Below are positions 1 through 64,000 of a stretch of DNA of 64,000 nucleotides, one piece after another. The DNA is from Thiomicrorhabdus sp. zzn3 (GTDB lineage Bacteria > Pseudomonadota > Gammaproteobacteria > Thiomicrospirales > Thiomicrospiraceae). The stretch covers positions 62,001 to 126,000 of the forward strand of contig NZ_JARUQS010000001.1 of NCBI RefSeq assembly GCF_029767755.1, written 5' to 3'. The position numbers and the translations under genes were made by a program. The notes beneath the pieces are model-generated. The model did no database searches. It saw only the letters and a list, made by a program, of their open reading frames with translations, and was not told where the DNA came from. The number at the start of each line of letters is the position of its first letter. Position 1 is the stretch's first letter.

Positions 1-101
1 CCGCGTGAGGCTAATGGCCGGTCGATGTCCATTAAGGAGTCGTCTTTCCAATCGGATTTGGCATGCCTTAGCAGCATCAGTTCACGAAGTTGTTGAGTCA
101 T
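1..101 (-). CDS. SixA-like histidine phosphatase, N-terminal fragment
   Basis: Reading the minus strand from an ATG at 99-101 gives about 33 residues before the window edge. They contain LLRHAKSDW (residues 10-18), the RHG/RHA phosphate-binding motif of the histidine phosphatase superfamily, with His13 as the expected phospho-acceptor. The D..RPL spacing after it is typical of SixA, which dephosphorylates phosphohistidine domains. Only the start is visible, so a different branch of the superfamily cannot be excluded. The gene lies 40 bp downstream of pyrE on the same strand and may be co-transcribed with it. Confidence 0.7.
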   Translation of the reverse strand, partial: MTQQLRELMLLRHAKSDWKDDSLMDIDRPLASR

Positions 102-141
102 GATGAACGCTTCTCAATCAAATGGATCACAGATCCAGGTG

Positions 142-780
142 TTAATCGATTCCATACTCTTTGCGGTATTCAACCATCGCATCCAGATAAATTTGCATAT
201 CAGGCTGTGTTTTCAGGTAGTTGATGATGTCAGTCAAATCAATGATGCTGGCGACAGGAATGCCGTATTCCGCTTCGACCTCTTGAATGGCAGACAGTTC
301 GGTTTGGCCTTTTTCCATGCGGTCCAGCGCAATGAGCACCCCGGCCGGTTCTGCGCCGTTGGCTTTAATGATGTCGATGGCCTCACGGATGGCGGTACCG
401 GCGGTGATGACGTCATCGATAATCAGTACCTTGCCTTCTAATGCATGGCCGACAATATTGCCACCTTCACCGTGATCTTTGGCTTCTTTACGGTTAAACG
501 CATAGGGTTTGTCGATCTGGTGATCCTGGGCCAGAGCGACGCTGGTGGTCGCGGCTAACGGAATACCTTTATAAGCCGGACCGAATAACACATCGAATTC
601 AATGCCGGATTCCGCCAGAGCATCGGCATAACCTTGAGCCAGTGTGGCAAGTTGTCCGCCGGTGTTGAACAGGCCTGCATTGAAAAAGTAAGGGCTTTTA
701 CGTCCGGATTTGAGTGTGAATTCGCCCAGTTTAAGAACACCGGCTTGCATGACGAATTCGATAAATTGATTTTTATTCAT
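142..780 (-). CDS. pyrE: Orotate phosphoribosyltransferase
   Basis: Transfers phosphoribose from PRPP to orotate to give OMP, the fifth step of pyrimidine synthesis, in the cytosol. The protein follows the gammaproteobacterial PyrE pattern throughout: [19 protein letters not shown] near the N terminus, [11 protein letters not shown], the flexible-loop signature [12 protein letters not shown], and the PRPP-binding motif [17 protein letters not shown] chose the ATG at 780 (212 aa), which matches the usual ~213 aa; a TTG at 801 would add seven unconserved residues. Neither start has a good ribosome site. pyrC, another gene of the pathway, is at 8.5 kb and not linked as an operon. Confidence 0.97.
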
Positions 781-983
781 TGATTGGAAACGGTTGATCA
801 AAAGAGCTTTATCTTACTCCATGCAAATTCCGCCCCGCAAGTTTTTTACATGGCGTTGTCTTTGTTCGACTGATTTGCATGAAGGAGTATGCATTGCTCA
901 TTCTGGACAGGCCTGGTGAAAAGAGAGGCCGATCGGACGAATGGTCGTTTTGCGAGATAAGGTGAACGGCGATTGGCGAGTGT

Positions 984-1826
984 TTAGGCCTGTTGAGCAA
1001 AGTCTTTAAGTGTTTGAATTTCTTGGTCCCAAATGTCCGGATTAATGGTTTCCAGAATCATTGGAATTTCATCGATACGCGGATCCTGCATCAGTTTTTT
1101 AAAGGCCTCCCAACCGATTTCACCTTCTCCGAGGCTATGGTGGCGATCCAGTTTTTGTCCCAATTTGGCTTTGGAGTCGTTAAGATGCACGCCTTTTAAG
1201 TATTCAAATCCGACCACTTCGCCAAAATCGCGCATGACCCCTTCGTAATCGCCTTTGAGGTCGTAACCGGCGGCAAAGGCGTGGCAGGTATCAAAGCAAA
1301 CCCCTACACGGCTTTTATCTTCGACCTTATCGATGAGGTAGGCGAGTTGTTCGTGGCGGTACCCCAGATTTGAGCCCTGGCCAGCGGTGTTTTCAATCAC
1401 TGCAGTGACGCCCTGGGTTTGTTCAAGGGCAAAGTTAATGGATTCGGCGATGTAATCCAGGCACTGTTCTTCAGGGATTTCCCGCAGGTGGCTGCCGGGG
1501 TGGAAGTTCAGCAGGGTGATACCAAGCTGTTCACAACGCTGAAGTTCATCAATAAAGGCATCCAGCGATTTCTGGCGTTTGTCGATTTCCGGATGGCCGA
1601 GGTTAATCAGGTAGCTGTCGTGCGGCAGAATCTGCTTGCTGCTGTAGCCGTAGCGTTCACAGTTGGCTTTAAAGGCTTCAATGCTTTTTTGAGTTAAAGG
1701 TTTAGCCACCCATTGACGTTGGTTTTTGGTAAATAATGCAAACGCAGTTGCGCCGATTTCATGAGCTCGGAGCGGGGCGTTTTCGACGCCGCCGGCCGCA
1801 GAGACATGGGCTCCAATGTATTTCAT
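984..1826 (-). CDS. nfo: Endonuclease IV
   Basis: AP endonuclease that cuts DNA 5' of abasic sites using a three-zinc centre in a TIM barrel; part of base-excision repair. The 280-aa length is the family norm. Visible family features are the start [42 protein letters not shown] and HLNDSK, which carry the His/Glu/Asp zinc ligands. It stands alone on the minus strand; a 180-bp gap with two copies of the AGGCCTG repeat (908 and a variant at 985) separates it from pyrE. Confidence 0.96.
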
Positions 1827-2003
1827 GAGGCCTTTCCTGAGTGTTTGGTATAGAGGTTGGAGAATGAAAATTTAAAATTGGCACACTCTCTGCATTAGAG
1901 TCGCCATACATATAATTATACCGAATTGTGCCGACAAAAAATTGACAGTCCTTTGCATTGTTTCGGGCTGGGATGCATGGTCGGCAAGCACAGGGAGAAG
2001 AAC

Positions 2004-2522
2004 ATGGCGATTGATTTAAGAAAAGTAGAACCTTTAGGATCCAAAAGCGTTTTGTTGGAGCAGGCGATGCGTCGCCACCTGGGACAACCTGCCAAAAAAG
2101 AACAGGCCAGCCGCGCAAATGGCGCCTATGACGATATGGATATGTCGGATATGATCACTCCGGATTTTGAGTGGTTGAATGAAGACAAAACCGCCTTGAA
2201 AAATCTGGTGGCGCAAATGGATGCGTCAATCGGCCAGATCGCCCAGCAGATGCGTGTATTGGAAGAAAGATCGACTAAAACCAGTCTTAAGGTTGAAAAA
2301 GAACAGCAGTTGCTGTTTAAGCAGATCAAAACCTTGAACGGTTTGTTGAAGCGTCAGGTTGATGTGTTTTCTTCCATGGAGAATCAGATTGCCGAGATTG
2401 AGATGAAGCAAAATAATCTGGTGGCGCAGGTTGGAATCGGTGTGATTGCCGGCTTGATGTCTGCGGCAACCATTCTGGTGACGGCGCCATGGATGACAGT
2501 GCTGATGGAGTATATTCGCTAA
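2004..2522 (+). CDS. Unknown coiled-coil protein with C-terminal membrane anchor
   Basis: I do not recognise this 172-aa protein. It starts at an ATG preceded by AGGGAGAAG. Residues 1-50 are charged and without clear homology; residues ~60-140 are rich in Leu/Gln/Glu/Lys with heptad-like spacing, suggesting a coiled coil; residues ~145-172 form one hydrophobic segment ending MEYIR, a tail anchor with almost no residues beyond it. The layout resembles small cytoplasmic coiled-coil proteins tethered to the inner membrane. It stands alone between nfo (divergent) and the reductase at 2666. Confidence 0.75.
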   Translation: MAIDLRKVEPLGSKSVLLEQAMRRHLGQPAKKEQASRANGAYDDMDMSDMITPDFEWLNEDKTALKNLVAQMDASIGQIAQQMRVLEERSTKTSLKVEKEQQLLFKQIKTLNGLLKRQVDVFSSMENQIAEIEMKQNNLVAQVGIGVIAGLMSAATILVTAPWMTVLMEYIR

Positions 2523-2629
2523 GTTCCTTTTTTTTATCTTTCGGCTTGTTTCGCTGGCCGAATAACCAACGTTGGCAAGCGCCGCCTCCGGCGGACTGTT
2601 CCTACCTTTGCTCCCTGTTTTCCCATGTT

Positions 2630-2651
2630 AAAATGGCCGCTTGGCCATTTT
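2630..2651 (+). promoter_or_regulatory. Perfect hairpin just upstream of the reductase start
   Basis: AAAATGGCC and GGCCATTTT form a 9-bp perfect stem with a four-base loop. It ends 14 bases before the ATG at 2666, immediately in front of the GGGAG ribosome site. It could terminate transcription of the gene ending at 2522, since the 3' arm ends in four T, or shape the leader of the next gene. I cannot tell these apart from sequence. Confidence 0.5.
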
Positions 2652-2665
2652 GTGGGAGATTTTCG

Positions 2666-3766
2666 ATGCAGTTTATTGTCCTCAGCAATCGCTGCTTAAC
2701 TGAACAATGCGCAGACAAAGCGATTTTTCATCTGGTGTTGCAACCCGAACTTGTGGAAACTGAATCAGACGCTGCGTTTGCTTACCAGCCAGGTGATTGG
2801 CTTACCCTGCAGGCAAAAAACGAACCGCAATTGGCTGAAGCGATTTTGCAAAAATTACAGCTTAACGGCGATGAAACGATTGAATTAAGACGCTGCGGCG
2901 TGGTCGGTGTTGGTGAAGCACTGGTTGAGCATTTGGAAATCGCTGCGTTGAATCCGGCTATCTTGAACAAATTGCAACGCCAGTATGGGTTTGAGGAGTG
3001 GGCAGATCGACAAGCAATGATCGATTACGCCTATGGGCGTGATATTCTTGATCTGCTGGACACTTATCCGGGTTTGTGTGATCTGGGTGTCGATTTTTTG
3101 TCACTTTTGGCGCCTTTAGGTCCGCGCTACTACTCCATTGCCTCGGCTCCGGTAGCGGTAGGAGATGAAGTGCATTTGCTGATTAGAGAGGTGGTCTATC
3201 GCAATGCCGCTTCGGAACGCATTCATTACGGAGTGGTCAGCCATGCCGTGAGTCGACTGCAGGCGGGGGAGGTGGTTCAAGGTGCCTTAAAGGCCAATCC
3301 AACCTTTAAACTTCCACAGGATCCTGCAACCCCTATCATTATGTTGGGAGCCGGAACCGGCTTGGCGCCGTTTATCGGGTTTATGCAACAGCGCGTAGCC
3401 GAAGGCGCTACCCAGAATCTCCTTATTTTCGGTGAAACCCATCAGGCCTGTGCCTTTTTATTTGAAGAGCAGCTGACTCAGTGGGTTTCGCAGGAACATT
3501 TGCAATTAGTCACCGCCTTTTCACGTGACCAGGCGCAAAAAGTATATGTTCAGCACCGTATGCTGGAACTGCGGCAAACCCTCTGGCAATGGATTGAGCA
3601 AGGCGCGCACATCTATTTGTGTGGCGATCAAACCGGGTTGGCTAAGGGGGTTGAATCCGCTTGGTTGGAGATCATGCAGTCGGAAGCAGGAATGGACTTG
3701 GAGCAAGCCAAACAAACCTGGCAGGCCTGGCGTAAAGCCAGACGCTTGCAGACCGATATCTATTAG
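2666..3766 (+). CDS. CysJ-like FAD/NADPH reductase without flavodoxin domain
   Basis: 366 aa matching the FAD- and NADPH-binding part of sulfite reductase flavoprotein/cytochrome P450 reductase proteins: PGDWL near residue 40, RYYSIAS (FAD binding), GAGTGLAPFIGFMQQR (pyrophosphate loop), LIFGETH, TAFSRDQ.QKVYVQHRM, IYLCGD, and the C-terminal ARRLQTDIY. The N-terminal flavodoxin (FMN) domain of CysJ is absent; the protein begins directly with the FAD-domain strand. It must therefore hand electrons from NADPH to a separate carrier or enzyme that cannot be identified here. No cysI-type gene is adjacent. Start at ATG 2666 fits GGGAG seven bases upstream. Confidence 0.88.
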   Translation: MQFIVLSNRCLTEQCADKAIFHLVLQPELVETESDAAFAYQPGDWLTLQAKNEPQLAEAILQKLQLNGDETIELRRCGVVGVGEALVEHLEIAALNPAILNKLQRQYGFEEWADRQAMIDYAYGRDILDLLDTYPGLCDLGVDFLSLLAPLGPRYYSIASAPVAVGDEVHLLIREVVYRNAASERIHYGVVSHAVSRLQAGEVVQGALKANPTFKLPQDPATPIIMLGAGTGLAPFIGFMQQRVAEGATQNLLIFGETHQACAFLFEEQLTQWVSQEHLQLVTAFSRDQAQKVYVQHRMLELRQTLWQWIEQGAHIYLCGDQTGLAKGVESAWLEIMQSEAGMDLEQAKQTWQAWRKARRLQTDIY

Positions 3767-3796
3767 GACGGGGTGTTGCCAGTTCTGGGTGATGAC

Positions 3797-5323
3797 TTAT
3801 TTAAAGTGCAGCTGGTAGCCAGCGGCTTCAAGACGTTTGGCTTCCGTTTCCAAATCCAGGCGGGTCATTGGGTGCTGTTCCAGCCAATGCTCGTCAAACT
3901 CCAACAGCAGTTCATTTCCGTTTTCGATGTAAAGGGTCGGCTCCAAGTTCTCAAAATCGCGGCCGCGGTGAATGCGCACTGCCAAACGTAACAACAACGT
4001 GAGGCGTATCAAGGTGTCACGATGCATATCGATTTCATCGTAGGCTTTGGAGATAAACTTGCCACGATGGTTCAGTACCAGGGCGCTGAGAATCTGCTTT
4101 TCCTGTTGGTTGAATCCGGCCATTTCAGCCTGAGCAATCAGATAGGCACTGTGATGACGGTAGCGTTTGTAACTGATGGCGATGCCGCATTCATGCAGTT
4201 GGGCCGCCCAGTTCAACAACTTTTTAAAGTCATATTCGTTGTCACGCAGTTGCCAGAGGTTATGCGTCTGTTTGAACAGAGCTTGAGCGGTAAAAGAAAC
4301 GTGGTTTGCTTGCTGAGTATCAACGCGCATCCATTTCTGCATGGCAGCGACGCTGATTTCACGTGCGTCTTTGGCGAACAGGCGTCCCAAAGTGTCAAAG
4401 ATCAAGCCTTCACGCAGGGCATTGGGCGAGACTTGCATCTGCTCAATGTCGAGTTCTTCAAAAGTGGCGATCAAAACCGCTAAGCCGCCGGCAAGGACCG
4501 GACGGCGCTCATCTTTCAGTCCTTCTATATCAAGGTCATCGGCATTTCCGGTTTCAATCAGGGCGTCGCGCAGCTTATACAGTGCCGGGAGGGTAATGCC
4601 GTGGTCGCTCCACTGGTTCTGTTCCAGAATCTGGCCGATAGACTTGATGGAGCCGGAAGCGCCAATGGCGGTATCCCAGCCAAGACGTTTCAGTTTGACC
4701 TGATGCGGACGCAGAGTCAGGCGGCAGGCGGAGATTGCTCGTTCCATTTTTTCGAGGGTGATCATGCCCTTGTCAAAATGTTTTTGTGTGACGCTGACAC
4801 AGCCCATCTCAGTGCTGGTGAGATGGGTATGCGTAAACTGGCTGCCGATAATGTATTCAGTGCTGCCGCCGCCAATGTCCATGACCAGGCGTTGTTCTTC
4901 GCTTGCTGGTAGACCATGGGCAACGCCCAGATAAATCAAACGCGCTTCTTCTTGGCCGGTAATGATCTGAATGCTGTGGCCCAGTGCTTGACGCGCCTGT
5001 AAGAGAAATTCACGACTGTTTTTAGCGTTGCGTAGCGTGTTGGTGCCAACAGCGCGTACGTTTTGGGTGGGAATTTGATTAATAAGCTGGCCAAATCGCT
5101 GCAAACATTCGATGGCTTTATTGAACGCTTTTTCCGTGAGGTACCCGTTTTTATCTAGTCCGGCACGCAGACGAATCATTTCTTTGTGGCGGTCAACGAC
5201 CTGCATTTGTCCGTGTACTTCACGGGCAATGATCAGGTGAAAACTGTTGGAACCGAGGTCAATAGCTGCATAGAGCGGACCTTCAGTTTCTGAAGTATGT
5301 TCAAGATTGGCTGTGGTATTCAT
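3797..5323 (-). CDS. ppx: Exopolyphosphatase Ppx/GppA family
   Basis: Removes terminal phosphates from polyphosphate, and in some members hydrolyses pppGpp. The 508-aa protein has the ASKHA phosphatase loops AAIDLGSNSFHLI (residues 19-31) and VMDIGGGSTEYIIG (~150-163), then an HD-type C-terminal half (AAQLHECG, HHSAYLI, LNHRGK), giving the full-length Ppx architecture of about 510 aa. The ATG at 5323 removes a weakly supported upstream extension to 5359. It lies 250 bp downstream of ppk1 on the same strand, the classic ppk-ppx pairing, so synthesis and breakdown of polyphosphate are probably linked here. Ppx rather than GppA is favoured by length and neighbour. Confidence 0.93.
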   Translation of the reverse strand: MNTTANLEHTSETEGPLYAAIDLGSNSFHLIIAREVHGQMQVVDRHKEMIRLRAGLDKNGYLTEKAFNKAIECLQRFGQLINQIPTQNVRAVGTNTLRNAKNSREFLLQARQALGHSIQIITGQEEARLIYLGVAHGLPASEEQRLVMDIGGGSTEYIIGSQFTHTHLTSTEMGCVSVTQKHFDKGMITLEKMERAISACRLTLRPHQVKLKRLGWDTAIGASGSIKSIGQILEQNQWSDHGITLPALYKLRDALIETGNADDLDIEGLKDERRPVLAGGLAVLIATFEELDIEQMQVSPNALREGLIFDTLGRLFAKDAREISVAAMQKWMRVDTQQANHVSFTAQALFKQTHNLWQLRDNEYDFKKLLNWAAQLHECGIAISYKRYRHHSAYLIAQAEMAGFNQQEKQILSALVLNHRGKFISKAYDEIDMHRDTLIRLTLLLRLAVRIHRGRDFENLEPTLYIENGNELLLEFDEHWLEQHPMTRLDLETEAKRLEAAGYQLHFK

Positions 5324-5429
5324 ACAATCGATGTCGCAATGGTTCGTTAAAGTGGCCAAATCTGTTTATCAGGGTTGGATCGAGTCAAACTGTCGTAAGA
5401 GGCCATTCAAAGAGGGGCCTAGTTTAACC

Positions 5430-5455
5430 GTTTTTGTCTCTTAGAGACATAAAAC
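5430..5455 (-). terminator. Hairpin between ppk1 and ppx
   Basis: TGTCTC and GAGACA, flanked by T-rich and A-rich arms with one unpaired base, form a stem around a TTA loop about 120 bp beyond the ppk1 stop. It could attenuate or end the ppk1 transcript before ppx. The T run after the stem on the minus strand is short, so confidence is modest. Confidence 0.35.
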
Positions 5456-5576
5456 AATTTTTTAATGCGAGATGCAATGATGGTGTACCAGGAAGGCTAA
5501 AAAATTTAAATGCAAGGCGTGGAGTTGAACGATTTCGTTCATCCCCACGTGCCATTGCTTCGAGGCTGGTCAACCG

Positions 5577-7760
5577 TTACTGACTATATTTCTCAATCAA
5601 CGCTTGTTGGGCACAGAAAGCCGGTTTGCCGTCTGGCGTTTTTTGCTGATAGGTTCCATCCGGTTGCAGCACCCAGGCGTTGACATTGTCTTCCAGGTAA
5701 ATGGCCAAACCTTCCGTATACACTTTTTGGAAACAGTCGGCTTCCAGGATTGGGAAACAGGTTTCAACTCGAGAAAGCAGATTACGGCTCATCCAGTCTG
5801 CACTTGAGCAGTAAAGTTCCGGTTCACCACCATAGTTTTCAAAGTAATAAACCCGGTGATGTTCCAGAAAGCGGCCAACGATGCTGGTCACGGTAATGTT
5901 TTCCGACTGGCCTGGTATCCCGGGGCGTAACGAGCACATGCCGCGGATGATCAGGTCGATTTTAACGCCGGCTTGAGAAGCGTCATAAAGTGCGTCGATG
6001 ATGGCTTGTTCCTGCAATCCGTTCATTTTGGCGATAATCCGCGCCGGTTTGCCTTGGCGGGCGTGTTCGGCTTCACGATGAATGCGCTCGATCATGCCAC
6101 TGTGTAGCGAGAACGGGGACTGTAAAAGTACTTCTAATCCTTTGGTTTCACCGAGGCTGGTGAGCTGTTGGAAAATTTTGGAAGCGTCTCGCCCAATCGC
6201 AGGATTGGCGGTGAATAGTCCGAAATCCGTATAGAAGCGCGTGGTGATGTGATGATAGTTCCCGGTTCCCAAGTGGGTGTAATGGCGCAGTTTATCGCCT
6301 TCGCGGCGCACCACCAGAATCATTTTGGCGTGCGTCTTATATCCAACCACACCATACACCACATGCACACCGGCATCCTGCAGGCGAGTGGCTTGGATGA
6401 TATTGGTGTCTTCATCAAAGCGTGCGCGCAGTTCCACCACAGCGGTGACCTCCTTGCCGTTGCGTGCCGCTTTTTCTAGAGCGTCGATAATGGCTGAGTT
6501 TTCCCCGGTTCGGTAGAGGGTCATGCGGATGGCTAATACACCAGGGTCTACCGCCGCTTGCTGTAAAAATTCGATGACTGGGGTAAAGGAATCATAAGGG
6601 TGGTGTAGCAGCAAATCTTTACGTTGAATGCGTTCAAACAGGGTTTCTGGTTGTTTTTTACGTTGGAATAAGCGGAACCCTTTATCGGTTTTGCGCTGTT
6701 TAAGCTGTTTTTGTGAATAGGGGGTGAACAGCAAGTCGGGACGATTCGCCATATCCGGCACGGCATTCAGTCGGTGCAGGTTCACCGGGCCGTTGACCTG
6801 ATATAGGGCTTCTTCTTCAAGCTGGAATTGATCAAGTAAAAACTCAACCATATTGCGCGGACAGTTATCCGCCACTTCCAGGCGAATAGCGCCGCCGTAT
6901 TGTCGGCCGGAAAGTTCCCCTTTTAGCGCGCCCATAATGTCTTCGACCTCTTCTTCATCGATAAAGAGGTTGGTGTTGCGGGTCACGCGGAACTGGTAGC
7001 AGCCGGTCACCGTCATGCCCGGGAAGAGGGTGGCGACATTGGCATGCAGTACCGACGAGAGGAAGACAAAGTCGTTTTCACCATCAGTCGCTTCCGGCGG
7101 CAGTTTGATAATACGTGGCAAAGAGCGGGGTACCTGAACCACCGCCAGTCCATTGGAACGACCGAAGGCATCCTTGCCTTCCAGAGAAACAATAAAGTTC
7201 AAACTCTTATTGAGAATTCTCGGGAACGGGTGTGACGGATCCAATCCCATTGGGCTTAATACCGGTTGTAAGGATTCCAAAAAGTAGTTACGAATCCATT
7301 CTTTATGTTGTTCGCTCCAGTGGTTGCGGCGTAAGAAGCGAATGTTCTCTTTTTGTAAATCCGGAATGAGTACATTGTTTAGGGTGTGGTACTGGTCTTC
7401 GACAATGTCGTGTGCCGTCTGTTGCAGCATGTCAATGGCCTCTTGGGGCAGCAGACCGTCCGGTTTGGTGAGTGCGCCCGGATCGTTTTTCAACTCATAC
7501 AGACTGGCCAGGCGGACTTCAAAAAATTCGTCCATATTGCTGCTGGAAATGCACAGGTACTTCAGGCGCTCCAATAACGGAATATCCGGTTTTTTCGCCT
7601 GGGCCAAGACACGGCGGTTGAACTCCAGCAAACTGCGCTCGCGATTTATGTACTTAGGGTAGTTTTCAGCATTCAGCGGGGCGTGTTCTTGTTCTGTCAT
7701 GATGTGATCTGAAGTGGACTCAGTGTGCATTTCTGTTTGACCTGTATTGATTATGCGCAT
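5577..7760 (-). CDS. ppk1: Polyphosphate kinase 1
   Basis: Builds polyphosphate from ATP through a phospho-histidine intermediate, at the inner membrane. Domains are in the standard order: N domain (YINRERSLLEFNRRVL), head domain, and two phospholipase-D-like catalytic domains with DTNIIQATRLQDAGV, the active-site stretch GYKTHAKMIL (His477 by this numbering), HLGTGNYH, and NGLQEQAIIDALYDAS. At 727 aa it is slightly longer than E. coli PPK; the extra residues are at the N terminus, where starts at 7730 or 7700 are also possible and no candidate has a convincing ribosome site. ppx follows on the same strand. Confidence 0.95.
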   Translation of the reverse strand: MRIINTGQTEMHTESTSDHIMTEQEHAPLNAENYPKYINRERSLLEFNRRVLAQAKKPDIPLLERLKYLCISSSNMDEFFEVRLASLYELKNDPGALTKPDGLLPQEAIDMLQQTAHDIVEDQYHTLNNVLIPDLQKENIRFLRRNHWSEQHKEWIRNYFLESLQPVLSPMGLDPSHPFPRILNKSLNFIVSLEGKDAFGRSNGLAVVQVPRSLPRIIKLPPEATDGENDFVFLSSVLHANVATLFPGMTVTGCYQFRVTRNTNLFIDEEEVEDIMGALKGELSGRQYGGAIRLEVADNCPRNMVEFLLDQFQLEEEALYQVNGPVNLHRLNAVPDMANRPDLLFTPYSQKQLKQRKTDKGFRLFQRKKQPETLFERIQRKDLLLHHPYDSFTPVIEFLQQAAVDPGVLAIRMTLYRTGENSAIIDALEKAARNGKEVTAVVELRARFDEDTNIIQATRLQDAGVHVVYGVVGYKTHAKMILVVRREGDKLRHYTHLGTGNYHHITTRFYTDFGLFTANPAIGRDASKIFQQLTSLGETKGLEVLLQSPFSLHSGMIERIHREAEHARQGKPARIIAKMNGLQEQAIIDALYDASQAGVKIDLIIRGMCSLRPGIPGQSENITVTSIVGRFLEHHRVYYFENYGGEPELYCSSADWMSRNLLSRVETCFPILEADCFQKVYTEGLAIYLEDNVNAWVLQPDGTYQQKTPDGKPAFCAQQALIEKYSQ

Positions 7761-7902
7761 TCTTCATATTGCATTAAAGGGGTGCTTTTCGATTTTGATT
7801 TTCGGCCGGTTAAATTAAATGGGTACCCAAGCAAAATCGATTACTTATTATCCTCTAAAAATATGACAGCGCGGTGAATTTGTAAAGTGGCCAGATTAGC
7901 TT

Positions 7903-8229
7903 CTACTTTTTATGAGAGTGTTTTGGCGGATTGGTCTTGAGACTGGATGACGGGCATTCCGCATCAGCTTGATCGTTGTCGTATCCGTCTTTATGAGCTC
8001 GACAGCCACAGCTTGGTACGGGGTCGACACCGCCGGGATTCCCGGGATGGCAGCGTCCAATGCGCTTAATGGCAAGCCAGCTCCCGCAGAGTACACCGTG
8101 TTGTTTGATGGCATCAATGGTGTAATTCGAGCAGCTTGGATAAAAGCGGCAGCGTGGACCGAGTAATGGGCTTATAAGCAGCTGATAGATGCGAACGAGG
8201 CCAATCAGTAGCCATTTAATTGGGTTCAT
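7903..8229 (-). CDS. yidD: Membrane protein insertion efficiency factor
   Basis: 108 aa with the YidD pattern: an amphipathic N-terminal helix ([21 protein letters not shown]), then [19 protein letters not shown] and [17 protein letters not shown]. The family is thought to assist YidC-dependent insertion at the inner membrane. It is usually located between rnpA and yidC; here neither is nearby, so the gene has moved out of the rpmH-rnpA-yidD-yidC cluster. The tail after residue ~80 is polar, His/Lys-rich and unconserved. Confidence 0.93.
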
Positions 8230-8481
8230 GAAAATACCCTGATCTGTTTGGATTTAAGTCTTGGTGATAGAACGTTGCGAACGATTCAGTAAAACCGTTT
8301 CAGATCGTTGCTTTCAGCCGAATTCAATCTATTTATTCTACTCTTCTTGGTCTTAATATGCATGTGCATAAAATCAGTAGGCCTGTTGGGAAAAACCCTC
8401 AAAATTCAGACAATTCGGGCTAAAATAGCCATAAACTTTTAACCGCTAAAGTCCAGCCCCAAGTGAGAGAGGAAGTAAGTC

Positions 8482-9834
8482 ATGAGCGAATCGCCCCAAA
8501 CTCTGCCAACGATTTTGATTACACAAGCGACCATTGTTAACGAAGGCCAGCAAAAAGTTGCAGATGTGCTGATTAAAAACGGTCGGATTGAGAAGATTGC
8601 CGATGGGATTGATGCGGCGGCGGATCGTGTGATTGATGCTCAGGGGTTGCTTCTGCTACCGGGAATTATTGATGACCAGGTGCATTTCCGTGAACCGGGC
8701 TTGACCCAAAAAGGGGACATTGCCACTGAATCCAAGGCGGCGTTGGCCGGAGGGACGACCTCGTTTATGGAAATGCCCAATGTGAACCCTCCCACCACCA
8801 GTATTGAGAATCTCGAAGCAAAATACCGCTTAGGGGCGGAAAAGTCTTGGGTTAACTATTCATTCTATTTTGGTGGTACCAACGACAACATTGAAGAGTT
8901 AAAAAAGGTCAATCCACGCAATGTGTGTGGAGTAAAAGTGTTTATGGGCTCGTCTACCGGAAATATGTTGGTAGACCAAGAGCAGGCGCTACGCGAAATT
9001 TTTACTCACAGCCCGATGTTGATCGCCACGCATTGTGAAGACACCCCGATGATTAAGGCACAAGAGGCGAAGTACCGCGAACAATACGGAGAAGAGGTCC
9101 CCATGTCAGCGCATCCGGACATCCGTTGTCGAGAGGCCTGCTACAAATCGTCGTCTTTTGCGGTAGATTTGGCCAAGGAAACGGGGGCGGATCTGCATGT
9201 GTTGCACATCACTACGGCCGAGGAGTTGGCGCTGTTTGAACCCGGTCCGATAGAAGGTAAAAAGATTACGGCGGAAGCGTGTGTCCACCACCTGTGGTTT
9301 AGCGATTCCGACTATGAAACCAAAGGATCGTTGATCAAGTGTAACCCGGCGATAAAAAAACAGTCGGATCGCGATGCGGTTCGTCAGGCGGTTAAAGAAG
9401 GGCGTATTGATATCATTGCCACGGACCACGCGCCGCATACCCTGGAAGAGAAGGATAATAGTTACTTCAAGGCTCCGGCCGGTTTGCCTCAAGTTCAACA
9501 ATCGTTGTCTGCCCTGTTGGATATGGTGCATGAGGGCGTTTTTGATTTGGAAACGATCGTGCAGAAAACGGCGCACAATGTCGCCATTCGCTATCAGATC
9601 GAAGATCGTGGTTTCATCCGCGAAGGGTATTGGGCCGATTTAGTGCTGGTGGATATGCATAAGCCACACACGGATGATAAGGCGCATAACCTGTACAAAT
9701 GTCAGTGGTCTCCATGGGAGGGGCATACCTTTAAATCCAGCGTCATCAGCACCATTGTGAGCGGTGAATTGAAGTATCATCAGGGTGAATTTGCTGACTT
9801 TACGCCCGGACAGCGCTTATTGTTTAACCGTTAA
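8482..9834 (+). CDS. pyrC: Dihydroorotase, class I type
   Basis: Closes carbamoyl-aspartate to dihydroorotate in pyrimidine synthesis. The 450-aa amidohydrolase shows LLLPGIIDDQVHFREPG, GGTTSFMEMPN, VKVFMGSSTGNMLV (carbamylated-lysine region), ATHCED, VLHITTAEEL and IATDHAPHT. The first metal-binding motif reads Q-V-H (Gln66, His68) where most amidohydrolases have H-x-H. To my knowledge this substitution marks a subset of bacterial dihydroorotases and does not mean inactivity. The gene has a GAGAGGAAG ribosome site and stands alone. An allantoinase or hydantoinase is the only realistic alternative; the DDQVHFREPG form favours dihydroorotase. Confidence 0.9.
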   Translation: MSESPQTLPTILITQATIVNEGQQKVADVLIKNGRIEKIADGIDAAADRVIDAQGLLLLPGIIDDQVHFREPGLTQKGDIATESKAALAGGTTSFMEMPNVNPPTTSIENLEAKYRLGAEKSWVNYSFYFGGTNDNIEELKKVNPRNVCGVKVFMGSSTGNMLVDQEQALREIFTHSPMLIATHCEDTPMIKAQEAKYREQYGEEVPMSAHPDIRCREACYKSSSFAVDLAKETGADLHVLHITTAEELALFEPGPIEGKKITAEACVHHLWFSDSDYETKGSLIKCNPAIKKQSDRDAVRQAVKEGRIDIIATDHAPHTLEEKDNSYFKAPAGLPQVQQSLSALLDMVHEGVFDLETIVQKTAHNVAIRYQIEDRGFIREGYWADLVLVDMHKPHTDDKAHNLYKCQWSPWEGHTFKSSVISTIVSGELKYHQGEFADFTPGQRLLFNR

Positions 9835-9993
9835 TTATTTTGGCAATATTTTTAAAAGGCCCAAGGACGCGGTTTTAATATTGCCAGCAGGCTACTGTCG
9901 GAGCAGGATGCGCGCAGACCTGATTTTAGTTGAATGTACCTGGAAAAGAGCGTACAGTTTGAGTAAATTCGCCATAAATAATAAGGTGGTGCA

Positions 9994-11199
9994 ATGCAAA
10001 AATCGGAAGTCTATATTGGTCGGCAACCCCTGCTGGACGGGCAAAAAAGGTTATTCGCATACGAGCTTAAATTTCATATCGGTATGAATCCGAATGGACA
10101 TACCGAACCCGCCACTGAAGCGCTGATTGATAAGATTGAAAATGACATTGGCTTTGCCGCCATTGTGGGGAGTTACCCTTGTGTTTTAAAGTTGCCCGCC
10201 GGTTTGCTCAGGCCTGAAAGGATTCCCAACTTCAGCTCAGATCATTTAGTCGTATTGGCCATCGGACGAGAGGTTTTGCAAAGTGCGGATGTGTTGCGTA
10301 ATTTGAAAGCGTTGAAACAGAAAGGCTATCAGTTTCTGCTTGAAGATTACATGGGCGATGAGCAGAGCGATAAACTGTCGACCATTGTCAACTATGCCAA
10401 GATTCGGGTAGACAATTTCAACGAACCGCAGCTTAAAGAGATGGTGGAATCGTTGCATCAGCGTGATATCAAGGTGATTGCCGATTCAGTGGAAACCGAA
10501 GAAAGCTATCAGCATCTGCTTCAGTTGGACTTTGATTATTATCTCGGCTATTTCTTTACCAATCCAACCGTCCTTAACAACCGAAAACTGTCCGGTAACA
10601 AACTCAACTTGTTGCAGTTAATGGCAAAGGTCAATGCGCCGCAAACCAGTTTTGATGAGCTGACCGAGATTATCTCTCAAGATGTCGGTCTTAGCCATAA
10701 GCTTCTGGTCGCGATTAACCATCCGGCGAACGAATTGCCGGTACACGTCGAAACCATTGCGGACGGACTCAAATACATGGGGCTTAAGCGTCTCAAGTTT
10801 TGGGTAAACTTATTGATGCTCTCCAATATGGAGGATGTCCCTCAGGAGTTGCTGACGACCTCCCTGCTGAATGCAAAGTTCTGCGAGATGATGGCGATGC
10901 AAACCGGGCGAGGCCAAGAAAAAGACAGCTATTTCTTGGTTGGTTTGCTGTCGCATTTGGACGCTTTTTTCCAAACCACCATGGAGGAAGTTGTCGACGC
11001 CTTGCCTCTCGAAGAGTCTCTGACCAAGGCATTGGTGTTACATGAAGGCAAGATGGGGGAGATATTGACGGTGTTGAACGCCATGCAAAAGGGTGATGAG
11101 GACAACGAACATCTGACTTTCGACTCTCTGGGTATTGTTCAAATCAGCAACAACTATGTCGCCTCTGCCGCTTGGGCGCAACAGGCCGTGATGGCTTAA
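9994..11199 (+). CDS. EAL-HDOD domain protein (degenerate EAL)
   Basis: 401 aa of the YuxH type. Residues 1-205 are an EAL-like domain starting VYIGRQPLLDGQKRLFAYELKF; the catalytic Glu-Ala-Leu is replaced in the region YELKFHIG and the usual metal-binding acidic residues are not intact, so c-di-GMP hydrolysis is unlikely. Residues ~206-401 are an HDOD domain (SFDELTEIISQDVGLSHKLLVAINH; YMGLKRLKFWVNLLML). Such proteins act as signalling scaffolds. The ribosome site AAGGTGG precedes the ATG. A clear terminator at 11214 follows, so it is a single-gene unit. Confidence 0.85.
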   Translation: MQKSEVYIGRQPLLDGQKRLFAYELKFHIGMNPNGHTEPATEALIDKIENDIGFAAIVGSYPCVLKLPAGLLRPERIPNFSSDHLVVLAIGREVLQSADVLRNLKALKQKGYQFLLEDYMGDEQSDKLSTIVNYAKIRVDNFNEPQLKEMVESLHQRDIKVIADSVETEESYQHLLQLDFDYYLGYFFTNPTVLNNRKLSGNKLNLLQLMAKVNAPQTSFDELTEIISQDVGLSHKLLVAINHPANELPVHVETIADGLKYMGLKRLKFWVNLLMLSNMEDVPQELLTTSLLNAKFCEMMAMQTGRGQEKDSYFLVGLLSHLDAFFQTTMEEVVDALPLEESLTKALVLHEGKMGEILTVLNAMQKGDEDNEHLTFDSLGIVQISNNYVASAAWAQQAVMA

Positions 11200-11213
11200 A
11201 CTCAACGCATCAC

Positions 11214-11239
11214 AAGAGGGCATTGATCGCCCTCTTTTT
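11214..11239 (+). terminator. Rho-independent terminator after the EAL-HDOD gene
   Basis: AAGAGGGC and GCCCTCTT pair perfectly over 8 bp around a seven-base loop and run into five T, 14 bp beyond the stop codon. Confidence 0.85.
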
Positions 11240-11284
11240 ATATAATCAAGCCTATTTTAAACAGAGATAATTTGGAGAACCCTA

Positions 11285-12655
11285 ATGGCAATGCAGTCAG
11301 TCAATCCGGCTAACGGTGAACTCTTAGCCACCTTTGAAACCTGGGATCAGGACACCCTGGATGAAGTGGTGACGCAAGCGGGGTATGCCTTTTCGGATTG
11401 GTCTAAATTGACGCCGATCGAAGATCGTTGCGCTTTGGTACGCCGTGTGGCTCAAGTGTTGCGTGACGACAGTGATCTGCTTGCCGAATTGATTACTTTG
11501 GAAATGGGCAAAACGCTGGCGGAAGCGGAAGCGGAAATAGAAAAGTCTGCTTGGGTGTGTGAATTCTATGCAGACAAGGGCCCGGAATTTTTAGCGGATG
11601 AGTTGATTGAGACAGATGCCAGCAAGAGCTATGTGGCTTACCTGCCATTAGGGCCGGTATTGGCGGTGATGCCATGGAATTTCCCGTTCTGGCAGGTATT
11701 CCGCTTTGCCGCTCCTGCGCTGGTGGCGGGAAACATTGCCCTGTTGAAGCACGCCTCCAATGTGCCGCAATGTGCGTTGGCGATTGAAGAAGTCTTCCGC
11801 AAAGCCGGTTTTCCAGAATATATCTTCACCACTTTGATGATTTCCGCTTCTCAGGTAGAAAGCGTGATCCGCCACCCTGCGGTGCGCGCGGTGACTTTAA
11901 CCGGCAGTGAGCCGGCGGGACGTAAGGTCGCGGCGATTGCCGGCTCTGAATTGAAAAAGACGGTGTTGGAGCTGGGCGGGTCGGATGCCTTTATTGTTCT
12001 GGATGACGCCAAAATGGATGAGGTCATTCAGGGGGCGGTCAAAGGTCGATTCATCAATATGGGGCAGAGCTGTATTGCAGCCAAACGCTTTATTGTCGAT
12101 CAGTTTATCGCTGAAACCTTTGTTGAACGCTTTAAAGAGGCGATTGAATCGCATTTTGTCGCTGGTGATCCTTTGGATGAAAAAACCACTTTAGCGCCAA
12201 TGGCGCGTCAAGATTTGCTGGACGAACTGCACGATCAAGTCATGCGCTCCGTGGAGATGGGTGCCAAAATCGTCACCGGTGGTTATCAGCTCGATCGTCC
12301 GGGATGCTACTACGCACCGACGATTTTGACTGATGTCACCAGTAACATGCCCGCTTACAAGGAAGAGTTGTTTGGCCCGGTTGCGGTGGTGCTGAAAGCG
12401 ACAGAACCAGCACATGCGCTGGGTATCGCCAATTCAGTCGATTTCGGTTTGGGTGGTTCCATCTGGACCGGTGATCTGGCGACCGCTGAAGCCATGGCGC
12501 GTGGTATGGAATCGGGTGCCACCTATGTGAACAGCACCACTTTTTCCGATCCGCGTATGCCGTTTGGCGGGGTAAAAAACTCAGGATACGGGCGAGAGCT
12601 TTCCTCACAGGGCATTCGTGAATTTACCAATATCAAATCCATCTGGATTAAGTAA
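11285..12655 (+). CDS. sad: Succinate-semialdehyde dehydrogenase, Sad/YneI type
   Basis: 456-aa aldehyde dehydrogenase that oxidises succinate semialdehyde to succinate with NAD(P). It aligns with E. coli Sad (YneI): [39 protein letters not shown], catalytic base Glu229 in [10 protein letters not shown], nucleophile Cys263 in [10 protein letters not shown], and [14 protein letters not shown] near the C terminus. Its exact substrate range cannot be read from sequence. The EI24 membrane protein starts 17 bp after the stop, so the two are probably co-transcribed. Confidence 0.88.
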
Positions 12656-12672
12656 CCGAGGGCAAAGCGCAC

Positions 12673-13464
12673 ATGCTTGATCTGTACTGGAAAACGTTAT
12701 CCGACCTGAAAGAACCGGCCATTTTGTGGCGGCTGTTTGTTCCGTTTGTGGCGGCGATCATTTTGGTTTCTTTAATGGGCTACGGCATTTTCGGACTGTT
12801 TCTGGTCAGCGACTTCTTTACCCAGAATCCTATGGTTCAGGAGTTTCATGCCTGGTCGGAAGCCGCCGAGCAGAGTATTGGTTCCATTCCATTGATCGGC
12901 GGAGTGTTATTGTGGGTGATCGGCCTGTTTGTCTCCTTGGTGGCCGGTGTCCTTGGACTGCTGCTTGGCAGTTATCTGGTATTGTTGTTTGCGATGGTGA
13001 TTACCGGCTTCATGACCGATTCACTGGTTAAGGCCGTGCATGACAAGCACTATCCGCACACGCCTTATTACGGTCATGGCAGCATGACGGGCATGTTGTG
13101 GAAGTTGCTTAAGTTCGGCCTGTTGCTGTTTTTGCTGTTCCTGGTCACCATTCCCATGCTGTTCATTCCGTTGATTAACCTGGTGTGGTTTTGGGCGCTG
13201 GGTTTCCTGTTCTTCCGCTATTCCGTCGTGTTGGATGTGGGGCAGGTGATTTTGCCGGAACCGTTATTTAATCAGGTGAAAAGTCTCGATAACTGGACAC
13301 CGACGCTGACCTTGGGCGGTTTTTTTGCCTTGAGTTTTCTGCCGGTTCTTAGCCTGTTTGCCCCAGTCTTTGCAGTGATTGCGATGGCGCACTACTATTT
13401 CGATTTGCTCTCGTCACAACCTCAGGCCAATCGAGATGTGCCGGAGAATATCCCGGTTGACTGA
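12673..13464 (+). CDS. EI24 family (CysZ-like) membrane protein
   Basis: 263 aa, mostly hydrophobic, with about four to six membrane segments (residues ~20-50, 75-115, 150-185, 225-250). The pattern VSLVAGVLGLLLGSYLVLLFAMVITGFMTDSL with a following charged HDKHYP stretch is that of the EI24/CysZ family. CysZ carries sulfate, but this copy is beside an aldehyde dehydrogenase and shows no cys context, so I name only the family. The strong inverted repeat at 13485 follows it. Confidence 0.78.
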   Translation: MLDLYWKTLSDLKEPAILWRLFVPFVAAIILVSLMGYGIFGLFLVSDFFTQNPMVQEFHAWSEAAEQSIGSIPLIGGVLLWVIGLFVSLVAGVLGLLLGSYLVLLFAMVITGFMTDSLVKAVHDKHYPHTPYYGHGSMTGMLWKLLKFGLLLFLLFLVTIPMLFIPLINLVWFWALGFLFFRYSVVLDVGQVILPEPLFNQVKSLDNWTPTLTLGGFFALSFLPVLSLFAPVFAVIAMAHYYFDLLSSQPQANRDVPENIPVD

Positions 13465-13484
13465 TTACAAACCCACGATTTAAA

Positions 13485-13529
13485 ACTGAACAGGCCTGGT
13501 GAGCATCATTCCCACCAGGCCTGTTCAGT
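13485..13529. terminator. Bidirectional hairpin made of two AACAGGCCTG repeats
   Basis: A 17-bp perfect stem (13485-13501 with 13513-13529, 11-base loop) lies between the convergent EI24 and helicase genes. Each arm is one copy of the repeat GAACAGGCCTGGTG in opposite orientation. On the minus strand the stem is followed by TTTTAAAT, fitting termination of the helicase transcript; the plus side has no T run. Confidence 0.75.
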
Positions 13530-13550
13530 CTTAAAGGCAGGTTAAGCGGT

Positions 13551-14804
13551 TTATTTGGCGGTTTTTTTCTTGCCGGGCTTGGCCTTTTTGCTGCTTTTGC
13601 TTTTTTTAGTCGAGTCTTTCTTTTTAGATTTCTTTTTCGTCGGCTTTTTCAATACATCTTTGAGCTTGAAGTTGGCTTCCAGGCCTTCGATTTTTGCAAT
13701 CGGCAGGGCTTGGCCAAGATGGTATTGAATGCGCAGCAGATTATCGATGTCGTGGCGTTCCACCAGGTTCACCGCTAAACCGACCTGTTGGGCGCGACCG
13801 GTACGGCCAATGCGGTGAATGTAGATATCACCGCGAAACGGCATGTCGTAGTTGATCACGTGGGTCACATTCAACAGATCCAAACCGCGTGCCGCGACAT
13901 CGGTGGCGACGAGGATTTTGATTTTGCCGCTTTTGAATTTTTTCATCTTTTCCAGGCGTACCGCCTGGATAAAGTCGCCGTGTAATACCTGGGCAGACAG
14001 GTTGCGCGATTGCAGCCATTCGGTCACTTCAATGGCGCGCTCTTTCTTGTTGCAGAACACGATGGCGCTTTCGCAGCTGGCGTCACTGAGAATGTTCTCC
14101 AGTAACGCCTGTTTGTGCGCTTTGTCGTTCGCCAGATAGACCAGTTGCTGAATCTGCTCGGATTTCTGATTAGGGGCGTCAATCTGAATGGTGACCGGTT
14201 CGTCCAGAATCTCTTCGGCAAATTTGGTCACCCCGGAACCCGCCAGGGTGGCTGAGAACAGGCCTGCCTGAAAATCGCCCGGAATGGCTTCCAATAAAGC
14301 CAAAACATCCTTGCCCTGCCCCATATCGAGCATGCGGTCCGCTTCGTCGATAATGACCATCTCGATTTCGGACAAATTGACGACGCCTTCCGCCATCAGA
14401 TAGGTCAGACGGCCAGGGGTGGCGACCAGAATATCAAACGCTTCCTGCAGGGTTTTGCTCTGGTTGGATTTATCAAAACCACCGGTAATGATGGCGGTTT
14501 TGAAGTTGCAGAAAGTGCCGAGTTGCTTGATGACTTTGTGAATCTGAAACGCCAGTTCACGCGTAGGGGCCAATAGCAGTACGCGTGGATGGCGTGCATG
14601 TCTGGGTTCGTCCAACAGATACTGCAGCATCGGCAGGACAAACGCTGCGGTTTTTCCGGTACCGGTGGCGGCGCCGGCGAGCACGTCGTTGCGTTCCAGC
14701 ATCGCTGGAATCGCTTCCTGCTGAATGGGCGTGGGTTTATTAAAGGCCTGTTTTTTAATGGCGCTTAACAGTACGTCGTCGAGATCAAAATCTTCAAAAG
14801 TCAT
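13551..14804 (-). CDS. DEAD-box RNA helicase, SrmB-like
   Basis: 417-aa ATP-dependent RNA helicase. Visible motifs in order: Q motif (FNKPTPIQQEAIP), Walker A AATGTGKTAAF, PTRELAFQ, TPGRL, DEADRMLDMG, SAT, then ATDVAARGLDL and HRIGRTGRA in the second RecA domain. The start TFEDFDLDDVLL resembles SrmB, which acts in 50S assembly. The last ~40 residues are almost entirely Lys, Ser and Thr, a basic RNA-binding tail. ATG 14804 is preferred over TTG 14819 because GGAAG sits six bases before it. Other RhlE/SrmB subfamilies are possible. Confidence 0.92.
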   Translation of the reverse strand: MTFEDFDLDDVLLSAIKKQAFNKPTPIQQEAIPAMLERNDVLAGAATGTGKTAAFVLPMLQYLLDEPRHARHPRVLLLAPTRELAFQIHKVIKQLGTFCNFKTAIITGGFDKSNQSKTLQEAFDILVATPGRLTYLMAEGVVNLSEIEMVIIDEADRMLDMGQGKDVLALLEAIPGDFQAGLFSATLAGSGVTKFAEEILDEPVTIQIDAPNQKSEQIQQLVYLANDKAHKQALLENILSDASCESAIVFCNKKERAIEVTEWLQSRNLSAQVLHGDFIQAVRLEKMKKFKSGKIKILVATDVAARGLDLLNVTHVINYDMPFRGDIYIHRIGRTGRAQQVGLAVNLVERHDIDNLLRIQYHLGQALPIAKIEGLEANFKLKDVLKKPTKKKSKKKDSTKKSKSSKKAKPGKKKTAK

Positions 14805-14836
14805 GCGTCTTCCGCTCAAATGGATCGGTCAATTTG

Positions 14837-16207
14837 TTATCGGATAATTTTGTAGCACGGATTATACGTGCTTGCGTCGATCTTCATGCGTTTTTGTTCG
14901 ATAAACTGCTCAAGGAGCTCATCCAAAGCATGCATGATCTCCGGGTCTCCGTGGATTTCAAAGGGGCCATGGAATTCGATTTCACGAATGCCATCGGCCT
15001 TAACATTACCGGCGACAATTCCGGAAAAGGCCTTGCGCAGCTGACTGGCCAGCTGGTGTGCCGGCTGATTACGGTGCAGATTAAGTTCCGCCATGTTGGC
15101 GTGCGACGGCATAAACGGTTGCTGCAGATCGAATTCGATGTGCAGGCGCCAGTTGTAATAGTAGGCGTCGCTGCTTTCCTTGCGATCCTGACGAACGATT
15201 TCCATCGATTCACGCATCTGCCGTGCCACTTCGGCCGGATTGTCGATAATCACATGCATCCGTTGCGCGGCCTCTGCTCCCAAGGTAGTTTCAATAAAAC
15301 GGATGATGCTGTCAAAGTAGTTCTGGCTGCTGGCCGGGCCGGTGAAAATCAGCGGAAACGGCATCGATTGATTGTTCGGGTGTAACAGGATGCTCAACAG
15401 ATAAAGGATTTCTTCCATCGTGCCGACGCCGCCGGGGAAGACGACGATGCCGTGTCCGATGCGGACAAACGCTTCAAGGCGCTTTTCAATGTCGGGCAAA
15501 ATGCACAGCTCGTTGACGATCGCATTCGGGGCTTCGGCGGCGATAATCCCCGGTTCACTGATACCGATGTAGCGTCCGTTCCGGTAGCGCTGTTTGCCGT
15601 GGCCAAGTACGGCCCCTTTCATCGGACCTTTCATGGCGCCAGGGCCGCAGCCGGTGCACACGTCCAAATGACGCAGACCAAATTCATAGCCCTGGTGTTT
15701 GCTGTAGTCGTACTCTTCGCGAGTGATGGAGTGGCCCCCCCAGCACACCACCACATTCGGCAGGGCGCCAGGTACCAGGAGACGCGCATTGCGTGCCATA
15801 TGAAATACCGCATTGGTAATGCCGCTGCTGTCATTCAGATCGTATTGGCCCGACTCGAGAATTTCATTGCGGGCATAAACCAGATCGCGCAGCACCGCAT
15901 ACAGGTGTTCTTTAAGCCCGACGATCATTTCGCCATCGACAAAGGCATGTTTCGGTGGGTGTTTGAGGATGAGCTGAACGCCGCGTCCTTTGACGTTTAC
16001 TTGAATGTCAAAATCCGGGTAGGCCTCCAGTAGCGCCAAACCGCTGTCATTTGGGGAGCCGGTGTTTAAAACGGCGAGCGCACACTGACGGAGCAGGTCG
16101 TTAAGACCGCCGGCGCTCATGTCGCTGAGCTGAGAGGCTTCCTGTGATGACAGAATTTGCAGTGAGCCTTGAGGGCGAATTATCACTTTGTCGATATTCG
16201 GGTTCAT
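14837..16207 (-). CDS. ppnN: Pyrimidine/purine nucleotide 5'-monophosphate nucleosidase
   Basis: 456 aa, collinear with E. coli PpnN (YgdH, 454 aa), which cleaves NMPs to base and ribose-5-phosphate and is stimulated by (p)ppGpp. Landmarks: CALAVLNTGSPND, PPKHAFVDG, VVCWGGHSI, CTGCGPGAMKGPMKGA, the LOG-family site PGGVGTMEEIL, and AFSGIVAGNVK. It lies 32 bp upstream of the helicase on the same strand, so the two may be co-transcribed. A run of seven C at 15735 (seven G in the message) falls within the coding sequence. Confidence 0.94.
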   Translation of the reverse strand: MNPNIDKVIIRPQGSLQILSSQEASQLSDMSAGGLNDLLRQCALAVLNTGSPNDSGLALLEAYPDFDIQVNVKGRGVQLILKHPPKHAFVDGEMIVGLKEHLYAVLRDLVYARNEILESGQYDLNDSSGITNAVFHMARNARLLVPGALPNVVVCWGGHSITREEYDYSKHQGYEFGLRHLDVCTGCGPGAMKGPMKGAVLGHGKQRYRNGRYIGISEPGIIAAEAPNAIVNELCILPDIEKRLEAFVRIGHGIVVFPGGVGTMEEILYLLSILLHPNNQSMPFPLIFTGPASSQNYFDSIIRFIETTLGAEAAQRMHVIIDNPAEVARQMRESMEIVRQDRKESSDAYYYNWRLHIEFDLQQPFMPSHANMAELNLHRNQPAHQLASQLRKAFSGIVAGNVKADGIREIEFHGPFEIHGDPEIMHALDELLEQFIEQKRMKIDASTYNPCYKIIR

Positions 16208-16275
16208 GATAGGGTACCTTTTATTTTCAGTACGATTTTCTCAATACGATTCGCTTATCTTCTTGAGGTTTTATT

Positions 16276-17379
16276 ATGCGCGCGAATGCTCCCTATGAGG
16301 AAGGCTTTTTACTTATTTTACTCTTATTGGCTCTGTTTGGCCTGTTATGGCTATTTTCTCCGTTTTTGGAAGCCTTGTTCTTTGCCATGATTCTCGCTAC
16401 CGCCAGTTATGGCTTTTATGACCGCCTTTTACAGCGAGTGAATGGGTCACAGACAATGGCGGCTTCAGGTATGAGTTTACTGGTATTTGTCGGCGTAATT
16501 GCACCGGTGACGTATTTGTTGGTGGAGGTGAGTTTACAGGTCGGACAGCTTTATGCCAGTGCGCAGGCCTGGTTTGGTCAGCAAAATGCGGAAAGCCTGA
16601 TGGAATTGAATCAAGCGGTATTCAGTTATTTGCCATTGAGTGAGGAGACGCAGTTAAGCCTTCTGGAACAGCTTAAAAACAATTCCGAAAAGATCATCGG
16701 TTTTGCGCAAAAAGTAACGCTGTTTCTGCTTGAAGGCATCGTTGGCAGCACCTCGTCGTTTCTGACCTTTTTGGGGCTTTCCGTGTTCGCCTTGTTTTTC
16801 TTTTACCGCGACGGGCATCGCATTGCGCATCACATCAAAATTCTGTCGCCTCTGGAAAACTATTATGACCAGATGATTATGAACCGTTTTGCCAGCCTGT
16901 CTACCGTACTGACTCTGTCGGTACTCGGCATTGCGTTGATGCAGGGGGTCTCCTTTGCGATTGTCGCCTGGTTGCTGGGATTGCCCGGATTGTTTATTGG
17001 TATGGCGGTGGCGGTGGCGTCGTTTATCCCTGTCGTCGGCGCCGCCCTGGTATGGATTCCGGTCGCGGTTTTTGCTTTGGTGCAAGGCGACTATGTGACG
17101 GCGGCGGTGATTGCGTTTTGGGGAGTGGTGGTCACCGGCTTTATTATCGATAACATTATGCGCCCGGTGATGATTAATCGCATTACCCGTTCGTTAGGCG
17201 AAACGGCTCAGGATTTAGCGGTGGCCAACCATACCTTGATGACGGTACTCTCCACCTTTGCCGGACTGATTCACTTCGGTGTTATCGGCTTGTTTTTCGG
17301 TCCGGTGATTGCCGCCATGGCGATTACCATCTTTGATGTTTACGAGCATAAAAATTCCAACTTGCTTGATAGAACTTAG
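16276..17379 (+). CDS. AI-2E/PerM family permease
   Basis: 367-aa inner-membrane protein with about seven to eight hydrophobic segments and the family layout: two helices at each N-terminal stretch (residues ~10-50, 60-90), a soluble central region to ~150, then FLGLSVFALFFFYRDG, LPGLFIGMAVAVASFIPVVGAALVWIPV, and DNIMRPVMINR. Members have been linked to export of small molecules or sodium; the substrate is not predictable. A GAGG site precedes the ATG. It is divergent from ppnN. Confidence 0.85.
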   Translation: MRANAPYEEGFLLILLLLALFGLLWLFSPFLEALFFAMILATASYGFYDRLLQRVNGSQTMAASGMSLLVFVGVIAPVTYLLVEVSLQVGQLYASAQAWFGQQNAESLMELNQAVFSYLPLSEETQLSLLEQLKNNSEKIIGFAQKVTLFLLEGIVGSTSSFLTFLGLSVFALFFFYRDGHRIAHHIKILSPLENYYDQMIMNRFASLSTVLTLSVLGIALMQGVSFAIVAWLLGLPGLFIGMAVAVASFIPVVGAALVWIPVAVFALVQGDYVTAAVIAFWGVVVTGFIIDNIMRPVMINRITRSLGETAQDLAVANHTLMTVLSTFAGLIHFGVIGLFFGPVIAAMAITIFDVYEHKNSNLLDRT

Positions 17380-17446
17380 TAATAATCCCCCTTGAATTTA
17401 AATGTTAAGATGGCGGTGCACTGATTTTCTTTTAGGGGGAGAGATC

Positions 17447-18541
17447 ATGAAAAAAAGCCTGTTAATGCTCGCTTTGTCATCTGTTTTTGCAGCGTCCGCT
17501 GTATCGGCTTCGACGGCCAATGAGGATCCTTATGTTGCCGGTTTTGAGGCTTATGCCAAAGAACTCGGCAGTTACAGCGTGACGCTGGAAGAGTCTGTAG
17601 AAACCTACGCTAAAGATGTTAGCCAGACGGAGAAGAAAGCCGGATATATCGGTAAGGTGTTGCCAATCCCGCAAGCCCAAGAGGTCACCGACGGTGTCTA
17701 CACCGTGGTCGGAAGCATGATTTGGCACAATCCTGCCAATTTCGGCCTCAACAATAATCTGTCGTTTATTGTTTTTGAAAACGGCGTCTTTGTGTTTAAT
17801 GCGGGAGCCAATCCGGCTCTGGCATACAGCTTGCATCAGCAAATTAAACAGGTTACCAACAAGCCGGTTAAGTGGGTCGCAGTGGAAAATAATCAGGGGC
17901 ACGCCTATTTAGGCGCGAGCTACTGGGTGGATGTGGGGGTTAGAAACCTTTATTCCAGTTCGATGGCCAACCAGCAGTTTAATGACGCCTTTGACTTCAT
18001 TAAGGATGAGTGGGGAACCCGGGTCAGTAAGGCTTTGACCAATTCAGCTCGCAATGTGTCTGACAAATTCACCACCTTCGATGGTGAAATGCAGGTTGAT
18101 GTCGGTGGTGGCGAAGTGGTGATTCTCAAGGATTTCGGTCCGGGGCATACTCCGGCGTCCACCAGTATGTACATTCCATCGCGCAAAGTGCTGTTGACCG
18201 GTGATCTCGGGTTTAATGAGCGTATGCCGGTGTTCTTTAACTATACCGATTCGTTTGCCTGGGAAGGTTCCTATAAAAATATGATGGAGAACATTCCGGC
18301 CGATACCTTCGTGATTCCAGGGCACGGCACGCCGGCGGATATGGCGACGATTAAGCGTCAGACGTATGATTATCTGGTGTATCTGCATCAGGCGGTACAG
18401 AAAGTGGTGGATGCTGGCGGCAATGGTGAGGAGGCTGAGCAGGTGGATCAATCGATGTATAAAGATCGTCCGGTGTTTGATCAGGCGGCGAAGAATAACG
18501 CACGGCATGTCTACAACGAAATCACCGGCGGTGATTTTTAA
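17447..18541 (+). CDS. Exported metallo-beta-lactamase-fold protein
   Basis: 364 aa with a signal peptide (MKKSLLMLALSSVFAASAVSA, cleavage near residue 21). The fold is recognised from GPGHTPASTSMYI, LLTGDLGF and VIPGHGTPAD, which supply the third His, the Asp and the last His of the family. The first motif, normally HxHxDH, reads NNQGHAYLG, so only one of three His/Asp ligands is kept there and a standard two-zinc centre is doubtful. Function unknown; periplasmic location inferred. A strong AGGGGGAGAG site precedes the ATG at 17447. The hairpin repeat array at 18572 follows its stop. Confidence 0.82.
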   Translation: MKKSLLMLALSSVFAASAVSASTANEDPYVAGFEAYAKELGSYSVTLEESVETYAKDVSQTEKKAGYIGKVLPIPQAQEVTDGVYTVVGSMIWHNPANFGLNNNLSFIVFENGVFVFNAGANPALAYSLHQQIKQVTNKPVKWVAVENNQGHAYLGASYWVDVGVRNLYSSSMANQQFNDAFDFIKDEWGTRVSKALTNSARNVSDKFTTFDGEMQVDVGGGEVVILKDFGPGHTPASTSMYIPSRKVLLTGDLGFNERMPVFFNYTDSFAWEGSYKNMMENIPADTFVIPGHGTPADMATIKRQTYDYLVYLHQAVQKVVDAGGNGEEAEQVDQSMYKDRPVFDQAAKNNARHVYNEITGGDF

Positions 18542-18571
18542 TTTGCGGTAAATTTTGAGCATTTCTGTGTT

Positions 18572-18815
18572 GGAGCCGAACTTATTGAGTGTTACTCAAC
18601 TTCGTTCGTCTCCGCCTTGAACTGCACTAAAAATTTCCACGCAAATTAGATCGTGTCTGATTTCGTTGTTAAACAGACGCTCATTTAGTGTTACTAAACT
18701 TCGCGTCTGTTTGCCTAGAAATCCCCCAAAATCATCTCCCAAATCGTTCATACATTTTGAGCGGCTTCTTTGTTGAAAAACGGCTCATTTGGTTTTACCA
18801 AACTTCGCTGCCTTT
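18572..18815. repeat. Three tandem structured repeat units
   Basis: Three units start at 18572, 18671 and 18775 (period ~100 bp). Each has a 10-bp outer stem, a 3/4-base internal loop (T[TC]A opposite CTTC), a 6-bp inner stem and a 3-base loop. Inner stems are TTGAGT/ACTCAA (18585-18599), TTTAGT/ACTAAA (18684-18698) and TTTGGT/ACCAAA (18788-18802). The outer stem of copy 2 is perfect, copy 1 has one mismatch, copy 3 has two mismatches and one wobble pair. Base changes compensate across both stems, so the fold is conserved and not just the sequence. It occupies most of the 328-bp gap between convergent genes. I do not recognise the family. Confidence 0.8.
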
Positions 18816-18869
18816 CGCCTTGAAGAGCCTCAAAATAATCTCTCAAATCTGTTTTCAAACAGGAGTCGC

Positions 18870-19832
18870 TTATTTCATCGGATCCATCAGGTTGGGATCG
18901 TCGATATAGCCGTTCTCCACGCCTTTGGTGACGATGGCGACGGCATCGTGCGGGTGTAGGCTTTCCAGGTGGTTAACGCGTACCCAGTAGTCCAGATATT
19001 CCGGGTTCTGTTCCAGTTTGTTCTGCAGGCGACGCCCGGCGTCTTCACAGAACATCAGGTTGGAGGCGTTCAAACGCGCAAATTCCTGTTCGTCTTCACG
19101 CTTAACAGTCGCCTGCACCGGTGTTTGCAGCGCGTCTTCAATCTGGTTGATCAGATCGGAAATTTGCAGATGATCGCTCTCTTGAACTTTGACTTTGACC
19201 TGAGCGTAAGAGCGCTGGCTGTGCGGTGTGGCATTAATCCCTTCCGGCGTGCCCAACCAGTCTACCACCGTTTGGTAGTCCAGTTCCTTCCCGGCAAATT
19301 GGGCTTCAAACGCTTCCTGAATCAGTTGGCGCGACAGGGCCGCCGAACATGGACAGGTAGAGGAGTAAGGGACTTCAATCGACAGCTCGCATTCAAATGT
19401 ACCATTGAGCAGTTCACCTCGTAACGTAGCAGGATAGTGCTTCCAGCCACTGTTATCGCTTTTAAGCGATTTACGGCGCTCATAGTAATCGAACTTGAAT
19501 TCAACAAAAGCGTGGGTGCTTAACCCCTGATGCGATTCAATGAATTTCTCCAGAATCGCGCGTACGCTTTTTGGTGTCAAAGCCTTTTCAGTCGCCATCT
19601 GGTCCAGTAACAGGTAAAGGCGGGACATGTGAATCCCTTTGCTCTGCGGGTCAATCAGATTGACATACGCCTGAGCTTGAGAGGAGACGCGAATGTCGAT
19701 GGCTTTCGAACCATCGGATTGAGCTTGTTTAACTAAAATGGGGAGTTCGATTCCACTCATTCCAACCCAGTTCAGTTTTCCGCTAGGGCCAAAATGCGGT
19801 TGGCATGCGATATCGGGCATGTGCTTGGTCAT
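18870..19832 (-). CDS. folE2: GTP cyclohydrolase I, type IB
   Basis: Converts GTP to dihydroneopterin triphosphate, the first step of folate and pterin synthesis. The 320-aa protein matches FolE2: SRLYLLLDQ, FEFKFDYYERRKS-type segment, the catalytic Cys region PYSSTCPCSAALSRQLI, HSQRSYAQVKV, and the Glu-rich FCEDAGRR. FolE2 works with several metals and often replaces zinc-dependent FolE. It lies 200 bp downstream of a COG0523 GTPase gene, a pairing often seen in zinc-limitation regulons, but I found no convincing Zur-like palindrome in the 19833-20033 gap. It may also feed pterin to the photolyase cofactor. Confidence 0.94.
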   Translation of the reverse strand: MTKHMPDIACQPHFGPSGKLNWVGMSGIELPILVKQAQSDGSKAIDIRVSSQAQAYVNLIDPQSKGIHMSRLYLLLDQMATEKALTPKSVRAILEKFIESHQGLSTHAFVEFKFDYYERRKSLKSDNSGWKHYPATLRGELLNGTFECELSIEVPYSSTCPCSAALSRQLIQEAFEAQFAGKELDYQTVVDWLGTPEGINATPHSQRSYAQVKVKVQESDHLQISDLINQIEDALQTPVQATVKREDEQEFARLNASNLMFCEDAGRRLQNKLEQNPEYLDYWVRVNHLESLHPHDAVAIVTKGVENGYIDDPNLMDPMK

Positions 19833-20033
19833 GCAATTTCCTTCGACTTTTTAAATGAGTGAGCGTCAAGGCCGTTTGATTTGAAATGGCGCTCTGAATT
19901 GGATTTCAAGCGGGCTCCGTCGCTTTATTTTCAATGTTAAAGAACGGCAATTGGGCCTGTTGAAAAATCCAAAATGAAAATGAAACGCAATTCTAGCAAA
20001 TTTTTACACGTCGCAGAAATTTTAATGACAGTT

Positions 20034-21092
20034 TTACGACAAATTAAGGCAGCTAAGTAATTGAATTTCAATATTGTTGATAGGGTTTTGCGTTTTGTTG
20101 GATAGAGAGACAACGGGGCCGGTTTTGAAAATCAGTTCCAAGCGACTGTCTGCTCGCCAGGCGATCTCTTCAAAGGTGAGTTGGTCGTCACTCCAGTTAA
20201 TCAACTGCCACTCTTTTCCTGTTTTAAGCAGACCTTTTGCGCGTTGCAACTGTGGCGCGAGTTGTTGGAAAAACGTTTTCAGTTGCACGCGATTGAATGG
20301 TATCTCTGAACTAAAGCGCCAGCCTAATGCGTTAAGGTTGGCAACTGCCGCATTCTGATTTGAGCCTGAATAAGTAGCCTGGCAGCTTTCTATTCCGGGC
20401 AGCGTGCTCGGGTAAGTTACGGTACGGGTTTGCAGCTGGTTTAAATGGGTGTCCAGGCCGTGCAGTAAAATAAATGGTGCCGGTTGGTGTGCTTGCTGCA
20501 CGTCTGTGAGTGAAACCTGACCGAAATTGAGGGGGAGTATGGCTTTTTTAGGCGGATAGAGCGTCTGCAGGAATCGGCAGGCCTGTTCGGTTTGTGCTGG
20601 CGAGGCCTGATCGGTTTTGTTGACCAAAATGATCTCCGCCAGATGCATCAGGTCGCGCATCACCGCCGATTTTTGCCAACGTTCCGGGGTGAGTTGCATC
20701 GGGGTGATGACACCGATCACGGCTTGTACGGCCAAAGTTCGGGAAAAGGATTTCTGTTTGAGTACGTCGAGCACTTTGGCGGGATGGCCCAAGCCGGTCG
20801 GCTCAATCCATAGACGGTCAAGTTCCGGCGACAGGCTGGCGAGTCGTTCAATGGCCTGTTGCAGGGTGAACTGGGCGGTGCAGCATAGACAGCCGCCGCT
20901 GACTTCGACCACTTCCATGTCCGGGTGTTGGCTTTTCACAGTGGCGGCATCAATGTCAATGTCGCCAAATTCGTTGATTAGCAGGCCCCAGCGTTCGTCC
21001 GCCGGTTTTTGTTTGATCAGGTGTTGCAGGGTGGTGGTTTTGCCGCTGCCGAGCAGGCCGGTAATCAGGTGAACGGGCAGCGGACCAGGCAT
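20034..21092 (-). CDS. COG0523/CobW-family GTPase
   Basis: 352-aa metal-chaperone-type GTPase. The P-loop is GLLGSGKTTTLQHLI; then NEFGDIDIDA, the metal-binding C-x-C-C motif GGCLCCT, and NKTDQ. The C-terminal CobW_C domain carries no long His tract. The family delivers metals such as zinc or cobalt to client enzymes. mqo ends 8 bp upstream, so both belong to one transcript, with folE2 next downstream. The specific client is not known; neighbours suggest zinc economy around FolE2. Confidence 0.88.
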   Translation of the reverse strand: MPGPLPVHLITGLLGSGKTTTLQHLIKQKPADERWGLLINEFGDIDIDAATVKSQHPDMEVVEVSGGCLCCTAQFTLQQAIERLASLSPELDRLWIEPTGLGHPAKVLDVLKQKSFSRTLAVQAVIGVITPMQLTPERWQKSAVMRDLMHLAEIILVNKTDQASPAQTEQACRFLQTLYPPKKAILPLNFGQVSLTDVQQAHQPAPFILLHGLDTHLNQLQTRTVTYPSTLPGIESCQATYSGSNQNAAVANLNALGWRFSSEIPFNRVQLKTFFQQLAPQLQRAKGLLKTGKEWQLINWSDDQLTFEEIAWRADSRLELIFKTGPVVSLSNKTQNPINNIEIQLLSCLNLS

Positions 21093-21100
21093 GGTAAGGG

Positions 21101-22453
21101 CTATTTAAAGAACAGTAGGTCTTCGCCGTCTAACAGGTCGTCAACCAATTGTTCTTTATTGAGGTTGGCGCCCAGACGCTCGGCAATGATCTGGGCATCG
21201 CGATAGGCGTTGCCTAGACAGGTGGTGGCTCCCGGAGACGGCGTCATATTGAAGATCAGATTTTCGTCTTCTGGAACAATGCTGGCTTCCCCCAATTTTA
21301 GTTTCATTTCGGTCTTGTCGATGACTTGAGGGCGTAAGCCGCCAATGCCTTCGGCATACTCCAAATCTTGGGCTTTGACATCAGGAATGATTTTTTGTGC
21401 GTCCTTAGCAAACAGGCGGGTACGCAGCCATGGAATTTCAAAGGCGAAATTGCGGAAGATGTAGTTGCGGATGGTGCTGTCTTTCATCAGATCCCAGAAA
21501 ACTTTCAGCACCTTGAAGTCCAGCTTCAAACTCTTCCAGAAATCCCAGTAGGTTCCACCGGTATAGCGTTCCAGTTTCGGCAGTACCAGCGCGGTTGGCC
21601 CTAGGCGGGTTTTGTCCATTTCAACCAGGTCCGGATCACCGTGCAAGGCGGCAAACGGCAGTTTGTCGTTTTGCATGGTGTAGACCTTGCCGTTGAGCAT
21701 TTTAGGCACATAGTAGAAACTGCCGGCCATTGGCAGAATAGACATGTCCAGTCCGTGACCAAGCTGGTTGGCCAGGAGCAGGCTGTGTGCACCGGCGGAG
21801 ACCACGACAAAATGCGCCAGGAAGGTACCTTGCGGCGTGGTCAGTTCGTAGTGGTCTTCGTATTTGGCAATTTTTTCAACCTGAGTGCCCAGAGAGACAT
21901 TAATCTCTTTGCCATACTGGCGCGCGCTGTTGATAAATGACTTTGACAGGTTGCCATAGTTCACGGCGGAATATTCGTCGGTGCAGCCGGAGGCGAGGAT
22001 TTTTTCCGGGCGCGGTTTGCCGTCTTTTAGGGCGACGCTCGGTTCCACTTCGGCAATGCGTTCCGCATCCCACAGTTCCATATAGGGGAAAGCCTCGGCA
22101 AATTCGTGGTGGCGCTTTTCCAGACGCTCACACTCTTCTTCACCGACGGCAAGAATCATTTTTGGGAACTTGTAGAGGAAATCGTTTTTGTCGGTCTGTT
22201 CCGCATACTTCACCAGCATGTTCGCCTGGCGTTTAACGATGATCGCCTTTTCGAGAGTGTAATTGGTTTCGATGTCACCACAGTGCAAGGTTTGGCTGTT
22301 GCTGCGCGCATTGGAGTTCAGTGGCGCCAGCGAACCGTATTTTTCCAGGACGGCAATGGATTTAACATCACTGTATTTTGATAATACATAGGTTAGGGCG
22401 CAGCCGGAAATGCCGCCGCCCACGATGACCACATCAAACACGCGATTCTTCAT
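21101..22453 (-). CDS. mqo: Malate:quinone oxidoreductase
   Basis: 450-aa FAD-dependent dehydrogenase oxidising malate to oxaloacetate with electrons to quinone at the inner membrane. FAD fold at VVIVGGGISGCALTYVLSKY (residues ~9-28), then SNARSNSQTLHCGDIETNYT, YAEGIGGLRPQ and the C-terminal SPSPGATTCLGNA-like stretch TPSPGATTCLGN. The sequence is the short form typical of epsilonproteobacteria and Thiomicrospira-type sulfur oxidisers rather than the ~500-aa E. coli form. The start ATG at 22453 has only a weak ribosome site. It heads an operon with the COG0523 gene. Confidence 0.9.
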   Translation of the reverse strand: MKNRVFDVVIVGGGISGCALTYVLSKYSDVKSIAVLEKYGSLAPLNSNARSNSQTLHCGDIETNYTLEKAIIVKRQANMLVKYAEQTDKNDFLYKFPKMILAVGEEECERLEKRHHEFAEAFPYMELWDAERIAEVEPSVALKDGKPRPEKILASGCTDEYSAVNYGNLSKSFINSARQYGKEINVSLGTQVEKIAKYEDHYELTTPQGTFLAHFVVVSAGAHSLLLANQLGHGLDMSILPMAGSFYYVPKMLNGKVYTMQNDKLPFAALHGDPDLVEMDKTRLGPTALVLPKLERYTGGTYWDFWKSLKLDFKVLKVFWDLMKDSTIRNYIFRNFAFEIPWLRTRLFAKDAQKIIPDVKAQDLEYAEGIGGLRPQVIDKTEMKLKLGEASIVPEDENLIFNMTPSPGATTCLGNAYRDAQIIAERLGANLNKEQLVDDLLDGEDLLFFK

Positions 22454-22597
22454 TTACGAAACTCTACTCAAAATTTATGAAAACCGAGCCGGGTATTATA
22501 TTAAAGTTTGATGATATTTATCGGGTTTTTATTGAAAAAAGAGTGGCTTGCGGCGAGTAGGAGTTAAATTGAGGATAGGAAAAAATGAACAGTCTGC

Positions 22598-22939
22598 TTA
22601 GCGCGGACAACTTCTGGGGGATTTCTCGTAGTCGATCAAACGCGCCAAGTCCTGTTTGCACTCCGGCGTGCGGTGCAGATAGTCTGTGAATGGTTGCAGA
22701 TGAATCTGCGACAGTGCGGATTTTTCCAAGCGGTAATGCATCCAATTGCCTTCGCGCCAAGCGCTGACCAGGCCGGCGTGCTTTAAATAAGCCAAATGAC
22801 GAGAAATCGTGCTTTGGCCCTGTTCTAAAACCGACACCAGATCACAGACGCATAAAGAGTCTCTTTGCAGGAGTAGATACACAATGCGTAACCGTAAAGG
22901 TTCTGAAAGTGCTTTGAAAATATGTGCTAGAGAATCCAT
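22598..22939 (-). CDS. arsR: ArsR-family metalloregulator
   Basis: 113-aa winged-helix repressor. The DNA-binding helix contains STISRHLAYLKHAGLV, and the helix before it carries LCVCDL (Cys30, Cys32), the arsenite-sensing thiol motif of classical ArsR. I start at ATG 22939; a longer reading to 22996 adds 19 unconserved residues. It is divergent from the RND efflux genes, which begin 220 bp away, and heads an arsenic-type gene group reaching 31.6 kb. It most probably represses that group and itself, and releases DNA on binding As(III) or a similar metalloid. Confidence 0.9.
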   Translation of the reverse strand: MDSLAHIFKALSEPLRLRIVYLLLQRDSLCVCDLVSVLEQGQSTISRHLAYLKHAGLVSAWREGNWMHYRLEKSALSQIHLQPFTDYLHRTPECKQDLARLIDYEKSPRSCPR

Positions 22940-23159
22940 ATGGGTTGTGTTTTGGCAGAAGATTAATTTGCGGTGTCTTTTGGGTGGTCTGTTCAATCTT
23001 GCCGATACTATAGCATAGCTGCGTACGATATTTACACGAGTGGTGTTGTGTAATTATTGCTACATTTTTCTGATGAATCAACCGTTACGTTTAAGGTAAT
23101 ATAAGTAGACTTTAAGTGCATCGCCGCAAGGTTAAGGTGGCGAAAAAAGGAAGCAGAGG

Positions 23160-24311
23160 ATGCGACGAGTTTGGAAAGCAATGGTGAGTGTGGTGAGTGC
23201 AGGTGTTGTGATGAGCAGCGTCTGCTCACCCGTTTGGGCCTCTAAGGTTGGTGCTGATGCGGAGAGTCCTGATGCCGCTTTGCACGACATTTTGCCAATC
23301 AGAGTCACCTATATTGAAGCGGCACCAGCACAGCCTTGGTTCTTGAGTGGACGGGTGCAGCGTCGCTATCAGATTCCGTTAAGTTTTCGAGTCGGCGGTA
23401 TTGTTGAACAGCGTTTCGCCGAAGTAGGTCAATCGGTTGCTCAGGGGCAGGTATTGGCACGTTTGGAATTGCATGATTTAGCGCTGGCGGTGACGCGTGC
23501 AGAAGCCGATCGGGATGCCGCGCAGGCCAATGCGTTGAATGCGATGCGCGAGCGCGAGCGCTTGCAGAATTTGTTTGCCAAAAAACTGGTCAGTGAGCAA
23601 GATTTGCAGCGTGCGCAGACGGCTGAAGTCTCAGCGAAGAAGTCTGCGCTGTCAGCAGAATCCGCTCTGCAATTGGCTCAGCGCCAATTACAGTATGCAC
23701 AATTGCAAGTGCCGCAAGACGGCGTGTTGACTGAAGTCTCGGCTGAGCCGGGGCAGGTGATCACAGCAGGACAGCCGCTGATGCAGTTGGCCGCCGGCGA
23801 TCTGGAAGTTCAGGTCGGCGTGCCGGCCTCGCGACTGCACAGCCTTCAGCAGGCGGTGCAGGCTGTCGGTGTGGATCAGCCCTTTGTCTGTGAAGTGTCA
23901 TTGCGCGCTTATCAGCCGTTGAATCAAGAGTCAACACTGCTGTATCCCGCCTATTTTACCTTGAGCAACTGTTCAGGCGTTGTTCCTCTGGGGGCCGTGG
24001 CCGAAGTGCGCTTTTCTGTTACGGACGGGGCGGTCTCGAGCCTGCAACGCGTGCCGCTGAGCGCGGTCTGGCAGGATGGGAAAACAGCGAAAATCTGGCA
24101 GTTGGTATCGCAAGAAAATGGCGATTCTCCAGTGTACCAGGTACGGGCGCAGAGCGTGAGGGTGGTGCGTTTGGATGCTCACTATGCCTATATAGAGAGT
24201 GCTTTACCGCTGGGTGAAGCGGTGGTGGCTCAAGGTGCACACCGGCTGACCGAAGGCCAATTGGTGAGCGCATTGAAAGCCGTAGATCAAGTCAAGGCGG
24301 CTAAGCCATGA
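23160..24311 (+). CDS. RND efflux periplasmic adaptor (MFP)
   Basis: 383 aa with a signal peptide (residues 1-28), a biotinyl/lipoyl-like half-motif (SFRVGGIVEQRFAEVGQSVAQGQVLARLE), an alpha-helical hairpin (residues ~115-185, Ala/Gln/Arg-rich), the return half-motif (VPQDGVLTEVSAEPGQVITAGQPL) and a beta-barrel region. This is the HlyD/AcrA-type adaptor order. The GAGG ribosome site is next to the ATG. Its stop overlaps the RND gene start by 4 bp, so the two are translationally coupled. No outer-membrane channel gene is in the window. Confidence 0.9.
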   Translation: MRRVWKAMVSVVSAGVVMSSVCSPVWASKVGADAESPDAALHDILPIRVTYIEAAPAQPWFLSGRVQRRYQIPLSFRVGGIVEQRFAEVGQSVAQGQVLARLELHDLALAVTRAEADRDAAQANALNAMRERERLQNLFAKKLVSEQDLQRAQTAEVSAKKSALSAESALQLAQRQLQYAQLQVPQDGVLTEVSAEPGQVITAGQPLMQLAAGDLEVQVGVPASRLHSLQQAVQAVGVDQPFVCEVSLRAYQPLNQESTLLYPAYFTLSNCSGVVPLGAVAEVRFSVTDGAVSSLQRVPLSAVWQDGKTAKIWQLVSQENGDSPVYQVRAQSVRVVRLDAHYAYIESALPLGEAVVAQGAHRLTEGQLVSALKAVDQVKAAKP

Positions 24312-27300
24312 TGCAGCGCTTTAACCTCTCTGAATGGGCGGTGCGTCATCGTGCGCTGACACTTTACTTTATTTTGCTGTCGATGCTGGTGGGGACCGTT
24401 TCCTTTATCCAGCTTGGGCGTGCTGAAGATCCAAGCTTTACGATTAAAGTTCTGTTGGTTTCCGCCAAGTGGCCGGGGGCAACGCCGCAACAGATGCAGG
24501 AATTGGTTGCCGATCCGATCGAAAGGCGTCTGCAGGAAGTGGAATATTTCGACCGCGTGGAAACCACCTCGCGTCCCGGACAGCTGACGATGCTGGTGCA
24601 ATTGCTTGAGCATACGCCGCCGGACGAGGTTCAGAACCAATTCTATGAGGTGCGAAAACGCATGCTGGATCTGTCCGCACAGCTGCCTAAGGGCGTGCAG
24701 GGGCCGATTGTCAAAGATGATTTTTCCGATGTTTACTTCACCCTGTATGCGTTGACGCGTGGCAGCCAGGATTATGCGCAGTGGCTGTCTGAAGCCGAGC
24801 GTACCCGTGACGCCTTGCTGCGAGTGGAGGGGGTGCAGAAAGTCAATCTGCTCGGCGAGCAGACGCAGCAAATTCAGATTGAATTCGATGATCGTAAATT
24901 GAACGAATTAGGATTGGCGCGCGATCAGCTTCTACAAACGTTGGAAGCGTATCAGCAGGTCGTGCCGAGCGGGTTTATGGAAACTGACGGCCCACGCGTC
25001 TATCTGCGCAATCCGGCGGAAAGGCGTTCTCTGGAGGAGCTTAAGCAGCTGCCGATTGCGGCCAACGGCCAGGTGTTCCAATTGCAAGATGTGGCCACGC
25101 TGAAGCGCGGGTTTGCCGAACCGAGCGAGTATCTGATCCGTAATCAGGGAGAGGATGCCTTGCTGCTGGGGGTGATTATGCGTAAGGACGTCAATGGTCT
25201 GGCGCTGTCTGATCGACTCACCCAATTTCAACAGGCCTGGTCCAATGAGCTGCCGGCGGATATGACGCTGCAAAAAGTGACCAACCAGGGGGATGCGATC
25301 GCCCTGGCGGTCAATACCTTTCAGTTGAAGTTCCTGATGGCGGTGCTGGTGGTGATGGCGGTGAGTTTTGTCGCGTTGGGTTGGCGGGCCGGCGTGGTGG
25401 TGGCCTTGGCGATTCCGCTGACACTGGCCTTGACCTTTTTGCTGATGGAGTTGACCGGGCGCAATCTGGATCGCATTACCCTCGGGGCCTTGATCTTGGC
25501 GTTGGGATTGTTGGTGGACGATGCCATCATCGCCATCGAGATGATGCTGGTCAAAATGGAAGAGGGGCTGGATCGCATGAAAGCGGCGGCCTATGCCTGG
25601 ACAGTGACCGCGTCACCGATGCTGTTCGGTACCCTGGTCACCGTGACCGGTTTTGTGCCGATCGGCTTTGCCGCCTCCAATGTCGGCGAATACGCCGGCA
25701 ATATTTTCTGGATTCTGGCGTTTGCACTGACGCTGTCATGGATTGTGGCGGTGGTGTTTACCCCCTATCTGGGCTACAAAATGCTGCCGCAGCCGAAAGT
25801 TCTTCGTTCCGAGACGCATCAAGGCGTGCCGCACAATATCTTTACCCGAAGTCTGTCCGGCGTGGTGCATGGGTGTGTGGCGCACCGAAAAACCGTCGTC
25901 GCGATGACGATAGGCCTGTTTGTTCTGGCGGTCATCGGCATGGTGCAGAAGGTGGAAAAGCAGTTTTTTCCGAGTTCGGATCGTCCCGAGCTGATGGTGG
26001 ATATTTATCTGCCGGAAGGCAGCAGTCAGAAGGTGACCGATCAGTTGACGCGACAGGTGGAAGCCTATCTGAAAACCCAGCCGGAGGTGAAGAGCCTGAC
26101 CGCCTATGTGGGGCAGGGGGCACCGCGCTTCTTTCTGGCATTGAATCCGGAGTTGCCGAATGCCGCCTTTGCCAAAATCATTGTGGTCACGCAAGATGCC
26201 CAAGCGAGAGAGCGATTGAAGGCGCGTTTTCAATCCCATCTGGATCAGGGCGCGTTTAACGCGGCACGGGTTCGGGTGCATGCCTTGCTGTACGGCCCGC
26301 CGGTGGTATGGCCGGTCACCTTCCGCGTGATGGGGGACGATGTGGCCGTTTTGCGCGAGTGGGGCGAAAAAGTACGTCAGCAGATGGCGCGCAATCCGCA
26401 TATTGATGATGCCCATTTGGAGTGGGGCGCACGCACCCCGGCGATAGAGCTTAAGTACGACGACGCGCGTTTGGCGCGGTTGGGGCTGACGCCTTTAGCG
26501 GTGTCACAGCAGTTGCAGGCCGCGTTGCAAGGCGAAACCCGGGCCGAATTGCGTGAGCAGACGCGGCGTATTCTGCTGACGGAATTCAGTCGTTTGGGAC
26601 GCGAGGCGCAACTGGATCGTTTGGGCGAATTGACCGTTGAAAACGCCCAGGGCCAGAAGGTGCCGTTGGAACAGGTCGCGCAGTGGAAAGTGGTGTTTGA
26701 AGATCCGGTTCTGAAACGCCGCAATCGTACGCCATACATCAATGTCAACGCCGAGGTCAGCGGTGCGCAGCCTCCGGATGTGACCAATGCCATCTGGAAA
26801 GCGATGCAGCCGATGCTGGCGCAATTGCCGCACGGCTACCGGGTTGAAATCGGCGGTTCGATCGAAGAGTCGGGGCGGGCGGAGGCGTCGATTCAAAGGC
26901 TGATGCCGGTGATGGTGCTGCTGATGGTGACCTTGATCATGCTCAATATGCAGAGTTTTTCCGGTACCTTTATGGTGTTGATGACCGCGCCTTTGGGTCT
27001 GATCGGTGCGGTGGCTGCGATGTTGCTGTTCTCGCAGCCGTTCGGCTTTGTCGCCAATCTGGGGTTGATCGGTTTGGCGGGGATTTTGATGCGCAACACG
27101 CTCATTTTGGTGGGGCAGATCAACGACAACCTGCGTCACGGCATGGACGCGGAAACGGCGCTGATAGATGCCACCTTGCGTCGCGCCCGCCCGGTGCTGT
27201 TGACCGCACTGGCGGCGATGCTGGCGTTTATTCCGTTGACCACCAATACCTTCTGGGGGCCTTTAGCGTTTGTTCTGATCGGCGGCGTCAGCGTCGGCAC

Positions 27301-27388
27301 CTTGCTGACCCTGCTGTTTCTGCCGGCACTCTATGCGCTGTGGTTCCGCATCGGGCGGAGCGACAAAGCCAGCATCGCCAATCCTTAA
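24308..27388 (+). CDS. RND efflux pump inner-membrane protein
   Basis: 1026-aa proton-driven transporter with the 12-helix RND plan. TM1 starts near residue 16; TM4 carries the proton-relay pair Asp404-Asp405 in LGLLVDDAIIAIEMM; TM10-12 include LIGLAGILMRNTLILVGQI and FWGPLAFVLIGGVSVGTLLTLLFLPAL. It is closest to the HAE1-like group that exports hydrophobic compounds. Placement between arsR and ArsJ-type genes suggests metalloid or organoarsenical export, but the family alone does not show this. Ends 75 bp before a new promoter at 27463. Confidence 0.9.
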   Translation: MMQRFNLSEWAVRHRALTLYFILLSMLVGTVSFIQLGRAEDPSFTIKVLLVSAKWPGATPQQMQELVADPIERRLQEVEYFDRVETTSRPGQLTMLVQLLEHTPPDEVQNQFYEVRKRMLDLSAQLPKGVQGPIVKDDFSDVYFTLYALTRGSQDYAQWLSEAERTRDALLRVEGVQKVNLLGEQTQQIQIEFDDRKLNELGLARDQLLQTLEAYQQVVPSGFMETDGPRVYLRNPAERRSLEELKQLPIAANGQVFQLQDVATLKRGFAEPSEYLIRNQGEDALLLGVIMRKDVNGLALSDRLTQFQQAWSNELPADMTLQKVTNQGDAIALAVNTFQLKFLMAVLVVMAVSFVALGWRAGVVVALAIPLTLALTFLLMELTGRNLDRITLGALILALGLLVDDAIIAIEMMLVKMEEGLDRMKAAAYAWTVTASPMLFGTLVTVTGFVPIGFAASNVGEYAGNIFWILAFALTLSWIVAVVFTPYLGYKMLPQPKVLRSETHQGVPHNIFTRSLSGVVHGCVAHRKTVVAMTIGLFVLAVIGMVQKVEKQFFPSSDRPELMVDIYLPEGSSQKVTDQLTRQVEAYLKTQPEVKSLTAYVGQGAPRFFLALNPELPNAAFAKIIVVTQDAQARERLKARFQSHLDQGAFNAARVRVHALLYGPPVVWPVTFRVMGDDVAVLREWGEKVRQQMARNPHIDDAHLEWGARTPAIELKYDDARLARLGLTPLAVSQQLQAALQGETRAELREQTRRILLTEFSRLGREAQLDRLGELTVENAQGQKVPLEQVAQWKVVFEDPVLKRRNRTPYINVNAEVSGAQPPDVTNAIWKAMQPMLAQLPHGYRVEIGGSIEESGRAEASIQRLMPVMVLLMVTLIMLNMQSFSGTFMVLMTAPLGLIGAVAAMLLFSQPFGFVANLGLIGLAGILMRNTLILVGQINDNLRHGMDAETALIDATLRRARPVLLTALAAMLAFIPLTTNTFWGPLAFVLIGGVSVGTLLTLLFLPALYALWFRIGRSDKASIANP

Positions 27389-27462
27389 CGCATTTTGAAA
27401 AATTCGCATTGGAAAACTGAACAGGCCTGTTCGGTTTTCAGTGTTTTGTGGTGGGGTTTAAA

Positions 27463-27491
27463 TTGACTATATCTGTTTATGCAGATATAGT
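27463..27491 (+). promoter_or_regulatory. Promoter with embedded palindromic operator
   Basis: TTGACT (27463-27468) and TATAGT (27486-27491) are spaced by exactly 17 bp, a good sigma-70 promoter. A perfect 10-bp inverted repeat ACTATATCTG/CAGATATAGT (27466-27475, 27482-27491) fills the interval from the -35 to the -10 element. A repressor bound here would block polymerase; ArsR is the obvious candidate. It precedes the permease at 27516. A terminator reading of the same palindrome (T-rich after it) is possible but weaker. Confidence 0.7.
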
Positions 27492-27515
27492 GTTTTTGTT
27501 AAATGGCATAACTAA

Positions 27516-28496
27516 GTGAAGAGTGGTTCTGTGGGGTTTGATGTATTAGGCAATTGGATCGCGTTTACATTACTGGGGTTGGATGCAACCGGTCGATTGG
27601 GTGCCGCCGTGCAGTTTTTTGTCATGGATACCGCCAAGATTTTCTTTCTGTTGGCGGTGATTATCTATGTCATGGGGCTGCTGCGTGCGTTTGTTTCCAC
27701 CGAAAAGGTGCGGACTCTGGTGATGAACCGTCCGCTGTGGATGGGGCGTTCTCTGGCGATTACGCTGGGCTCGGTGACACCGTTCTGTTCCTGCTCGTCG
27801 GTGCCGCTGTTTATCGGCTTTGTCGAGGCGCGTATTCCGGTAAGCATTACCTTTGCCTTTCTGATTGCCAGTCCGATGATCAATGAGGTGGCGGTGGTGC
27901 TGTTGGTGACGCTGCTGGGTTGGGAAGTAGCCCTTTGGTATGTGTTGGCCGGGCTGGCAGTGGCCTATGTCGGTTCGGTGATCATCGGTTGGTTCAAGCC
28001 GGAACGCTGGGTGGAAAGTTACGTTTGGGACATCCAGAGCCGTCACCGTCAGGAAAGTCAGGCGCAATACGGTGGGCTGCAAGCGCGGCACGCCTTTGCC
28101 TGGAACGAGGTCAAGGTCATCGTCAAACGCATCTGGCATTGGGTGGTGATCGGTATCGCTGTGGGCGCGCTGTTTCACGGTTATGTGCCGGAGGCGTGGG
28201 TGAGTGAAACCTTGGCGGATGCCTCCAACTGGTGGAGTGTACCGGCAGCAGTGTTGTTGGGGGTGCCGTTGTACTCCAATGCCACCGGGGTGATTCCGGT
28301 CGTCGAGGCGATGCTGGGCAAAGGGGTGCCTTTGGGAACCAGTCTGGCGCTGATGATGAGCATTGCCGCCTTGTCGTTGCCGGAGTTGCTGATTTTAAGG
28401 AAGGTGATTCGCTGGCCGGCTTTGGCGCTGTTTGTTGCTGTATTGGCCGTTGCGTTTATGCTGGTTGGGTACGGGTTTAACTATTTTTATGGATAA
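27516..28496 (+). CDS. UPF0718/ArsP-like permease
   Basis: 326-aa membrane protein with eight to nine helices. The signature SVTPFCSCSSVPLFIGF holds the conserved cysteines of the family, followed by IASPMINEVAVVLLV and, in the second half, GVPLYSNATGVIPVVEAML. ArsP, a trivalent organoarsenical exporter, belongs to this family. No ATG is available; GTG 27516 is given, but GTG 27531 has the better ribosome site (GAAGAG seven bases upstream). It is followed by a thioredoxin-like gene, a common pairing, and sits under the operator at 27463. Confidence 0.82.
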   Translation: MKSGSVGFDVLGNWIAFTLLGLDATGRLGAAVQFFVMDTAKIFFLLAVIIYVMGLLRAFVSTEKVRTLVMNRPLWMGRSLAITLGSVTPFCSCSSVPLFIGFVEARIPVSITFAFLIASPMINEVAVVLLVTLLGWEVALWYVLAGLAVAYVGSVIIGWFKPERWVESYVWDIQSRHRQESQAQYGGLQARHAFAWNEVKVIVKRIWHWVVIGIAVGALFHGYVPEAWVSETLADASNWWSVPAAVLLGVPLYSNATGVIPVVEAMLGKGVPLGTSLALMMSIAALSLPELLILRKVIRWPALALFVAVLAVAFMLVGYGFNYFYG

Positions 28497-28546
28497 ATGT
28501 ATGAATCAAGGCCATTTCAAACAGGCCTGTTCAGTTTAGGAGAAAA

Positions 28547-29260
28547 ATGATGAATTCAATTAAGGGAAATCGCCCGTTGCGATTCTTTGCCATGATGATG
28601 ATTGTTCTGTTAATCGTGGCGCATTTTATGGGACAGGTCGATCTGACCGAGGTGTCGTTTTTATGGCTGATGATTGCGATGGCTCTGAATGCGATTCAGG
28701 CGTCGTTCAGCGGTTTCTGCCCGATGTTCAAAAACGCCCGCGGTGAATGCGTGGCGTGCGGCGTGGTGTGTGATCCGTCTCAGTCCAAAGCCGAGCCCAC
28801 TTCTTGCTGCGATTCGGACGCGTCGTCGTCTTGTTGTGGATCGAATGATGAAAGTAAAACCCAACAGGCCTGTTGTTCGCAAGAGACAAGCCCAAAGCAA
28901 TCTGGTTGCTGTGGAGGAGAAAAATCAACCTCAAGCTGCTGCGGCGAGGCGTCTGCAACAAACTGCTGTGGCGAATCCTCCGGCATTCAAGTCAAGGTGT
29001 TGGGAACGGGATGTGCCAATTGCAACAATACCGCCAAACTGATCGAGGAAGTCGGCGCACAGCTTGGCATTAATGTGCAGGTGGTTAAGGTTGAAGAGGT
29101 GGCGGAGATCGCGGCTTACGGCGTGATGTCGACGCCGGGCGTGGTGATTGATGAGCAGGTGGTGCATGCCGGTGGCGTGCCGAGCCGTTCGGATATTGAA
29201 GCTTGGCTTAAACAGGCTGGACAAGTTCAGCAAGCTTCATCATCTTGTCATGAAAAATAG
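28547..29260 (+). CDS. DUF2892-type membrane segment + CC-rich linker + TM0996-like thioredoxin domain
   Basis: 237 aa in three parts. Residues 1-80: two hydrophobic helices of the DUF2892/YgaP type with Cys58, Cys68, Cys71 and Cys75. Residues 85-142: a Ser/Cys-rich linker with six adjacent cysteine pairs at 87-88, 96-97, 109-110, 121-122, 131-132 and 140-141. Residues 147-225: a small thioredoxin-like domain (redox-active disulfide protein 2/TM0996 type) with GTGCANC (Cys156, Cys159). The paired cysteines could bind As(III) or another soft metal and pass it to or from the permease encoded 50 bp upstream. That role is inferred. AGGAG precedes the ATG. Confidence 0.8.
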   Translation: MMNSIKGNRPLRFFAMMMIVLLIVAHFMGQVDLTEVSFLWLMIAMALNAIQASFSGFCPMFKNARGECVACGVVCDPSQSKAEPTSCCDSDASSSCCGSNDESKTQQACCSQETSPKQSGCCGGEKSTSSCCGEASATNCCGESSGIQVKVLGTGCANCNNTAKLIEEVGAQLGINVQVVKVEEVAEIAAYGVMSTPGVVIDEQVVHAGGVPSRSDIEAWLKQAGQVQQASSSCHEK

Positions 29261-29298
29261 GTTAAATGGACTCGGGTAATGATTAAGAGGAACTTGCC

Positions 29299-30318
29299 AT
29301 GACGGTGAAAGTGGCGATCAACGGATTTGGGCGCATGGGGCGTCTGGCCCTGCGTGTGGCCTATGACTGGCCGGAAGTGGAGTTTGTTCACATCAATGAG
29401 ACCGCGACCGATGCCTACGGTTCGGCGCATCTTCTGAACTTCGATTCGGCACACGGCCGCTGGCAGCATGAAGCGCGTGAGGACGCCGATCAGATTGTGA
29501 TTGGCGAGCACGCCATCAGCTATTCGCAGAACGCGGACATTGCCGCCACCGATTGGGCGGCGCTGGAGGTGGATGTGGTGCTGGAATGTACCGGTAAGTT
29601 CCGCACTCGTGGCAGTCTGCAGCCTTATCTGGATCAGGGCGTGAAGCAGGTGATCGTCGCCGCGCCGATGAAAGAAGGCATTAAGAACATCGTCATGGGC
29701 ATCAATGACGATATTTTTATAGCCGGTGAAGACCGGATTATTACTTCGGCGTCCTGCACCACCAATTGCATTGCGCCGGTGATTAAGGTGTTGCATGAAC
29801 AGATCGGTATCAAGCACGGCATGATCACCACCATGCACGACCGCACCAATACCCAGAAGGTCGTCGATCACGGCCATAAGGACCTGCGCCGAGCGCGCGC
29901 CGGGTTTGAATCGTTGATTCCGACCACGACCGGTTCGGCGCAGGCGATCGGCACCATTTTTCCAGAGCTCAACGGCCGGCTGAACGGTTTGGCGGTGCGC
30001 GTGCCGTTGATGAACGCCTCCTTGACCGATCTGGTGCTGGAGATGCAGCGCGACACCACGGTGGAAGAGGTTAACGGCCTGTTCAAAACCGCATCGGAAA
30101 CCTATCTGAAAGACATTTTGGGCTACGAAGAGCGTCCGCTGGTGTCGGTGGATTACGAGGGCGAGTTGTGCTCGTCGGTGATCGATGCGCCCTCGACCAT
30201 GGTGGTGGACGGCACTCAACTGAAAGTGCTGGCCTGGTACGATAACGAAATCGGCTATGTGGCGAGAATGATGGAGCTGGCGGTGAAAACCGCCAGGTTG
30301 AATGCCGGTCAAGAGTGA
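29299..30318 (+). CDS. ArsJ-associated glyceraldehyde-3-phosphate dehydrogenase
   Basis: 339-aa GAPDH. NAD-binding start [15 protein letters not shown]; catalytic Cys153 in SASCTTNC; C-terminal [18 protein letters not shown]. The sequence, and its position directly before arsJ, mark it as the arsenate-resistance type: it forms 1-arseno-3-phosphoglycerate from glyceraldehyde-3-phosphate and arsenate, which ArsJ then exports. It could also serve glycolysis or the Calvin cycle. The AGAGGA site precedes the ATG, and a hairpin terminator built of repeat copies follows. Confidence 0.9.
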
Positions 30319-30333
30319 TTTTCATCCGTTTTC

Positions 30334-30367
30334 AACAGGCCTGGTTTGACCAGGCCTGTTCAATTTT
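30334..30367 (+). terminator. Terminator built from two inverted AACAGGCCTG copies
   Basis: AACAGGCCTGGT (30334-30345) and ACCAGGCCTGTT (30349-30360) form a perfect 12-bp stem with a 3-base loop, followed by a short TTTT. It stands between the GAPDH gene and arsJ, 23 bp before the arsJ start, so it may reduce rather than stop read-through. Confidence 0.7.
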
Positions 30368-30389
30368 ACAAGGTTGAACGAGGTTTTAG

Positions 30390-31595
30390 ATGAGTACGCT
30401 GCAAGCCAACGCCCTACAGCAATATGCGATTGTCACCGCCAATTATTGGGCGTTTACCCTGACCGACGGTGCTTTGCGCATGTTGGTGCTGCTGTTCTTC
30501 TATCAACAGGGCTATTCGCCGTTTGAACTGGCGTTGCTGTTTGTGCTCTATGAGTTTTTCGGTATTGTCACCAATTTGGTCGGCGGCTGGATCGGCGCGC
30601 GCATGGGGCTCAAGCTCACCATGGATGTGGGCTTGGCGTTGCAGGTCGGCGCATTGTTGATGCTGACGCTCAATCCTGAGTGGCTCACGGTGCTGTATGT
30701 GATGGTAGCGCAGGCGGTTTCCGGTATTGCCAAAGACTTGAACAAGATGAGCGCCAAAAGCAGTATCAAGAGCCTGGCGAGCGAAGCCAGCGGCGCGCTG
30801 TATCGTTGGGTGGCGTTGCTGACGGGTTCAAAAAACGCCCTGAAAGGGGTCGGTTTTTTCCTAGGCGGCTTTTTGCTGACCGCGGTCGGTTTTGAAAATG
30901 CGCTGTATATTCTAGCAGGCCTGTTGGGTTTGGCGCTGCTGGTCTCCTTGCTGTTCTTGGACAACCGGTTGGGCAAAGCCAAAAACAAACCGAAATTCAG
31001 CGAATTGTTTTCCAAGAGCCCGGCGGTGAACCGGCTGTCGGCGGCGCGCTTTTTTCTGTTCGGCGCGCGCGACATCTGGTTTGTGGTGGCGCTGCCGGTG
31101 TATTTGGCGAGTGTGCTGGAATGGAGCCATGCCGAGATCGGCGCCTATCTGGCGTTGTGGATCATAGGTTACGGGTTTATCCAGGCGAGCGCGCCGAAAC
31201 TGACCGGGATAAAAGGCTCAAGTACACGGCATCGCCCCACGGCGCGTACCGCGATGAAACTGGCTTTTGCGCTGGCTGCGATTCCTCTGGTGATGGGGTT
31301 GCTGCTCGGCTTTGATCCCAAGTGGATTCTGCTGATTGGGCTGATGGTATTTGCCGTGGCGTTTGCTCTGAACTCGGCGGTGCACTCGTATCTGATTGTC
31401 TCGTTTGCCGATGCCGACGGCACCTCCAAAGACGTTGGTTTTTACTATATGGCCAATGCGGGCGGGCGCTTGGCTGGCACTTTGCTCTCCGGCTATGTCT
31501 ATCAGGTGGGCGGCATGGAGGCCTGTCTGTTTTTGGCCGCGGCGTTTGTGGTGATTGCCGGCGCAGTGGCAGGCCGCATCGCTGAACCGGCTTAA
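30390..31595 (+). CDS. arsJ: Organoarsenical effluxer ArsJ (MFS)
   Basis: 401-aa major facilitator with about 11-12 helices. The start QYAIVTANYWAFTLTDGALRMLVLLFFYQQGYSPFELALLF, and then GIAKDLNKMSAKSSIK and SGALYRWVALLTGSKNALKG, are characteristic of ArsJ. It exports 1-arseno-3-phosphoglycerate made by the GAPDH encoded just upstream, giving arsenate resistance without reduction. Neither an arsenate reductase (ArsC) nor ArsB/Acr3 is in the window. It converges with the transporter gene ending at 31605, nine bp away. Confidence 0.92.
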   Translation: MSTLQANALQQYAIVTANYWAFTLTDGALRMLVLLFFYQQGYSPFELALLFVLYEFFGIVTNLVGGWIGARMGLKLTMDVGLALQVGALLMLTLNPEWLTVLYVMVAQAVSGIAKDLNKMSAKSSIKSLASEASGALYRWVALLTGSKNALKGVGFFLGGFLLTAVGFENALYILAGLLGLALLVSLLFLDNRLGKAKNKPKFSELFSKSPAVNRLSAARFFLFGARDIWFVVALPVYLASVLEWSHAEIGAYLALWIIGYGFIQASAPKLTGIKGSSTRHRPTARTAMKLAFALAAIPLVMGLLLGFDPKWILLIGLMVFAVAFALNSAVHSYLIVSFADADGTSKDVGFYYMANAGGRLAGTLLSGYVYQVGGMEACLFLAAAFVVIAGAVAGRIAEPA

Positions 31596-31604
31596 TCTTT
31601 CTTT

Positions 31605-32738
31605 TTAGGCGACATAGCGGCGCAGATAGACGCCGATCCCATTCCCCAGCAAGGCAAACACAAACCACACCCAGCCGTGCAGGCTGCCCGAGGCGATGCC
31701 GCTGAAAAATGCGCCGATATTGCAGCCTGACGCCATGACGGCACCGAATCCCATAATGGTGCCGCCGATAACACTGCCCATTACCCCTTTCAAATTCACC
31801 GGAACTTTGCTTCTGGGTTTGAATAGAGAGACGGCAAAGGCGCCAGCAATCACGCCCATCGTAGTTAAGCTCACTGTATTTTCAAAAGGTCCCAACGCCA
31901 GATGGGTGCTGTTCTCCATCGCATAATCCCAGAATCCCCAGTCGATTGGCAGATGTAGAGCGTCGATTAAGCGGGTTCCCCAGTAAGGGAAAATCGAGCT
32001 GATCGACCAAGGTGAGCCGGAAATCCAGAGGAGTAGCGTATTAAAGGTCGCCAGGCCGAAAGCGGCCAATAGAAAAGGGTGCCATCTGCGCTGTGGGTGA
32101 ATGAGCGGTTTCACTGTCGTATGGCGTTTGCGTTCAATCTTGTTTAACCATTGGTACAACAGAAACAGTATCGATAGTTGAATAACCACGCCCATGACCC
32201 AGCCAAACTGGTTTTGAAAAGCAAACGGTTCCAGTTCGGGCAGGTGTTGCCAACCGCTGTAGGTGTAAGCGGCGACGCTGCCGCCGATCACCATAAAAAA
32301 CAGCGTGGTAAACGAAAGCGGCTGCAGTTGGCCAACGCGGTTCAAGGTGCCGGAAGTACAGCCACAGCCGATCTGCATGCCGATGCCGAACAGAAAGGCA
32401 CCGATTGGAATTGCGAGGCTTAAGGTGCGGATAAAACCGGTTGGCTGAGTGCTGATGGCCTCACTGAAAGCGAGCAGTGGCGCAAACAGAATAATCGCCA
32501 GTGCCAGCATCCAGATAATCGCACGCATGCCTGCCGTTTTACGATCTGTGAGCAGGCTGCGAAAGCTGCTGCTGAAACCAAATTGGAAATAGTTGAGGGT
32601 CGCACCTAATAGGCCTCCCAGGGTAATGAGAGTGGCTATCACCAGTGTCTGCTCTTTGAGCAGGTTGTTTGCAGCGATTAGAGTTGCAAACAGTAGGCTG
32701 GTGGAGATGAGGAAGATAGAGGGTTTTGAAGTCGGCAT
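31605..32738 (-). CDS. YeeE/YedE-family thiosulfate-type transporter
   Basis: 377 aa with about nine to ten membrane helices. The family cysteine motifs are present: GMQIGCGCTSGTLNRVG (residues ~121-137) and VMASGCNIGAFFSGIASGS near the C terminus. TsuA, a thiosulfate-uptake protein, is the characterised member and uses such cysteines to pass thiosulfate. The usual TusA-like partner (YeeD) is not adjacent. Thiosulfate uptake would suit a sulfur oxidiser. Selenium-related members also exist in the family, so the substrate is inferred. Confidence 0.85.
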   Translation of the reverse strand: MPTSKPSIFLISTSLLFATLIAANNLLKEQTLVIATLITLGGLLGATLNYFQFGFSSSFRSLLTDRKTAGMRAIIWMLALAIILFAPLLAFSEAISTQPTGFIRTLSLAIPIGAFLFGIGMQIGCGCTSGTLNRVGQLQPLSFTTLFFMVIGGSVAAYTYSGWQHLPELEPFAFQNQFGWVMGVVIQLSILFLLYQWLNKIERKRHTTVKPLIHPQRRWHPFLLAAFGLATFNTLLLWISGSPWSISSIFPYWGTRLIDALHLPIDWGFWDYAMENSTHLALGPFENTVSLTTMGVIAGAFAVSLFKPRSKVPVNLKGVMGSVIGGTIMGFGAVMASGCNIGAFFSGIASGSLHGWVWFVFALLGNGIGVYLRRYVA

Positions 32739-33045
32739 ATCAATCGCATTCGTGTTTTGATTTCGCCTTATTTTAATAAATTGTATTTATTAAAAATAAT
32801 AAAATAATCTTATCTATATATTGGGCTTTGCCAAGGAATCTGCTAAAGATAAATTTATGAAAAATAATAGAAAAAACTAATCCATAGCAAAGTTATCTGA
32901 AATCAAGTTTATATACGTAATTCACCCCAATGGGTGATGGTTGATGCGGTTTGATTGATTATACTGACAGATAACGTTTGGATTAGAAAGGGCGGTTGAA
33001 GTTCTTTCTATTTTTGTATGAAAGGGTTTTAACCGGAGGTAAGAA
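32739..33045. other. AT-rich intergenic region before the JDVT-type protein gene
   Basis: 307 bp between divergent genes, strongly A/T-rich over 32760-32900. It contains a small perfect hairpin TCACCC/GGGTGA (32922-32937, loop CAAT), a TATACT at 32960 that could be a -10 element, and a very strong ribosome site GGAGGT just before the ATG at 33046. I see no protein-coding or RNA gene here. Confidence 0.5.
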
Positions 33046-35316
33046 ATGGCTTTTCAAAAGAAAACGTTAATTTTGGCGATGGCGGCGACTTTTGTTGCCC
33101 CTCTAGCGCAAGCGGCTGATGAAACGCAGACGCAGGAACAGGCGGCAACTCAGCTGCAGTTTTCTAATCAACTTAATTTGTCAGGGGCCGCGACTCCTGA
33201 TGTTGGTGATGATGCCTTTAAAACCAAGCTGGTACGTTTAGGAAACGGTGTCTTGATAACGGTATTCGGGGATTCAGTCGATTCGACCAAGTTGGTGTAT
33301 GACGTCAAGGGAGATGTAGATCGTCCGGCCCGTGATATTTTCATTCGTACCTGTGCCAGTTCGGCCGCAGATTGTAGTCTTGAAGAAAGCTGGAGTGAAC
33401 CTGAAAACGTATCAGGAACGGCATTATTAAGCAGTATGAATGCCGATTGGGATGGCCCGGAAACCGATGGTGCGACCCGCAAGCCTTATTACGGAGATTC
33501 GGATAAGCCTAACATTTCCAATGGCGGCTCCAATATTATGGTCACGTGGACGGATAAATATTGTGATGCGCTGGCTGAAGGTTCAACTGCAGCCATCGAT
33601 ACGGATCCAACGGGAACGTCCCAGCGCTCAGTCGCCTATTTGACCCGTGATAATCGTGAAGTGCCATTTAGCTGTGCGATGGCACGTTATGCGACTGTCG
33701 CCGCAGACGGTTCTTTGACATGGGGGACAGCTACACCGGTTCAGTTGAGTACGGGTGCTCGTGATGCGAAGCAGGATGTCAGCAAGGTCAATTCTTTGGG
33801 TAAAGCGGTGGTGACTTGGCAAGAGGATCCATTGGGACTGCAACTCGGTTCCGCAGATGGCCCCGGTGACGGTGCTTCAGGTGCGACCGCATCGCATGGT
33901 ACGGATATTTGGTATACCACAACCACAAACACGGTTACTAAAACCGATCCTGATACAGGAAAAGCGATCGCGGGTAAAACCGCGGCCTTTACCAATGTCG
34001 CGCGTTTAACGGATAACGCGACTTCGACAGCGTCAGGGAACCATAATGTGATTAGAAATGCTGCCGGTGTGGAAGTGGCGGATGATGCGATTGAAGGGGG
34101 GCAAGCTTCTGCAACACGCGCCAATACGGCGCTGGTGGGGTCTACCGTTGTTGTCGCTTATGAAGAGACCAAAGGGTCGGAAGGTTTGGCGATCGGTAAG
34201 TTTGTTCGCTATCACACTTATTCATACAACACGGATCCTCAAACCCAGTCGGCAGATGCTGCATTTGATAAAGCCGGGTGCATTATTTCCAATCCATTGG
34301 AAAATGCGCGTCGCGTGCGTTTTGTAGCGCAAACGGATGACATGATGGCTCAAGTCAACGCTGTTCAAGGAGATGTCGATTCTGGGCTGCGTATGGGGAT
34401 TTTCTGGAAAGAAGGTCAGTATGACCAAGGCGGGCCGTCAGATATTATGGCGCGTGTCGCCATTGGCGGTGTAGACGCTACCGATATGGTGCCAGCGGTT
34501 GATGCAAACTGCGCAACTTCAGATTACCTGACTGCAGAAGATTTGAGCAATACGCCAGCGTATAACTTGAGTAGTAACACCAAAGCCGGTACCAACAACC
34601 TGACGGATACCACGGAAACCAATAACATCGAAAATGCCCTGGCGCATCGCGGTGCGATTGTTGGGAACGATCTCTATGTGGGTTACAGCTACACTACGGA
34701 TTGGGCACTGGCTACCTACACGAATTTGGTGAACTACGACTTCTGGCTGCGTCGTTATGACGGTACTACGGGAGAGTGGACAGCGCCTAAAAATCTGTCG
34801 AATCTGCCGACGACGGATATCAATGTCCGTGAACCGCGTTTTGTGAAAACACCATACTCTGCAACAGCCGAGGATGCTTATAACCCGAGTGCGTTCGTCA
34901 TTGCTTGGGGGACGCAAACCAACGTGGCTTCCCATATCGAAGATGCGGAAGATTTGGATATTTACTATACGCGTAGCTTCGACAAAGGGGTGACGATGGA
35001 ACCGGTCGTGCGTGTCGATAATCCAAATGGTAATGCTCGCTATGAATCGCAGTTGCGTCCAACTCCGAATGGGGAGACCGTGTATGCGGTTTGGAATGAG
35101 ACGGATGGTACAAACACGGAAGCGGCCTTTTCTGTCGCGACGACAACCGATGCTGTTGATGGATATGATCCGTATGATGACGGTTCTTCCGGTTCATCCG
35201 GTTCTGGTGGAGGATGTACCCTGTCCGACAACGCCAAGTTTGATCCGGTATTGCCTGCGATCCTAGCTTCCGCGCTGGCTTTCTTGGGCTTCCGTCGCTA
35301 TCGAAACCAGGCGTAA
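33046..35316 (+). CDS. Large exported protein with JDVT-CTERM-like sorting tail
   Basis: 756 aa. A signal peptide (residues 1-23, ending AQA) is followed by a ~690-residue acidic, Thr/Asp/Asn-rich region of beta-type character that resembles choice-of-anchor O proteins, with scattered cysteines (TCASSAADCSLEE). The C terminus has a Gly/Ser spacer, GGGCTLSDNAKFDP, a hydrophobic stretch LPAILASALAFLGF, and a basic end RRYRNQA. That is the tripartite pattern of JDVT-CTERM. Such tails are thought to be recognised by a dedicated CPBP-type protease, and one is encoded immediately downstream. Probably surface or outer-membrane exposed after processing; function unknown. A strong terminator follows. 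Confidence 0.82.
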   Translation: MAFQKKTLILAMAATFVAPLAQAADETQTQEQAATQLQFSNQLNLSGAATPDVGDDAFKTKLVRLGNGVLITVFGDSVDSTKLVYDVKGDVDRPARDIFIRTCASSAADCSLEESWSEPENVSGTALLSSMNADWDGPETDGATRKPYYGDSDKPNISNGGSNIMVTWTDKYCDALAEGSTAAIDTDPTGTSQRSVAYLTRDNREVPFSCAMARYATVAADGSLTWGTATPVQLSTGARDAKQDVSKVNSLGKAVVTWQEDPLGLQLGSADGPGDGASGATASHGTDIWYTTTTNTVTKTDPDTGKAIAGKTAAFTNVARLTDNATSTASGNHNVIRNAAGVEVADDAIEGGQASATRANTALVGSTVVVAYEETKGSEGLAIGKFVRYHTYSYNTDPQTQSADAAFDKAGCIISNPLENARRVRFVAQTDDMMAQVNAVQGDVDSGLRMGIFWKEGQYDQGGPSDIMARVAIGGVDATDMVPAVDANCATSDYLTAEDLSNTPAYNLSSNTKAGTNNLTDTTETNNIENALAHRGAIVGNDLYVGYSYTTDWALATYTNLVNYDFWLRRYDGTTGEWTAPKNLSNLPTTDINVREPRFVKTPYSATAEDAYNPSAFVIAWGTQTNVASHIEDAEDLDIYYTRSFDKGVTMEPVVRVDNPNGNARYESQLRPTPNGETVYAVWNETDGTNTEAAFSVATTTDAVDGYDPYDDGSSGSSGSGGGCTLSDNAKFDPVLPAILASALAFLGFRRYRNQA

Positions 35317-35349
35317 TCGCGCAATAACGTTTAAGTAAACGTTTTAGAG

Positions 35350-35385
35350 AAGGCGCCATTTGAGGATTCAAATGGCGCCTTTTTT
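35350..35385 (+). terminator. Strong rho-independent terminator
   Basis: AAGGCGCCATTTGA and TCAAATGGCGCCTT make a perfect 14-bp stem with a four-base loop, followed by a run of T. A smaller palindrome AACGTTTA/TAAACGTT (35326-35343) lies just before it. It ends the transcript of the exported protein. Confidence 0.92.
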
Positions 35386-35432
35386 ATTGTGCGGCTTATA
35401 ATGTCTTCTTAGATGATAGGTTGAGAAAAAGT

Positions 35433-35909
35433 ATGTCGTTTTGGCAAATAGAACTGGGATTGCGATGGACGCCACAGTGTTTTAAAGAGTTTTGGTTTTA
35501 TCTTGCCTTGCTGGCCGCGCCCGTGTCTTTGTGGGTCGGTTACACGCTTTATCCAGATTGGTTTTCGGCGATTGATGTCGGCTGGAAGGTGGTGGTGTTG
35601 ATGGTGGTTTGGCAGCCATTGATTGAAGAGCTGTTTTTTCGCGGTATGCTGCAAGGCAAACTTTTTCAACAGGCCTGGTTCTCGGTCAGCAGGCTGGGAA
35701 TAAGTCGCGCCAACTGGTTGGTCAGCCTGCTGTTTATGCTGACGCATTTGCTTTACCATCCTCCTGTTTGGGCCTTGGCGGTAATCTTTCCGTCACTGGT
35801 GTTTGGCTGGTTTCGTGACCGTTATCAATCCACTGTCCCCTCTATATTGCTGCATGCTTTCTATAACGTGATGTTGTTGCTGTTTTCCGCTTTCTTTTTA
35901 CGCGCCTAA
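35433..35909 (+). CDS. CPBP intramembrane protease, MrtJ-like
   Basis: 158 aa, four to five membrane helices. The glutamic protease signature PLIEELFFRG (Glu65, Glu66, Arg70) is followed by a helix with His105 (MLTHLLYH) and a last one with SILLHAFYN. This is the Abi/CPBP family. Its place directly after a protein with a JDVT-CTERM-like tail suggests it is the MrtJ-type protease that cleaves or anchors that tail. Other CPBP functions (e.g. prenyl-protein-type processing, bacteriocin immunity) are possible. ATG 35433 is chosen over a TTG four codons upstream. Confidence 0.8.
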   Translation: MSFWQIELGLRWTPQCFKEFWFYLALLAAPVSLWVGYTLYPDWFSAIDVGWKVVVLMVVWQPLIEELFFRGMLQGKLFQQAWFSVSRLGISRANWLVSLLFMLTHLLYHPPVWALAVIFPSLVFGWFRDRYQSTVPSILLHAFYNVMLLLFSAFFLRA

Positions 35910-36068
35910 GTGTCGCACAATGCGCTAGTCTTTATGGCTTAAATGGTTAATAAGGATTTGCTTATATTTGTGGATAAAAAACTCTTTCTTTAAAATGTAA
36001 AAAATTCCCATAAAATAGAAGCCGTCAAAGAGAGAGCTTTTCTCGAAACTCAAAAAAGGAAGTGACTT

Positions 36069-36734
36069 ATGAAACCTACCCTTCAAAACCTATTTACAGC
36101 AAGTGTATTCACTGCAGCGATGATGGCGGGTGCTGGAAATGTTGGTGCAAGCGACGCGGTGGAAGAGACAACCTTGGAATCGGTGGTAGAGAGTACCGCG
36201 ATTGAAGCGTTGTCGGTGGAAGAAGAGCATGGTTTGCTTTTCATGCGTGAAGAAGAGAAGTTGGCGCGCGATGTGTATCTGACCTTGTACGATATTTGGG
36301 GGTTAAGTATTTTCCAAAATATCGCCGAATCTGAACAGAAGCATACGGATGCGATTAAACTGTTGATTGAGAAATATCAGTTGGCAGATCCGGTGGTAGA
36401 CGACACGGTAGGTGTGTTTACCGACTATCATTTTGTAGAAACCTATGAAGCGTTGGTGACTAAAGGGTCACAAAGCCTTGAAGATGCGCTTCAAGTAGGA
36501 AATATGATTGAAGAGCTGGATATCAAAGACATTGCTGAGTCCATTGCCGTAGTTGAGGGGAATGATGATATTGTCGCCGTATATGAAGAGCTCATGAAAG
36601 GGTCCAGAAACCACTTGCGCTCTTTCTGGGATGTGCTGACCAAAAACGGTTTTACCTATGAACCGCAGTTTATTTCGCAAGAAGAGTTTGATGCGATCAT
36701 CAACTCGCCAATGGAAGCGACCAATTTGAAATAA
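36069..36734 (+). CDS. Exported DUF2202 ferritin-like protein
   Basis: 221 aa with a signal peptide (cleavage after GNVGAS, about residue 28). The rest is helical: FMREEEKLARDVYLTLYDIWG, ESEQKHTDAIKLLIEKY and YEELMKGSRNHLRSFWDVL give the spaced Glu and His residues of a ferritin-like four-helix bundle. DUF2202 proteins are of unknown function, and metal binding is inferred. AAAGGAAGTG precedes the ATG. A clear terminator follows, so it is a single-gene unit. Confidence 0.85.
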   Translation: MKPTLQNLFTASVFTAAMMAGAGNVGASDAVEETTLESVVESTAIEALSVEEEHGLLFMREEEKLARDVYLTLYDIWGLSIFQNIAESEQKHTDAIKLLIEKYQLADPVVDDTVGVFTDYHFVETYEALVTKGSQSLEDALQVGNMIEELDIKDIAESIAVVEGNDDIVAVYEELMKGSRNHLRSFWDVLTKNGFTYEPQFISQEEFDAIINSPMEATNLK

Positions 36735-36755
36735 GTTGAATTGGAAATGATATTG

Positions 36756-36778
36756 AAGGGGCTTTTAAGCCCCTTTTT
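36756..36778 (+). terminator. Terminator after the DUF2202 gene
   Basis: AAGGGGCTT/AAGCCCCTT, a perfect 9-bp stem with a two-base loop and a T run, 22 bp after the stop. Confidence 0.9.
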
Positions 36779-36850
36779 GCGTTTATTGCTTGGGGTTTTC
36801 GTTAATCGAGTTACAATGAAAATATTCTGTTATTGGATGAGAAGGTGAGA

Positions 36851-38356
36851 ATGGCGACGTTAAAGCTCAGAAGCATTGCAATTGATACCTACAAGGAAAA
36901 CGTGGCCTATTTGCACCGTAATTGCGAAATCTATCAGAGTGAAGGCTTTCAGGCGCTTAATAAGATCGAGGTGCATTCTCAAGAGAATGGCGAATCGGTG
37001 GTGGCGGTGCTCAATGTGGTCGACGATGACTCTATTGTGGAACCGGGACAATTGGGGTTGAGTGAACAGGTGTTTGATCAGTTCGGTCTGCCCGAGGGGG
37101 CCTCAGTGCGTATCTGTCCGGCGACGCAGCCGCACTCATTCTCATACGTGCACCGCAAGATCTCAGGTTACTCTTTGAATCACGATGAATACTTGGAAAT
37201 CATTCGCGATATCGAGGCCAATCGTTACTCCAAAATTGAGATCACTGCCTATTTGGTGGCCTGTGCCGAGAGCGGAATGGACCGTGATGAAGTGCTGTAT
37301 TTGACTCAGGCGATGGTCAAAACCGGGGAAACTCTCGATTGGGGCGAAGGACTGGTGGTGGATAAGCACTGTATTGGCGGCATTCCCGGCAATCGGACCA
37401 GCATGCTGGTGGTGCCGATTGTGGCCGAGCACGGTTTGTTGATGCCTAAAACCTCGAGCCGGGCCATCACTTCTCCGGCAGGTACAGCCGATACCATGGA
37501 GGTGTTCAGTAAAGTAGAGCTGAGCATTAAGCAGTTGCAAAAGATTGTCCGCCAGCTGCGCGGTTGTCTGGCGTGGGGCGGAACGGCCAAATTAGCGCCG
37601 GTGGATGATGTGTTAATTTCAGTGGAACGCCCTTTATCGATGGATTCGCCTGGACAGATGGTGGCGTCGATTTTGTCTAAAAAAGTGGCTGCAGGGGCCT
37701 CTCATCTGATTGTAGACATTCCGGTTGGACCGACGGCTAAAATTCGCAGTCAATCGAATGCCATGCAGTTGCGTAAGCTGTTTGAGTATGTCGGTGATCA
37801 TATGGGGTTGGAATTGGAAGTGGTGATTACCGATGGCCGTCAGCCGATTGGCCGGGGAGTGGGACCGGTTTTGGAAGCCCGCGATGTTCTGCAGGTGCTG
37901 GAAAATGATCCGATGGCTCCGCAGGATTTGCGGGAAAAAGCCCTGCAATTAGCCGGGCGTATTATTGAGTTTGATCGTGATGTCCGTGGCGGTCAAGGTT
38001 ATGCGATTGCGCGGAATATTTTGGATTCGGGACGCGCTTTAGAAAAATTTAATTCCATTGTGCTTGCTCAGGGAAAACGGCCCCAATCACTTCAGTTGGG
38101 AAATTTGAGTTATGACGTTGTAGCCGAAATGGATGGTCAGGTGACGGCGATTAACAACTTTCAGATTGCACGTATTGCCAGTGTGGCCGGTGCTCCTATG
38201 GACAAAGGAGCCGGAGTAGACCTGTATAAAAAGCTAGGTCAGAGCGTTAAAAAGGGCGAGCCGCTGTATAAAGTCTATGCCGAATTCCAATCGGATTTGA
38301 ATTTTGCCAAAGAGCTGATCGCTAAAAATACCGGGTTTACTTTGGAAAAAAGTTAG
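36851..38356 (+). CDS. Thymidine phosphorylase/AMP phosphorylase family protein
   Basis: 501 aa, the long form of the nucleoside phosphorylase II family. The core has [43 protein letters not shown] and [11 protein letters not shown]. About 85 residues precede the core, as in archaeal AMP phosphorylase, which releases ribose-1,5-bisphosphate from NMPs for RuBisCO; the short bacterial DeoA lacks that extension. Bacterial long-form members are generally annotated putative thymidine phosphorylase, and their substrate is uncertain. ATG 36851 has a good site (AAGGTGAG); the upstream TTG at 36833 is less likely. Confidence 0.83.
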
Positions 38357-38403
38357 GAGGAAGGTCGGCTGAAAACCGTGAACCAAGGCTTGAAAGAGAG
38401 TAA

Positions 38404-38480
38404 TGGCGCGCCCGAGAAGATTCGAACTCCCGACACCAGCCTCCGGAGGGCTGTGCTCTATCCAGCTGAGCTACGGGCGC
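38404..38480 (-). tRNA. tRNA-Arg (anticodon CCG)
   Basis: The minus strand gives a full cloverleaf: acceptor GCGCCCG/CGGGCGC, D arm GCTCAGCTGGATAGAGC, anticodon loop CTCCGGA with anticodon CCG, T loop TTCGAAT. Discriminator G and an encoded CCA occupy 38404-38407. It reads CGG arginine codons. Confidence 0.97.
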
Positions 38481-38605
38481 TTGGTTGAAACGCCCATATT
38501 ATAAGGGGTTCGCTAGGCCATTAACAGGAAATTTTTCAGACGGCAAGCTCATTCCTTATTTTATTCATCTCGTGTGATTGGCTCCTTAAGCAGCAATATG
38601 GCTAA

Positions 38606-38679
38606 TGTATAAAAGAGTTGTTTCTTTTGTATAACCAGGTGTATAGTTATTGTATAAATTATAGTTACCTGGTTGTATC
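38606..38679. promoter_or_regulatory. Helically phased TGTATA half-sites before the SDR-photolyase operon
   Basis: TGTATA occurs at 38606, 38628, 38640 and 38651, with TGTATC at 38674: spacings of 22, 12, 11 and 23 bp, all near whole helical turns. An inverted pair AACCAGGT/ACCTGGTT frames the middle sites. TGTATA-type half-sites fit MerR-class light regulators of the LitR/CarH group, and such a regulator is encoded three genes downstream. The -10 and -35 elements probably lie within the array. Confidence 0.6.
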
Positions 38680-38684
38680 GCTTT

Positions 38685-39557
38685 ATGACTGCACAGTTCA
38701 ATATTGTCATTCTCGGTGGAACAGGCTTTGTCGGGCGTCATCTTTCTCAACGCTTGCAATCGCTTGGTTATTTGGTGAACGGTTACGGTCGTGAAGTATT
38801 TCTTTCCGAAAGCGCCTTACGGACGGCTGTTGATGGCTGTGATCTGCTGATTATGCTCGCCGGAGCCAATATCGGTAAACGTTGGACTAAAGCCTACAAG
38901 AAAGCGTTGTGGGACAGTCGTATTGGCACCAATATTCAACTGGCTGAAGTACTTAAACGTTGTCAAACCCCTCCCAAACGAATCGTTTCTGCCTCTGCGG
39001 TTGGCATCTATCCTCAAGCCTCTTGCGATGCCCCGGTCGACGAAAGTTGTCACGAGCATGATCCCGGTTTTTTGGGTCGGCTCGGTGCGGCTTGGGAGGC
39101 TGCGAGTCTGGCGTTGCAACCGCAACCGGTTATTTTTCGTTTCGGTGTTGTCCTGGGAAGGGGCGGTGCGCTGTCAAAAATGTTACCTGCTTTTAAATTG
39201 GGGCTAGGGGGGCCGGTCGCCGGCGGAGAGCAGTGTTTTTCGTGGGTTCACATAGACGATCTGGTTGAGGCATTTTTGTTTGTGATCAAGCACCCGGATA
39301 TGCTGGGAGTATACAACGTGACGTCTCCCGTTCCGGTCACGAATGCCGAATTTGGCCGGGCTCTGGCCGAAACATTAAACCGCCCGTTTTGGCTTCCGCT
39401 GCCCGGGTGGCAGTTGAAGCTGATGTTTGGTGAAGGTGCACAAGTGTTGATGCATTCCTCTGCCGTTGTCCCCTCCCGGCTACAGGAGGCGGGATTTGAG
39501 TTTACGTATTCTGATGTGCGTTTCGCGCTGCAAAATTTGATAGGCCCCTCTGAGTGA
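38685..39557 (+). CDS. TIGR01777-family SDR (YfcH-like epimerase)
   Basis: 290-aa NAD(P)-binding protein: ILGGTGFVGRHL at the N terminus, LAGANIGKRWTKAYKKALWDSRI, SASAVGIYP, RFGVVLGRGGALSKMLPAFKLGLGGPVAGG and FSWVHIDDLVEAFLFVI are all family hallmarks. The biochemical role of the family is not known. It sits 25 bp before the photolyase gene, and SDRs of this type recur in light-induced operons of proteobacteria. ATG 38685 chosen; a TTG four codons upstream is the alternative. Confidence 0.88.
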   Translation: MTAQFNIVILGGTGFVGRHLSQRLQSLGYLVNGYGREVFLSESALRTAVDGCDLLIMLAGANIGKRWTKAYKKALWDSRIGTNIQLAEVLKRCQTPPKRIVSASAVGIYPQASCDAPVDESCHEHDPGFLGRLGAAWEAASLALQPQPVIFRFGVVLGRGGALSKMLPAFKLGLGGPVAGGEQCFSWVHIDDLVEAFLFVIKHPDMLGVYNVTSPVPVTNAEFGRALAETLNRPFWLPLPGWQLKLMFGEGAQVLMHSSAVVPSRLQEAGFEFTYSDVRFALQNLIGPSE

Positions 39558-39582
39558 TTTTGATCTATGGGAAGGAAATTGA

Positions 39583-41061
39583 ATGACCCTTGGTGTTGAA
39601 AATCATCTCACGTCACGCCCTGTGACTACGCTGGTTTGGTTGCAGCGTGAGTTGCGCTTGGAGTCACTTCCGGCGTTGCAGGCGGCGTTGCAACAAGCTG
39701 ACCGGGTGATTGTGGCCTATTTTCACGATCCTGACCAAGTCATAGGGGAGGCTAATCAGGCGTGGTTGGCAGATTCTTTGTGTATTTTACAGACGGCATT
39801 GCGCGCACAAGGCGGTGAGTTATGGATGGTAGAAGGGGGTTTTAGGGACTGTTTGCGTGAAGTGGTCACGACCTACGATGTGAAAAAGGTGTTCTATTCT
39901 CATCAGCCAGGAGTCCCTTTTGCCAATATGCAGCAGCAAGCACTTGAGGTATGCCAGTCACTCGAAGTGGAATTGCGCCCGTTTTTCTCGGAATATTGGA
40001 TGTCTCCTGACGGCTTGATGAACAAGCAAGGCAAGCCCTATGCGGTGTTTACACCGTTTTATCGGACGCTTATGGCGAAATCGGTGGAGATGGAGCCGTT
40101 TGAAAATGCGATAGGCGATCTGGATAAAGCGGCTTTGGTTCCCCATAATCCAGCATGGCTGGAACTGCCGCCAACTCTGAAAGCACTTTCTGAACAGGCC
40201 TGGTCAAAAAAAGTGATGCGGCATTGGCGCGTCGGTGCAGAATCGGCGTGGGAACAGTTGGAGCGCTTTGTGGCAGAAGACTTGGCGCATTACCAAGAGG
40301 AACGCGACTTCCCCGCTAGAGAGGCGACCAGCAAACTGTCGCCGTATTTGCATTTTGGCGAGCTCTCAAGCCGGGCCGTCTGGTTCTGGTTTCAATCGCA
40401 GATTGAAGCGGGAGCGATTGGTGCCAACCAGGCCGCCCCTTGGTTGCGACAGTTAGCGTGGCGGGAGTTTGCCCGCTATCTTTTATGGCATTTTCCCTAT
40501 ACGCAACGGGAACCGTTTCAAGCCAAATTTTCCGCCATGGACTGGGCGCAGAACGAAGACACATTGGCTGCGTGGCGTCACGGGCGCACAGGTATCCCTA
40601 TCGTGGACGCCGGCATGCGCGAGCTTTGGGAGACCGGCAGCATGCATAACCGGGTGCGCATGCTGGTGGCGTCTCTATTGACTAAAAACTTAAATCAATC
40701 CTGGCAAACCGGACAGGCCTGGTTTGCGGATACTTTGGTGGATGCGGATCCGGCAAACAATGCCATGGGCTGGCAGTGGGTGGCAGGCTGTGGGGTCGAT
40801 GCATCCCCTTATTATCGCTTGTTCAATCCGCTGGTTCAGAGCCGAAAATTCGATGTGCAGGGCGATTACCTGCGGCGTTGGTTGCCGGAATTATCCGCGC
40901 TTCCCGCAAAGGCGATTCATGCGCCCTGGGAATGCGCCGAGATCTGCCGTCAGTATGGCGTTGAATTGGGGAGAGATTATCCGCACCCATTAATCGACTT
41001 AGCCGTCAGTAGAGAACAGCACATGCAGCGGTTGGAAGTGCTTAAAACAATGTCATTTTAG
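39583..41061 (+). CDS. phr: Deoxyribodipyrimidine photolyase, class I CPD type
   Basis: 492-aa light-driven repair enzyme for UV pyrimidine dimers. N-terminal antenna domain (LVWLQRELRLES...), then the FAD domain with TSKLSPYLHFGELS, LAWREFARYLL, GRTGIPIVDAGMRELWETG, MHNRVRMLVASLLTKNL, DADPANNAMGWQWVAGCG and the C-terminal RRWLPELSALP...IHAPWE. The Trp residues of the electron-transfer chain lie in these blocks. The first motif reads LQRELRL where most have FRRDLRL. It carries two copies of the CAGGCCTG repeat (40195, 40714). Likely co-transcribed with the SDR and induced by light through the LitR-like protein. Confidence 0.95.
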   Translation: MTLGVENHLTSRPVTTLVWLQRELRLESLPALQAALQQADRVIVAYFHDPDQVIGEANQAWLADSLCILQTALRAQGGELWMVEGGFRDCLREVVTTYDVKKVFYSHQPGVPFANMQQQALEVCQSLEVELRPFFSEYWMSPDGLMNKQGKPYAVFTPFYRTLMAKSVEMEPFENAIGDLDKAALVPHNPAWLELPPTLKALSEQAWSKKVMRHWRVGAESAWEQLERFVAEDLAHYQEERDFPAREATSKLSPYLHFGELSSRAVWFWFQSQIEAGAIGANQAAPWLRQLAWREFARYLLWHFPYTQREPFQAKFSAMDWAQNEDTLAAWRHGRTGIPIVDAGMRELWETGSMHNRVRMLVASLLTKNLNQSWQTGQAWFADTLVDADPANNAMGWQWVAGCGVDASPYYRLFNPLVQSRKFDVQGDYLRRWLPELSALPAKAIHAPWECAEICRQYGVELGRDYPHPLIDLAVSREQHMQRLEVLKTMSF

Positions 41062-41081
41062 TCAGCAGGGATTGGGATAAG

Positions 41082-41126
41082 AAACTTATACGTTTGTGTG
41101 CGTATTCGTTGCGCCCGTATAAGTTT
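41082..41126. promoter_or_regulatory. Inverted-repeat operator before the LitR-like gene
   Basis: AAACTTATACG (41082-41092) and CGTATAAGTTT (41116-41126) are a perfect 11-bp inverted repeat with a 23-bp spacer, 38 bp upstream of the regulator's start codon. The inner CGTATAA resembles the TGTATAA half-sites at 38606-38656. Position and symmetry suggest autoregulation. Confidence 0.65.
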
Positions 41127-41163
41127 TTGTCTAAGATATGCGCAAACCTTACAGAATCACTCT

Positions 41164-42096
41164 ATGAAAGCCGACGAACCTCTTTATCCTATTCGTGAAG
41201 TCTCCCGTCTCACCGGGGTGAATGCGATCACACTGCGTGCCTGGGAACGTCGGTATGGCCTTGTGGAGCCTGTGCGTACCCCAAGCGGACACCGTCTTTA
41301 TACCTATAAGCACATCCTAAGGCTGAAAGAAGCCTTGAAGTTAACCGAGCAAGGCGTTCCGATCAGTCGTGTTAAACGTCTGTTGGATAAGGCGGCCAAG
41401 CAACAGAGCGACGAAAAATTATCCCCTGAGAAAAAGGTGGTGCATGGCTTAGAAATGCAGTCTGAAGCTTTCTTGGAGCAGTTGCATCAAAGCAATTGGC
41501 ACGATTTGCAAAAAGCGTTAGACCGTTTGTTGAGTGATTTCCCTGAAGAGCAGGCCTGTCAGGTTCTATTGAACGTTACCCAGGGGTTGACGCAATTGTG
41601 TAGTGCTCAAAACGAAGAGCCGGTTTCTGAATCCGAGCAAACGTTCGATCCACATAATTTGTTTTCTATCTGGCATGGACTGGTTGCTCCACGCCTGTAT
41701 ACCTGGCTGCATATGCGTATCAGGCAAACCACGCTTAAGCATGAGGGAGCACCTTGCTTGTGGGTTCAGCCGGTGGCCGGAAAACACCCCGCTATTCAGG
41801 CTTTAAATTCGATTTATGCGTTACTGGTCGCGGTCGATTTTAGTCGTCAGGGCGTCTGTCCGGTTGTTGCGGATCCTCAAGAGGAGGCGTTGGACGGCAT
41901 TCCATTGAAACAGCTCGGTTGTAAGGCGTTGGTTGTGGTAGATGGTTGTGGCGTCATGGAGGAGGCGGCTTGGCTGGAGTGGACGAAACGCCATGCAACC
42001 GTTTCTTTTACTTATGTAACCGAACAACCCGTTTCAGGGGAGCTGGATCGCCAGGTGCAAGTAGAACACCGTTCATTCACTGAGCTGTTTCTCTAG
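41164..42096 (+). CDS. LitR/CarH-type MerR regulator without B12 signature
   Basis: 310 aa. Residues 8-75 are a MerR winged helix (YPIREVSRLTGVNAITLRAWERRYGLVEPVRTPSGHRLY), the exact style of CarH/LitR regulators. Residues ~100-300 keep the length and helical start of the cobalamin-binding half, but the B12-ligand motif E/DxHxxG and the W...EH motif are not found, so it should not sense light by adenosylcobalamin. Class II LitR proteins of Pseudomonas are like this and take their light signal from a short LOV protein; a LOV gene overlaps the 3' end of this one. It probably represses the SDR-phr operon in the dark. The ATG has a weak ribosome site. Confidence 0.82.
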   Translation: MKADEPLYPIREVSRLTGVNAITLRAWERRYGLVEPVRTPSGHRLYTYKHILRLKEALKLTEQGVPISRVKRLLDKAAKQQSDEKLSPEKKVVHGLEMQSEAFLEQLHQSNWHDLQKALDRLLSDFPEEQACQVLLNVTQGLTQLCSAQNEEPVSESEQTFDPHNLFSIWHGLVAPRLYTWLHMRIRQTTLKHEGAPCLWVQPVAGKHPAIQALNSIYALLVAVDFSRQGVCPVVADPQEEALDGIPLKQLGCKALVVVDGCGVMEEAAWLEWTKRHATVSFTYVTEQPVSGELDRQVQVEHRSFTELFL

Positions 42097-42522
42097 TTCT
42101 GCGATGCGTTGCTGCGCCGCTTCGAGCGCCTGTCTGAGTTTGACCTCTTCGGTCACGTCTTTTTGGATGCCAATAAAATAGGTCAGTTGATCGTGCTCAT
42201 CGTAAAACGGGGTGATGCTGAGCTCATTCCAAAAAGGGGTACCGTCTTTGCGGTAATTTTTAAGTACGGTACGGACAGGGCGACTTTCAGTAATGGCTTG
42301 ACGTATTTGATGAACGGCCTCTTTGTCTGTATCACTTCCTTGTAAAAAACGGCAGTCCTGATAGAGAGCCTCATCAAGGTGATAGCCGGTTAAACGTTCA
42401 AAAGCCGGATTGGCATAGATTAAAATCGTGTCCGGCCCTTCTTTTTCTGCAATTGTAATGCCGTCTTGGGCCTGTTCAACCAATTGCAGTAACAGCGTGT
42501 TGCGAAGCTTTAAGTCTTTCAT
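42073..42522 (-). CDS. Short LOV photoreceptor
   Basis: 149 aa: a single PAS/LOV domain (residues ~12-125) and a C-terminal coiled-coil helix. The flavin-binding core reads YQDCRFLQG with the photoactive Cys57, then NYRKDGTPFWNELSITPFYD and TYFIGIQKDVTEE, all LOV hallmarks. The canonical Asn before the Cys is Asp here, which should tune but not abolish the photocycle. There is no output domain, as in short LOV proteins of Pseudomonas. It converges on the LitR-like gene and overlaps its last 24 bp. Inferred role: blue-light sensor that relieves LitR repression. Confidence 0.88.
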   Translation of the reverse strand: MKDLKLRNTLLLQLVEQAQDGITIAEKEGPDTILIYANPAFERLTGYHLDEALYQDCRFLQGSDTDKEAVHQIRQAITESRPVRTVLKNYRKDGTPFWNELSITPFYDEHDQLTYFIGIQKDVTEEVKLRQALEAAQQRIAELEKQLSE

Positions 42523-42670
42523 TGTTTACCAGTACGTCCAGTTTAGAGCTCATCTTAGCTTTTCACTGTTTTGCTCACAAGCTTTTAAATAGCCAAGAGT
42601 GATAAAAGAAACTTATTGCAGAAGAAAAGAACCATTAATTGGTTAGCTGTTATTAACCAGATTGTTCACG

Positions 42671-42676
42671 TATAAT
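42671..42676 (+). promoter_or_regulatory. Possible -10 element of the diguanylate cyclase gene
   Basis: A perfect TATAAT lies 124 bp before the TTG start at 42800, next to an inverted repeat TGGTTA/TAACCA (42640-42645, 42654-42659). The -35 match is poor. The preceding bases make it CGTATAA, resembling the half-site in the LitR operator, so control by that regulator is conceivable. Confidence 0.35.
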
Positions 42677-42799
42677 GGCCCGCAAATTCCTGATTAAGAG
42701 TGGCTTAAATATCATTTAGTTAAAAGCCGTTCTGGCATTTACTTTAATGGGGCGTTTAAGCTATTCTCTACATGGCGCGGTGAACAGAGGCTGTATGTT

Positions 42800-45490
42800 T
42801 TGATCGATACGTGGAAAAAAATCCAGAATTATGTCTTTTTTTACCTGATTTTTTCCATTAGCGTAGTGGTTGTTTTCGATCATATTTTCAAAAACCGCCA
42901 TAAAGATCTGCGAGATTCTCAAAGCCATTTGGTTGAGGTGACTTATCAATCCTTAATCAAAGGGCTGCAGAACAACGCCAACCTGTTCTTTTATAACATC
43001 ATCAATAAGCCCGAAAATACCGAGATATTGAAAGCGGTGTACGGCGCTTCAAAAGCAGAACGTGAAGCGCTGCGTTCCCGGCTTTACTATAATTTGGTCG
43101 ATAATTACCGGACGATGCCGGAATTTATGATCAAGCAGTTTCACTTCCATTTAAAAAACAATGACAGTTTTTTACGCTTTCATCGGCCGGAATTGTACGG
43201 TGATAACCTGACGGATGTCAGAGCCACTGTCGCCTATGTAAATGAACATCAAAAGCCGGTTTCAGGATTTGAAGAAGGGCGTATTTTTAACGGCTACCGC
43301 TTTGTTTTTCCGATCTTTGTCAATGGACACGAGCATGTCGGTTCGGTTGAAACCTCCGTGTCGATGAAAGTGATTATGGAGCAGATGCAGGCTGAATTGC
43401 ACGAAAAAGGCAGTTTCATCATCCGCAAGCAGGTCGTGGATCAGAAGGTGTTTACCGCCGAACATTCCAATTATGTGCCCACCCCGTTTTCTGACCAATT
43501 CCTCTATGAAAAGTCGATCATGTCATCGCAAACGGACCCTTTAAGCGAAGCATTAATCGCCAAGCTCATCGGCAACCGGCCGATTGAGCCGTTTCTGGAT
43601 AAACATCAAGCAATTACCTACGATGTGCACCATAGCGGCCAGGATTATTTCTTAACCTTTTTGCCGATTCCCAATGCCATTTCTAAAGAAACGGTGGCGT
43701 ATTTCATTTTTGTGGAAGAGGATTTGAAGCACCGAGAGCTGATGTTTCAGTTCTTTCTGTTTTCCGTTTCCAGTTTATTGATTGGCCTGTTGATCACCTG
43801 GTTGTTCTACAAAGCCAAAAGCAATGAGCGGCGTATGCGAGAAGCGGAACGTAAAACCAAAGAACAGAATTTCTTATTGAATAAAGCGCAGGAAGTGGCG
43901 CATTTAGGGCACTGGGTATTTGATCTGAGATGGAATGAGCTGTATTGGAGTGACGAGGTGTATCGTATTTTTGGCGCGGAGCCCGGGAAGTTTGCCGCGA
44001 CCTATGAAGCATTCATGCAATTTATTCATCCTGATGACCGGGATCGCCTTAATCAGGTGTATCAAGCATCGGTGCAAAACAAAGATCATTACAAATTGCA
44101 GCATCGCATCATCCGTTCTGATGACGAAGTGCGTTATGTCGAAGAAGAGGGGCGTCATGAATTTGATGCGCAGGGTAATGTGATTCGTTCGATCGGCACG
44201 GTGCTTGACATTACCGAGCGCGTGCTGAGCGAGCAACACGTGCAACATCTGAAAGAACAGTATGAGTCGTTGGTGCAAAGCATTCCGGAAATTGTGTTCC
44301 GCTGTAAAGTCGATGAGCATTGGACCATGCTTTATTTGAACGATGCGGTTGAAAAGGTCACGGGCTATCCTGCCAATGACTTCCTTTATAACAAAGTGCG
44401 TCCGTTTGATTCGATTATTCACCCTGAGGATCGGGTTCGGGTCGAACAGGATTCCACCGAAAGCTATACCGAAGATCGAAGTTATGAGCTGGAGTACCGC
44501 CTGATCAAAAAAAATGGCGAGGTGGTCTATGTCAAAGAACTCGGGCATTTAGTGACCTTAGAGGAGGGGGTTAAGGTGCTTGAGGGGATCATTACGGATG
44601 TCACTGCTGAGAAGCACGCCTTGCACAAGTTGCAGCAGTTTATTGATACCCAAAGTCAGATCGTTGTCGTGCGCAGTGCAGACCAGCTGACGTTTGCCAA
44701 CCAAAGCTTTTTTAACTTTTTTGGTTATGCCGATCTGCAAAGTTTTATGCAGGAACACAGCTGCGTGTGCGATTACTTTATTAAGCAGGATGAGTTTTTT
44801 GATCTGAGTCAGGTCAAACCGGAACATGCAAGTTGGGTTGAGGCGATGGAGCGCTTGCCCGGAAACCGTCAGGTGGTGTTGATGCAAGGCGTTAATGGGC
44901 CGCGCAGAGCGTTCTCCGTGTCATTCAGTGATTTTGATGCCGACTCCAAAATCATCACCTTTAATGATATCAGTGACACCATGCGCGAACAGATTGACTG
45001 GAAGCACCGCGCTTACCATGACCCTCTGACGGGCTGTTTGAATCGCCACTTCTTAGAGAAGCATTATGATGAGTTGATGCGAGAACTTCAGCAGCTCGGT
45101 AAACAGACCGGTTTGATTTTGTTTGATATCGATCATTTCAAACGCATTAATGACGAGTATGGTCATAACCGCGGCGATGAGGTGCTTAAAAAAATCGCCA
45201 GTCTGGTCCATGCGCGTATTCGTGATACCGACCGCTTTGTGCGTTGGGGGGGGGAAGAGTTTTTAATTTTATTCCCGATCGATTCGCTTGAGGATCTGGA
45301 GCGTTTTGCGGAACACCTCAGGGCGTTGATTGAAGAGCATGATTTGGCCGGTATTCATGTGACCAGCAGTTTTGGCGCTACCCTGGTTGCGAAGGATGAA
45401 GGGTTGAGATCGGCTATTTCGCGTGCCGATAAGGCACTGTATTCTGTCAAAGAAAACGGCCGTAATGGCGTACGGATTTGTTCAAACTAA
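42800..45490 (+). CDS. Membrane diguanylate cyclase with three PAS domains
   Basis: 896 aa. TM helix at ~11-27, a ~290-residue periplasmic sensor, TM helix ~313-335, then PAS_3-type domains (~355-475 and ~485-605), a third PAS (~610-725) with the unusual SCVCD motif (Cys655, Cys657), and a GGDEF domain. The active site is intact (WGGEEF ~817-821) and the product-inhibition site RxxD is present (RDTD). It makes c-di-GMP in response to a periplasmic or redox/ligand signal. The start is TTG with AGAGG nine bases upstream; no in-frame ATG is near. Nine consecutive G (45246-45254) encode the Trp-Gly-Gly of the active site. Confidence 0.92.
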   Translation: MIDTWKKIQNYVFFYLIFSISVVVVFDHIFKNRHKDLRDSQSHLVEVTYQSLIKGLQNNANLFFYNIINKPENTEILKAVYGASKAEREALRSRLYYNLVDNYRTMPEFMIKQFHFHLKNNDSFLRFHRPELYGDNLTDVRATVAYVNEHQKPVSGFEEGRIFNGYRFVFPIFVNGHEHVGSVETSVSMKVIMEQMQAELHEKGSFIIRKQVVDQKVFTAEHSNYVPTPFSDQFLYEKSIMSSQTDPLSEALIAKLIGNRPIEPFLDKHQAITYDVHHSGQDYFLTFLPIPNAISKETVAYFIFVEEDLKHRELMFQFFLFSVSSLLIGLLITWLFYKAKSNERRMREAERKTKEQNFLLNKAQEVAHLGHWVFDLRWNELYWSDEVYRIFGAEPGKFAATYEAFMQFIHPDDRDRLNQVYQASVQNKDHYKLQHRIIRSDDEVRYVEEEGRHEFDAQGNVIRSIGTVLDITERVLSEQHVQHLKEQYESLVQSIPEIVFRCKVDEHWTMLYLNDAVEKVTGYPANDFLYNKVRPFDSIIHPEDRVRVEQDSTESYTEDRSYELEYRLIKKNGEVVYVKELGHLVTLEEGVKVLEGIITDVTAEKHALHKLQQFIDTQSQIVVVRSADQLTFANQSFFNFFGYADLQSFMQEHSCVCDYFIKQDEFFDLSQVKPEHASWVEAMERLPGNRQVVLMQGVNGPRRAFSVSFSDFDADSKIITFNDISDTMREQIDWKHRAYHDPLTGCLNRHFLEKHYDELMRELQQLGKQTGLILFDIDHFKRINDEYGHNRGDEVLKKIASLVHARIRDTDRFVRWGGEEFLILFPIDSLEDLERFAEHLRALIEEHDLAGIHVTSSFGATLVAKDEGLRSAISRADKALYSVKENGRNGVRICSN

Positions 45491-45544
45491 GTCGTCTTGA
45501 CTAAGACGGTAGATCGATCATCGGTAGCTAGAAAAAGGGTGGCT

Positions 45545-46126
45545 ATGCTCGACAAGATACCTTATATTCAGATTGGTATCAGTCTTCTGATTCCTTTTGC
45601 CATACTGTTGACACAGTGGGGGGTCAAGAAACTGATTTTGAATCTAGGGCAGGTTAAAGGCGTTCCGTCTGACCGGGCCTATCAGGTTTATCGCTACTTT
45701 AAATCCTTGATTGTGATTAGCTGGCTGGTGCTGCTTCTGGTCATTTGGGGGATCGATTATCAAGCCCTTCTGGTGGTGGCGTCGTCAGTGCTGGCGGTCA
45801 TTGGTGTGGCGCTGGTGGCACAATGGTCAATTCTGAGTAATGTCACCGCCAGTATTATTGTGTTTTTCACCTTGCCTGCCAAAATTGGTGATGAAATTGA
45901 GGTGATTGACGGCAACAACACGGTCAAGGGCGTGATTAAAGAGATTAATTTTTTCAATGTCTTGTTGTGTGACGCTGACGGCCACGAAGTGGCCTATCCC
46001 AACAACCTGATTTTGCAAAAACCGGTGCGTAAGCATGCGGTGGACAATTCCGCTGTTGCGGTATCGACCGAGGCGCATCCGAGCACCTTGCAAAAACGCC
46101 TTAAACAGCGGCGCGAGACGTTTTGA
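45545..46126 (+). CDS. Small MscS-domain channel protein
   Basis: 193 aa: three hydrophobic segments (residues ~8-28, 50-72, 75-105), then the MscS beta domain (PAKIGDEIEVIDGNNTVKGVIKEINFFNVLLCDADGHEVAYPNNLILQKPV). The long cytoplasmic cage domain of MscS is missing, so this is the minimal form. It may gate on membrane tension or be regulatory. AAGGG precedes the ATG at 45545; a TTG at 45497 is possible but adds an unconserved stretch. A second, full-size MscS gene is 570 bp downstream. Confidence 0.82.
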   Translation: MLDKIPYIQIGISLLIPFAILLTQWGVKKLILNLGQVKGVPSDRAYQVYRYFKSLIVISWLVLLLVIWGIDYQALLVVASSVLAVIGVALVAQWSILSNVTASIIVFFTLPAKIGDEIEVIDGNNTVKGVIKEINFFNVLLCDADGHEVAYPNNLILQKPVRKHAVDNSAVAVSTEAHPSTLQKRLKQRRETF

Positions 46127-46144
46127 AAAAAGGCCCTGAGCAAA

Positions 46145-46660
46145 TTACAACGGGCATTGTGGCGAGGTGATTTGGGTTTGATGCACGTCAATCAGTTCGC
46201 CGGGCAATAGAGCGGAACGTCCGATAAGCAGGGGCTCTTTGAAGCCGCTACGATCGGCCAGGTTGACTTGAATGTGACGCCATGACCGGTTGAGACAGAT
46301 TTTGAGGCCCACCACAGGTCGAATGTGTGCCGCACTGTGCTTCTGTTTGATGTGGCTGGTGCGCAGCAGCGGTAGGGTCAGTATGGTATTTTCCAGGGTT
46401 TGAAAACGCACCTGATCCAAGCCGCGTTTATCCTTAAAGATCGTTATATTGGTTGCATGCAGGGAGCTGTGATCGGCCCCTGAATCGATTTTGGCTGGCC
46501 GGGTCAATCCCGTTTTGTTGAGCGTGGGCAGGAAAACCGGTTCTATCCACCCCAGTATTGATGTGTTTGCGCTGGCAGAGTGTGTCATTAGGCAGGTCAG
46601 CAGCATGCCAATCAAATATGGGGCAGGCCTGTTTAAAAGCGGCAATCTTGTTTTAAACAT
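46145..46660 (-). CDS. Exported retropepsin-like protein (RimB/DUF785 type)
   Basis: 171 aa with an N-terminal hydrophobic signal (ending SASA, about residue 31). The aspartic-protease loop AKIDSGADHSSLHA is followed by RPVVGLKICLNRSWRHIQVNLADR and LLIGRSALLPGELIDV, the pattern of the COG4067 retropepsin-like family found beside rimK in many bacteria. The family's peptidase activity is little studied. rimK is not adjacent here; the gene lies between two mechanosensitive channel genes on the opposite strand. Confidence 0.82.
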   Translation of the reverse strand: MFKTRLPLLNRPAPYLIGMLLTCLMTHSASANTSILGWIEPVFLPTLNKTGLTRPAKIDSGADHSSLHATNITIFKDKRGLDQVRFQTLENTILTLPLLRTSHIKQKHSAAHIRPVVGLKICLNRSWRHIQVNLADRSGFKEPLLIGRSALLPGELIDVHQTQITSPQCPL

Positions 46661-46693
46661 AAAGAGAAGTCCCTCTGGTTAAGTGAGGAAAAT

Positions 46694-48013
46694 ATGGATT
46701 TTGAACCGATTGTGGCTTGGTGGCAACATTTTTTAAGTGTGGCCGGCCAAGAGGTTGGCGGCGTCAATTTTTATTTGCAGATAGCGGCAGTGTTGGCCGC
46801 AGTCACGCTCGCTTGGTTTGGAACCATGCGTTTGAGAACGTGGCTCGCTGGGGCCGGGGCGGCTGTGTCAACGAAATGGTGGATGCCACCGTTGCTGGCA
46901 TTGAGTTCGGTGGTGTGGCCTCTGTTATCTCTGCTGTTGCTGGGCGTGGTGCAATCGGTATTTCGTGACAGCGGCATCGACTTTGGCGTCATTAAGGTGA
47001 GTTTCAGCTTAGTGCTGATCGCGACGCTTTATTTGCTGATCCATCGTTTCGTCAACCATTTATTTGTGGGCACCTTGCTCAAATGGGTGGCCCTGCCGAT
47101 GGCCGGGCTTTATCTTTTTGGTTGGCTAGAACCAACGGTTGCCTATCTGCAGGGAATAGGCTTTGCCATCGGCGGCCTGAATCTTTCGGTCTATGCGTTG
47201 TTGCGCTTGCTGGTTTTCGGCTCGATTCTCTTTTGGCTGGGACGTATCTCCAACCAGTATGGTCAGCAGCTGATCCGCAGTAAACAGACTCTCGATGTAC
47301 GCACCCGAGAGGTGTTTGCCAAGCTGTTTGAAATCGGCCTTTATTTCACCATCTTTTTGTTGCTGCTTAATGCGGTCGGCATTAATCTGACCGCGCTGGC
47401 CGTGTTTGGAGGGGCGCTTGGCGTAGGGATTGGTTTCGGCCTGCAACAGATTGCCTCCAATTTTATTTCAGGTCTGATTATCTTGATGGACAAGTCGATG
47501 GCGATTGGGAATTACATCGAGCTGGAAGACGGTAAATCGGGCATTCTCAAGAAAATGGGGATGCGTTCGTCCACTCTGCAGACCTATGACGGTAAGGTCA
47601 TTGTGGTGCCCAATGAGCGTTTTATTACCACCGCCTTTACCAACTGGACCCATGAAGATCCTCGACAGCGCTATACGCTGACCTTTTCGGTGGCTTACGA
47701 CTCGGATATCCCGGCCATTCCCGAATTGATTCTGAATGCGGTTAAGCAACATCCTCAGGTATTGCTTGAACCGGAGCTGCCGGATTGTGAAATCATTGAA
47801 TTTGCCGATTCCGGAGTGGTATTTCAACTGGAATACTGGATTGAAGGCATTGACGATGGCAAGAACCGCGTGGGTTCCGATCTGCTGATGATCATCTGGA
47901 AAACGCTCAAAGACAATCATATCGCCATTCCGTTTCCGCAGCGTGAAGTGCGGATTTTAAATAGGTCCGTTGATAAGGCCCCTGTTGGTGAGACCATTGG
48001 ATCGCAGAGCTAA
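46694..48013 (+). CDS. MscS-family mechanosensitive channel
   Basis: 439 aa with about five membrane helices; the pore helix is NLTALAVFGGALGVGIGFGLQQIASNFISGLIILMDKSMAIGNYIEL, followed by the complete cytoplasmic beta and alpha/beta domains to FPQREVRI. It opens under hypo-osmotic stress to release solutes. The Gly/Ala-packed pore helix is intact. GAGGAAAAT precedes the ATG. It converges on msrAB across a gap that contains a 24-bp perfect palindrome. Confidence 0.93.
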   Translation: MDFEPIVAWWQHFLSVAGQEVGGVNFYLQIAAVLAAVTLAWFGTMRLRTWLAGAGAAVSTKWWMPPLLALSSVVWPLLSLLLLGVVQSVFRDSGIDFGVIKVSFSLVLIATLYLLIHRFVNHLFVGTLLKWVALPMAGLYLFGWLEPTVAYLQGIGFAIGGLNLSVYALLRLLVFGSILFWLGRISNQYGQQLIRSKQTLDVRTREVFAKLFEIGLYFTIFLLLLNAVGINLTALAVFGGALGVGIGFGLQQIASNFISGLIILMDKSMAIGNYIELEDGKSGILKKMGMRSSTLQTYDGKVIVVPNERFITTAFTNWTHEDPRQRYTLTFSVAYDSDIPAIPELILNAVKQHPQVLLEPELPDCEIIEFADSGVVFQLEYWIEGIDDGKNRVGSDLLMIIWKTLKDNHIAIPFPQREVRILNRSVDKAPVGETIGSQS

Positions 48014-48034
48014 AGAGCATTTCCTTGGCCGCAA

Positions 48035-48058
48035 CAACCCAACAGGCCTGTTGGGTTG
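48035..48058. terminator. 24-bp perfect palindrome centred on AACAGGCCTGTT
   Basis: A perfect palindrome around the repeat core, with CCC/GGG extensions on both sides, lies between the convergent mscS and msrAB genes. As RNA it could form a hairpin on either strand (loop taken from the centre). No T run follows on either side, so termination is only a guess. Confidence 0.5.
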
Positions 48059-48089
48059 ATGTGAGCTGTTTCGTACGGTTGCGCTGGGT

Positions 48090-49436
48090 TTACTTAACCT
48101 CTTCATCGGGGACGAATTTCAGCACATTGCCGTTAATGCAATAGCGTTTATAGGTCGGCGGTGGGCCGTCATTAAACACATGTCCCAGATGAATGCCCGA
48201 ACTGGCGCTGCGCACCTCGATACGACGCATGCCGTGACTGTTATCTTCGTGCTCGGTGATCGCTCCTGCCACGGGATTAAAAAAACTCGGCCAGCCGGTA
48301 CCGCTGTCGAATTTGGTGTCGCTTCTGAAGAGCGGTGCGCCGGTAATCGGGTCGACAAAAGTCCCCGGGCGTTTCTCATCCAGATGCGAGCCGGTAAAGG
48401 CATATTCCGTTCCTTGCTCAAAGGCAATGCGCTGTTGTTCCGGAGTCAGCAGTTGAAAGCCCAGCCACTTCCAGAAGCGCGGTTTGTCACCGTTGTAGCC
48501 GGTAAAGCGTGAAACCTCGTGGCCTTTTTCAAACAGGACGATGGTCGGCGTTGCAAACAGGCTCTTTTCCAGTGTCCAGTTTTCCGGAGGGTTTGGGTTG
48601 AGAGTGGTGGCAATGGGCACTTCAGATTGCCAGTGTTCGAGAATTTCGCGTTTAAACAGCTTGCAGAACTCACACTCTTCGGCTTCAAAGACGATCAACT
48701 GGCGGTCGAAGTTGAGGTCGGCGGCTTGCAAACGAGGGGGAGTCGGCTGCGAGGCCTGTTCTGATCCAGGATAGGCTACGCCGGTGCCGCCCAACCCGCA
48801 ATAACCGTCGGGGTTTTTTTTCAGGTAATCCTGGTGGTATTCCTCGGCGCTGTTGTAGTTGCGGAGCGGCGCAATTTCTGTGGTGATTTGAGGGTAGCCA
48901 GCCCGGCTTAAAGCTTGCTGGTAGATATCACGGGTGGCTTCGGCCACCGCCTTTTGTGCATCAGAGTGGTAATAAATCGCGCTACGGTAATTTGACCCGA
49001 TGTCGTTGCCTTGGCGATCGCCTTGAGTTGGGTCATGATTTTCCCAAAATTGAATGAGCACGGTTTCCAGGTTCACTAATTTGGGATTAAAGGTGACTTT
49101 GACTACTTCCGCGTGGTTCCGGGCGTCGCTTTTGCCCATTTTTAAGGCGCGCTCTTCACCCAATACGTCGTAGTAACCGACTTTTTTTGCATCCCCGCCG
49201 GCGTAACCGCTTTCCACGTCAACGACGCCCGGGAGTTCCGACATGCGCTTTTCAGCCCCCCAAAAACATCCCATTCCGAGTACGATTGAATCGGTTTCCA
49301 TCTGTGCGGTTACTTGATCGTTATGCGCGTTCATGTCCGGCTCCTTGGCGCAGCTTTGAAGAGAAAAGGCCAGAATAAGAATGGTGCTGGCCAACCATGC
49401 CGTGCCATATCGGCGTTTAAGCAGAAAGTGTGTCAT
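48090..49436 (-). CDS. msrAB: Exported MsrA-thioredoxin-MsrB fusion
   Basis: 448-aa methionine sulfoxide reductase. A lipobox (FSLQSCAK, Cys29) suggests an envelope lipoprotein. MsrA domain with nucleophile Cys57 in GCFWGAE and YAGG...HAEVV...GSNYRSAIYY; a thioredoxin-like middle domain (residues ~235-330) with CEFC (Cys255, Cys258); MsrB domain with SGTGWPSFF, HLGHVFNDGPPPT and catalytic Cys433 in RYCIN. MsrB's two CxxC zinc sites are absent. The order MsrA-Trx-MsrB differs from PilB (Trx-MsrA-MsrB). It repairs both methionine sulfoxide stereoisomers in the envelope. A strong GGAGGT site precedes the start. Confidence 0.93.
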   Translation of the reverse strand: MTHFLLKRRYGTAWLASTILILAFSLQSCAKEPDMNAHNDQVTAQMETDSIVLGMGCFWGAEKRMSELPGVVDVESGYAGGDAKKVGYYDVLGEERALKMGKSDARNHAEVVKVTFNPKLVNLETVLIQFWENHDPTQGDRQGNDIGSNYRSAIYYHSDAQKAVAEATRDIYQQALSRAGYPQITTEIAPLRNYNSAEEYHQDYLKKNPDGYCGLGGTGVAYPGSEQASQPTPPRLQAADLNFDRQLIVFEAEECEFCKLFKREILEHWQSEVPIATTLNPNPPENWTLEKSLFATPTIVLFEKGHEVSRFTGYNGDKPRFWKWLGFQLLTPEQQRIAFEQGTEYAFTGSHLDEKRPGTFVDPITGAPLFRSDTKFDSGTGWPSFFNPVAGAITEHEDNSHGMRRIEVRSASSGIHLGHVFNDGPPPTYKRYCINGNVLKFVPDEEVK

Positions 49437-49583
49437 GGTTCGACCTCCTTTCAGTGTCCATCCTAATCGGGATTGAGTTAGGTTTAGGGTTTATTTTAAC
49501 AAAACCAACTGCTTTACTGGGTTTTTAACCATGAAAAGAGTAGTGAGAAAGGCTAAAGTTATTTACAATAAAATAATTGTTCA

Positions 49584-49596
49584 AAACTTATACAAT
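49584..49596. promoter_or_regulatory. Possible LitR half-site before the DUF523/DUF1722 gene
   Basis: AAACTTATAC here is identical to the first ten bases of the inverted repeat upstream of the LitR-like gene (41082-41091), and reads as TTGTATAAG on the other strand. Only one arm is clear. It is 130 bp before the gene at 49725. Confidence 0.35.
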
Positions 49597-49724
49597 GTGG
49601 CTTGATCTTTAAACGGTGTGCATTGCAAGCTTTAACCGGGTTGGGTAAAGTGGAGTAATCTATCCGTCGGGATCCTGTCTTACATTGCGGTTAAAGCTAG
49701 CGGCTAAAACGAAAAGAGGTGATT

Positions 49725-50732
49725 ATGTCCTCCACCCATCAAACGATGACTGAAAATGCACGGTTTCCGCGTCTGAAAATTGCCGTTTCGGATTGTCTGA
49801 AAGGCGTAGAGTGCCGTTATAATGGCGGCCATGCCCAAGACGAGTTTGTAAAGCATCAGCTTTCGCAGTATGCGGATTTTGTTCCCTTCTGTCCGGAGGC
49901 AGCGGTAATCGGTACCCCGAGAGAGACCATTCGACTGGTCGATGTGAAGGGGCAGGTACGGGTACTTGGCAGTAAAACGGCTACGGATTATACCGACGGC
50001 TTGCAGGAGTATGCCGAAAAACGGGTGGCGTTGATTGCCGAACGCCAGGTAGACGGGGCGGTGGTGAAATCGCGCTCGCCGAGCTGTGGTTTGGAGCGGA
50101 TCAAGGTTTACCGCGAAAGCGGTGAATGGTATGGTTCCAGCGATCCCATGCGCCAAGGGGTGTTTACTGAGCAGCTGCAGAAAAGTATGCCGTATCTGGC
50201 GATTGAGGAGGAGGGGCGTTTGCAGGACGCCTGGTTGCGTGAAAATTATGTCCTTCAAGTCTTTTCGGCCGCGCGCTGGCGCGAGTTTATGCAACAGTCG
50301 CCTGACGTGAAAGCCTTTCAGGACTTTCATCGTGATCATAAGTTTTTGCTGCTCTCTAAAAGTGAGGCGTTGTATCGCCGCATGGGGCCGATTGTGGCGG
50401 AAACCACAGCGCAAAATCTGACAGAAAAGCTGCAGGAATACGGTGCTTTATTCCACGAGGCGATAGCGGAAAAAGGCGCGCGCGGCAAAATGATCAATGT
50501 CCTGGAGCATTTGTACGGCTATTTCAAGAAGCAGGTGACTGAGCGTGAAAAAGCTTTCTTCCGTGAGACGTTGGAAGAATTCCGGGAAGGTACGGTGCCG
50601 CTGATTGCGGTGATTAAAATTATTCAGCAGTTTATTCATCATTACGGTTCGGAGTATTTGAGCACGCAGATTATTTTGCACCCCTATCCGCCGGAATTGG
50701 CGTTGCGTTCGAGCATTCAGGCGTATCGATAG
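49725..50732 (+). CDS. DUF523 + DUF1722 protein (YbgA-like C-terminal domain)
   Basis: 335 aa. Residues ~12-150 are DUF523 (AVSDCLKGVECRYNGGH, CPEAAVIGTPRETIRLV, VVKSRSPSCGLERIKVY), residues ~160-335 DUF1722/YbgA (FHRDHKFLLLSKS, GKMINVLEHLYGYFKK). The function of neither domain is established. YbgA is encoded beside photolyase in E. coli, and such proteins recur in light-induced gene sets, which fits the light cassette at 38.6-42.5 kb. GAGGTG precedes the ATG at 49725. The folM gene follows 58 bp later, probably in the same operon. Confidence 0.88.
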   Translation: MSSTHQTMTENARFPRLKIAVSDCLKGVECRYNGGHAQDEFVKHQLSQYADFVPFCPEAAVIGTPRETIRLVDVKGQVRVLGSKTATDYTDGLQEYAEKRVALIAERQVDGAVVKSRSPSCGLERIKVYRESGEWYGSSDPMRQGVFTEQLQKSMPYLAIEEEGRLQDAWLRENYVLQVFSAARWREFMQQSPDVKAFQDFHRDHKFLLLSKSEALYRRMGPIVAETTAQNLTEKLQEYGALFHEAIAEKGARGKMINVLEHLYGYFKKQVTEREKAFFRETLEEFREGTVPLIAVIKIIQQFIHHYGSEYLSTQIILHPYPPELALRSSIQAYR

Positions 50733-50790
50733 GTGAAGGCGAGCAGGCCTGTTGAGTTTAGGGGTTAGACCCTAAGAGTGAAGGAAAACC

Positions 50791-51507
50791 ATGTTAAAAG
50801 AAGCCATTTTAATCACCGGCGGCGGGCGGCGTATCGGGCGCCATCTGGTTGAGCAGTTTCTAGAGCAGGCAACGCATCCGGTGGTGTTTACCTACCGCAC
50901 GCCGCGTCCGGAAGTTGAGACGTTGCAGGCACGCGGGGCGGTGGGTATTCAGGTGGATTTTAATCAAGTTGATGCGGTGGAAAGGGTGGTGTCCGCGGTG
51001 CAGTCACAGGTGAGCAGTCTGCGTGCGCTGATTCATAACGCTTCGGTGTGGTCGGACGATCAAACTGTTGCCCGGAATCCGCATTGTTTGACTGACATGA
51101 CCCGTTTGCATATTGAGGTGCCGTATCGCCTTAATGTGGCGCTGCATGAACTGCTGTTGGCTTCGCAAAGCCCGATGAAGGACGTGATTGCTCTGACCGA
51201 TGCTTCGGTGGACGGGGCTAATGGCGATTATGCGGCGTATTTGGCGAGCAAGGCAGGCTTGCAGAATTTAAGTAAGAATTTCGCCAAAAAATGGGCGCCG
51301 CAGATTAAGGTTAACAATATTGCGCCGGGGTTGATCCTGTTTCACCCTGAAGATGACGAGGCCTATCGAAAACGGCGCTTGCAGCAGTCGGCTCTCGCCA
51401 TCGAACCGGGGGAAGCGGTTATTTGGCAGGCGGTGCAATACTTGATGGAAAGTTCCTATACCACGGGGATCACCTTGCCGGTAGAGGGTGGACGTCACCT
51501 GATGTAA
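50791..51507 (+). CDS. folM: Dihydromonapterin reductase-like SDR
   Basis: 238 aa matching FolM: ILITGGGRRIGRHLVEQFL at the NADPH site, ALIHNASVW, YAAYLASKAGLQNLSKNFAKKWAP (Tyr/Lys catalytic pair), VNNIAPGLILFHPEDD and PVEGGRHLM at the C terminus. It reduces dihydromonapterin, and weakly dihydrofolate. With folE2 (18.9 kb) and photolyase in the window, it may supply reduced pterin or folate antenna cofactor to photolyase, or tetrahydromonapterin to a hydroxylase. It follows the DUF523/DUF1722 gene. Confidence 0.88.
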   Translation: MLKEAILITGGGRRIGRHLVEQFLEQATHPVVFTYRTPRPEVETLQARGAVGIQVDFNQVDAVERVVSAVQSQVSSLRALIHNASVWSDDQTVARNPHCLTDMTRLHIEVPYRLNVALHELLLASQSPMKDVIALTDASVDGANGDYAAYLASKAGLQNLSKNFAKKWAPQIKVNNIAPGLILFHPEDDEAYRKRRLQQSALAIEPGEAVIWQAVQYLMESSYTTGITLPVEGGRHLM

Positions 51508-51569
51508 CGTTTGCTTTGCGCAATAACGGTATGCCTGAACTATCAACGAGCAAAACTTAACTATTGCCT

Positions 51570-51835
51570 TCACTCGTAGTGGTATCGGCAAGCGATTATC
51601 GTTATCTGGTTATCATCAACCGCATAAACAAGTCGATTTGACTCGTCTATGCGTCTTGACCAAAATCCTGAAAGGTTTTCTTTTAATGGTTCAGGCTTGC
51701 CGATTCCTTCAAATGGCGAAGGCATTGCGTCCGTAATGAGTTTGTTAATTCGTTTAAGCTTTTTTTGTCTTGAGTTTGCCAGTAAGGATAATCACTCCAA
51801 GCACGTTCAGTCCAAGAGAGTATATCAATCTTCAT
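51570..51835 (-). pseudogene. yoeB: YoeB-type toxin with a one-base frameshift
   Basis: The gene starts at ATG 51835, overlapping the end of yefM by 11 bp as in functional pairs. Frame 1 gives MKIDILSWTERAWSDYPYWQTQDKK; after seven A (51760-51766, T on plus) the match moves to the -1 frame: KLKRINKLITDAMPSPFEG...GKPEPLKENLSGFWSRR and ends in RLVYAVDD...ACRYHYE, the catalytic end of the YoeB mRNA interferase. One added A, or a -1 ribosomal slip on A7, restores an 88-aa protein. So it is either an inactivated toxin, a slippage-controlled one, or a sequencing error. Confidence 0.85.
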
Positions 51836-52082
51836 CAATCAAACCTTTTTGGACGGTTTTACCTGAATGATACTGTGCGATGGACTCTTTCAGGTGCGCC
51901 ACATTAGCGGGAGAGTTCAATAAGTGCCCCGTTTCCATTAGGCTATTAAAATAGTCTTGAGACATCACAACCGCGTTATCAGCATTCCTGCGTGTAATGA
52001 TTGTGAAATCAGCATTATCGACAACAGAATCCAACACGCTTTTTAGACTGTTTCTTGCGTCTGTATAGCTTACAATTTGCAT
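51825..52082 (-). CDS. yefM: YefM-type antitoxin
   Basis: 85 aa of the Phd/YefM family: MQIVSYTDARNSLKSVLDSVVD, FTIITRRNADNAVVMSQDYFNSLMETGHLLNSPANVAHLKESI. The N-terminal half dimerises and binds DNA; the C-terminal tail wraps the YoeB toxin. It is intact although the toxin is frameshifted. AGAGGTG precedes the ATG. An operator-like pair of hexamers lies 34-51 bp upstream. Confidence 0.95.
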   Translation of the reverse strand: MQIVSYTDARNSLKSVLDSVVDNADFTIITRRNADNAVVMSQDYFNSLMETGHLLNSPANVAHLKESIAQYHSGKTVQKGLIDED

Positions 52083-52115
52083 AAAACACCTCTTTTTAAT
52101 TATTTTGTCACAACA

Positions 52116-52133
52116 TGGACAATATGCTGTACA
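52116..52133. promoter_or_regulatory. Paired hexamer operator of yefM-yoeB
   Basis: TGGACA (52116-52121) and TGTACA (52128-52133) are centred exactly 12 bp apart. From memory, the E. coli yefM-yoeB operator has two palindromes with TGTACA cores at the same spacing, bound in turn by YefM-YoeB. This fits autorepression. Confidence 0.65.
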
Positions 52134-52162
52134 TGTTTATGTTTGTAGCGGTTTGTCGCAAC

Positions 52163-52339
52163 CTAAACTAATCTCAGCTAAACTAATCTCAGGATGAATC
52201 GTGCAAATTTTGCACGAAAATAATCTTTAAAAAACATTGGAACTCATAGGTGTGAAGAAAAACGAGGTGAACGTGCAATATATGCACGACAATAGTTAGG
52301 ATAGTGCATAGTTAGGATAGTGCATAGTTAGGATAGTGC
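52163..52339. repeat. Cluster of short repeats and palindromes between yefM and hemH
   Basis: In order: two tandem copies of CTAAACTAATCTCAG (52163-52192); palindrome CGTGCAAA/TTTGCACG-like (52200-52216); palindrome CGTGCA-N5-TGCACG (52272-52288); three perfect tandem copies of the 16-mer ATAGTTAGGATAGTGC (52292-52339). The 16-mers share GTGCA with the palindromes. No gene is visible. They may be binding sites for an unknown regulator. Confidence 0.75.
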
Positions 52340-52342
52340 AGA

Positions 52343-52372
52343 TAAAAAAGCCGGTACAAAACCGGCCTTTTT
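52343..52372 (-). terminator. Terminator of hemH
   Basis: On the minus strand GCCGGT, loop TTTGT, ACCGGC and then TTTTTT follow hemH by 53 bp. A bulged C is the only imperfection. It is also T-rich on the plus strand. Confidence 0.8.
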
Positions 52373-52425
52373 ATTGCGTCAATCTATGAGGCTGGATACA
52401 GTTTGTCTAAGCGATGGTGTCGATA

Positions 52426-53544
52426 TTAGAATGGACAGCCCATTGCTTTGGCGTTGGCTTTGACGGTGTCGCGTTCCTTCTGATCCGTTTCCGCATCGAA
52501 GCCATCGCGCTCATACCACCCCTGAGTGTGCTGTAGTATCAGCTCGGCTAGGGCGTCGGTGTGGTCGTCGCGGTCGTTCAGGCAAGGAATGTAACCGAAT
52601 TTTTCACCGCCGGCTTCTTCGAAATATTCGCGGTTCTCTTCACCGATCTCCTCAATGGTTTCCAGACAGTCAGCTGAGAAGCCGGGGCAGATGACCTGAA
52701 TATTCTTAATCCCTTGTTTCGGCAGAGCCATCATGGTTTCATCCGTATAAGGTTTAATCCACTCTTCTTTTCCGAAGCGCGATTGGAAAGTGACCTTGTA
52801 CTGCTCTTTGCTCAGCCCCAGTTCTTCGGCGACCAGGCGCGAGGTGACATGACACTCGCAGTGATAAGGGTCGCCGTTATCCAGATACCGCTGCGGAATA
52901 CCATGATAAGACATTACCAACAGTTCCGGCTGCCCATGTTCCGCCTGGTATTCACGGATCGAATTCGCCAAGGCTTTGATGTAGCCCGGATGACGGTGAT
53001 ACTTGTTCACAAAACGCAGTTCCGGAATCCAGCGCCAGGTTTGCAGTTCAGCGGTCACAGCGTCAAACGTGGAGGCGGTGGTGGCTGCGGCATACTGTGG
53101 ATACAACGGCACGACCACAAGGCGTTGGCATCCTTTGTCTCGCAGTTCTTTCAGTGCGCTGGCAATCGATGGATTGCCGTAGCGCATACCGAGGGCAAAC
53201 TCCACGCGCCCACCAAAGTGCGGGCGCACTTTATCGGCAACGGCGTTGAGTTGGCGTAGGCTGATATTCAGTAAAGGGGCCCCCGGGCCTTCGGAATCCC
53301 ACACGGTCGCATAGGCTTCTGCCGATTTGGCCGGGCGTGTTCTGAGAATGATGCCGTTGAGGATCAGTTTCCAGATCCAGCGTGCCGGCGGGGGCTCTAC
53401 CACGCGTGGGTCTTCCAAAAACTCTTTCAGGTAGGGTTTGAGCGCCTCTTTGGTGGGCGCGTCCGGCGTGCCCAGGTTGGTAATTAAAATACCGGTTGCA
53501 CTTTCGGAACCGTGTTGGTAGTTGCTGATGCCTTGATAAAGCAA
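52426..53544 (-). CDS. hemH: Ferrochelatase
   Basis: Inserts Fe(II) into protoporphyrin IX, the last step of protohaem synthesis, at the membrane surface. 372 aa with TGILITNLGTPDAP, YGNPSI, PLYPQYAAATTAS, the active-site His in VMSYHGIPQRYLDNGDPYHCEC, FQSRFGKEEWIKPYT and CPGFSADCLETIEEI with family glutamates. The start is TTG 53544, with GGGAG seven bases upstream and no better ATG. TGTACA/TGTATA half-sites 70-85 bp upstream suggest light control, which would match hemH membership in light-induced gene sets elsewhere. Confidence 0.94.
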   Translation of the reverse strand: MLYQGISNYQHGSESATGILITNLGTPDAPTKEALKPYLKEFLEDPRVVEPPPARWIWKLILNGIILRTRPAKSAEAYATVWDSEGPGAPLLNISLRQLNAVADKVRPHFGGRVEFALGMRYGNPSIASALKELRDKGCQRLVVVPLYPQYAAATTASTFDAVTAELQTWRWIPELRFVNKYHRHPGYIKALANSIREYQAEHGQPELLVMSYHGIPQRYLDNGDPYHCECHVTSRLVAEELGLSKEQYKVTFQSRFGKEEWIKPYTDETMMALPKQGIKNIQVICPGFSADCLETIEEIGEENREYFEEAGGEKFGYIPCLNDRDDHTDALAELILQHTQGWYERDGFDAETDQKERDTVKANAKAMGCPF

Positions 53545-53612
53545 AGTCGTACTCCCGTTTCAAAACTATAGAGGCCTTGATGGCGCTGGGTCTGCATAAT
53601 CATACTTAATCT

Positions 53613-53629
53613 TGTACAAGAAGTGTATA
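53613..53629. promoter_or_regulatory. TGTACA/TGTATA pair in the hemH upstream region
   Basis: TGTACA (53613-53618) and TGTATA (53624-53629) are 11 bp apart, the same helical phasing as the TGTATA array before the SDR-photolyase operon. They lie 70-85 bp upstream of the hemH start codon. Candidate LitR-type site. Confidence 0.5.
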
Positions 53630-53740
53630 AAAATAGTGGCCAGTGGAGAAGGGGTGTCCCAAGTTTGCGCCCACACTTCCATCCAGCGGCCTGCTGTCGG
53701 ACGGCGGCCAAATTATCCAAGCATAGCAGGATTTATCCGA

Positions 53741-55099
53741 TTAGTGAACTGCACGCACGCTTAAAAGCTCATTCCAGCGCGTGGTGCAACGCGGTGACAT
53801 GTGATCGCGTTTCATTTTCCAGTTGGCTTGTCTTTGCAGGCCGCAATTAGCGAGTCGCAATGTATTTTTTCCCATGCGGTGATTGAGTTGATCCATGACC
53901 TGGATAAGTGCGTCGCTCTTGATGGAGGCGTTTGCTTGAGGGGTAAAGAGATCTTCCTGAACGACCCCTTTAGGTCGAATGGTCGAGAGGATTACTGCGG
54001 CCTTCTGGTAGCGAAATTCCGGACGCCAAATCTGTTGCAGAGCCTGAATGGCGACTTTGCTCAGTAAAGCGCTGTTATCGCTGGGCGTAATCAGGGGGAT
54101 TTGGTAAACATTGCGGTATTGCAGCTCCTGGGTTTGGAAGCGTGGAGTGGTGATCATGACACTGACGCGCCCACAGACGCACTGTTGCTGGCGCAGCTTT
54201 TCCGCTGCGGTGGCGGTGTAGGTTGCGACCGCCTGTTTTAAGCTGTCCAAGTCGCTGACCAGTCGGCCAAAAGAGCGTGATGAGACAATGTTCTGTTTAT
54301 CGGCGTGCGTTTCGTTCAATGCCAGGCAGGCCTGTCCATTGAGCTCGGCGACGATGCGTTCCACTTGTACGGAAAAGGTCCGGCGAATCGATTTGGGAGA
54401 GGCCTGGTGCAGGTCGTAAGCGGTGCGGATGTTTTGCGCTTCGAGTTTCTGGCTTAATTTTTTGCCGATTCCCCAGACTTTACCGACCTTGACCTGTTTT
54501 AACAGCAGTATACGCGTTGATTCAGAGAGTGAGGTCCAATCCAGCACGCCCTCCATTTTGGCGTGCTGTTTGGCGAGGTGGTTGGCCAGTTTGGCCAAGG
54601 TTTTGGTGGGAGCGATACCGACGGCCACCGGAATGCCGATCCATTTCCAGACACGCCGTTTCAATTCGCGTGCATAATGGGTGAAATCCTCGATCGGCAG
54701 GGTGCTTAATTCCAAAAAACTCTCGTCAATCGAGTAGATCTCCTGATGGGGGGAGAACTGGCCGATAATCCGGTGCATGCGCTGGCTCATGTCGGCATAG
54801 AGTTCGTAGTTGGAGCTGAACACGGCGGTATTGTGCTGTTGCAAGAGGTTGGCTACTTTGAAATAGGGTTGATACATCATGCTTTGCGGGGTGGCGGCAT
54901 AATAGCCTCCCGAACCCAAAGAACGTCCCTGGGCGCCGATCAGTTGCTGATCCAGTGCTTTTGCCTTGGCGTTGGCGGCGACAATGCAGCCGTCGTTGTT
55001 GGAGAGGACGACGACAGGCCGCTCCCTTACTGAGGGGTTAAAGGCCATCTCGCAGGAGGCGTAAAATGAGTTGCCGTCAATCAGTGCGAAAACCGCCAT
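53741..55099 (-). CDS. umuC: DNA polymerase V catalytic subunit
   Basis: 452-aa Y-family translesion polymerase: FALIDGNSFYASCEMAFNP, VVVLSNNDGCIVAANAKAKALD, the catalytic SIDESFLEL, GIAPTKTLAKLANHLAK, VWGIGKKLSQKL and the C-terminal little-finger/DUF4113 region ending in KMKRDHMSPRCTTRWNELL. Length and order are standard for UmuC. Unusually, umuD is not upstream in the same operon but is divergent, across a 95-bp gap. CAGGTAA precedes the ATG. Confidence 0.95.
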   Translation of the reverse strand: MAVFALIDGNSFYASCEMAFNPSVRERPVVVLSNNDGCIVAANAKAKALDQQLIGAQGRSLGSGGYYAATPQSMMYQPYFKVANLLQQHNTAVFSSNYELYADMSQRMHRIIGQFSPHQEIYSIDESFLELSTLPIEDFTHYARELKRRVWKWIGIPVAVGIAPTKTLAKLANHLAKQHAKMEGVLDWTSLSESTRILLLKQVKVGKVWGIGKKLSQKLEAQNIRTAYDLHQASPKSIRRTFSVQVERIVAELNGQACLALNETHADKQNIVSSRSFGRLVSDLDSLKQAVATYTATAAEKLRQQQCVCGRVSVMITTPRFQTQELQYRNVYQIPLITPSDNSALLSKVAIQALQQIWRPEFRYQKAAVILSTIRPKGVVQEDLFTPQANASIKSDALIQVMDQLNHRMGKNTLRLANCGLQRQANWKMKRDHMSPRCTTRWNELLSVRAVH

Positions 55100-55144
55100 A
55101 ATGGTTACCTGTTAAATGTGAAATACATGGAGCCGATGCGGCTT

Positions 55145-55174
55145 TTTTGTTATATTATGAAAAATGTAACAAAA
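55145..55174. promoter_or_regulatory. Inverted repeat between umuC and umuD
   Basis: TTTTGTTATATT (55145-55156) and AATGTAACAAAA (55163-55174) are an inverted repeat with one mismatch in 12 and a 6-bp spacer, positioned to control both divergent genes. It does not match the gammaproteobacterial LexA box CTGT-N8-ACAG, and no such box is visible in the gap. Confidence 0.6.
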
Positions 55175-55194
55175 ATCAAGTTGGGTGAGGGGTG

Positions 55195-55851
55195 ATGCCA
55201 GATAATTCGACAGACCAACGATCCGAACACAAACAGCATGGCGGTGCCCGCACGGGGGCTGGACGTAAAAAAGGCAGCGGACGTTTTGGAGAGCCGACTA
55301 AGGTTATGCGAATACCGGCGTCGAAAGTGGCGCAGGTTAAACAGTGGTTGGCTCAGGATCAGGCGGCCAATTGCGCGCCGGAGGTGAACGCTCAAAAATG
55401 GACAGGCCTGCTGAAAACCCAGGGAGTCTCCCTTTTCCAGTCGGTGGCGCCTGCGAATGAAGCGCCGGTGTCCTTGCCACTGTTTTCGCATAAGGTGGTG
55501 GCGGGGTTCCCGAGTCCGGCGGATGACTACATTGAAAACCGCTTGGATCTTAACGAGCACTTGATCCGTAATCAGGAGGCGACTTTCTTATTGGTGGTAG
55601 AAGGCGATTCGATGCAGAAGGCCGGGATCAAGGACGGCGATATTCTGGTGGTGGATCGCAGTATCGAGCCGAGCGACGGTAAGATCGTGATTGCCGCTCT
55701 GGACGGTGAGCTGACGGTAAAGAGGCTGTCGATCAAATCCACCGGAACCTGGTTGGTGCCGGAAAATGATGACTATCCTCCGATTCCGGTCAGGGAAGAG
55801 GCCGACATGGTCATCTGGGGCGTGGTGACGGCGACCATTTCGCGTTTTTGA
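55195..55851 (+). CDS. umuD: UmuD-like S24 protein with long N-terminal extension
   Basis: 218 aa. Residues ~100-218 are UmuD: self-cleavage site Ala103-Gly104 (VVAGFPSPADDY), Ser139 (GDSMQKAG), Lys176 (GELTVKRL). The Ser-Lys and cleavage-Ser spacings (37 and 35) equal those of E. coli UmuD, but about 79 residues are added in front, including GARTGAGRKKGSGRFGEPTKVMRIP and a helix AQVKQWLAQD, with a basic, ribbon-helix-like look. Acinetobacter UmuDAb also has an extra N-terminal domain and acts as a repressor. DNA-damage induction is therefore likely, with possible DNA binding. Start ATG 55195 after GGTGAGGGG. Confidence 0.9.
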   Translation: MPDNSTDQRSEHKQHGGARTGAGRKKGSGRFGEPTKVMRIPASKVAQVKQWLAQDQAANCAPEVNAQKWTGLLKTQGVSLFQSVAPANEAPVSLPLFSHKVVAGFPSPADDYIENRLDLNEHLIRNQEATFLLVVEGDSMQKAGIKDGDILVVDRSIEPSDGKIVIAALDGELTVKRLSIKSTGTWLVPENDDYPPIPVREEADMVIWGVVTATISRF

Positions 55852-55859
55852 CGGTTGTT

Positions 55860-55904
55860 ATACCTGGGAACCTCTGATTTAATCAGACAGAGGTTCCCAG
55901 GTAT
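55860..55904 (+). terminator. 17-bp perfect hairpin after umuD
   Basis: ATACCTGGGAACCTCTG pairs with CAGAGGTTCCCAGGTAT around an 11-base loop, 8 bp after the stop. There is no T run, so it may stabilise the transcript end or need Rho to terminate. Confidence 0.65.
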
Positions 55905-55990
55905 TTGGGGTCATTTTCTGTAGCAGACTTGCAAGCCTGGATGGAACAGCGCAGAATATTCCTTGATGACTATATGGAATTCAGAGTGTT

Positions 55991-57832
55991 GTGAAGGTTA
56001 AAAAGCTTGCTGCCTTTTTGTTGATGATTTTAGTCGTGACACTGGGCGTTGTTTGGACTCTTTATGATTATGCCGCGCAGAAGCTGGAGCACGAATCTAT
56101 CTTGGTGCAGCAGCAACAGACCGGAGAGAAAATCCAATCGCTAATGGAGCGTCAGAAGCACGCCTCCATGACCTTGGCCTTGAGTTTGGGTAATAATCCG
56201 ATGATTGAAACCCTATTGCAGGGCTCGGATGTGAGGTTGGAGCAAGATCTTTCAAAGTTAATCCGGCGCATCAACCTTCAGGACGGGTTTCAGGGAGCGT
56301 GGGTGCAATTGATTGATCGTCAAGGCGTCAGCCGATACCGCAGCTGGACTCAGAAAGTGGGCGATAACCTTGCTAATATTCGTTCGGAAGTGGCCGAGTT
56401 GTTGGCGCAGCCGCAAACCCGGCAAACGATCAGTGTTGGACGTTTTACCCTCTCATTCAAGTCGATTATTCCTGTCATGGATCAGCAACATCAGCTGTTA
56501 GGGCTGGTAGAAGTCATTTCCCAGTTCACGCCTTTGACCATGGATTTGCTGTCCGAGTCAGGTATCGATTCTTTGTTGTTAACCGATAAGCGCTTTCGTA
56601 ATCAGCTTACCCGTTCGGTGACCAAACAATTTATGGATGGTTACTATGTGACCAATGAGGATGTGAAGCCAGGCATTCTTCAATTGGTGAAACGGCTGGG
56701 TGTTGAGAATTTAATCGCAGCCAAAGATTATGTCAGTGCGCCGCCCTACATTGTCAGCCATTTCGACGTTTATGATGAGCAGGGTCAGGTATTGGCGCAT
56801 TGGTTGACGTTTACACATCGCAAAAACATTGATTTTGCGGCCGCCACTTGGGTGTTGCAGAAATACTTGATCATCAGTGTCGGTGCGATGTTACTGGTGC
56901 TGCTGCTGTTTACGATTCTTGCCGGCAAAATTGATTCTGACCGTAAAAAACGTTATTACCGACAGATTATCGATTCGGTTTCCGACATTATCTATATTTC
57001 CAACCGAGATCGTATTGTGGATGTCAATGTCCACTTTTTTAGGTTTTTCGACGAGTTCAGTAATCTTAAAGGCTTTTTGCAGAAATACAGCTGTGTGTGC
57101 GATACCTTTGTCGAAGAGGAGGGGTATTTAGCTCCGCGCATGGATGGGGTGTTTTGGTTGGATTATGTCTTGCAACACCCTGAAAAACGTCATAAAGCGA
57201 AAATTGTGCGTCATAGCAAAACGCATGTGTTTCTGTTTAAGGTGCGCAGCATGCAAGGGTTAAGAGAGACGTTGTATAACGTGACCATGCAAGATATTAC
57301 CCAGCTTGAGACCTATGAAGAAGAGTTGAAAAAGCTCTCGGTGACCGATGAATTGACCGGCGCGGGCAATCGTCTGGCCTGTAAGCAGTCGCTGGAGCGC
57401 GAAATTGTTCGAGGAAGACGTTATCGGCAGGCGTTTTCGGTGATTTTGTATGACATCGACCACTTTAAGCATATTAATGACGAGTATGGTCATGATGTCG
57501 GCGATAAGGTGCTGGTGACCTTGACGGAAACGGTGCAGGGCATGTTGCGTGAAGCGGACTTGCTCTGCCGTTACGGTGGCGAGGAATTTTTGGTGTTGTT
57601 GCCAGAAACCGGTTTACATGAGGCGCAGCAGATTGCCGAACGTTTGCGCGAGCGCATTGAGACCCTGGAGTCGATCGAGGTGCCGGTCAAGGTCACCGTC
57701 AGCTTTGGGGTGGCGCAGTTGACGAAGTGGGATACCGAATTTACTTTGTTGAAACGGGTCGATATTGCCCTTTACCGTGCCAAAGAAAATGGCCGCAACC
57801 GGGTTGAGGTCGCGGAAGAACAGCTTCAATAA
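55991..57832 (+). CDS. Membrane diguanylate cyclase with SCVCD PAS domain
   Basis: 613 aa. TM helix ~6-26, a ~260-residue periplasmic sensor, TM helix ~296-316, a PAS domain (~325-440) with SCVCD (Cys368, Cys370), and a GGDEF domain with intact RYGGEEF and the inhibition site READ. It should make c-di-GMP with product feedback. The PAS and its FFRFFDEFSNLKGFLQKYSCVCD stretch closely parallel the third PAS of the cyclase at 42800, so the two arose from a common parent. Start GTG 55991; the ribosome site is weak. Confidence 0.9.
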   Translation: MKVKKLAAFLLMILVVTLGVVWTLYDYAAQKLEHESILVQQQQTGEKIQSLMERQKHASMTLALSLGNNPMIETLLQGSDVRLEQDLSKLIRRINLQDGFQGAWVQLIDRQGVSRYRSWTQKVGDNLANIRSEVAELLAQPQTRQTISVGRFTLSFKSIIPVMDQQHQLLGLVEVISQFTPLTMDLLSESGIDSLLLTDKRFRNQLTRSVTKQFMDGYYVTNEDVKPGILQLVKRLGVENLIAAKDYVSAPPYIVSHFDVYDEQGQVLAHWLTFTHRKNIDFAAATWVLQKYLIISVGAMLLVLLLFTILAGKIDSDRKKRYYRQIIDSVSDIIYISNRDRIVDVNVHFFRFFDEFSNLKGFLQKYSCVCDTFVEEEGYLAPRMDGVFWLDYVLQHPEKRHKAKIVRHSKTHVFLFKVRSMQGLRETLYNVTMQDITQLETYEEELKKLSVTDELTGAGNRLACKQSLEREIVRGRRYRQAFSVILYDIDHFKHINDEYGHDVGDKVLVTLTETVQGMLREADLLCRYGGEEFLVLLPETGLHEAQQIAERLRERIETLESIEVPVKVTVSFGVAQLTKWDTEFTLLKRVDIALYRAKENGRNRVEVAEEQLQ

Positions 57833-57936
57833 CAAGGGGGAGAACTGACTTGGTTTTGCCAGGCCTGTTCCGTTTTTCACTGGGTTCGCAAACTGGAGGT
57901 GTAAGCAAGCGTTTATTGTCTTTTAGGCTGGTGCGC

Positions 57937-60315
57937 TTAACTTTCTATCACCGGTGGCTCAAACGGAAAATCCTTGGCTGATACCGGCTTGCTGAGCAGG
58001 TAGCCTTGCCCTTCATCGCAGCCAAGCGCACGCAGTATTTCAAGTTGCTGAGGGGTTTCGATGCCTTCGGCCAGCACTTTAATCCCCAAACTATGTCCCA
58101 TGGTAATAATGGCTGAGACAATGGAGTAGGATTCGGAGTTACTGTCAATGTCCTGGATGAAGCTGCGATCAATCTTGATGCGATCTGCATCGAGGTGCTT
58201 GATGTAAGACAGTGAGGAATAGCCGGTTCCAAAATCATCGATGGAAATTTCCAAGCCGCGTTTTTGCAGTTCGGAAAGGGCGTCTCGGTTATTGTGAAGG
58301 TTCTCCATCAGAATCGATTCAGTGATTTCAATATCGAGTTGTGCCGGCTCGAGTCGGTGCATCTGCAAGGCCTGCTCGGTAATATGCGAGAAGTTGCCCA
58401 GGTTGAGCTGCGCAGAGGAGGCGTTAATCGCTACTTTCTGGATGGGGCGGTTTTGTTTTTGCCACGCTTTCAATTGCCCCAGGGCTTCATGCAGGACAAA
58501 CTCGCCGATTTGATGGATCAGCCCGAACTGTTCAGCCAGCGGGATAAACTCCGCCGGAGAGATGAATTCCCCTTGGTGCTGCCAGCGAACCAAGGCCTCG
58601 GCTCCGGTAATGCTGAGGTCGTTCAGGCTGTATTGAGGCTGGAAATGCACGCTGAGTTGTTTGTGATGCAGGGCTCTTTGCAGGTTGCGCTCCATTTCAT
58701 AGAGGTAGTGAATGCGGCGATTCATCTCTTCAGAGAAGAAGTGGTACTGGTTTTTGCCCTGCTCTTTGGATTTGTACATGGCGAAATCGGCGTGTTTCAT
58801 TAAGGACTGAACCGTGTCGCCATCCTTAGGGTAGGAGGCGACGCCAATACTGCAGCCGAGTGCTTTGGAAAAGAGACTTTTGTCATTGAACTGTTCGATG
58901 ACCCCTAAAATCCGATCCGCTGCATGGGTTAAGCGGGTTTCATTGCATTCATCGCTTAAAATGGCAAATTCGTCGCCACCCAAGCGTGCCACCAAACATT
59001 GGTTGCCGAGTTTGAGATTTTTTTCAAAAGATTGTCCGACCTCGCGTAACAATTCATCTCCGGCCGAATGGCCGTGGGTGTCATTGATCCATTTGAAATT
59101 GTCCAGATCGACATAGAAGAGACTGAATTGTTTGATGTTGCGGTCTTCAATCCATTCTTGAAGGCGGCGTTGGAACAGATAGCGGTTTGGGAGCTGGGTG
59201 ATGGAGTCGTAATTGGCCAGATGTTCCAAATGCGTTTGGGTGTGTTTGAGTTCGGTCACATCGGTCATCATCAAAGAGTAATAGTGCTCGCTGAGGACTT
59301 CCGGGGTAACCTTAATCATGGTAATGCGATAGTACTTCGACCTATCCGATTCGGCCGAGGTTAAGTGGCCGATATCACGCCAATGTCCTTGAACAATCAG
59401 GTGATACTGGATGTCGTCGATGTCAAATTCGGGAAACAGTTTGTGGAGTAATTGCCAAACGGTCCCTTTGGTGGCATTTTCAATACCGACGGTCGTCATG
59501 ATGCCATCCAGCACCTGGTTGGTTTTTATGATTTTGCCGTCGGCATTAATGAGTGCTAAGGCTTCGTGAGTATTCTGCAACACGCAGCTATCGAGAATAA
59601 TCTCTTCGGAACTGGCTTGAACTTTTTGCGCCAACTCCTGGTTGAGCGCGATTTGACGTTGTTGAAACGCCTCGAGGCGCCTTAAAGTGGTGATCCCGAT
59701 GATGAGTAACCCCAAAATGAACAGCAAGGTACTCCATAGCCAGAACTGTTTGGCGCGTTTAAGCTCACCGTTAAATTTTTGTTTGGCTTGCTCACTTTGA
59801 GCGGAAATCAAAGAATCCAGTTGGGTCAATAGCCCTTTGACCTGCTCCTGGATGGGGAGGGTTTCATAAATAAGCTGGTGCTGTGCTTCTGCCTGCTGGT
59901 CGGCCAGAACCATATCGTAGATGCGGTCTTGCTTGATACGGTTTTTTGAGGCCAGTTCTAACCAGTGTTTCAATAGCTGGGATTCGCGTGGGGTTACTCC
60001 CAGATCAATCAGTTTTTGACGAGCCTGTATGATCTGGTTCGCTTCTTTATCCAGTTGAGTTCGCAGGGAATCCAGTCTGAATGGGTCGAGCTCACTGAGC
60101 AATTGGGTGAGGATCAGCGTTCGGTTGCGATGCCCCTGGATCATGATCTTGAGTTGATTTTCTTTCTTTTGCAGTAGCTCCTGTTCATTGTGGCTGTTTT
60201 GGTAGCCTTCTTCCAGTTTAAAGAAGATACTGGTGGAAACGATAGCTAAAATCAATAACAATACATAGCCTAAGCCGACGACGTAGAGAGAGTAGTATGA
60301 GGAGTCGCGTTTCAT
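57937..60315 (-). CDS. Membrane GGDEF-EAL protein
   Basis: 792 aa. TM helices at ~11-32 and ~200-218 frame a helical periplasmic sensor of four-helix-bundle type; then a PAS-like domain (~240-370), GGDEF (~375-540) with intact RLGGDEF, and EAL (~550-792) with GAEALVRW, IDIEITESIL-type LDIEITES, IDDFGTGYSSL and KIDRSFI. The RxxD inhibition site is replaced (GNQC). The EAL motif set looks complete, so net phosphodiesterase activity is likely, opposing the two cyclases in the window. It converges on the cyclase gene ending at 57832. Confidence 0.92.
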   Translation of the reverse strand: MKRDSSYYSLYVVGLGYVLLLILAIVSTSIFFKLEEGYQNSHNEQELLQKKENQLKIMIQGHRNRTLILTQLLSELDPFRLDSLRTQLDKEANQIIQARQKLIDLGVTPRESQLLKHWLELASKNRIKQDRIYDMVLADQQAEAQHQLIYETLPIQEQVKGLLTQLDSLISAQSEQAKQKFNGELKRAKQFWLWSTLLFILGLLIIGITTLRRLEAFQQRQIALNQELAQKVQASSEEIILDSCVLQNTHEALALINADGKIIKTNQVLDGIMTTVGIENATKGTVWQLLHKLFPEFDIDDIQYHLIVQGHWRDIGHLTSAESDRSKYYRITMIKVTPEVLSEHYYSLMMTDVTELKHTQTHLEHLANYDSITQLPNRYLFQRRLQEWIEDRNIKQFSLFYVDLDNFKWINDTHGHSAGDELLREVGQSFEKNLKLGNQCLVARLGGDEFAILSDECNETRLTHAADRILGVIEQFNDKSLFSKALGCSIGVASYPKDGDTVQSLMKHADFAMYKSKEQGKNQYHFFSEEMNRRIHYLYEMERNLQRALHHKQLSVHFQPQYSLNDLSITGAEALVRWQHQGEFISPAEFIPLAEQFGLIHQIGEFVLHEALGQLKAWQKQNRPIQKVAINASSAQLNLGNFSHITEQALQMHRLEPAQLDIEITESILMENLHNNRDALSELQKRGLEISIDDFGTGYSSLSYIKHLDADRIKIDRSFIQDIDSNSESYSIVSAIITMGHSLGIKVLAEGIETPQQLEILRALGCDEGQGYLLSKPVSAKDFPFEPPVIES

Positions 60316-60553
60316 CAGGGGTGATTACTCGTTATTCAATGGCTATGTTGTTTGAAATTCCGCCGCTTTTCGGCGCTATTGAGCGCATTTTAGCGCTGAG
60401 ATTTTACCCTTGTACAATAAGAGCCTTTTAATGGCCTATTAGGAATGTTTGAATTGACGTGGTGTAAGGTCCGTGGATGGCTTGAAATACTCAGTCTTAT
60501 GAGTGAATTAATGCTATGATATTGTTAAATTTTTGGTTTTGGAGAGAGAGTCA

Positions 60554-60943
60554 ATGAGCGTGTTGCCTAGCCATTTGAAATATGCACAAACCCACGAGTG
60601 GGTTTATATCGATGAACAAGGTAATGCAGTCGTCGGGATTACCGATTTTGCCCAGGAATCCCTGGGCGATCTGATGAGTGTGACGTTTCCTGAGCTGGGC
60701 GCGGATGTCGCGGCCGAAGATGAAGTGATGTCGGTAGAATCGGTCAAAACCGCTTCCGAGATTTATGCGCCGATCAGTGGCGAAATCGTCGAGATCAATG
60801 AGGCGCTGGAAGATGAACCGGAGCTGATCAATGATGAACCTTATGATGGCGGCTGGCTATTTAAAATTGCTCCGCACGATCTGAGCGAGTTGGAGGACCT
60901 GCTCTCTGACAGCGAATATCAGGAACTGCTTGACCAGGCCTGA
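60554..60943 (+). CDS. gcvH: Glycine cleavage system H protein
   Basis: 129-aa lipoyl carrier protein. KYAQTHEWVYIDEQGNAVVGITDFAQESLGD at the N terminus; the lipoylated lysine lies in SVESVKTASEIYAPISGEI; GGWLFKI follows. It shuttles the aminomethyl group between GcvP, GcvT and lipoamide dehydrogenase. gcvP and gcvT are not in the window, so gcvH is a solitary gene here. GGAGAGAGAG precedes the ATG. Confidence 0.96.
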   Translation: MSVLPSHLKYAQTHEWVYIDEQGNAVVGITDFAQESLGDLMSVTFPELGADVAAEDEVMSVESVKTASEIYAPISGEIVEINEALEDEPELINDEPYDGGWLFKIAPHDLSELEDLLSDSEYQELLDQA

Positions 60944-60982
60944 TCATTTTTGTTGAACGTCTTTACGGCGTTTTCTCGAAAC

Positions 60983-61014
60983 AGGCGCTTTTCCGTCTTG
61001 CTTTGAAAGCGCCT
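60983..61014 (+). terminator. Hairpin between gcvH and rlmI
   Basis: AGGCGCTTT and AAAGCGCCT pair over 9 bp around a 14-base loop, 40 bp after gcvH. No T run follows; it may act as a weak terminator or transcript-end stem. Confidence 0.4.
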
Positions 61015-61049
61015 ATAGCCTCTTGTTACTACCCTAATTGAATTTCACT

Positions 61050-62243
61050 ATGTTACCGAGCTTACGATTAAAGAAAAATGAAGAACGCCGTCTGAAACAA
61101 GGGCATCTTTGGATTTTTAGCAACGAAATAGACAACCAGGTCTCACCATTAAAGGGATTTTCAGCCGGACAAACCGTGGTGATTGAAGCGGCGAATGGCA
61201 AGCCCATCGGTATGGGCTATGTGAATCCGAACACGCTGATTTGTGCACGACTTCTGAGCCGCAACCCCAAAACACGCCTTAACGCCCAGTTTTTGCAACG
61301 TCGCATTCAAGCGGCGCAGTCATTGCGTGAATTGAGTTTTAACGAGCCTTACTATCGCCTGGTATTTGGCGAAAGTGACGGTCTGCCCGGTTTGGTGATT
61401 GACCGCTTCGGTGACGTGTTTGCCGTGCAGATCACCACCGCAGGGATGGAAGCGGTAAAAGACACGATTGTCGAGGTGCTGGAGAGCCTGTATCAGCCTC
61501 AGGCGGTGGTTCTGCGTAACGATAGCAAAAGTCGTGAAGTCGAGGGGCTGCCCCTGTATGAAGAGGTGGTATCCGGCACATTACCAGAAGAACTGGTTAT
61601 CCGCGAAAACGGCGCACAGTTTGTTATTCCGGTAGAAGGCGGGCAAAAAACCGGTTGGTTTTATGATCACCGTATGGCGCGTCAACGTCTGCAGTCTATG
61701 GTGGAAGGCAAACGCGTCTTGGATGTGTTCAGTTACCTGGGGGGGTGGGGGATTCAAGCGGCGATGGCCGGAGCCGAATCGGTGACCTGTGTGGATGCCT
61801 CGGAACTGGCCATTGATGGCGTAGAACGCAATGCGGAACTGAATGGCGTCTCCGACAAGATGACGTTGATTCAGGGCAATGCGTTTGATGTTATGAATGC
61901 GCTGCGTTTGGAAGCGGAAAAGTATGATGTGATCATTGTCGATCCGCCAGCCTTTGTGAAGCGCAAAAAGGACCTGAAACAGGGCGCGGAAGGGTATCGA
62001 CGCATTAATGAGCTGGCGATGCGCTTGCTGAATCCGGAAGGCATTTTGGTGTCCGCGTCTTGCTCCCATCATATGGGCCGAGATCATCTGCTCACTCAAG
62101 TGCAATCCGCGGCACGCCATATCGACCGCTCTTTGCAGTTGTTTGAGCAAGCGCATCAGGCGCCGGATCACCCTGTTCATCCGGCTATTCCGGAAACCGA
62201 ATACCTTAAAACCTTTTTCTTTAGAGTTTCTCAAAGCTGGTAG
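61050..62243 (+). CDS. rlmI: 23S rRNA m5C methyltransferase RlmI family
   Basis: 397 aa, the same size as E. coli RlmI, which methylates C1962 of 23S rRNA. N-terminal PUA domain (RLKQGHLWIFSNEID...), an EEHEE-like middle, then the SAM fold: KTGWFYDHRMAR, VLDVFSYLGGWGIQAAMAGA, VDPPAFVKRKKD and the catalytic SCSHH. Neighbouring family members methylate other rRNA positions, but the length and motifs favour RlmI. ATG 61050 is taken; a TTG four codons upstream is possible. Confidence 0.9.
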   Translation: MLPSLRLKKNEERRLKQGHLWIFSNEIDNQVSPLKGFSAGQTVVIEAANGKPIGMGYVNPNTLICARLLSRNPKTRLNAQFLQRRIQAAQSLRELSFNEPYYRLVFGESDGLPGLVIDRFGDVFAVQITTAGMEAVKDTIVEVLESLYQPQAVVLRNDSKSREVEGLPLYEEVVSGTLPEELVIRENGAQFVIPVEGGQKTGWFYDHRMARQRLQSMVEGKRVLDVFSYLGGWGIQAAMAGAESVTCVDASELAIDGVERNAELNGVSDKMTLIQGNAFDVMNALRLEAEKYDVIIVDPPAFVKRKKDLKQGAEGYRRINELAMRLLNPEGILVSASCSHHMGRDHLLTQVQSAARHIDRSLQLFEQAHQAPDHPVHPAIPETEYLKTFFFRVSQSW

Positions 62244-62258
62244 CTTTAGGAGAGTGTT

Positions 62259-64000
62259 ATGCCAAAGTCCGGTGCCGTCAGTTTTATCACTAATGAGGTG
62301 TTGTCGCTTGAAATTCTGGCGGATAAGACCGTTAGGAATGAGCGTGTTTCCAAGCGATTATTGCAGGCATTGGAATTGCAGCGCCGCAGTGTGCAAAAGT
62401 TGTTTGAAATTGTTCCGGAGTCTCAGAAAGAGCACTTTGGCGACTTTATTGAGTTACTGAATGCCTTTGCGTCTGAAGTGTCCGACTCTGCAAACGAGCT
62501 CACGTTGCTCAAACGGTTTCAGCAATGTATTAAGGCTACAGTGCAGGACTTGATTGCTCCCGGAGGACTGCTGGAAAAGTATGGGGATGATTTTCTCTCC
62601 ACCACATGGGGCGACCTCTATGCCGTGCATAACCATGCGATTATTTCAAAAACCGATCGTTATGGCACCATTGTCTCCGCTAATCCCAAGTTTGTTGAAA
62701 TTTCGGGGTATTCGCTTTGCGATCTGATTGGTGAAGATCATGCCATTTTGAATTCCGGCGTCCATCCCAAAGGGTTTTTTAAAGAGGTCTGGAATACCTT
62801 GCAGGATGGCCATGTATGGCACGGCACCATCTGTAACCGCAATAAACGCGGCGATTATTATTGGGTGGAGTCGAGTATTCAGCCGGTATTGGATAAGAGT
62901 GGTGAGGTCGATCACTTTATCTCCATCCGCACGGATGTCACCGCCTTGAAAAAAACCGAACAGCAACTGGTAACCAAGTTGAACCAGCTCGAAGAAGTGG
63001 AAAAACGTCTCCACCAAAGCCAGGTGTTTGCCAACATCGGTTCATGGGATTGGAATATAGAAACCAATGAACTTTGGTGGTCGGAGATGGTCGCGCCCAT
63101 TTTTGGCGGGCCAAACCAGGCTATGGAAACCAGTTATGAGAATTTTATCGGGGCCATTCACCCTGATGATGTGGGACTGGTTTCATCCGCAATCAGTGCT
63201 TGTGTGGAGAAGGGCGAAGACTATGATATCGAGCACCGCATTGTCTGGAAGGACGGCACCGTGCGCTGGGTCTCCGAAAAAGGGGATGTGATTCGCGACC
63301 ACACCGGCAAGCCTGTACGTATGCTCGGCGTTGTGCAGGATATTACGAGCAGTAAACGGATTTCTGAAGAGTTAAAAGAGGCCAAACAGCAGGCGGAGCA
63401 AGCCAACTTGGCTAAATCCGATTTTTTGTCGAGCATGAGTCATGAATTGCGCACGCCGCTCAACTCGATTATCGGCTTTTCAGATTTGCTGGCCAATACG
63501 GATTTAACCTCCAAGCAGTTACGGCAGTTGCAGAATATCAGCCAATCGGGGCGTCACTTACTGGAACTGATCAACCAGGTGCTTGAGCTGGCCAAGATTG
63601 AATCGGGCGCTTTGGATGTCGAATTGAGTTCGGTGGCGATGCAGGATGTGATTAGAAACTGCGTCTCCACCATTCAACCCATGGCGGACCGTAAAGGGAT
63701 TACCTTACGCTATTTGAACAAGGATGATTGCCGCGTCTGCGTACTCGGTGATTTCACTCGCCTTAAACAGGTTTTGCTGAACTTCTTGTCGAATGCGATC
63801 AAATACAACCGTCCGAATGGGATTGTTGAAATTGAGTGTGGGCAGCGTGAGACAGAGAATGGTCCCCGTTTACGGGTCAGCGTTCATGATACCGGGGTAG
63901 GCATTGCGGAAAAACATCAAGCAAGCGTGTTTGAACCGTTTAACCGTTTGGGGCATGAGGGCAAGTCGATTGAAGGCACCGGGATCGGGTTAAACATTAC
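62259..64000 (+). CDS. PAS-containing sensor histidine kinase, 3' end outside window
   Basis: 580 residues are visible and the frame is open at the edge. After a 120-residue helical N-terminal region come two PAS domains (~125-235, with HAILNSGVHPKGFFKEVW...WHGTICNRNKRGDYYWVE; ~260-370), HisKA with phospho-acceptor His395 in FLSSMSHELRTPLNSIIGFSDLL, and HATPase with LLNFLSNAIKYN, HDTGVGI, FEPFNRLG and GTGIGL. No membrane helix is seen, so it is a cytosolic sensor, perhaps hybrid if a receiver follows. AGGAGAG precedes the ATG, 15 bp after rlmI. Confidence 0.92.
   Translation, partial: MPKSGAVSFITNEVLSLEILADKTVRNERVSKRLLQALELQRRSVQKLFEIVPESQKEHFGDFIELLNAFASEVSDSANELTLLKRFQQCIKATVQDLIAPGGLLEKYGDDFLSTTWGDLYAVHNHAIISKTDRYGTIVSANPKFVEISGYSLCDLIGEDHAILNSGVHPKGFFKEVWNTLQDGHVWHGTICNRNKRGDYYWVESSIQPVLDKSGEVDHFISIRTDVTALKKTEQQLVTKLNQLEEVEKRLHQSQVFANIGSWDWNIETNELWWSEMVAPIFGGPNQAMETSYENFIGAIHPDDVGLVSSAISACVEKGEDYDIEHRIVWKDGTVRWVSEKGDVIRDHTGKPVRMLGVVQDITSSKRISEELKEAKQQAEQANLAKSDFLSSMSHELRTPLNSIIGFSDLLANTDLTSKQLRQLQNISQSGRHLLELINQVLELAKIESGALDVELSSVAMQDVIRNCVSTIQPMADRKGITLRYLNKDDCRVCVLGDFTRLKQVLLNFLSNAIKYNRPNGIVEIECGQRETENGPRLRVSVHDTGVGIAEKHQASVFEPFNRLGHEGKSIEGTGIGLNI

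Follow-up and report, generated by a model that had tools for sequence, protein, structure and literature searches.

Between two convergent genes in a 64,000-nucleotide stretch of the Thiomicrorhabdus sp. zzn3 genome (the window) lies a gap filled by repeated hairpins, and the locus raises the question of what kind of element these are and what keeps their structure intact. The original prediction placed three tandem two-stem hairpins at 18572 to 18815; they are present in the gap, and the fold described for them (10 pairs, then a short internal loop and 6 inner pairs closed by a 3-base loop) was confirmed, while the inner-stem compensations GAGT/ACTC, TAGT/ACTA, and TGGT/ACCA proved correct on rereading the sequence. 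The predicted repeat of ~100 bp was likewise found, but a further, outer stem and a second conserved loop had been missed, and the full unit measures about 100 to 110 bp. The features of the locus are listed below, where strand A is the minus strand of the window, strand S is the plus strand, and unit cores were set by covariance-model match.

17402 to 18541, plus strand: upstream gene, metallo-beta-lactamase fold protein (PF00753, E = 1e-6)
18542 to 18869: gap holding three head-to-tail units
18539 to 18648, minus strand: unit 1, core 18561 to 18623
18539 to 18540 and 18647 to 18648: TA bounds of unit 1, the first belonging to the TAA stop codon of the upstream gene
18541 to 18547 and 18640 to 18646: terminal arms of unit 1, ATTTGCG and CGCAAAT
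18649 to 18746, minus strand: unit 2, core 18660 to 18722, outer limits by eye
18751 to 18849, minus strand: unit 3, core 18764 to 18826, outer limits by eye
18870 to 19832, minus strand: convergent gene folE2, GTP cyclohydrolase (PF02649, E = 1.2e-73)

Read along strand A, each unit consists of an outer stem, a CAAGGC/CAACRCAGA internal loop, a variable 10-pair middle stem, a GAAG/TGA internal loop, and an inner stem of 6 pairs capped by a 3-base loop, so that the strand reads CAAGGCG...GAAG(hairpin)TGAG...CAACGCAGA. The original prediction had read the plus strand and missed the outer stem and the second conserved internal loop (CAAGGC/CAACRCAGA) of the minus strand, as well as the better folding of that strand and the start of unit 1 inside the stop codon of the upstream gene. 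All three units are better folded on A than on S, with z-scores against dinucleotide shuffles of −2.6, −5.8, and −2.9 for units 1 to 3 on the minus strand and −2.0, −5.4, and −2.8 on the plus strand. In an alignment of 15 units from the window and congeners (A2), the middle stem is fully Watson-Crick in unit 2 (10/10) and nearly so in unit 1 (9/10), and in unit 3 it comprises seven Watson-Crick pairs, two G.T, and one A.C. The array lies in sense orientation 3′ of folE2, and mRNA of the upstream gene would carry its plus strand, the weaker folder. No Rfam family matched within the gap at gathering score, and with E values up to 1 the only match (E = 0.95) fell within the upstream gene. A tRNA gene at 38407 to 38480 (minus strand) was the sole Rfam match of the window at gathering score. 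A plasmid or phage origin was rejected, as blastn of the gap against both returned nothing at an E value of ≤0.01; a loop pattern matched two stretches in viral contigs.

Maintenance of the structure, as originally claimed, is borne out by covariation in many more copies and at single orthologous sites. The covariance search proposed along with that claim was run, and covariation came out far above controls rather than at their level. In A2, from which covariance model R1 was built, 90.4% of pair cells were paired, compared with 70.1% (SD, 1.6) in shuffles, and the covariation score was 0.526, compared with 0.167 (SD, 0.021); none of 500 shuffles reached either the score or the pairing. Cells in which both bases had changed numbered 66 versus 22.5 in shuffles, and sliding the structure along the alignment left 33 to 41% of cells paired. 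At the site following ilvC, represented by one unit per species in 22 species, 97.9% of cells were paired (77.7% in shuffles; SD, 1.4), with 80 double-changed cells versus 24.2 in shuffles and none of 500 shuffles as high. The array's own site gave the same picture in 21 units from 12 genomes (20 units from folE2 loci and one at the same upstream gene in genome G044), with 92.1% of cells paired and 99 double-changed cells versus 29.8 in shuffles, again with none of 500 as high. Alignment A6 was made without the partial unit of G004 and without the G042 and G019 copies at the same gene. The internal loops (CAAGGC/CAACRCAGA and a tandem G.A loop) are conserved, while the stems vary yet stay paired. 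Against this covariation, shuffle tested in A2, at the ilvC site, and at the array's own site, and against model matches across the genus, the small copy number in the window is all that speaks for chance hairpins or decayed coding sequence, an explanation to which we give practically no credence. Decayed coding sequence in particular was rejected, as pairing and loops are kept while the stem letters change.

The units are widespread in the genus and occur well beyond it. R1 matched 31 of 32 genus genomes, including the window's own, at an E value of ≤0.01. Nine places in the window's genome were found in this way, whereas blastn of the same genome returned the array locus as its only significant match; sequence search alone is therefore misleading here. 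In the class, R1 matched 34 of 275 genomes at an E value of ≤1e-5 (two of the 34 being from this genus), and a widened model, R2, matched 101 of 397 phylum genomes, own included, many of them in a single family (f195) that we take to be putative Zetaproteobacteria. A strict pattern of the loops gave 71 stretches in named genomes, including Thiodiazotropha, Sedimenticola, Psychromonas, Pseudomonas, Thiobacillus, and Zetaproteobacteria; one match (L184:7073-7125) comes from a record whose title names an actinobacterium, Catelliglobosispora koreensis. Among 49 loci from genomes matched by R1 or R2, 27 had two opposed cores about 90 to 130 bp apart and 22 had one, and the two-core elements end, by eye, in TA and long inverted repeats.

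Within the genus, particular genes are occupied repeatedly. The 3′ side of ilvC has a strong unit match in 22 of the 31 genomes that have the gene (own included) and a weak one (E = 0.0038) in one more, and the unit sits, by eye, between the stop codon and the intrinsic terminator. Units lie within 1 kb downstream of folE2 at 12 of 30 loci, of which three (L102, L112, and L119) show <350 nt of the downstream side. At four ilvC loci (L267, L270, L268, and L273, in G021, G042, G014, and G008), we also saw a tandem duplication with a period of about 190 to 203 bp in three to four copies, which appears to span both the unit and the intrinsic terminator. The short palindrome ACCAGGCCTGGT is found repeatedly just past terminators in several congeners (L099 and L104 to L108; ilvC loci L268 to L270, L272, and L283).

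Which strand carries the maintained fold can be read from imperfect pairs. A Watson-Crick pair that changes to G.T on one strand becomes A.C on the other, so the ratio of the two shows whose fold is kept. In the middle stem, G.T:A.C on strand A was 46:17 (82 distinct rows of 96), 21:0 at the ilvC site, and 19:5 at the array's own site, counts that are not phylogenetically independent. R1 and R2 are RNA models with a G-U prior and could favor G.T copies; model-free counts agree, with 41:10 in 56 units that loop motifs identified independently of a covariance model, where composition alone, with partner arms shuffled, favors G.T over A.C at 0.155:0.104. The MITE types found by loop pattern gave 13:2 in 30 distinct arm pairs out of the 71 matched stretches, with 97 of 242 middle-stem cells being neither Watson-Crick, G.T, nor A.C, and mostly G.A. 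The bias is limited to the middle stem: the inner stem is unbiased at 8:8 (82 rows) and 13:17 (132 distinct of 146 units; summed columns), and the outermost modelled pair is at 4:4 (132 distinct of 146 units).

Predicted RNA energies, compared for 132 of 146 genus units, were lower for A than for S in 113 units (mean, −6.34 kcal/mol; flank windows, +3.77) and lower for S in 18; windows 500 nt away went the opposite way (72 versus 215 of 289). In the MITE types, A folded lower than S in 38 of 46. Next to the loop, ilvC units mostly have a G-C pair, units at the array's site G.T, and others G-C or A-T, which leaves GA(A/C)/GA on A, a tandem G.A loop; on S this would be a pyrimidine loop. With respect to replication-fork polarity, the few placements read by eye in two closed genomes included both polarities.

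The orientation of units relative to genes is nearly invariant in the genus. The genus sample (A4) holds 146 of the 337 matches summed over the genus genomes; they come from 96 fetched loci and are for the most part the top-scoring ones. Between co-directional genes, as judged by simple ORF calling, strand A was antisense in 82 units and sense in 2; 56 units were convergent and 3 divergent in placement, with 143 of the 146 placed. Of the 146 units, 90 had a long-ORF stop 0 to 80 nt upstream on S, and 14 had one on A. Stops at the 90 stop-proximal units were TAA (66), TAG (15), and TGA (9), so that 81 begin with TA; the unit started 18 to 26 nt past the stop in 67 of them, and, judged by eye, the outer stem has the stop codon at its base. 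Unit 1 has TA at both ends, its left TA being that of the stop codon. The right end was TA in 13 of 42 testable sites, with any other dinucleotide at ≤3 and TA absent in 29; 39 of 81 sites had no clear right arm and were left out of this test. In rRNA operons, a unit sits 9 to 10 nt after tRNA-Ile and before tRNA-Ala, with A antisense, at 10 of 10 loci examined in six genomes (the window's own, G292, G655, G448, G491, and G529), a description rather than a sampled rate, since loci were chosen because their sequence showed tRNA genes. The rRNA-spacer loci are as follows.

L197, contig C5, 2071 to 2131: window's genome
L073, L289, L334, L291, L335, and L330 to L333: the others

The genus rule fails elsewhere. 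The pattern-found MITE types were 20 sense, 5 antisense, 11 divergent, 10 convergent, and 25 without flanks (n = 71), and class loci were 8 sense, 6 antisense, 4 convergent, 4 divergent, and 4 without flanks (n = 26).

The original statement that the array matched no repeat family known to its author is not supported as a sign of a new kind of element. R2, built without ERIC, finds the apex of Escherichia coli ERIC (14.9 bits; E = 0.0049) on the right strand and in the right register at both loci read, in a search of 1684 bases with filters off in which the next best place scored 7.4 bits. The two conserved loops are, by eye, common to ERIC/IRU, and MITE-like elements in many other Pseudomonadota contain the core. 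The R2-ERIC alignment covers the apical core only, the outer loops being matched by eye and stem lengths differing; AAGGCG and ACGCAG arms are seen by eye in the two E. coli ERICs but are left unaligned by R2, as the middle length differs. An ERIC core used as a query was matched in 5373 of 5426 E. coli genomes; two distinct loci were read for the model match, and four other fetched regions were the ybhI locus again. Both ERICs fold better on A than on S (−47.4/−33.4 and −48.0/−38.4) and lie near stops in S orientation, with A antisense, 3 nt past the ybhI stop and 6 nt past the cusC stop, while two other E. coli ERIC loci, about 150 nt or more past the preceding stop, have the opposite orientation. 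De Gregorio in 2005 reportedly found ERIC near stop codons in one preferred orientation, and the E. coli placement fits that account.

Like ERIC, IRU, and RU-1 (MITEEc1, MITEPlu5, and MITEYpe1), the units are intergenic imperfect palindromes in the size range of about 100 to 130 bp; of the TA ends of ERIC, both are seen in unit 1, the left one at 81 of 90 stop-proximal units, and the right one at 13 of 42 testable sites. They also share with ERIC a short inner hairpin enclosed, on one strand, by a GA(A)G...TGA internal loop, and stop-codon proximity with one preferred orientation (82 versus 2 in this genus). ERIC stem sequence is conserved between copies, whereas here the stems differ between copies and mainly the loops are fixed. 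The middle part of ERIC is longer, and the units here, at about 100 to 110 bp against 127 bp for ERIC, are tandem. This genus appears to lie outside the enterics and vibrios, while a review names Enterobacteriaceae and Vibrionaceae as ERIC hosts (PMC10969869); the review also cites work on ERIC in Gammaproteobacteria (Zo 2011). One unit (L022:1504-1584) carries an additional nested hairpin at its apex and looks closer to the ERIC apex. The array is thus kin to ERIC in its fold, hence no new kind of element, but a variant with free stems, strand polarity, and a strict post-stop place in the genus. Beyond what is known of ERIC are the keeping of the middle stem on one strand and the genus-wide antisense placement after stops. 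Titles and abstract openings in the openly licensed literature yielded nothing on an ERIC-like superfamily with covariation, on such units in this genus, or on the tRNA-spacer position.

Other repeats resemble the units in part. MITE-like elements with ends such as TAGGGCCTGTTAACACT (in Thiodiazotropha, Sedimenticola, Psychromonas, Zetaproteobacteria, and others), for which a literature search found no published name, share the core loops and the fold polarity; they differ in often having two opposed cores inside long terminal repeats, in having many copies with identical scores in one genome, and in following no stop-codon rule. REPs are extragenic palindromes often found at gene 3′ ends, a likeness to the units here. 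They are, however, 20 to 40 bp long with a GTAG or CGTC tag (PMC3733652). A REP-associated transposase had been suggested, but the Y1 transposase domain (PF01797), present in 21 of 32 genus genomes, has no match in the window's own genome, and a REP/RAYT origin was rejected for that genome.

We weighed several explanations of the demonstrated fold, covariation, fixed loops, middle-stem polarity, wide spread, and placement rule in the genus. Integron attC sites lie after stop codons, are recombined as a folded bottom strand, and have variable stems, with core boxes RYYYAAC/GTTRRRY. The units resemble them in position, orientation, bottom-strand polarity, and stem variation, and an integron integrase (TIGR02249) is over the cutoff in 12 of 32 genus genomes; in the window's genome, C1:1190706-1191116 holds a C-terminal TIGR02249 fragment below the cutoff. 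Yet the core boxes flank none of 132 units, the units follow housekeeping genes and rRNA-spacer tRNAs, and no model match lies beside the two integrases fetched, so that an attC-like recombination site seems very improbable. An antisense RNA gene, with transcription of strand A starting inside the gap or past it and a functional hairpin at each site, would be expected to show the middle-stem wobble polarity and the fold energy of A that are seen. The same fold polarity in dispersed MITE types and the position of units antisense to tRNA-Ile/tRNA-Ala at 10 of 10 rRNA loci examined, an unlikely place for such a gene, count against it, as does the lack, by eye, of conserved promoter-like A-strand sequence downstream of ilvC and folE2; we consider this reading improbable.

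A stronger case can be made for a domesticated 3′ untranslated region (UTR) element, in which the S-strand mRNA hairpin would be selected for decay or 3′ end formation of the upstream gene's mRNA. Its fixed distance from the stop codon, its fixed orientation, and the repeated occupation of the same genes across many species (for ilvC, in 22 of 31 genomes, by eye between stop codon and intrinsic terminator) would all fit, and two reviews describe Yersinia ERIC at gene 3′ ends as exposing an RNase E site (PMC10969869 and PMC2229807). Distances between units also track those between the neighboring ilvC genes (Mantel r = 0.277; 3 of 5000 permutations as high), which indicates that vertical retention contributes and makes selection at resident sites possible. 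However, near-identical units stand beside diverged ilvC genes: units of G020 and G013 are 6% apart, with a 20% difference between their ilvC genes, and those of G019 and G004 are 8% apart, with a 21% difference between the genes. Units thus follow the gene overall while near-identical units accompany diverged genes, and both retention and replacement seem to occur. The mRNA strand, moreover, folds worse in 113 of 132 units, and its non-Watson-Crick middle-stem cells are A.C, not G.U (21:0 at ilvC). This wobble polarity disfavors RNA selection on the mRNA strand as the sole force, and we regard the 3′ UTR reading as rather unlikely.

The explanation that we prefer, and hold at about an even chance of being right, is that the array consists of three head-to-tail copies of an ERIC/IRU-type nonautonomous, TA-inserting element, whose single-stranded DNA (ssDNA) or RNA hairpin serves its own propagation and which is tolerated at gene 3′ ends. 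The element would be a TA-bounded, MITE-like imperfect palindrome, defined by a single-stranded hairpin of one polarity (A) and not by stem sequence, so that its two internal loops, of which one is a tandem G.A, would be fixed and the stems holding them could take many sequences as long as these pair. A trans-acting factor may recognize the A hairpin as single-stranded nucleic acid, whether as ssDNA or as RNA made by an active copy, and propagation would depend on this recognition. Copies would enter TA dinucleotides; where the TA is that of a TAA or TAG stop, an element beginning with A or G would rebuild the stop, which would leave the protein intact. Copies at gene 3′ ends might survive only where the transcript carries the weaker S strand, and such tolerance of the S strand in transcripts could be the cause of the orientation. 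An occupied site may see its unit replaced or duplicated by new ones, as tandem arrays and near-identical units beside diverged genes suggest, and this turnover would preserve the fold. By analogy with what is reported for Yersinia ERIC, the upstream mRNA might also be affected. The ends of ERIC resemble IS630-type transposons (PMC6267812); the IS630-type transposase domain (PF13358) has no match in the window's genome and occurs in 2 of 32 genus genomes, and no mobilizer was therefore identified for these small, probably once mobile elements.

More broadly, and tentatively, ERIC might be one branch of a superfamily across Gammaproteobacteria and Zetaproteobacteria that is defined by structure. 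Its members would have little stem sequence in common but would retain a hairpin specific to one strand, in which the tandem G.A and asymmetric loops are fixed, and a folded single strand would be the form in which the element is propagated or maintained; in some lineages it would regularly occupy stop codons and, in rRNA operons, the position immediately after tRNA-Ile, with the well-folding strand untranscribed. Conservation of a strand-specific fold with unvarying loops suggests a factor able to read a hairpin in single-stranded form and provides a defined test substrate for it, and the one-way placement after stops and tRNA-Ile makes it testable why such repeats are tolerated in transcripts in a single direction.
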